Of a DNA stretch of 21,759 nucleotides, positions 1-21,759 are shown piece after piece (within the stretch, counting starts at the first letter, position 1; every line of letters starts with the position of its first letter). The DNA is from a virus. The stretch is from IMG/VR virus record IMGVR_UViG_3300025889_001085, positions 1 to 21,759 of that record. One strand, written 5' to 3'. The notes beneath the pieces are model-generated. The model saw only the letters and a list, made by a program, of their open reading frames with translations. It made no database searches and was not told where the DNA came from. Both the position numbers and the translations under genes were made by a program.

Positions 1-65
1 ATGATAGCACTAATTGCACTCTCAATGCTACCGTCAAATGCTACTTTTTCAGTCGTTTGATCCAC
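1..65 (-). CDS. 5' end of an unidentified gene running off the window
   Basis: Only the first 21 codons are inside the window. A GTG at 65-63 opens a frame with no stop to the window edge, reading MDQTTEKVAFDGSIESAISA. An AAAAGGAA Shine-Dalgarno-like stretch lies about 8 bases upstream. The start lies inside the 3' end of the 88-aa gene, with a 25-base overlap, which fits the tight packing elsewhere in this window. In many podovirus genomes the gene after the portal region encodes the scaffolding protein and the next one the major capsid protein, so a scaffold is the natural guess. That is inference from position, since 21 residues cannot identify a family. Confidence 0.4.
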   Translation of the reverse strand, partial: MDQTTEKVAFDGSIESAISAI

Positions 66-307
66 GGTACTGATTCCTTTTGCTGTTGTTTATCGAAAAC
101 GGCTTCTTCTGTCAAAACAGTGTTGAAATACGCTTCGATGTGACCAAGCGCACGAACAATGTCATGCGCCTCGACCAGAACGTCCTGAGACGTTTCTGGA
201 TTCAGGAACAACCCAACTTGATTGTCCCGAACCTCTTGCATCACCTCTTGGAATACGGGGTCGTTTTTTAGTTGCCGTATTCGTGATGCCTTATCTTTGA
301 TATTCAA
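41..307 (-). CDS. 88-aa conserved phage protein downstream of portal, TTG start
   Basis: Small, charged, probably helical protein with no recognisable catalytic motif. I recall similar short proteins (SRIRQLKNDPVFQEV near the N-terminus, AHDIVRALGHIEAYF in the middle) directly after portal genes of related phages, but no function is known to me. The start is TTG at 307-305, immediately after the portal TAA (TAATTG). A strong GGAGGA lies 9 bases upstream inside the portal's last codons and supports this start; there is no ATG nearby in this frame. Translation is probably coupled to the portal. Its 3' end overlaps the start of the next, truncated gene. A role in head assembly is inferred from position only. 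Confidence 0.82.
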   Translation of the reverse strand: MNIKDKASRIRQLKNDPVFQEVMQEVRDNQVGLFLNPETSQDVLVEAHDIVRALGHIEAYFNTVLTEEAVFDKQQQKESVPWIKRLKK

Positions 308-2407
308 TTAGAACCGTCCTCCAACAACAGCCTGTGCAGGGGTTTCCTGCGGATAACGGGGCTGGGCTTGTGCTTGTTTAATCCCTGCCACGTCCACCGT
401 GGTCTGATATTGACCGTAAATCTTTGCCGCGTCTGTGAGCAACTGCTGATCCATCTTGTCGCGCTCACGGTCGTCCTGTGCGATGGCTTTCTGAGCCTCG
501 ATCTGCAACTTGAGCATTTGGACTTCTTTGTTGGCCTGCGCCTTAATCTGCTCGGCTTGGATGATTGCCTGTGCCTGCTGGTCAACTGGTGGCTGTTGCT
601 GTTGCTGTCCCGCCTGTGCCTGCAATTGCTGTTCAACCTGTGCGTCCATCGGGGCAAAGTAGCGGTCAGCGTTACGAACACCCTGAATGGCCAGCATATC
701 TGCCAGTGTGTTGCGGATGTTGGTCATTGATACCAAACCGTTGCTTGGACCATAACCTTGGTAAATTTGCATTTGCAGTTGTAAGGCTTGTGCAAGCGCC
801 GCAGAACGCTGGTCTTCCCGTCCAGTGCCCAAACCAACGTTTACGGTCACATCCATCTTGGTGTTCCAGTAACGTGGGTCAACGGGCTGGTACTGACCGC
901 CAGCCATGCGCATCATCAACTCTTCGTCAACGTTCTCAACCATCAACTTGAGCATCAGCTTAAACAGACGACGCATACCGCCCTCTGCCAAGTTTCGAGC
1001 CATAACCTCTACCTGACCAGCCGCCGCCTGAATGGTGGCGTTTACAGCCGCCGCAGTGGTTGACTGCATAGCATCGGGGTTTAGACCGCTGGATGCCTTT
1101 GTAACGCCCGTCTTGGACTCGATTTCAGCGTCCATGTACTGCATTGCAGTCAGGGTCTGGCCAGCCACGAATGGGACAGCCAAGTCGCGTACAGCGCCAG
1201 AGGTCTTGACTCGGACAATGCCAGCGATTTCGTTGTTCAGCAGGTCTTCAATGTTGACCTGACCGTCCAGAACTTCACGCTGTGGGTTGTTTGTCAGTGC
1301 AACGTTGTCCAGAACGCCTCGGAGCATCATTGTTGACGCATCCTGCTCGTTCATCAGAATGTCAGCGATTGAGCGTCCAAAGAACGTGTGTGGTTCTGGG
1401 TCGATCTCAAACACGGCAAATGGGATTTCGCTCCACGGCTCGATGCTCAGAATCTGGTAGTCGTCGCCACCCAAAACAACACGTTGCAATTGTGCAACAC
1501 CAGTGCCGTCAACGTCGATACGCATATACGCCTCGGTGACCGCCACAAGCCGCATAGACGGGTCTTGGATGTTCTCTTGGGCATACATATTGTCATACCC
1601 TTGGCGCTCGAATTCTTCTGCGTTAGCGGTCGTATCAGCGGTACTGAGACCTGTCAGGTCAACAACGTCGTCGTACTCATAACCCAAAGCAACCAAGTCG
1701 CTGACACGCATTTGGGTGCGGTGAGCCACCACGTAGGCGTCGTCGATACGCTTTGCACCGCGGTCAACAAAGAACTCTTCAGGTGGCACTGATTCGATCA
1801 TCAGGTCGCCGTATTCTTTGGTCAAAGCAATCTTGAGGTAGTGCTTGGGCGACTCAACGCTCATGCCCATTTCGTCGATCTCGATTGACTCGGTGACTGA
1901 ATGCTCAAGAATTTCGACGTTGTCTTCATTGGCAATGACAGCGTACTCTTGGTCGTTGATGTCGTGGTACTCGTAGACTTCCTGCTCCTGCTTGGTATCC
2001 CAGTAAGTCTTTACAACGCCAACCTTTTTGACCAAAGCGTCATGGAAAGCGTCGTTGATGATGCGGTAGCCGCCAAGTTCTTGGAACTTGCTGGACATAT
2101 ACTTGGTCGCCAACTCAGCAAAGTTCACATCCTTTGGGCCAGTCGGCACGTACTCGACAGCACGGTCTGTTGACAGGAACACACGCATCAGGCTTGGCTT
2201 GATGGCGCGAACGGTGTCACGAATCTTGGTGGCCACGACACGACTGCGACCCTCTTCCTCACCGATATCAACTTCGCCATCAAAGTAGCGTTGTGACTTG
2301 ATGCGGCTTGGTGCGATTTCGCTTTCGACAAAATCCACTGCCTCCAGCACCGCCTCGCGGACAATGCCTTGGATTTCGGTTTCTGTCATTGGCGTTGGCT
2401 TGCTCAT
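308..2407 (-). CDS. Portal protein (P22-type)
   Basis: Forms the dodecameric ring at the unique capsid vertex through which DNA is packaged and ejected, and which binds terminase and adaptor. The 699-residue length and the N-terminus (residues about 20-90: an acidic stretch with RSRVVATKIRDTVRAIKPSL and the FLSTDRAVEYVP segment) are typical of P22-like podoviral portals. A TLT-rich clip/wing region follows around residues 330-440 (FFGRSIADILMNEQDASTMM). The C-terminal 130 residues are glutamine-rich and predicted to form a long helical barrel or coiled coil (QQQQQPPVDQQAQAIIQAEQ), like the P22 barrel. The start is ATG, abutting the upstream stop (TAAATG). In many phages the portal follows terL directly; here it lies far downstream, after the tail and ejection genes. 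Function is quite sure, the exact family less so. Confidence 0.92.
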   Translation of the reverse strand: MSKPTPMTETEIQGIVREAVLEAVDFVESEIAPSRIKSQRYFDGEVDIGEEEGRSRVVATKIRDTVRAIKPSLMRVFLSTDRAVEYVPTGPKDVNFAELATKYMSSKFQELGGYRIINDAFHDALVKKVGVVKTYWDTKQEQEVYEYHDINDQEYAVIANEDNVEILEHSVTESIEIDEMGMSVESPKHYLKIALTKEYGDLMIESVPPEEFFVDRGAKRIDDAYVVAHRTQMRVSDLVALGYEYDDVVDLTGLSTADTTANAEEFERQGYDNMYAQENIQDPSMRLVAVTEAYMRIDVDGTGVAQLQRVVLGGDDYQILSIEPWSEIPFAVFEIDPEPHTFFGRSIADILMNEQDASTMMLRGVLDNVALTNNPQREVLDGQVNIEDLLNNEIAGIVRVKTSGAVRDLAVPFVAGQTLTAMQYMDAEIESKTGVTKASSGLNPDAMQSTTAAAVNATIQAAAGQVEVMARNLAEGGMRRLFKLMLKLMVENVDEELMMRMAGGQYQPVDPRYWNTKMDVTVNVGLGTGREDQRSAALAQALQLQMQIYQGYGPSNGLVSMTNIRNTLADMLAIQGVRNADRYFAPMDAQVEQQLQAQAGQQQQQPPVDQQAQAIIQAEQIKAQANKEVQMLKLQIEAQKAIAQDDRERDKMDQQLLTDAAKIYGQYQTTVDVAGIKQAQAQPRYPQETPAQAVVGGRF

Positions 2408-4354
2408 TTATTGCGCTCCAATTCGATTTAGTAGTCCATCTGGTTGCGATTGCTCAAAGACAGTTGCACGGCGTCCAGCCTCTGCGCCAGTGGTTAAAAC
2501 GCGACCATATTTAGCAAGCAATTCTTCAAGAGCCGTCTGATCCATGAGCGCCTTTCGGACAAGTTCTGGATTATCAGACATTGCCGTATCAAGAACTTTC
2601 ATGCGTTGCTCATCAGTCAACATTGGGACTTTTTGCTGTAACAGCCGTGCGGCTGATTGCAACATTCCGAATGTATTGCCAGTTGCCACATTCATGGCGT
2701 CACCAATAGACAGCCCAGCGCCAGATTCGGCAGATTCTTTAAGCAATGGCATTGTAGGCGATCCAGCCTCTGGTCGAACGCGACGCGCAACTTCTGCGGT
2801 CTCTCCAGCCAAAGCAAGTTGTTTCTGCAATTGAGCAATATCGCCATCATCAAGAGCGACACGTAATACAGCACCCATTTGCTTGTCGGATTCAGCAAGG
2901 TTTGCAAATGTTGTACCTGTGCGGCGTGCTTTGTTGCGAATACTATCCATCACGCCAGCTTTAAATGCGGCATATTTTTGTGGTGACTGCTTGAGCTTTT
3001 CAACAAGAACTTCCAACTCATCAACGTTTGCGGTTAAAGCCTTGCGACCTTGGTCAAATGCCTCTGATGCGCCCTTGATGTTTGACCATTGCTGACGTGT
3101 TTGCTTTAGGTCAGGTGAAATATCATTGATTTGCGTGCGCAATGATGCCTCCACGCCGCCAACAGCATCAGCTAAATCGCCCTTGCCAACTCTGAATAAT
3201 TCGTCTTTCTTTGATGCAAGTGCGCGACGAACCATCTCAGCATCTTTTAATGTTGGCTGGCGAACCATGTCGATGACACCATCTTCTCGCTTGACAAACA
3301 GTGGGATGATGTTGCGGATGCCGTATGCGGCATTGATGTCCTGAACGGCGTCTGGTATTGACCGAGCGGCCAACAACATATTGTCGGTCATTTCTTTTGT
3401 GATTGCGGTGTCTGGCATTTCAGCAAACAACTTTTTATAAGCGTCAGACTCAGATTTCAAAAGTTCTTCTTCTGTGCGCTTAAACCCGCGAACCACATTT
3501 TCATCCATGTTGGGTGCTAAACGCTGTTGCAACCCACCCATCGCCTCGCCACGGGTTTCTTTTGCTCTTGCCGCTGTTTGCCTTAAAACACGCTCACCAG
3601 CTTCGCCACCCTCGGTAACATAGTTCTTCAAAACATTTGCAAGCGTTACGTTGTCCGTCATCAAGCGGCCCTCGTACACGTCCGCGATGACTTGGTCAAC
3701 ATTCTTGCCCGTCTTTTTCACAAGGCGTCGTAATTCAGCCTGCACAGCATCGCTTGCTTTTTCGCCAAACTTTTGCCGCGCCCAGTCAACAATATCGCCA
3801 CCTTTAGTGGCCAACTGACGGCCACCAAGAACAATTGTTGGTGACAGTACGGCGCCAGTCGCGGCGCCTGAAGCTGTATCACCAACAACTCCAGCAACTG
3901 TTGGCGCTTCGCTTGTACCTGCACCAGTAATAGCGCCCTCAACAGCGCCAATACCAATAAGTCTTCCAATGGCTGGAACAGAGGCTGGAATGGATGTACC
4001 TCCAGTTGCCACTGCCGCAATAACTGTTGGAAGTATTGCGCCAACAACTTCTGCGGTAATCGCTTTGCCTGAGTTTTCTTTTTTGTAATCGGTTAGTTGT
4101 TTGCGAATTTCGTCACGAATAACGTCGTACTTACGCCCACCCCAAGAATCGGGGACAACAGAGCGAATAGCCGCTTCAATTTCGTCAGACCAACCCAAGG
4201 TGGCGCCTTGGAAAAGGTTTCTTATAATCTGGCTGTCAGCAGGTGCTTTTGGCTCCATGCCAAGCATGGCTCGTCGCTCGGCAGACAAACCACCTTGTGC
4301 TGGTGGCTGTTGCGCCCCAGATAAAATTGCTTGACGTGCTGGGTCTAGTGCCAT
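2408..4354 (-). CDS. Large internal virion / DNA-ejection protein, membrane-active type
   Basis: 648-residue protein. Residues 46-64 (RNLFQGATLGWSDEIEAAI) match a motif I recall from phage ejection and virion proteins. Residues 98-175 form a long Gly/Ala/Val/Ile-rich hydrophobic stretch (AEVVGAILPTVIAAVATGG and GIGAVEGAITGAGT) resembling glycine-zipper segments of membrane-inserting proteins. The rest, from about residue 185, is charged, helical and rich in Ala, Glu, Lys and Arg, with likely coiled coils (LRRLVKKTGKNVDQVIADVY; VEKLKQSPQKYAAFKAGVMD). This layout fits a protein released into the cell envelope during DNA entry, as P22 gp7/gp16/gp20 or T7 gp14-16 are, but I see no specific homology to those. 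It lies two bases after the 428-aa gene and abuts the portal, so it belongs to the virion operon. No muramidase or transglycosylase motif was recognised. Confidence 0.85.
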   Translation of the reverse strand: MALDPARQAILSGAQQPPAQGGLSAERRAMLGMEPKAPADSQIIRNLFQGATLGWSDEIEAAIRSVVPDSWGGRKYDVIRDEIRKQLTDYKKENSGKAITAEVVGAILPTVIAAVATGGTSIPASVPAIGRLIGIGAVEGAITGAGTSEAPTVAGVVGDTASGAATGAVLSPTIVLGGRQLATKGGDIVDWARQKFGEKASDAVQAELRRLVKKTGKNVDQVIADVYEGRLMTDNVTLANVLKNYVTEGGEAGERVLRQTAARAKETRGEAMGGLQQRLAPNMDENVVRGFKRTEEELLKSESDAYKKLFAEMPDTAITKEMTDNMLLAARSIPDAVQDINAAYGIRNIIPLFVKREDGVIDMVRQPTLKDAEMVRRALASKKDELFRVGKGDLADAVGGVEASLRTQINDISPDLKQTRQQWSNIKGASEAFDQGRKALTANVDELEVLVEKLKQSPQKYAAFKAGVMDSIRNKARRTGTTFANLAESDKQMGAVLRVALDDGDIAQLQKQLALAGETAEVARRVRPEAGSPTMPLLKESAESGAGLSIGDAMNVATGNTFGMLQSAARLLQQKVPMLTDEQRMKVLDTAMSDNPELVRKALMDQTALEELLAKYGRVLTTGAEAGRRATVFEQSQPDGLLNRIGAQ

Positions 4355-4356
4355 AT

Positions 4357-5643
4357 TTATTGCCCGTTAATAAATTTTTGTTGCATATCTGCTGGTAACC
4401 TGTTGAAAGCGGCAACCTCGTCTTCGCTCATTTGAGACCTTAAATTTGGTGGCAACTGCACCGCGCCACCATAAACTGGGAAAGGTGTCTTGCGAGGTTC
4501 GCTTGTACGCATCTGAACGTACTCATTCATTGTCATGCCACTGGTAAGCAGTCGCGCATCGCTCATTAACTGGTTATACAGTTTTTCTTGGGCGCTGATT
4601 TTATCCTGAATGTGTTTCACCAACTCATCGCCAGATAAACTACGGTCAAGACCAGTTGACAGAGCCAAGCCCAATTCTTTCTCGCTCAATGCGCCAAAAG
4701 TTGCGCTGTTGATTATGTTAATACCCAAACGGCTGGCAATTTCGTTAAGTTCTGCGGTTGCCGAATCAAATGCGGGTAGCATTGAACGAATAATTCCAGA
4801 CTGTGCGCCACCTTTGGTGACAACTTCTTTTGCCCTGTTTAACAGGGTAATGGCTTCGTTTAAAGAAGACGCGCGTTTGTAAATTTCCTGACCAGCAACT
4901 GCGGCTTTTTCCATGCCAAAAACTTTGAGTCTTTCGGATGATTCTCTCTCCGCTTTCTGCTTTGGTGTCTCACCTTTTGCACCAGCAATGTCAACGCGCT
5001 CGACATCCATTGTGTCTGGCCTAAATCTAGAAACATATTGTTGCCCAGTATCTGGGTCTGTTTGTATTCCGCTTACTGTTGGGCTGGCTTTGCGTGCGTA
5101 CTTGGCTTGGATGATTTGTTGCAACACATCCTTTGCCACGGCTGGGTTTGCCTCAACAATGTCTGCGGCTTCTTTTTCGCCCATAGCCCTTAATTGCTGA
5201 ATAACAGCAGTGGCCGTTTTATTGCTGACACGTGTTGCCCGAATATCCTTTAGCTCTTCACCAAGAGTAGCCGCTAAAGACTGATCTGGATTTAAACGCA
5301 TAGTATTAAACCCAAGCGCCAGTCGGTTCATTAACTCGCGGTTTTGATACCAAGGCGTTTCTTCTGGTGTGAATTTGCCGCCACCAGCTTTCATTTCATA
5401 CCAGTTGGTCTGCGGCATTTGCGGATTATTCTGATAGCCGACAGAGGCGTCATGCAACATTGGCTGATTTGATTCAAAACCAGTTGAACCCTCATGCAAA
5501 AACTGTGGGGCTGGCGGCAACTGTGCGGCTTGTACAGGTTCTGGCATGGGCTGAACTCCAACATTTGGAATTCGCGGGTCACTCATTGCTTGCCCTTGAA
5601 CCAGTGGCTTCAGTCCATCCACTAATGCTTTAATTAACGCCAT
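4357..5643 (-). CDS. Putative internal virion protein, 428 aa, unknown
   Basis: I do not recognise a named family. The N-terminal 85 residues are Pro/Gln-rich and low in complexity (PMPEPVQAAQLPPAPQF). Residues about 100-400 are charged and probably helical, with Ala-rich stretches (RAMGEKEAADIVEANPAVAK; GLALSTGLDRSLSGDELVKH). The C-terminus (LPPNLRSQMSEDEVAAFNRL) is a short amphipathic tail. No signal peptide, membrane segment or catalytic motif is visible. It lies between a Gln-rich protein and the hydrophobic 648-aa protein, with only two bases on each side, which suggests a virion-internal or ejection role by position. A scaffold or tail-assembly role cannot be excluded. The start is ATG at 5643. 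Confidence 0.82.
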   Translation of the reverse strand: MALIKALVDGLKPLVQGQAMSDPRIPNVGVQPMPEPVQAAQLPPAPQFLHEGSTGFESNQPMLHDASVGYQNNPQMPQTNWYEMKAGGGKFTPEETPWYQNRELMNRLALGFNTMRLNPDQSLAATLGEELKDIRATRVSNKTATAVIQQLRAMGEKEAADIVEANPAVAKDVLQQIIQAKYARKASPTVSGIQTDPDTGQQYVSRFRPDTMDVERVDIAGAKGETPKQKAERESSERLKVFGMEKAAVAGQEIYKRASSLNEAITLLNRAKEVVTKGGAQSGIIRSMLPAFDSATAELNEIASRLGINIINSATFGALSEKELGLALSTGLDRSLSGDELVKHIQDKISAQEKLYNQLMSDARLLTSGMTMNEYVQMRTSEPRKTPFPVYGGAVQLPPNLRSQMSEDEVAAFNRLPADMQQKFINGQ

Positions 5644-5645
5644 TT

Positions 5646-6485
5646 TTATTTCCCAAAAATAGAGCCTGCCGTTTGAGCGCCAAGTGTCAAGTAATCAAAC
5701 AGGCCTGGCTGTCGGCTTTGTGTGGCAGTAATTGGAGTGGGTGTAGCACCCAGCGCTTGAGCCATGTAGCCAAGTGATTGAGCGGGAGCGCCCTGATAAC
5801 CAGCGTACTGACCTTTTGCGGCGTCAATCAGCATTTGGTTGATGCCTTGTGCTAATGCACCCTGTTGCATTGATTGCTCGTTTAGAGCCATTCCCTGACC
5901 AAAGCCAAGGTTTGACAACTGACCAAGCGTAGAAGCCGCTTGTTGACGGTTCTGAGAGCCTTGCAGACCATATCCAATGTCTTGACCAGCCAACTGTTGA
6001 GCATTTTGGAAACCAGCCTGACGCAAGCCTGATGCGGTACGTGCCGCTTGGTCAAGGTAGTTGCGACCAAGCTCTGACTCCATGATTGCCTGACGTGAGC
6101 CGCCAAAAGCACCAGCGCCAGACGCCTGTGCGCCCAGTTGGTTTGCCTGCATCTGACGGGCACGCTCCAAGTCTTGCAAAGACTGGTTTACAACTTGGCT
6201 TTCATACGGGTTTGTATATACAGACAAGTCAGTGCCAGCAATGGTTTGTGGGCGATACATGGTCTCCATGCCTGCCGCCTTAATACCCTGCGTCATACCT
6301 TGAGCCGCTGTGCCAAAAATGTTTGGCTGTTGTGCGGGTTGCATCGGTTGTTGCATTGGTTGCATAGGCTGTTGCGCTGGCTGGGCCGTCTGCATTGCAT
6401 TGGGGTCTGGTGTTAAATTTGGTGGGACATACCTTGCGTTCTGAATTGGCATGACGCCTGCCTGTGGTAAACCTGATCCTGCCAT
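5646..6485 (-). CDS. Gln/Pro-rich internal virion protein
   Basis: 279 residues. Residues about 30-55 are a low-complexity Gln/Pro/Met tract (AQQPMQPMQQPMQPAQQ). The middle section, about 85-170, carries the pattern YTNPYESQVVNQSLQDLERA, then GAFGGSRQAIMESELGRN and LRQAGFQNAQ. I recall this pattern from podovirus and marine-phage virion proteins annotated as internal or ejection proteins. The C-terminus is Gly/Ala/Gln-rich and has no obvious membrane segment. The gene sits directly upstream of two more putative ejection proteins. The DNA of the Gln/Pro tract is itself repetitive (6340-6400). The biochemical role is unknown; the placement in the ejection set rests on pattern recall plus context. 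Confidence 0.84.
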   Translation of the reverse strand: MAGSGLPQAGVMPIQNARYVPPNLTPDPNAMQTAQPAQQPMQPMQQPMQPAQQPNIFGTAAQGMTQGIKAAGMETMYRPQTIAGTDLSVYTNPYESQVVNQSLQDLERARQMQANQLGAQASGAGAFGGSRQAIMESELGRNYLDQAARTASGLRQAGFQNAQQLAGQDIGYGLQGSQNRQQAASTLGQLSNLGFGQGMALNEQSMQQGALAQGINQMLIDAAKGQYAGYQGAPAQSLGYMAQALGATPTPITATQSRQPGLFDYLTLGAQTAGSIFGK

Positions 6486-6496
6486 AATATTTTCCT

Positions 6497-7240
6497 TTAA
6501 CCGTAAAAGCCGCCAGTGTAGTCGCTAGACAATGACGCCGCGGTTTGCGCGTCACCAGCGCCAGAATAAGAACTGTAATCCCCACCACTTGGCGAATACG
6601 TTTGGGTGCCCGATGCCGCGGATTGGGTTGGCGTTGTGCCAAAAACGCTTCCCAAGAAGCTCGTTAAGCCCATTTTGCCGAAACCAGACAGAGCGTCACT
6701 GATCTTTTGGTTTTGAGCGGATTGCTCTGCAAAAGCCTGCTCACGTCCAACTTCGGCTTCGCGTTGTGCCCAGTAGTTTGGGGCATTGCTCATGTCGTCG
6801 CGGTCAGAAGATTGAGAATAATTTGGCAACTGAGCGTTTGCCGCCGCAGTGTAGGCTTCAGGGTTAATGTTTGGATTCATCACCTTGCCATATCTGGCGA
6901 CTTGCTCTGGTTGGCGCAATGCCAATTCAGCCACGGCTTGGTCAAACAGATTGCCAGATGAATACCCAGATACGCCACCAGCAAACTGTTGTGCTTGAGG
7001 TAATCCAGTGCTAAATTGAGCCGTTGGGGACGCCAAACCGTATGCTTGTTGAGCGCCAAAGTTGGCACGCATGGCCTGCTCTTGCTGTGGAGTCAAACCA
7101 GCCACATCGGGGCCGTAATACGGCATATAGCCAATTTGACCAACAGCTTTTGCTCGTGCTAAGTTTTCTTTTGCTGGTCCCTCGACCCATGCTGGGATTG
7201 ATTGTGCAGAAGTCTGCGTCCCGCCTTTGCCACCGCTCAT
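6497..7240 (-). CDS. Putative internal virion protein, Gly/Ser/Tyr-rich C-terminus
   Basis: 247 residues. The N-terminus (GGTQTSAQSIPAWVEGPAKE) with YMPYYGPDVAGLTPQQEQAM at about 39-58 resembles small virion proteins found beside the GAFGGSR-type protein in related phages; this is recall, not a search. The middle is Ala/Gln-rich and helical. The last 50 residues are a Gly/Ser/Tyr/Thr-rich low-complexity tail (SGGDYSSYSGAGDAQTAASL). No enzyme motif is visible. It lies between the GNAT-like gene and the Gln-rich virion protein, with 2- and 11-base gaps, so co-expression with the virion genes is expected. The function is not established. Confidence 0.83.
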   Translation of the reverse strand: MSGGKGGTQTSAQSIPAWVEGPAKENLARAKAVGQIGYMPYYGPDVAGLTPQQEQAMRANFGAQQAYGLASPTAQFSTGLPQAQQFAGGVSGYSSGNLFDQAVAELALRQPEQVARYGKVMNPNINPEAYTAAANAQLPNYSQSSDRDDMSNAPNYWAQREAEVGREQAFAEQSAQNQKISDALSGFGKMGLTSFLGSVFGTTPTQSAASGTQTYSPSGGDYSSYSGAGDAQTAASLSSDYTGGFYG

Positions 7241-7242
7241 AA

Positions 7243-7614
7243 TTAAATCTCCACACTCATGGTTGTGAACTTCTCTTCCCAGCCCAGATCAGCGAGGGCT
7301 TTAACCCATCCGCGACGACCAGCAAGAGACATTGCCGTACACCCATTCAGCTTTGCAAAATGAATCGCTGAATCGCTAAAATCTTTAATCTGGTTCAAAT
7401 CGCCACCAGCCAAAAATATATGAAATACCTTTTTACGCGGGTAGTTCAAAATCTCTGTGACCATACACCCTTTCGGTGCATTCCAGAATTGCATTGTACC
7501 CAGTTTAACACATTCAACTACATCTTGGAATAGGTGTGTGCCACCAGAAAGTGCTAATGCCGACTCGATCCAAGGGCGGCATCTTTCCAGTTCTGAATCC
7601 ACTGTTTCACTCAT
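7243..7614 (-). CDS. GNAT-like virion-region protein, 123 aa
   Basis: The layout suggests a degenerate GNAT fold: an N-terminal helix, a central strand pair (GCMVTEILNYP and KKVFHIFLAGG, about residues 49-71), a helix (FSDSAIHFAKLNGC), and a C-terminal AGRRGWVKALADLGWEEKFT at 98-117. That last segment resembles the terminal part of GNAT acyltransferases, where an Arg/Gly loop is followed by a helix. Phage T7 gp13, a small protein needed for virion assembly, has a broadly similar look, and proteins of this size recur beside tail genes. Whether it binds acetyl-CoA is doubtful, since I see no clean Q/RxxGxG/A motif. The start overlaps the fibre stop as ATGA, so translation is coupled. It may act in assembly rather than catalysis. 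Confidence 0.82.
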   Translation of the reverse strand: MSETVDSELERCRPWIESALALSGGTHLFQDVVECVKLGTMQFWNAPKGCMVTEILNYPRKKVFHIFLAGGDLNQIKDFSDSAIHFAKLNGCTAMSLAGRRGWVKALADLGWEEKFTTMSVEI

Positions 7615-8264
7615 TGCCGCAGTCGTGTAATTGCCAAGGTAACAGCAGGTGATGATGGGGCAAATGCAGTCGCCGCAGGAGCATCAATCCATAAGTCAAC
7701 GTCACTTACAGCCCACATTGCCTGCAAATATGATCCAGCAGACATTGGAAACGCCGCAGAACGACTCATAACCAAATAATGACCGTTGCCTGACATTGTG
7801 ACCTTAATTGTTGATCCAGCCACGTCTGTACCGTTAATTCTTGGCCAGAACCAGCCATTTTTGTCGCTTGAGTTGTTTGACAGCAGTTCAACAGCAAAAG
7901 AAAGCAGGTACACGCCCTCTTCTGCAAACACAATCTTGGTGTTGTCAGACGGGTCTAAGGTGATGCCAGAGTTAAATGATGGCGTACTCCAACCAATTGC
8001 CTGCGGTGTGTCAACTGCTGACGCAATCTGGTTTGTTGACCGACTCAGCGATGCATAGCCGTCTGCCAAAATGATCTGTCGAAACTCACCATTCTTGGAC
8101 ACAACGGGGTAGCCAGTGCGGTCCCACAGCAAAATACCGTCCTGAGACGGGTTGTCAGAGTCAAGGCGCGTTGAAAGCAGGGTGCGAATGCGAGACAGGT
8201 ACGAAACCAGCCGCTCTGCCCAAGGCTTCCATTGGTCACCCTGTGGTGGAGGTGCAATCCTCAT
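7611..8264 (-). CDS. Tail fibre / C1q-like trimeric protein
   Basis: Probable receptor-binding fibre or appendage, 217 residues. Residues 1-30 are Pro-rich, then helical (WKPWAERLVSYLSRIRTLL), typical of a short tail-attachment or trimerising stem. From about residue 85 a beta-rich domain shows C1q/TNF-like jelly-roll hallmarks: GVYLLSFAVEL at 117-127, a WFWPRINGTD strand at 138-147, AGSYLQAMW at 176-184 and a terminal PAVTLAITRLR. Such heads form compact trimers on many phage fibres. The protein is short for a fibre, so another receptor-binding protein may lie outside the window. It overlaps the upstream 490-aa gene and the downstream GNAT-like gene by 4-base ATGA junctions. Confidence 0.85.
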   Translation of the reverse strand: MRIAPPPQGDQWKPWAERLVSYLSRIRTLLSTRLDSDNPSQDGILLWDRTGYPVVSKNGEFRQIILADGYASLSRSTNQIASAVDTPQAIGWSTPSFNSGITLDPSDNTKIVFAEEGVYLLSFAVELLSNNSSDKNGWFWPRINGTDVAGSTIKVTMSGNGHYLVMSRSAAFPMSAGSYLQAMWAVSDVDLWIDAPAATAFAPSSPAVTLAITRLRQ

Positions 8265-9733
8265 CGCTTACCGCCCTGCTCGACGTTAAAGCGCATTTTG
8301 CCGATGCGCCAATTCGTATACTCGGAGCCTGTGAACCTGACTCGGATTTGCCGCCCAGTAGCACGCAGACTCGTTGGGTTCGACATTGAATACGGGCCGT
8401 ACTCACGCTCTTCACCATTGGGGTAGAAGCGGGTTTTGATGATTGCTGTGACATCGCCTTGGTTTAGTTCATCAGGAATCATTTGCGTCAGGTGCATGAC
8501 GTTGTCACCGTTTGCGATGTTGATCGGTCCGCTCTCCAGATACGGGCTGTTGCCGCCGTAATCGTTGCCAATTTCGTGGTTGTATGAGTTGCCATTGTGG
8601 TCAAACCAGACGGGCGTTGTAAATACACCAGAATCAACGCCAGCAGTGCGATCAAGTTGCCCGACAGTCCAGATATTGTCTTGGTAGTCGTAAACCACGT
8701 AACGATCATTTTCGGTCGAGTCTGCCGATGGATAGAACCACCAAATCTCACCAAAGCGCCCATTGTGAACGCCAAAAGATTTACTGATCTGCTGGCGGTT
8801 TATGTCGTTAAAAACATAATCCAACACGTCACACTTAATGACCGCCACTCCAGAACCGTTGAACATAAAGAAGTTGTTGCGCCCCATCCAGAACGCACCC
8901 TCACCAACAGCCACCAGACCCTTGCGTGTAGCGATACCACAAGACGATCCAACGCGCTCAAAGCCGTAGACGGTAGGTGGACCAGCATACGTCGCAATAT
9001 GCGCGTCAGTGGTCGTTAAAAGCAGTGTACGACCGCGAACACGAACACCACACATCAGTTCGCCGTTTGTCTGCAATTCAAAGTCGCCAGCCTCATTGGT
9101 CGCCGCTGGAGTCCAATCAGTGTTGTTCTCACGGTCGCACCAAGCCACCTTACGTGGGTTGCCATCAGCCCCCAGAGCAAAAATGAACCGCTCTTCAGTT
9201 GCAATGATGCCAACGCAGTCAATGGGTGAATTGGTGATCTGTGCCGCAATACCAGTCAGTGGCCACTCGTACAACTTCCCATCATCAACAGAACAACCGA
9301 TCAGGTATTCACCCCAGTTGTCCAGTTGCCATGTTGTGGCCTCCAGCACCACGCCGTCTGTTGGACGGGTTACGCCATAGTAACCAGTGCCAAAAGCCTT
9401 GCCGCCGTAAGCAATGTTTTCTGCCGCACTATCCTGACCAGCAGTGAAACCAGATGGGGTAATGTCAGTCGCAGTGCCGTCGTAGTTGATGGCGTACAAC
9501 TCATTGTATGTGCCAACAGCAAGGTGTGGGTCGTGTGAGTTGTCAAGCCAAGCGTGTGCCGCCCGTGGAGCCTCATCAACCACGTTTGCAACGCGAGTTA
9601 CCCAGCCCCCAACAGGTCGAATTGAATTGTTCTGCCAGCGGACTAAGTTTGCACTATTCCAGCGGCCAGAAGACTCGTAGTCTGTACCGTTGCTGTAAAC
9701 GCCCGCAGGCAAGTCAAGTTTAATTAAAGCCAT
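8261..9733 (-). CDS. Tail nozzle / P22 gp10-like stabilisation protein
   Basis: 490 residues, beta-rich throughout, without a signal peptide. The N-terminus (LDLPAGVYSNGTDYESSGRW, then NSANLVRWQNNSIRPVGGW at about 26-44) is the pattern I associate with phage head-stabilisation or tail-hub proteins related to P22 gp10, which seal the DNA channel and form the short-tail nozzle. The body has repeated blade-like segments (DPHLAVGTYNELYAINYDG; TEERFIFALGADG; GVFTTPVWFDHNG), consistent with a beta-propeller. The last 90 residues (MIPDELNQGDVTAIIKTRFY; GRQIRVRFTG) look like a beta-sandwich. It follows a tail protein and precedes the fibre, which fits a tail hub. The family assignment is from recall. 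Confidence 0.84.
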   Translation of the reverse strand: MALIKLDLPAGVYSNGTDYESSGRWNSANLVRWQNNSIRPVGGWVTRVANVVDEAPRAAHAWLDNSHDPHLAVGTYNELYAINYDGTATDITPSGFTAGQDSAAENIAYGGKAFGTGYYGVTRPTDGVVLEATTWQLDNWGEYLIGCSVDDGKLYEWPLTGIAAQITNSPIDCVGIIATEERFIFALGADGNPRKVAWCDRENNTDWTPAATNEAGDFELQTNGELMCGVRVRGRTLLLTTTDAHIATYAGPPTVYGFERVGSSCGIATRKGLVAVGEGAFWMGRNNFFMFNGSGVAVIKCDVLDYVFNDINRQQISKSFGVHNGRFGEIWWFYPSADSTENDRYVVYDYQDNIWTVGQLDRTAGVDSGVFTTPVWFDHNGNSYNHEIGNDYGGNSPYLESGPINIANGDNVMHLTQMIPDELNQGDVTAIIKTRFYPNGEEREYGPYSMSNPTSLRATGRQIRVRFTGSEYTNWRIGKMRFNVEQGGKR

Positions 9734-9741
9734 GCTTAACC

Positions 9742-10437
9742 CTATGCGGCAAGTTTAGTCCACGTTTCGCTTGTTGCTGGAATGGGTGTCCACGTTTCTG
9801 ATGTGACAACGTAAGGCTCCCATTTTTCTCGACCACCAATAGACGGCACAGTGGAAACTGCCTGAATCGACTGTACAGCAACGCTTCGCTGTCTAATGTA
9901 GTTAATTGAAACAGATGACGCTGACTCAATCCCCAAACCGCCAGCCGCTGTAATGTTGGCGCTTGCATCAAACACCAATTCAGATGCAATAGACGCGCTA
10001 CCAAGAGCCATCCTCTCACAATTGGCAGAGGTACTCGACAAAACAGATGTTGACGCCTCTGCATTGGTAATGAACTGCAATGAGGCTTCTGCAAGCGTCA
10101 CGCCAGCAACCACAGTTGCCGATCCTTGGATTACTTTAGTGCCAGATGCCGTTGAACCAACAGCAGACCCACCCATTGAGGCAAGCCCGTCAAACACCTC
10201 AACAGCCGCGGATGCCGTGGTGGATACTGCGGTTACATCCTGAGACGAACCCTCAATTACAAATACGCCGACAGCAGACCCGTCTGAACTTGCAGAAAAG
10301 GCGGCAGACCCGTAATAGACCTTGCCGCCAATAACGCTGGTTGTGGCAACGACAGAGCCAGATGCAGTTGCATCTACGTATGTGGTGACGCCGTAATTGC
10401 CATCACCAAAGTTTGCTATGCCATAGCCACGCGCCAT
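9742..10437 (-). CDS. Low-complexity Ser/Ala/Val-rich tail protein
   Basis: 231 residues, opening with MARGYGIANFGDGNYG, a start I recall from phage tail proteins. Residues 20-200 are almost only Ser, Ala, Thr, Val and Gly, with alternating polarity that predicts repeated beta strands and no charged core, as in fibrous or shell-like virion proteins. The C-terminus contains two 10-residue copies (TSETWTPIPA and TSETWTKLAA), encoded by a 30-base tandem repeat. No enzymatic motif, signal peptide or coiled coil is visible. It sits between the 126-aa structural protein and the gp10-like nozzle, three bases after the former. It is probably a tail or decoration component; the exact role is unknown. 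Confidence 0.8.
   Translation of the reverse strand: MARGYGIANFGDGNYGVTTYVDATASGSVVATTSVIGGKVYYGSAAFSASSDGSAVGVFVIEGSSQDVTAVSTTASAAVEVFDGLASMGGSAVGSTASGTKVIQGSATVVAGVTLAEASLQFITNAEASTSVLSSTSANCERMALGSASIASELVFDASANITAAGGLGIESASSVSINYIRQRSVAVQSIQAVSTVPSIGGREKWEPYVVTSETWTPIPATSETWTKLAA
9758..9798 (-). repeat. Two-copy 30-base tandem repeat encoding TSETWT
   Basis: GTCCACGTTTC occurs at 9758-9768 and again at 9788-9798 on the plus strand, in frame with period 30. It encodes the two terminal TSETWT copies of the Ser/Ala-rich tail protein. This is a recent or selected duplication inside the coding sequence, not a mobile element. Confidence 0.8.
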
Positions 10438-10440
10438 TTA

Positions 10441-10821
10441 TCAGTCCAGAGTAATGTCGAGATCGCCAGTTGGAATGCGGAACACGTCGCCAGAAGAGAT
10501 GGTCTTGCTGGCTGTCAAAGCCGCATAAGCAAGCAGATTCCCTGCGGTTGATGCGTCATAAATGCCAACGTGCGTTACCGTACCGTAGTTATCAGTTGCG
10601 GTTGGGTACTCGATAGCCGCAGTTGTCGTTGCGGTATTACCAGACACAGAAAAAGAACCAGCCTGACGCGCATAGCCGCCACCAGAAACCTCTGTGCCGC
10701 TACCGTCTTCTGCTGGGTTGGATGTAAACAGCGCAACATAAACAGCAGATGGTGATGTGTATGCGGTGTTTGTGAAAACGTGATCTAAGACTTTCGTCTC
10801 CAGATAATTTGAAAAGCTCAT
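10441..10821 (-). CDS. Virion/tail structural protein, gp80-like
   Basis: 126 residues, mostly beta, with the opening MSFSNYLETKVLDHVFTNTA, then AVYVALFTSNPAEDGSGTEV, a GGGYARQ motif at about residues 48-54, and a terminal VFRIPTGDLDITL. I recognise this pattern (nYleNklLdhvf...Y..P..vyvaLfts.P...G.g.Ev.ggsYaR) from a widespread small phage protein family often labelled tail-fibre-like or gp80-like. Members lie among tail genes and their exact position in the virion is poorly defined. The start codon overlaps the adaptor stop (ATGA), so translation is coupled to the adaptor gene. A decoration or tail role is inferred. Confidence 0.88.
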   Translation of the reverse strand: MSFSNYLETKVLDHVFTNTAYTSPSAVYVALFTSNPAEDGSGTEVSGGGYARQAGSFSVSGNTATTTAAIEYPTATDNYGTVTHVGIYDASTAGNLLAYAALTASKTISSGDVFRIPTGDLDITLD

Positions 10822-11444
10822 GCTAAACCTCTTACTTTAGGTACTAAACTGACGCCGCTGTATTTGGCGTTTTTGGATGACTCATTGAGCCGCGAAACAG
10901 CCGCAGAATACAGTTGCGCCCATACTGCGAGTCGAGCGTCGTCTTGTAGGTAGGGGGCTGAATGAATCAACGACCCGTACAAGTAAACGTCAGGAGCCGC
11001 GCTCAGTAACCAGTTTGTAGCATTTGAGGCTAAATCTGGCACTTGAGCGTAGTATAACAGTTCAACATCTACGTCTGCAATTGGGGTTGGGTATAAGTGA
11101 AACTGCCCAGCTTCCAATGTGTAGTATTTCGGTGTGTTGTATTGGTCGTTGGCGATTGCCCGCATATCAGCCATCGAGGTCGAGTCGATCATCTTGATGG
11201 GTGATGTGCCGTTACCAACAACGTTAAACCGCAGGGTCTCAACCCAGTCGGCAGGGACTTGCATATAAGCGTCGCCAGCAGACTGTTGACCACTTGTACG
11301 AGTCTCCATGCGCCAGTGACGCACGTCGCGGTTGACCGCCGCCTCACACAGCGAAATGAATGTGGGAATGGACGACGTGAGGTCGTCTCGGTTCAATGTC
11401 TCTGCAATGGTCGATCGCAGGTTTGTGTAGTTAGTTAATGCCAT
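10818..11444 (-). CDS. Head-tail adaptor protein, SU10-like
   Basis: 208 residues. The N-terminus MALTNYTNLRSTIAETLNRD, followed by IPTFISLCEAAVNRDVRHWR at about 26-45, is the helical hallmark of the SU10-type phage adaptor family. These proteins attach as a dodecameric ring below the portal and connect it to the short tail. Residues 55-130 form a beta-rich middle (YMQVPADWVETLRFNV; KYYTLEAGQFHLYP) with the VELLYYAQVPDL strand. The C-terminal helix carries APDVYLYGSLIHSAPYLQDD, a conserved AP.ly.yg.l..aa.yl.dd pattern. The location immediately before tail genes fits. Partners should be the portal at 308-2407 and the gp10-like protein. The family call is quite confident, from recall of the motif. 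Confidence 0.9.
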   Translation of the reverse strand: MALTNYTNLRSTIAETLNRDDLTSSIPTFISLCEAAVNRDVRHWRMETRTSGQQSAGDAYMQVPADWVETLRFNVVGNGTSPIKMIDSTSMADMRAIANDQYNTPKYYTLEAGQFHLYPTPIADVDVELLYYAQVPDLASNATNWLLSAAPDVYLYGSLIHSAPYLQDDARLAVWAQLYSAAVSRLNESSKNAKYSGVSLVPKVRGLA

Positions 11445-11448
11445 AGTA

Positions 11449-11712
11449 TTACCACTTTACTTTGTCAGCCCAGTAAGCCGCCGACATCTTGCCCTTGGCA
11501 ATGTTCTTGGCGTGTCGAGCCTTGAACGCTTCGTTGCGCTTTGATCCATCAGGTGAGCCTTTTGCGCCCTGCTGACCAAAACGAATTGTCTTTACCTGTT
11601 CGCCAGACTTGGCCACCACGACGTGCGACTTGGTCGGATGGCTTGGTGTCTTCTTTGGCTTATTGTAGCCAGAGACGCCAGCACGCGCCAGTCGGCTGTC
11701 CTTGGTAGCCAT
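11449..11712 (-). CDS. 87-aa basic conserved phage protein
   Basis: Very basic protein, rich in Lys, Gly and Ser, ending in KARHAKNIAKGKMSAAYWAD and KVKW. I recall this C-terminal block as strongly conserved in small proteins of many podovirus and siphovirus genomes, beginning with an SRLARAGVSGYNKPKKTPSH-like segment as here. No biochemical function is known to me; the composition suggests nucleic-acid or capsid-internal contact. Its ATG at 11712-11710 shares a base with the stop of the 36-aa gene (TAATG), and the adaptor starts five bases after its stop. The position between terL and the adaptor makes a virion role plausible. Confidence 0.87.
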   Translation of the reverse strand: MATKDSRLARAGVSGYNKPKKTPSHPTKSHVVVAKSGEQVKTIRFGQQGAKGSPDGSKRNEAFKARHAKNIAKGKMSAAYWADKVKW

Positions 11713-11822
11713 TACTTGCTCTTAGCGAGGCATTTGCCTGCCTTTTTGCACATGGCTGGAGTTGGGCAACCAGCGCATGGTTTGAATGCTTTGACAGGGA
11801 TTACTTTTTTCTTTGTAGCCAT
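11712..11822 (-). CDS. 36-aa Cys-rich microprotein
   Basis: A short frame from ATG at 11822 to TAA at 11712 encodes MATKKKVIPVKAFKPCAGCP and a further 16 residues. Four cysteines at 16, 19, 25 and 31 (CAGC, then MCKKAGKC) could bind a metal ion or form disulphides. The protein is strongly basic. The start shares a base with the stop of the 150-aa gene and the stop shares a base with the next start (both TAATG). GGTGGG lies about 6 bases upstream. These junctions make translation likely. I have a vague recall of similar CxGC...KKAGKC microproteins in phages; the function is unknown, and a zinc knuckle is only a suggestion. Confidence 0.75.
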   Translation of the reverse strand: MATKKKVIPVKAFKPCAGCPTPAMCKKAGKCLAKSK

Positions 11823-12274
11823 TATTTACCCACCATTCTTAAAAGTCCACCAGCGGACGGGTTCTTGCCCAGCTTTGAAAACGGGCTTTCGTACTCAGGC
11901 TCGTCGTCATAAATGATCTTCCAGTTGTTTTTGGGGTCACCATGAAGACCAGTTCCCTCATACGAAACAATTGGAGCCGCCCTCGTTGGGTCAGCTTGAT
12001 CCAGCGCGGTTTGCATCATGTGCGTGTAGTTGATCACAGGCACTTCGCCATAAAACGCTTTTGCAGACGCATAGGGTTCACCAGTCATTGCCCCGTAAGC
12101 ATCAGTAGCAGTACCAACAGCATTCAAAAGACCCTTGCCCTTTTGATAAGCCATGTACTGCGGACCAAGCCCAACTGCCCACGCTCCAAGCATTTTAGCC
12201 AAAGAATACGCATTGTCTTCATTGAAGACAGGGTGAGGGTATTGCGGGCGCTCTTCTGGGATGTTATCAGCCAT
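11822..12274 (-). CDS. 150-aa phage protein, unknown
   Basis: Not recognised as a named family. Residues about 20-65 are mildly hydrophobic and Gly/Ala-rich (SLAKMLGAWAVGLGPQYMAY, then GLLNAVGTATDAYGAMTG). The rest is polar (NYTHMMQTALDQADPTRAAP), ending basic (SAGGLLRMVGK). There is no clear transmembrane helix or signal peptide. The start ATG shares a base with the stop of the 55-aa gene and the stop shares a base with the 36-aa gene, so the three are translationally linked. Lying between terL and the adaptor, it may be a minor virion or ejection-associated protein. It shares a style with the 187-aa protein upstream: Tyr/Asn/Pro-rich, with a PAGL/AGGL-type end. Confidence 0.8.
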   Translation of the reverse strand: MADNIPEERPQYPHPVFNEDNAYSLAKMLGAWAVGLGPQYMAYQKGKGLLNAVGTATDAYGAMTGEPYASAKAFYGEVPVINYTHMMQTALDQADPTRAAPIVSYEGTGLHGDPKNNWKIIYDDEPEYESPFSKLGKNPSAGGLLRMVGK

Positions 12275-12441
12275 TACTTCTTCGCTTTATTGCGCTTTGC
12301 GCGCATATTGCGCTCTGGTAGTGAGCGACCAGCCATGCTCATGGCAATGGCCACAGCCTGCTTCTGGGGCTTTCCAGCTTTTATCTCAGTCTTGATGTTC
12401 TTGGAAATGGTCTTGGCGCTTGAGCCTTTTTTCAGTGGCAT
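12274..12441 (-). CDS. 55-aa basic phage microprotein
   Basis: The frame runs from ATG at 12441 to TAA at 12274 and encodes [20 protein letters not shown] followed by [20 protein letters not shown] and a Lys/Arg-rich tail. The block K.iskNI..Ei.[12 protein letters not shown] is one I recall from very common short phage proteins near head genes; the function is unknown to me. It is highly basic and probably a single helical hairpin. AAGGA lies 5 bases upstream of the ATG. The gene starts 9 bases after the 187-aa gene's stop, and its own stop overlaps the next start (TAATG). Confidence is high because of the family pattern, the Shine-Dalgarno and the exact fit between neighbours. Confidence 0.88.
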
Positions 12442-12449
12442 ATCAATCC

Positions 12450-13013
12450 TTAAAGTGATGGCAACAAGCCAGCGGGCTTGTAGCGGATGTCAACTGGTCG
12501 CCCATCTTTGCCGATGTACGCCATGCCAATCTCGCTTGCCGCACCCTTGAGTCCCTTTAAAGCACCAGCGTTAGTCGCCCGTGCCGCCGCAACAAGTGGC
12601 TTCATTAAAGGATTCGTGTTTTCGTAGCCCTCGACAATCTTCTGCCGCTGTGGATTATTGAAGTCGTAATTGTCTTTAATGACGCGCGTGCCGTCTGGCA
12701 GTGTTTCGTAAGTAAAACGACCCAAGACGTTGGCAAACATATCTAAATCAGGATTGCCTGCAACAGCGCCCATTTTGTCGATGTTTGGATAATCTTTGTA
12801 CTGAATATCGCCCTTGTCGCCCTTACCAGCCAACAGGCTTTCCAACTCACGTAATTGGTACGGGTTGAAGTCTTCAGCAGTAATTGGCTTAGATCGGTCG
12901 CCAAACAGAACGTTCAAAAACATCTGCTCTTTGGTCATTGGAGGACGATAATCGCCACGACTGCCAACCACAAGTGCAGACTCTGGGTCTAAATTGTCAA
13001 GTAAGCCGCCCAT
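12450..13013 (-). CDS. 187-aa phage protein, unknown
   Basis: I do not recognise a family. Features: an N-terminal [20 protein letters not shown], a [20 protein letters not shown] segment, a GKGDKGD turn at about 63-69, and a C-terminal part with [20 protein letters not shown] and a final basic KPAGLLPSL. No transmembrane helix, signal sequence or catalytic motif is visible. The start ATG at 13013 has AGGAA 5 bases upstream. It is the first gene after a candidate promoter with a TATAAT box in the 47-base spacer behind terL. Its role may be structural, like that of its neighbours, but this is only position-based. Confidence 0.83.
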
Positions 13014-13039
13014 ACCATTTCCTAAAATAGTTCGTTTTG

Positions 13040-13068
13040 ATTATAGCGGTCACCAAAGAGTTAAGCAA
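13040..13068 (-). promoter_or_regulatory. Candidate sigma70-type promoter behind terL
   Basis: On the minus strand a perfect TATAAT lies at 13045-13040 and TTGCTT at 13068-13063, with exactly 17 bases between. The -35 box covers the last codon and stop of terL. The predicted transcript would start near 13033, about 20 bases ahead of the 187-aa gene, and cover the virion genes. This is a sequence match only. Confidence 0.5.
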
Positions 13069-14356
13069 TTCCTTTCAGATTTCGCCTGATTGGAGCGCCC
13101 CAGTCGGATGTAGCCCTGTGACCGACCGCCAGATACCTGAAAGCATCAGAGCCGTGCGATGCCCAGTCGTGGGCTGGTCTTGAGCGCCATACCTTGCCGT
13201 TGTCGTCATATTCCCTGTGATACTGCCTGAGAGCATCTATACCGCGCTCACAGCGTTCTGCATCGAACCAGCAGTTGGCAAGCATCGACCGTACCGCTTG
13301 GATGCCGTCATCAACCATTAGTTGCGGCGCAATCGTAATCGGCTTGACACCCAGCCCGTCCAGCGTCTCAAGGCGTGACTTGCCCGACCCAAGCTCTCGG
13401 ACTCTAACGTCGTGAGGCAGAATATGGTTCGTGTAGACGTACCCTTTTTGGTTGAGTATCTGCACGTAGTGACCCAGCCCCACACCCGACGACTCATAGT
13501 AGTCAATGAGGCGAACCTCTGCCCCAACGTGTTGAGCGAACCAGATGGCTGTCGAGTCACCCACACCCAAGTCCCATGCGGTAGTGACCCCAATGCTCGG
13601 AGTGTAGTCAACAGTGCCGATTTGACCCTTATCCTTGCAATTGCGCATTTCAGTAGCGTAATACGCACCTTCAGCGTGAACAAGAAAATCACCCTCCCAA
13701 ACGTGGTCATAAATGTCTGGCCTCTTTCGTTTGTCTTCGAGCCGCTCCCTGTCCAGCACATCTGGGAACCAAGGATTGTCTCTCCAGTTCATGTCAATAA
13801 TGATGGCGTCGTCAGGCGCTTGCTCCACGAACCGCTTATGAGTCGCCGACTCTTTGGATTCAGGGTTGTACGTCACCCATATCTCTGAGTCGTTTTCCCG
13901 TACCGTTGGAATCAGCTTGCGCCAAGCCGTCTCACTGACCGACTCAGCCTCGTCGATCCACGCCACCAGAATACGTGCCTTTGACTTCAGGCTATCCAGT
14001 GACCGTCGTAGACCAGCAAATGTGTACGTAATCGCCCCGTCCTTTGACTTGATGTATTTGTCGCCCAGTTCGTAGTACGCATCAAGCTCTGGGACGCTCC
14101 TGATAGCCGCCTTGACCTCTTCCAGCGACGAATCGTCCAATGAGTTCATAAACTCACGACCACAGAGGATTTGCCCAGACAACCCAGCCCTACCCCACTG
14201 GTAACCCCTGACCGCAGTCATCAAAGCAAATGTGCGAGTCTTTGCACTGCCTCGGCCGCCTTTGGCTACACGGTAGCGCGCTTTCTTTGTGAAAACGGGA
14301 ATCAGCTTTGGCGGTAAGGTAAGACGTAGTTCAGGCTCTGTCTTCTTACTCATCAT
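13061..14356 (-). CDS. terL: Terminase large subunit (packaging ATPase/nuclease)
   Basis: Motor that threads phage DNA through the portal and cuts the concatemer. 431 residues, a usual length for PBSX-type terminases. The N-terminal ATPase has a Walker A GGRGSAKT at 33-40, Walker B ILVAWIDEAE at 129-138 (catalytic Glu after Asp), and a coupling motif VTYNPES at 161-167. The C-terminal RNase H-like nuclease has WDLGVGDSTAIWF starting with Asp262, LIDYYE at 284-289 (acidic), HD at 315-316 and a SHGSDAFRYL block at 400-409. All key residues appear present. The start overlaps terS by 11 bases; two tandem ATGs are available, and AGG lies 5 bases before the first. The partner is terS, upstream, and the portal. 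Confidence 0.96.
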   Translation of the reverse strand: MMSKKTEPELRLTLPPKLIPVFTKKARYRVAKGGRGSAKTRTFALMTAVRGYQWGRAGLSGQILCGREFMNSLDDSSLEEVKAAIRSVPELDAYYELGDKYIKSKDGAITYTFAGLRRSLDSLKSKARILVAWIDEAESVSETAWRKLIPTVRENDSEIWVTYNPESKESATHKRFVEQAPDDAIIIDMNWRDNPWFPDVLDRERLEDKRKRPDIYDHVWEGDFLVHAEGAYYATEMRNCKDKGQIGTVDYTPSIGVTTAWDLGVGDSTAIWFAQHVGAEVRLIDYYESSGVGLGHYVQILNQKGYVYTNHILPHDVRVRELGSGKSRLETLDGLGVKPITIAPQLMVDDGIQAVRSMLANCWFDAERCERGIDALRQYHREYDDNGKVWRSRPAHDWASHGSDAFRYLAVGHRATSDWGAPIRRNLKGIA

Positions 14357-14738
14357 CTGGACCTACCAAGCGGATGACAACTGGCTGACTTGCTGGAGTC
14401 ATTGAGCCATCGGAAGACGTTGCGTCCACCTTGTCTGAGTATCCATGCTTAGTCAGGATCATCTTGGTGATCGAGGCATTGAAGTGCCCCATCAAACCGT
14501 TTCGGATGAGTTCGTCTTCCTGCATTGACATGAGTTTTGCATAAATGTGAGAAAACTCTGGCTTGTCTTCGTCTTTAGCCCATGCTTGTAGTGTTTCACG
14601 GGCGACATCAAGTCGGACAGCAAGCCCTGCAATGCTTGGTAATGTGTTGAAGTCTTTTAAGTACCTGTGGCACTCTTCAAGCAGTTCAGGCGTGTATTTT
14701 GTTGGCCTGCCGCCTGCGTGTTTGGTTGGTTCTGTCAT
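14346..14738 (-). CDS. terS: Terminase small subunit
   Basis: Recognises phage DNA and loads the large subunit at the start of packaging. 130 residues. The N-terminus has the GGRPTKYTPEL signature at about 9-19, common in gp3-like small terminases, then a helix-turn-helix (LPSIAGLAVRLDVARETLQA at about 33-52), followed by a helical oligomerisation part (KLMSMQEDELIRNGLMGHFN). A segment SITKMILTKHGYSDKVDA at about 89-106 is also typical of the family. The C-terminal tail (PVVIRLVGPDDE) may contact the large subunit. The gene overlaps terL by 11 bases, in the usual terS-terL order. It starts 37 bases after the ADP-ribosyltransferase-like gene. Confidence 0.93.
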   Translation of the reverse strand: MTEPTKHAGGRPTKYTPELLEECHRYLKDFNTLPSIAGLAVRLDVARETLQAWAKDEDKPEFSHIYAKLMSMQEDELIRNGLMGHFNASITKMILTKHGYSDKVDATSSDGSMTPASQPVVIRLVGPDDE

Positions 14739-14775
14739 AGTGTTCTCTCTGTAAAACAGGTGGAGATTAAAAGGC

Positions 14776-15702
14776 TTATTCTAACGGTATGCCATTCCGC
14801 TCAAGAATCTTTAATAAACCCTCGTTTTGTGGAAACACCACAAAGTTGCGCGTGTCAGCTTTCTTGCCGCCACGACTCTGAGCATCAAAGTATCTGATCC
14901 CAGTCACTCCAGCAGAGCGCATGGCTTCAGCACCCTCTGGTAGCTTTGCATTCATAGCGGCAACCAAGTCGCCACCAAGATCATCAGGAGCCAGACCAAA
15001 CTTTTTGGCCAAAGCCTGCACTTCTGGTGTCTGCTTGCTGATCTCAGCATCCCAGTCAAGCATCTTTGCGATCTGGTCGTCTGGCAAGTCAATTTTGTAC
15101 AAATTCCCTTGGCTTTCTAACGGTTTTGCATAATTGCCAGATTCCAACAAATCAAGCGTCTCAGTAAGCAATTTTTTTTGCTCATGGAGTGGATTGTTTT
15201 CAAGCACAAATCGAATATCATCTGCGGCATATTTTGCATCACCCGCAAGCTCCGCTAACCGCTTGGCATTTGCGTGTGCGTTTAATCGACCTTGATTAGC
15301 AATATCTCGGTTTGATAAATTTGTCGCATAGCTTTTTGCTGTTTCTGGACTTTCAGCAACATAGTGCCCGTAACCATAAGCCTGTGCGCCCTCACCAGAA
15401 CCAATTGATTTTGGTGCGAATGCATTGAACTTGTATGGGCTACCGTGGAACACAGTCATGCCCATCGGGTTATATGCTTCAGCCAGCAGACCAGACAACT
15501 CTTGACTCTTTGGACCAAACAGTGGACCACCGTTGCGACCCTCTTGAGCCGCCTCGGATGTCAAGGCATTCAACACCCCAGCACGGTCATTAGCGTTGCC
15601 AACGATCTGCTGTGCCGACTCCACTGGGTTTGATAGCATATCCAGCAGAGACCTCTTAAATGAGTCTGCGGTGCTATAAATGGATGCTAATGGTGATGGC
15701 AT
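14776..15702 (-). CDS. Putative ADP-ribosyltransferase-like protein (polyvalent-protein type)
   Basis: 308 residues in two parts. Residues 1-75 are helical and of unknown role. From about 80 a domain shows signs of a phage ADP-ribosyltransferase fold: MTVFHGSPYKFNAF (His-Gly at 86-87), GSGEGAQAYGYGHYVAESPE (101-120, with Tyr at 114), LYKIDLPD (201-208), GVTGIRYFDAQSRGG (265-279) and NFVVF (286-290). Such HG/YG.Y/NFVVF domains occur in phage and mobile-element polyvalent proteins, which travel with the DNA and modify host targets using NAD. The third catalytic residue is not clear to me, so activity is uncertain. It overlaps the 516-aa gene by one base (TAATG) and precedes terS. There is no signal peptide or membrane segment. 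Confidence 0.82.
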   Translation of the reverse strand: MPSPLASIYSTADSFKRSLLDMLSNPVESAQQIVGNANDRAGVLNALTSEAAQEGRNGGPLFGPKSQELSGLLAEAYNPMGMTVFHGSPYKFNAFAPKSIGSGEGAQAYGYGHYVAESPETAKSYATNLSNRDIANQGRLNAHANAKRLAELAGDAKYAADDIRFVLENNPLHEQKKLLTETLDLLESGNYAKPLESQGNLYKIDLPDDQIAKMLDWDAEISKQTPEVQALAKKFGLAPDDLGGDLVAAMNAKLPEGAEAMRSAGVTGIRYFDAQSRGGKKADTRNFVVFPQNEGLLKILERNGIPLE

Positions 15703-17252
15703 TACTTCTTGCCCTTTTTCTTTGGCATGAGCGGCTTATTCATGTCGGGCATACCATATTTGGCTTCAAACTCCAACATGGCGTCCAGCAATCCACGGTC
15801 TTTTCTTAGCTCTTGGAACGCTTTGACACGGTCAACAATTTCTGGCGTTACCAGTTGAGACACGCCCTCTTTTCTACGGGTAAGCGCGGCCAACAGTGAT
15901 GACCTGTTAAACGCATTATCTTTCTTACCCTCTGCGGCAAAAGTATGACGCATATTTTCAATGGCGTCTTTCATGAAAACTTCTGCTGGCATATTACCAG
16001 CCGTTCCCAAGTAAGTTCCAGAGAAATCTGTGTCGTATGTTCGGTTGTTCGATTTACTCAGTGTTACTGGGTCTGTGCCATGCGTAATCACCGTGTTCAT
16101 TCCAAAACCAGACGGCAGTCCAATTAAATCTGGGTCGGAAATGGCGTTGTAAAGGTCAGCCTTGTTGTAACCAAAAAACTGTTCGTTTGGTTTTTGACGC
16201 ATGATTGCCATCAGCGCCTTACGATAATCGCCGCCAGTTGGTCCTTGTAATTGAGCCTGACCAAGCGGGGTGGCAATTCCAGCAAAAGGTGGCTTTTTCT
16301 CCAACAACGCAGACCTTGCCATTGCGTCGTCAATCTCAGCCGCCTTTGCTTTTGTCAGCTTTGGCAGAATAAAGCTGTCCATCAAAACATCAAGCGGCTG
16401 TACAGAAAAGTCTTCACCAAACTGACCCATTGTCATTGCTGTTTGGTCTACCTCACCAGTACCGCCCGCCTTTAAATTCTCTTTTCGAGCCTCGCCAACG
16501 CGACCAGCAATTCTATTAGATATTCCAAAATTTGATGACCCGCCAATGTTCTTCTTAATATGCTCAAGGTCGCGCGCGAACATTTGACCGCCATGCGTAA
16601 TGGCATCGCCTTTTATTGGCTCATCAGATACAGACACAATTTGGCGATTGCGGCTTGAAGCGTCCCAAGGCATCAACAACAAACTTGAACCTTGGCGATC
16701 TTCAATGTTTAAGTCTTTTTTGGGTGCAATACCGCCAATGTCTTTTGTAACGTATCGGGTTCCAGCGCGATGCCCGCGTTTTGCTGTGTTTTCGTAAATG
16801 GCTGGTGCAAGACCGCTGGCGCTCAGATAGTCTTCCAGCTTATTGCCAATATATGGTGCGGCTTCTCTTGCAATAGCAGAACCAGTGCGACCAATGCCAC
16901 CAGCAACAGCCATTGGGTCTATGCCTCCAGACGTCATTTCAGCGCCAAGCCGAACATCTCGTAAGGTCGGGTCGCTAGAGACGGGCGGTCTGATTCCCGC
17001 GTCAACCGCATTTCTTTTTAACCAATCGCTACCGCCAGCAGTTTCTCCAATATTGAAGCCCAAGGCTTTCATCAAGCCAGAACTTAAATCAACGGGAGCG
17101 CCCGCCGCATCATAGGCCAAATCGCCTACGCCAGCCAAAATTGCATTCAGAACATCAATATTTGACGGCTTTCGACGCTTGTCTTTAGCAGGGGTCGGCG
17201 CGAACGCCGCCGCTTCAGGGTCACCTAAAAGGTCAAATAATGTTTGCGCCAT
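15702..17252 (-). CDS. Large polyvalent-protein-like protein, unknown role
   Basis: 516 residues. Residues 30-135 are Gly/Ala-rich (GVGDLAYDAAGAPVDLSSGL, MAVAGGIGRTGSAI). From about 185 on there is a domain with the pattern ITHGGQMFARD (218-228), FGISNRI (242-248), MGQFGEDFS (275-283), FAGI (323-326), YRKALMAIM (343-351), YNAISDPDL (368-376) and RTYDTDFSGTYLG (404-416). I recall a similar pattern as one domain of very large phage and mobile-element polyvalent proteins, where it is an associated domain of unknown function. The end is basic (PKKKGKK). Here it stands alone with the ART-like protein as partner. It is the first gene after the strong terminator. ATG at 17252 has only a weak Shine-Dalgarno, so leaderless-like or coupled translation is possible. 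Confidence 0.83.
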   Translation of the reverse strand: MAQTLFDLLGDPEAAAFAPTPAKDKRRKPSNIDVLNAILAGVGDLAYDAAGAPVDLSSGLMKALGFNIGETAGGSDWLKRNAVDAGIRPPVSSDPTLRDVRLGAEMTSGGIDPMAVAGGIGRTGSAIAREAAPYIGNKLEDYLSASGLAPAIYENTAKRGHRAGTRYVTKDIGGIAPKKDLNIEDRQGSSLLLMPWDASSRNRQIVSVSDEPIKGDAITHGGQMFARDLEHIKKNIGGSSNFGISNRIAGRVGEARKENLKAGGTGEVDQTAMTMGQFGEDFSVQPLDVLMDSFILPKLTKAKAAEIDDAMARSALLEKKPPFAGIATPLGQAQLQGPTGGDYRKALMAIMRQKPNEQFFGYNKADLYNAISDPDLIGLPSGFGMNTVITHGTDPVTLSKSNNRTYDTDFSGTYLGTAGNMPAEVFMKDAIENMRHTFAAEGKKDNAFNRSSLLAALTRRKEGVSQLVTPEIVDRVKAFQELRKDRGLLDAMLEFEAKYGMPDMNKPLMPKKKGKK

Positions 17253-17253
17253 A

Positions 17254-17268
17254 GTAAAACCATTTTAC
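17254..17268 (-). promoter_or_regulatory. Palindrome and TAAAAT box before the 516-aa gene
   Basis: GTAAAA and TTTTAC flank a CCA centre at 17254-17268, a perfect 6-base inverted repeat ending one base before the ATG. On the minus strand it contains TAAAAT (17267-17262), one mismatch from TATAAT, with TTGCAG 16 bases upstream. It could be a promoter with an operator, or an initiation-region hairpin. Both are weak readings. Confidence 0.3.
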
Positions 17269-17269
17269 C

Positions 17270-17299
17270 AAAAAAAACGCCCACTGCAATAGTGAGCGT
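17270..17299 (-). terminator. Rho-independent terminator after ninG
   Basis: On the minus strand ACGCTCACT (17299-17291) pairs with AGTGGGCGT (17285-17277) across a 5-base loop ATTGC, with one U-G wobble, and is followed by an uninterrupted run of T to 17270. It follows the ninG stop by about 30 bases and should end the early/middle transcript. A second small hairpin (GTTGGA/TCCAAC, 17302-17316) precedes it. Confidence 0.9.
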
Positions 17300-17329
17300 A
17301 AGTTGGAGAATCCAACAGGAGAACTGGCT

Positions 17330-17872
17330 TCAGTCTACGCGCTCTTTTGCTAAACGTCTAGCCTCTGCCCGATAATGTCTTGCGATTTCTTCCAGCGCCT
17401 CTTTTGTGTACTTTCGTAGCACGTTGTCGTTTTCGATTTGCTCAAGCCTTTCCAGTCCGATTCGCTCCAGCAACCGCTTGCGGTACTCGACCGCATTTCC
17501 TGACAGGTGTCGGTTACATTTTTTGCATTGGGCCCAACAGTTTAATTCGCAAAACCTCATGTGTGGCGCCGAGCCAACCGAGCGAAAGTGACCTGCGTCG
17601 AACGTGTTTGGTTCGTTACCGAGCGGCGTATCGCATGAGATACAGTTCTTACCCCGATCTCGCTCTCTAATGTAAGCGTTGAATGCTGTCTGGGCTTTCT
17701 TGACCAACTGGGGCTTCGTCTGGAGCGCATCCAGTTTCAGCTTGGTCTCTTTCTTGTCTTTTTTTTCGACGACCTTACGCGCAACTTTCATTGCGCAGGC
17801 AGGACCACACACACTCTGCATGGGGCGCACTGGGGTAAATGGTGTCTTGCACTCTTTGCACTTTTTAGTCAA
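17330..17872 (-). CDS. ninG: NinG/Rap-like recombination protein
   Basis: Homologue of lambda NinG (Rap), a structure-specific nuclease that helps resolve recombination intermediates. 180 residues against about 200 in lambda. The N-terminal zinc finger has Cys5, Cys8, Cys22 and Cys26. After a basic coiled stretch (31-60), the HNH-like core reads CISCDTPLG (77-85), FDAGHFRSVGSAPHMRF (91-107) and NCWAQCKKCN (111-120), with Cys112, Cys116 and Cys119 as likely zinc ligands and His95 catalytic. A helical Arg/Lys/Glu tail follows. The start is TTG at 17872, overlapping the ninB stop by 8 bases, with GGGGTGG just upstream; the next ATG would cut off the first CxxC. It sits directly after ninB as in lambda-type nin regions. 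Confidence 0.92.
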   Translation of the reverse strand: MTKKCKECKTPFTPVRPMQSVCGPACAMKVARKVVEKKDKKETKLKLDALQTKPQLVKKAQTAFNAYIRERDRGKNCISCDTPLGNEPNTFDAGHFRSVGSAPHMRFCELNCWAQCKKCNRHLSGNAVEYRKRLLERIGLERLEQIENDNVLRKYTKEALEEIARHYRAEARRLAKERVD

Positions 17873-18269
17873 TTTCCACCCCGTTATTCGCGCACCACGC
17901 TTCCAGCCACGTAACGAACTCAGATGCCTGCTCTTTGGTAAAGCGACGGGTCTGTAAGCCCAACTGCACTACGCCAGTGCCGTCGAGGTTGGGGACTACC
18001 TGACCAGACTGCTGGTTGGTCTCCCGCAGGTAGGCATCGACAAGGATTCGCTTCCAGTCCTCTTCGTTGTACGTACAGTTTAGATGGCGACACCGTGTAG
18101 CGACCTTGCCGATTAGCTTATGGTACAACTTTTCCTGCTGTCTTGTCTTGCTTTCACGCTGGATTGTTACCTCCAGCACTATGCCCGATTCCAGCGCTGG
18201 CTTGGCTTTGTCCCACGCCGCCCTGATCTGCTGGATGCCCGTCATTGGGTCTCGCATTGTAAATTTCAT
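17865..18269 (-). CDS. ninB: NinB/Orf-family recombination mediator
   Basis: Homologue of lambda NinB (Orf), a ssDNA- and SSB-binding recombination mediator that can replace host RecFOR. 134 residues, close to lambda's 146. Motifs: MRDPMTGIQQIRAAWDKAKP, LEVTIQRESKTRQQEKLYHK (about 32-51), NEEDWKRILVDAYLRE (about 69-84), and VVPNLDGTGVVQLGLQTRRF with a closing WLEAWCANNGVEID. The start ATG at 18269 has a strong GGGGAGG just upstream, which favours it over the in-frame ATG four codons later. The 5' third is overlapped by the 135-aa gene in another frame. It forms a unit with ninG, 8 bases of overlap at the 3' end. Confidence 0.9.
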   Translation of the reverse strand: MKFTMRDPMTGIQQIRAAWDKAKPALESGIVLEVTIQRESKTRQQEKLYHKLIGKVATRCRHLNCTYNEEDWKRILVDAYLRETNQQSGQVVPNLDGTGVVQLGLQTRRFTKEQASEFVTWLEAWCANNGVEID

Positions 18270-18561
18270 AGTCCTCCCCTTTTAATTTTGTCATGTATGA
18301 CCGAATGGTCTCGCAGTAAGATTGCCCGTGTTTTTTTGCCATGCTTTGCAATACGCCTTTGAGCCACTGATTGCGGTCACGTGGGTCGCGCCAGAGCCAT
18401 GAATGGTACAACTCACGTGCCACAGCCATATCGTTGATCGGCTTGGCTTGCGCTTTCAGCTTTTCAAAATGCGCGTACTGAGCCTCAGTAAATGGACTCT
18501 TCCAAATCTCCCGTTGCTTTGAGGGCTTGAATAATGACGTGGGTCGGGTAGTTAGCTCCAT
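18154..18561 (-). CDS. 135-aa phage protein overlapping neighbours
   Basis: Residues 1-100 look like a real folded protein: MELTTRPTSLFKPSKQREIW, SPFTEAQYAHFEKLKAQAKP, then ARELYHSWLWRDPRDRNQWL and GVLQSMAKKHGQSYCETIRS. The latter parts are helical and rich in aromatic residues. I have a vague recall of similar proteins in phages next to ninB. The last 35 residues (ARPNDGHPADQGGVGQSQAS and so on) are Gly/Gln-rich and lie in the frame overlapping ninB, so they may be unconstrained read-on. The ATG at 18561 has AGGG 6 bases upstream; a GTG three bases earlier is an alternative. Overlap with the 39-aa gene is 77 bases and with ninB 116 bases, unusually deep. A DNA-metabolism role is suggested only by position. 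Confidence 0.78.
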   Translation of the reverse strand: MELTTRPTSLFKPSKQREIWKSPFTEAQYAHFEKLKAQAKPINDMAVARELYHSWLWRDPRDRNQWLKGVLQSMAKKHGQSYCETIRSYMTKLKGEDYEIYNARPNDGHPADQGGVGQSQASAGIGHSAGGNNPA

Positions 18562-18604
18562 CACGAACCCTGTCCAGAATCTTTTTGGCCATCGCGTAGC
18601 TCAT
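18485..18604 (-). CDS. 39-aa phage microprotein
   Basis: ATG at 18604 to TGA at 18485 encodes MSYAMAKKILDRVRDGANYP followed by THVIIQALKATGDLEESIY. I recall this pattern, an Ala/Lys helix followed by a turn and a second helix ending in TGDL, as a repeatedly seen small protein in phage early regions; no function is known to me. Its start overlaps the upstream membrane ORF stop by one base (TGATG), and the following 135-aa gene begins inside it. The intact start/stop junction and the family pattern make it more likely real than chance. Confidence 0.75.
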   Translation of the reverse strand: MSYAMAKKILDRVRDGANYPTHVIIQALKATGDLEESIY

Positions 18605-18729
18605 CAAATTGCTCCCAGTAACAGCCCGTAAACAAACCCCAGACAAGCGCTAAAAGCACAGGCGCAAGATACAACAACCACAGCATCTTCCCAATCAACA
18701 TCGCTTGGCTCCAAAAAATAATCTTTCAC
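18604..18729 (-). CDS. Small membrane protein, start uncertain
   Basis: The C-terminal part of this frame is a clear single transmembrane helix: AVVVVSCACAFSACLGFVYG followed by LLLGAI at the very end, preceded by an acidic segment (EPSDVDWED). The frame is open further upstream to 18852, but that part runs over the 56-aa gene in another frame. I placed the start at GTG 18729-18727, one base after the 56-aa stop (TGAAGTG), giving about 41 residues with the N-terminus probably cytoplasmic. No good Shine-Dalgarno supports it; coupling is assumed. A TTG at 18714 and ATGs upstream (for example 18783) are alternatives. Role unknown. Confidence 0.45.
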   Translation of the reverse strand: MKDYFLEPSDVDWEDAVVVVSCACAFSACLGFVYGLLLGAI

Positions 18730-18730
18730 T

Positions 18731-18901
18731 TCAGTCGGAATCGCTGGGTAGGGTTTTATTTTCCTCACCCTTTTCGCCCACATCATTGTCATGTTGGTCA
18801 TCCCCATTTGCAGGTTTACGTTTTCCAAAAATTGCATCCCAGTTATTCTCAAACGATTGACGGTCTACGTCAAACGGTCGTGGTGCTGAACCCTTGCTCA
18901 T
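18731..18901 (-). CDS. 56-aa phage microprotein
   Basis: ATG at 18901 to TGA at 18731 encodes MSKGSAPRPFDVDRQSFENN, then WDAIFGKRKP and an acidic Asp/Glu/Asn-rich tail. The opening (MSKGS.PRPF.Vd...F..NWd.IFGKk) is a conserved signature I recall from short proteins of many lambdoid and podovirus early regions; the function is unknown to me. The start overlaps the 83-aa gene's stop by four bases (ATGA), so translation is coupled. The tail looks disordered. Confidence 0.85.
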   Translation of the reverse strand: MSKGSAPRPFDVDRQSFENNWDAIFGKRKPANGDDQHDNDVGEKGEENKTLPSDSD

Positions 18902-19149
18902 TCAAACAATCCCTCCTGCTTGTTGCTTGGCTTCCATTCGATGTCTGCAAGCCTGTATTGACCAGAAAACTTTGATTGCAGATAGGGTCCAGTCGGACGC
19001 AAGGCAACCAACTCATCGGGTGTGAGTTCCATTTGCTCGCCATTGTGTTTGATGCACATACCGCCCTCTGTAATACCCTTTTCGATCTCATAGTCTCGCA
19101 CAGACACAAATCGACCTTTCCACAACTTAGTGACTTTTTTTACAATCAT
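18898..19149 (-). CDS. 83-aa phage protein, unknown
   Basis: Not recognised. The N-terminal MIVKKVTKLWKGRFVSVRDY is a likely beta pair with a conserved look. The middle has MELTPDELVALRPTGPYLQS, and the C-terminus YRLADIEWKPSNKQEGLFE. Polar, with no membrane segment and no cysteine pair (one Cys at about 32). GGG-rich bases (AAGGGGGCTGAA) lie a few bases before the ATG as a possible ribosome site. It stands 11 bases after the 113-aa gene and overlaps the 56-aa gene by ATGA. A small early-region accessory role is presumed from place only. Confidence 0.78.
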   Translation of the reverse strand: MIVKKVTKLWKGRFVSVRDYEIEKGITEGGMCIKHNGEQMELTPDELVALRPTGPYLQSKFSGQYRLADIEWKPSNKQEGLFE

Positions 19150-19160
19150 TTCAGCCCCCT

Positions 19161-19502
19161 TTACACAGTGATGTGAGATTTCTCCAACAATCGCGCCCTC
19201 TTTTCGTGGTACTTGCGCTTGCGGTCTTCTGGCGTCCTCTTTGACTTTGGTTTGTCAAATCCATCCCCACCCGAATAAATCGGCGTCTGGTCGCGTCCAA
19301 TAGTGTCCTTTTTCCAGCCGACGATATGGATACACCGCATTTCATGCAGGGTTCTTAGCCAGAGCCACGACGTTCGCATGGACACTTCAAGAGCGTCTGC
19401 CAACTGATGAGCATCCACTTCCCTGCCCAAATCAAACATTTTCCACGTTTTCGAAAATAGGTAGGCATCTATGCGCTTCGCTGGGTTTTTCCCGCCCCTC
19501 AT
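19161..19502 (-). CDS. Putative winged-helix DNA-binding protein, 113 aa
   Basis: Residues about 8-65 look like a winged helix: a first helix RIDAYLFSKTWKMFDLGR, a helix-turn-helix DAHQLADALEVSMRTSWLWL (30-49) with a recognition helix TSWLWLRTLHEM, then strands CIHIVGWKKD and IYSGGDGFDK. The C-terminal 35 residues are highly basic and helical (KRTPEDRKRKYHEKRARLLE) and could add DNA contact. Proteins with this form in phage early regions are often regulators or replication accessories, but the exact family is unknown to me. The start overlaps the upstream gene's stop by ATGA, so translation is coupled. Confidence 0.82.
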   Translation of the reverse strand: MRGGKNPAKRIDAYLFSKTWKMFDLGREVDAHQLADALEVSMRTSWLWLRTLHEMRCIHIVGWKKDTIGRDQTPIYSGGDGFDKPKSKRTPEDRKRKYHEKRARLLEKSHITV

Positions 19503-19963
19503 GCAATCACCGTCGCTTTCTGCGCTCGAATGGTTTTATCAATAACGTCCAGCGCTTTGTCGAGCATCCCGATGGTCGTGGCCTCCATCTGGGCGTCGTG
19601 GACCTCGTAGCCCAGCTTTATAGCTGACAGTTCAGAACCGCGGCAAATGAACCTATCGTTTATGTCAAAAGAGCGCTTACAAACGTCATAGAGGGCGCTA
19701 GAAGCGTCTAAAACGATTTGATGGTACTCCGACCCTACCCCAAGCTCACAAAGCGCCTCAGCGACGTTTATGACGCCAATGACAATGTCGATCTCTTTTT
19801 TGTTGGCAGTACCCTTGGCCAGTGAATCGAGCGCACTCATGTTCTTGAGGTGCATGGTGACGTAAGCCGACTCTTTGGCTGAGACCTTGGTCATCCCTGT
19901 GACGACCCAGTTCATGGTGTCGAGGCGCACGCCTTTTGGTTTGTATTTTGATTTCTTACGCAT
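19499..19963 (-). CDS. Conserved phage protein, 154 aa
   Basis: The chosen ATG at 19963 gives MRKKSKYKPKGVRLDTMNWV as the start, preceded by AGGGGTGAAG; the frame is open 16 codons further upstream, but that part overlaps the 70-aa gene and has no such site. The basic start, the middle NMSALDSLAKGTANKKEIDI and INVAEALCELGVGSEY, and an end with GYEVHDAQMEATTIGMLDKA form a pattern I recall from conserved hypothetical proteins in proteobacterial phages. It is probably all-helical. No catalytic residues stand out. It overlaps the 70-aa gene by 8 bases and the winged-helix gene by 4. Confidence 0.85.
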   Translation of the reverse strand: MRKKSKYKPKGVRLDTMNWVVTGMTKVSAKESAYVTMHLKNMSALDSLAKGTANKKEIDIVIGVINVAEALCELGVGSEYHQIVLDASSALYDVCKRSFDINDRFICRGSELSAIKLGYEVHDAQMEATTIGMLDKALDVIDKTIRAQKATVIA

Positions 19964-20168
19964 CTTCACCCCTGAACATTTCAATAAAGTCTTCTTTTGT
20001 AATGTCTGCAACCTCTAAGGTGTTGTCTGCAATAAAGATTGTTGCCCACAAAAGAGCCTGTTTTTGTTCTTCGCTCAAGTCTTTAGTCTCAAAGTACCGT
20101 TTGATGCTGTCTTTTAGATGTAAAGCCAAAGCCGCTGACTCAATAAATAATTTATCTTCGTTTGACAT
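19956..20168 (-). CDS. 70-aa acidic phage protein, unknown
   Basis: Small acidic, mainly helical protein: an N-terminal MSNEDKLFIESAALALHLKD, a middle YFETKDLSEEQKQALLWATI and a terminal DITKEDFIEMFRGEDA. No motif was recognised. GAGGG lies about 8 bases before the ATG, overlapping the end of the replication gene, which stops two bases earlier. Acidic proteins of this size in phage early regions are sometimes host-factor inhibitors or DNA mimics, but nothing in this sequence shows that. Confidence 0.78.
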   Translation of the reverse strand: MSNEDKLFIESAALALHLKDSIKRYFETKDLSEEQKQALLWATIFIADNTLEVADITKEDFIEMFRGEDA

Positions 20169-20170
20169 TT

Positions 20171-20977
20171 TCAGACCCTCTTGAGAGTTGCGTCGATCAT
20201 CTGCTTGATGTGCGCTGGCATTGGGACGGCTTTTTTCCTGTCCTCCATGATCTGCTTGAGCGCGGCATCTTGGTTTGGTGGCGGCGGCGTGGTCATCCGC
20301 GCCACGTCAGCGGCTTGTTGGGCAAACGTTGGCTTGCCACGTAACTTAGCCCAGTCCTCCCTGATGGCTTCCATCAACGCCAAATCCCAGTTGACGTACC
20401 TGTAACCATTCATCTCAGCTTTACGCCTGAAAGCATCCAAATGATCTTCCAGACGGTCAAAGTTGTTTTGCGTTGCCCAATCCCGAACCTTGTCGCTGAT
20501 CCCAAAGTCATCAGGCATTGAAATCTTTTGCTTGCGCTTCGCGGGCTTGTCCCGCGATATATCGGTTTCTGTTTTAGTTTCGGTTACGGTTAAAGGTACA
20601 TCTGTATGCAGATGCTGTACAACTGTATGTACCTGTACGCCCTTGTCTGTTGTTGTCGGATACTTGCTTTCTTTTGCGCGGGGTACGTTGTCCCACTTCT
20701 GCATTTGCAGATATGGCTTGCCGTCCACGGTGTACACGCTGACCAATCCATGTTTTGACAGATCGTTCAGCAGTGTTTCGATGTGCTTTTGTGTAACCGA
20801 TTCTTTGATCGGGAAACACGCCGCTTTGAGCATGGCTGGTCGAGCGTCGTAGCGACCAAAGTCGTCCACGGTAACCAGCAATCGGTAGTACAAGACCTCT
20901 GCGGCTGATGACAGGCGGTCAATGGTTTCGCTGTCGCGAATACCAGCTTTTAAGTATCGTGTTGGCATATTTTGCAC
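20171..20977 (-). CDS. Replication initiation protein, DnaT/O-like
   Basis: Probable phage replication initiator or helicase loader, 268 residues. Residues 1-100 form a winged-helix-like domain (RYLKAGIRDSETIDRLSSAA, then YYRLLVTVDDFGRYDARPAM and LLNDLSKHGLVSVY with the YLQMQKWD wing), similar to N-terminal domains of phage O-like and DnaT-like proteins. A polar, Lys/Thr-rich linker follows at about 105-150. Residues 155-215 (FGISDKVRDWATQNNFDRLE, MNGYRYVNWDLALMEAIRED, W) are the C-terminal part seen in such proteins, thought to bind DnaB-type helicase. The last 50 residues are Pro/Lys-rich. The start ATG at 20977 has AAAAGG 8 bases upstream. It is the first gene after the spacer with a candidate promoter; an origin was not recognised. 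Confidence 0.87.
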   Translation of the reverse strand: MQNMPTRYLKAGIRDSETIDRLSSAAEVLYYRLLVTVDDFGRYDARPAMLKAACFPIKESVTQKHIETLLNDLSKHGLVSVYTVDGKPYLQMQKWDNVPRAKESKYPTTTDKGVQVHTVVQHLHTDVPLTVTETKTETDISRDKPAKRKQKISMPDDFGISDKVRDWATQNNFDRLEDHLDAFRRKAEMNGYRYVNWDLALMEAIREDWAKLRGKPTFAQQAADVARMTTPPPPNQDAALKQIMEDRKKAVPMPAHIKQMIDATLKRV

Positions 20978-21112
20978 CTTTTAAGCGCCCCAAGAAAAAG
21001 AAACGACGGCAGAAGAGGGGCAACTTCGTTCGCTCGGGTAATTAGTCCGAACTAGCCGTGTCTCGATAAATCATAACACCGTTCACAGAAAAAGTTGGGA
21101 AGAATTGTTTTT
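20978..21112 (-). promoter_or_regulatory. 135-base spacer: candidate extended -10 promoter and leader
   Basis: On the minus strand TGTTATGAT at 21078-21070 is an extended -10 (TGN followed by TATGAT). No good -35 precedes it, as is common for extended -10 promoters. A start near 21063 would leave a leader of about 85 bases before the replication gene. The leader contains a small hairpin, TAGT/ACTA closing TCGG. No T-tailed terminator is present behind the DUF3310 gene, so read-through from upstream is also possible. Confidence 0.4.
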
Positions 21113-21316
21113 TTATTTCTTCCTGCGCTGGATTTCACGGTTGATGTACCACACCGCTTTCTCCAAGTCTTCGATGGCGTCGTGCTTCAGGTCGGCACGC
21201 CAGATGTACTTGATCGCGTTACCAAGGCAGAAGTTCATGTGTTCTGTCACCTCGATGCACTCAATGTGGCTGGGGTGTGACAGGTAGTGGTTGGGGTGAT
21301 TTACTGGGTCGTTCAT
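21113..21316 (-). CDS. DUF3310 family protein (T7 gp1.7-like)
   Basis: 67 residues from ATG at 21316. The pattern MNDPVNHPNHYLSHPSHIEC, then NFCLGNAIKYIWRADLK and AIEDLEKAVWYINREIQRR is the DUF3310 signature. The T7 gp1.7 nucleotide kinase belongs, as far as I recall, to the same family, with a conserved N-terminal P..P.HY and a NaIKYiwR helix. A role in nucleotide metabolism is therefore possible but not shown here; many DUF3310 proteins are uncharacterised. I chose the ATG because it overlaps the stop of the Mom-like gene as ATGA; a TTG at 21331 would add five residues and lacks a ribosome site. It is the last gene before the promoter-bearing spacer. Confidence 0.9.
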   Translation of the reverse strand: MNDPVNHPNHYLSHPSHIECIEVTEHMNFCLGNAIKYIWRADLKHDAIEDLEKAVWYINREIQRRKK

Positions 21317-21759
21317 AGGTCGTATATCCAACGTTTTTTAGTAGACAAAGATTGTTCAACATTGCGCTTTCTGGTTTCATTCCAGCTTGCATTCGTTGAC
21401 ACAGAATCGCTTTTCCAGTTTGCGGCGGCATATATGGTCCCGCTATGCACATCGGTGTCTTGGTAAGAGACAAGCCTTGTGACTTCTGGAAAACGATTTT
21501 TTATTTGTTTGACCATCTTTGAGATCATCCATGTTGCCGTGAACTTTGGAGCATCTGGCGCTATTGCCAGTCGCCTGAGTTCAAGCCACACAAAGTCTTT
21601 GCTAAGACGATTGTTTGCCACAGGATCGGTCCAAATTGCGCTTGCAAAACAATGGTCCATGTACTCCGATCCATAAAACACAAACCGCTTGTTGCGCAAC
21701 AGATTGCCCTCAACGGTGATGGGTAATCGGCTATGCCAAAGCTCGTTGTAACGCATGGC
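21313..21759 (-). CDS. Mom-like DNA-modification acyltransferase, 5' end outside the window
   Basis: The frame is open to the window edge. The first in-window ATG is at 21756, but the sequence LWHSRLP at about residues 6-12 after it resembles the part that in Mom-type proteins is preceded by a further short N-terminal region, so the true start probably lies outside. Motifs of the Mom-like GNAT group: LRRLAIAPDAPKFTATWMIS (residues about 60-79) and SYQDTDVHSGTIYAAANW (about 97-114). Mu Mom converts adenine in DNA to the N6-carbamoylmethyl form, protecting phage DNA from restriction. The end is basic (RKRNVEQSLSTKKRW). The DUF3310 gene follows with an ATGA overlap. Homology is by motif recall; activity is not shown. 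Confidence 0.83.
   Translation of the reverse strand, partial: AMRYNELWHSRLPITVEGNLLRNKRFVFYGSEYMDHCFASAIWTDPVANNRLSKDFVWLELRRLAIAPDAPKFTATWMISKMVKQIKNRFPEVTRLVSYQDTDVHSGTIYAAANWKSDSVSTNASWNETRKRNVEQSLSTKKRWIYDL

What the first reader, a model, noticed from the sequence alone, without database searches (positions are those of the whole stretch)
14776..17252. Two-gene polyvalent-like / ADP-ribosyltransferase module between the nin region and terminase
The sequence shows a 516-aa and a 308-aa gene linked by a one-base TAATG overlap, bounded by a strong terminator on one side and terS on the other. The second has HG, YG.Y and NFVVF motifs in the order of an ART fold; the first resembles a domain of giant polyvalent proteins. 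In known cases such domains are fused in one very long protein delivered with DNA. Here they look split into two separately translated proteins, without a giant protein. I infer a virion-delivered or early-acting NAD-using effector pair that may modify host or defence targets. This is my best candidate for an undescribed system.
Basis: partly seen in the sequence, partly recalled or inferred. Interest (0 to 1): 0.68.

Follow-up and report, generated by a model that had tools for sequence, protein, structure and literature searches.

The report
Swappable injected-effector cargo slot in phage
Next to its DNA-packaging genes this freshwater-type phage carries two cargo genes, one a predicted ADP-ribosylating enzyme; relatives swap other effector-like domains in and out of the same spot, sometimes onto the same short front piece, which suggests an exchangeable set of proteins loaded into the virus particle and injected into the host.

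Summary
In detail: P516 (15702-17252, -) and ART308 (14776-15702, -) overlap by one base (TAATG), between a conserved terminator after ninG and terS. ART308 residues 82-304 form an ART-PolyVal-type ADP-ribosyltransferase: H86/Y114/D273 conserved in 48/50/48 of 50 sequences, ART fold predicted, structural matches to viral ART-PolyVal proteins and RES/ParT toxins. P516 residues 175-457 match a phage domain (profile E 1e-11) absent from Pfam and PHROGs; one homologue is fused to InPase, a polyvalent domain, two genes from a GNAT/M15/ART-PolyVal protein. 'Polyvalent-like' is therefore supported.

The 'pair' is not. In all 7 other P516 loci whose next gene is visible (three distinct arrangements) that gene is not the ART, and the ART occurs without P516. 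The locus is a cargo slot: flanks up to 98% identical enclose different genes, and an 82-residue header is joined to unrelated C-terminal domains. Solo ARTs are the common form (55 of 64 complete relatives are 600 aa or less), often beside terL or portal, a theme already published. Most likely these are late-made, head-packaged, injected effectors; packaging and targets are inferred. New variant of a known kind.

The parts
17330..17872 (-). ninG (upstream fixed flank of the cargo slot)
   Evidence: phrog_171 NinG/Rap E 1.7e-77; syntenic in relatives
17277..17299 (-). conserved intrinsic-terminator-like hairpin plus T-run between ninG and the first cargo gene
17260..17271 (-). TTGGTAAAATGG directly upstream of the first cargo start codon; TAAAAT part invariant among relatives; possible extended -10 element (inferred)
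   Evidence: only exact copy in the window
15702..17252 (-). P516, slot-1 cargo gene
   Evidence: ORF; relatives L001 (87%), L002 (100%), L043/L087 (77%), L083-L086 (76%); dN/dS 0.05-0.09
15882..16730 (-). P516 residues 175-457: phage domain shared with the alternative slot-1 protein S528 and with phages MW202879, OQ984150, OQ401624 and MW202675 (there fused to InPase)
   Evidence: hhalign probability 97.4, E 1.1e-11; HMM hits; Pfam InPase in L093
14776..15702 (-). ART308, slot-2 cargo gene
   Evidence: ORF; 80 related viral loci
15457..15702 (-). N84/N82 header of ART308 (residues 1-82), joined in relatives to ART, to an LPD23/HEFQH domain, or to an unrelated 200-aa domain
14791..15459 (-). 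ART domain (residues 82-304); H86 at 15445-15447, Y114 at 15361-15363, D273 at 14884-14886
   Evidence: Pfam ART-PolyVal E 1.8e-5; model and fold matches; conservation
15109..15351 (-). hypervariable helical insert of the ART (residues 118-198)
   Evidence: 16% mean identity against 71% before it and 52% after it; length 21-144 residues among relatives
14346..14738 (-). terS (downstream fixed flank)
   Evidence: phrog_309 E 8.9e-8, phrog_3064 E 1.2e-7
13061..14356 (-). terL
   Evidence: phrog_3717 E 3.2e-63

Best explanation
The region is a cargo slot at the start of the packaging/late gene block, between the ninG terminator and terS. It holds one or two interchangeable genes of polyvalent type. 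Each gene is a front section (header) plus a C-terminal effector-like domain. Here slot 1 holds P516 and slot 2 holds ART308, a solo H-Y-D ADP-ribosyltransferase on an 82-residue helical header. Most likely the genes are transcribed late with terS/terL, the proteins are loaded into the head through their headers, and they enter the host with the DNA. The ART then uses NAD+ to ADP-ribosylate host or defence macromolecules, as T4 Alt does for RNA polymerase. P516 is probably a second injected protein of unknown chemistry. Shown: ART family, fold and conserved triad; P516 domain homology; slot position; exchange of genes, headers and domains. Inferred: late expression, packaging, injection, enzymatic activity, targets.
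For: ART-PolyVal profile, H/Y/D conservation and ART fold. P516 domain fused to InPase, near a GNAT/M15/ART-PolyVal protein and between portal and capsid genes. In relatives the ART gene lies beside terL or portal in 46 of 75 loci, although many contigs are short. Phage phiGT1 carries its homologue between portal and scaffold genes. Slot exchange: L007 and L083 share ninG (98.4%) and terS-terL (95.8%) but hold different cargo; L001 and L044 share a 97.7% identical slot-2 gene with P516 present or absent. Header exchange: L003 and L029 are 76/80 identical over residues 1-80, then fall to background. Domain exchange: the L003 ART is 95.6% identical over 661 bp to the ART of L006, which has a different header and location, with the boundary at codon 83. 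No integrase in five related records (fragments). Published precedent for head-packaged ARTs: PMC5512222, PMC9503650.
Against: No virion proteomics was readable, and the headers match no known packaging signal. Position beside terminase could instead mean late intracellular action. P516 has no reliable model (pLDDT 34) and no known enzymatic motif. The Pfam score of ART308 (25.9 bits) is below the curated cut-off of 31.2.
Confidence: 0.6

Rival explanations
1. The ART and its slot neighbours act inside the producing cell late in infection (protecting terminase or packaging from defences, or blocking superinfection) and are not packaged.
For: The genes lie directly upstream of terS/terL, and PMC9503650 itself names protection of the packaging machinery as an alternative. 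No packaging signal is identified.
Against: Homologues also sit between portal and scaffold/capsid genes. The companion domains (InPase, LPD23, zincin-like HEFQH) belong to polyvalent proteins thought to be injected.
Confidence: 0.22
2. P516 and ART308 form a dedicated, co-functional NAD-using effector pair.
For: One-base overlap and shared boundaries in the window; L002 is 99.9% identical to the window over P516 and upstream.
Against: P516 is followed by non-ART genes in seven other loci. The ART occurs without P516 (L003) or with S528 (L004, L007).
Confidence: 0.06
3. ART308 is a toxin of a toxin-antitoxin or addiction unit, P516 or another neighbour being the antitoxin (best solved-structure matches are the RES and ParT toxins).
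For: Top PDB fold matches are RES-Xre and ParT-ParS toxins.
Against: The matches are weak (best E 0.12) and reflect the shared ART fold. No small partner gene lies between ART308 and terS (37 bp). P516 is not tied to the ART. No prophage or integrase evidence.
Confidence: 0.04
4. The proteins are mainly structural internal virion proteins; the ART fold is used for binding and is not catalytic.
For: Glycine/alanine-rich helical headers in P516 and S528 resemble ejection-type sequences (inference). ART308 evolves faster than P516.
Against: H, Y and D are conserved in 48-50 of 50 sequences while the insert between them varies freely, which is the pattern of an enzyme. Relatives survive without either gene.
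Confidence: 0.08

Closest known systems
ART-PolyVal (PF18760), Tox-ART-HYD2 clade, in phage polyvalent proteins (Iyer et al. 2017, PMC5512222)
   Same: ART fold; H in strand 1, Y in strand 2, D at a later strand; phage head-gene context; homologous by profile, structure and bridging sequences.
   Different: A 308-aa solo protein, not one multidomain polypeptide; its own 82-aa header; large hypervariable insert; single-sequence Pfam score below cut-off.
Head- and terminase-linked phage ARTs (Iyer et al. 2022, PMC9503650)
   Same: Gene near terminase/portal, presumed synthesised and packaged with the head.
   Different: That survey does not, as far as read here, describe a ninG-terS slot with exchange of genes, headers and domains or the P516 domain.
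Phage T4 Alt
   Same: Works-like model: head-packaged ART injected with DNA that modifies host proteins.
   Different: Alt belongs to the R-S-E clade with an unrelated active site; packaging of ART308 is untested.
MuF polymorphic toxins (Jamet et al. 2017, cited in PMC9206674)
   Same: Constant N-terminal region with exchangeable C-terminal effector domains in phage particles (analogy).
   Different: No MuF domain in ART308 or P516, no immunity gene beside them, no sign of lysogeny.

Membership tests
ART-PolyVal / HYD-type ART | Profile match | tested here: inconclusive
   PF18760 E 1.8e-5, 25.9 bits, below curated 31.2; homologous relatives L063 and L093 score 76.7 and 65.5 bits, so membership rests on bridging homologues
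ART-PolyVal / HYD-type ART | H (strand 1), Y (strand 2), D (later strand) active site | tested here: met
   H86 48/50, Y114 50/50, D273 48/50, on or at strands 82-88, 113-116 and 268-272 of the model
ART-PolyVal / HYD-type ART | ART fold | tested here: met
   Model pLDDT 82.9; BFVD matches to ART-PolyVal proteins E 5.7e-19 and below; PDB top matches are ART-fold toxins but with weak E (0.12)
ART-PolyVal / HYD-type ART | ADP-ribosyl transfer from NAD+ | not testable with these tools
   needs biochemistry
Polyvalent protein (sensu Iyer 2017) | Two or more effector domains in one polypeptide | tested here: not met
   One recognisable domain each in ART308 and P516; so not filed as a polyvalent protein
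Polyvalent protein (sensu Iyer 2017) | Phage head/packaging gene context | tested here: met
   terS and terL directly downstream
Polyvalent protein (sensu Iyer 2017) | Delivered with DNA | not testable with these tools
   phiGT1 virion mass-spectrometry table exists (PMC10386132, Table S3) but supplements could not be read
MuF polymorphic toxin | N-terminal MuF domain | tested here: not met
   No such match in Pfam for either protein
MuF polymorphic toxin | Adjacent immunity gene | tested here: not met
   37 bp between ART308 and terS; no ORF there in sense
T4 Alt / R-S-E ARTs | R-S-E active site | tested here: not met
   H-Y-D instead

The most novel reading that the evidence does not exclude
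The N82 header and the S528-type header are interchangeable virion-loading modules, and this lineage of apparently lytic aquatic phages runs a polymorphic injected-effector system: a fixed genomic slot in which header, effector domain and even the helical insert of the ART are exchanged between co-circulating phages, with P516 carrying an undescribed effector domain.
Probability: 0.4. Interest if true: 0.65.

Novelty: new variant of a known kind. Interest (0 to 1): 0.45.

Why it matters
It turns a vague idea (phage heads carry effectors) into a testable layout: short constant headers attached to different effector domains at one fixed site. If the headers load proteins into heads, they would show how phages pick injected cargo. 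The ART, with constant catalytic blocks and a freely varying insert, would be a direct case for asking which host or defence targets drive effector change. The P516 domain adds an uncatalogued family to the polyvalent domain list.

Tried and rejected
P516 against Pfam, PHROGs, NCBIfam, PDB sequences and phage records: nothing; its N-terminal 134 residues against phages at E 10: nothing. P516 structure: unusable, pLDDT 34. P516 in genome contigs: none; in 398 Pseudomonadota genomes one marginal hit, which lies in a pyruvate:ferredoxin oxidoreductase-like protein and was rejected. First P516-S528 profile comparison with three near-identical S528 sequences failed (1.6%); it succeeded only after adding distant homologues. 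The unrelated C-terminal domain of L029/L043 ('HGG') as a diverged ART: inconclusive, 25 columns, 19.6%. ART308 as anti-CRISPR AcrIF11-like: E 0.1, not pursued. A sigma-70 promoter for the module: none above chance.

Full report
WHAT IS THERE. The window is a 21.8-kb virus record. P516 (15702..17252, -) and ART308 (14776..15702, -) are complete ORFs sharing one base (TAATG). Upstream is ninG, then a terminator-like hairpin; downstream are terS and terL. Both ORFs are under purifying selection: dN/dS 0.05-0.09 for P516 and about 0.39 for ART308 against L004 (synonymous sites are saturated in several comparisons).

ART308. Pfam ART-PolyVal matches residues 82-191 at E 1.8e-5, but at 25.9 bits against a cut-off of 31.2. 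An alignment of 50 sequences shows H86 (48/50), Y114 (50/50) and D273 (48/50), on or at predicted strands. This is the H-Y-D layout that PMC5512222 gives for polyvalent ARTs. The AlphaFold2 model (pLDDT 82.9) matches viral ART-PolyVal proteins in BFVD with E down to 5.7e-19 (an unnamed viral protein at 1.3e-23). In the PDB the best matches are RES-Xre and ParT toxins, then exotoxin A and PARP4 ART domains, with weak E-values. The catalytic blocks are well conserved; residues 118-198, a helical insert, are not (16% mean identity to the window, length 21-144 residues).

P516. No library matched it. Its residues 175-457 align to the alternative slot-1 protein S528 and its distant phage relatives with probability 97.4 and E 1.1e-11. 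Positions invariant in the eight-sequence alignment include D197, S283, R344 and Y406 of P516. In phage MW202675 the same domain (residues 395-739 of an 898-aa protein) is followed by an InPase domain; two genes upstream is a GNAT/M15/ART-PolyVal protein, and the group lies between a head-to-tail connector and the major capsid gene. PMC5512222 lists InPase among phage polyvalent domains.

THE SLOT. Relatives keep ninG, the terminator, about 78 bp to the first cargo start codon, terS and terL, but the cargo differs. Window: P516 + N82-ART. L001: P516 + N82-LPD23/HEFQH. L043 and L087: P516 + N82-'HGG'. L083-L086: P516 + a 685-aa protein with an S528-type front. L004, L007, L008: S528 + N82-ART. 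L029, L030: S528 + N82-'HGG'. L003: N82-ART alone. L044: N82-LPD23/HEFQH alone. L098: two S528-fronted proteins of 682 and 733 aa. Thus in none of the seven other P516 loci with a visible neighbour is that neighbour the ART. The 'pair' is one draw from a set.

EXCHANGE. Three levels are visible. Whole genes: L007 and L083 share ninG at 98.4% and terS-terL at 95.8%, with different cargo between; L001 and L044 share a 97.7% identical slot-2 gene, with and without P516. Header against domain: L003 and L029 match at 76 of 80 residues up to position 80, then at background level. Domain alone: the L003 ART is 95.6% identical at DNA level over 661 bp, starting at codon 83, to the ART of L006, which has an S528-type front and lies behind a homologue of a window virion-region gene. 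In addition L011 is about 99.4% identical to the window over 6.3 kb, yet carries the ART allele of L004 at 100% over some 700 bp; an assembly chimaera across the shared stretch cannot be excluded there.

HOW IT MOST LIKELY WORKS. The cargo opens the packaging-gene block after the ninG terminator, so late expression is likely (inferred; no consensus promoter above chance, but a conserved GGTAAAAT-type element just before the first start codon). Polyvalent-type companions, terminase/portal neighbourhood in 46 of 75 ART loci and the published precedent of T4 Alt point to packaging in the head and injection. The ART would then modify host or defence macromolecules. The conserved core with a freely varying insert fits changing targets or escape from inhibitors (inference). 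The headers are the obvious candidates for the loading signal (inference; no packaging signal known).

WHAT IS KNOWN. Solo ARTs near terminase and portal genes, presumed packaged, are described in PMC9503650, and solo versions of polyvalent domains in PMC5512222. Of 64 complete ART ORFs found here, 55 are 600 aa or shorter and 8 exceed 900 aa. Separate translation is thus ordinary. What goes beyond those descriptions, as far as read here, is the fixed ninG-terS slot with header/domain exchange, and the P516 domain. The relatives are nearly all viral contigs: one genome contigs match for the ART and none for P516, and no integrase in five related records, which suggests but does not prove a lytic life style.

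VERDICT. Observation confirmed; interpretation partly supported. New variant of a known kind.

Noticed in passing
window 11822-13013 and the same place in L044 (3543-5378), L003, L029, L083: A second variable spot after terL: two unmatched small genes (187 and 150 aa) in the window, a 611-aa DUF7178 protein in L044, and no such gene in L003, L029 and L083.
   Followed up: partly
L011 1-700 against L004 and window 8779-15410: A contig almost identical to the window carries the ART allele of L004 at 100%; recent recombination or an assembly chimaera.
   Followed up: partly
window 17260-17276 (-): TTTTTTTTGGTAAAAT sits just before the first cargo start codon in nearly all relatives, with no Shine-Dalgarno sequence visible; it may be an extended -10 element of a nearly leaderless late transcript.
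   Followed up: partly
L098 6001-8049: 682-aa cargo protein with an S528-type front, a conserved-looking VHDFYGH...GAHSQMFSPLARIAM region and an ART-like C-terminal end by eye; no Pfam match.
   Followed up: partly
L029 3804-4664 and L043 2654-3535: C-terminal domain of about 200 aa on the N82 header, with an HGG start and no family match; might be a strongly diverged ART (inconclusive).
   Followed up: partly
L093 2015-9512 (phage MW202675): Three consecutive polyvalent-type genes between the head-to-tail connector and capsid genes, annotated as peptidase M15, hypothetical and 'type I restriction enzyme'; the last is really a P516-like domain plus InPase.
   Followed up: yes
window 2408-5643 (-): 648-aa and 428-aa proteins next to the portal gene with only weak matches (phrog_5880, unknown; phrog_26675, labelled endolysin); probably internal virion proteins.
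   Followed up: no
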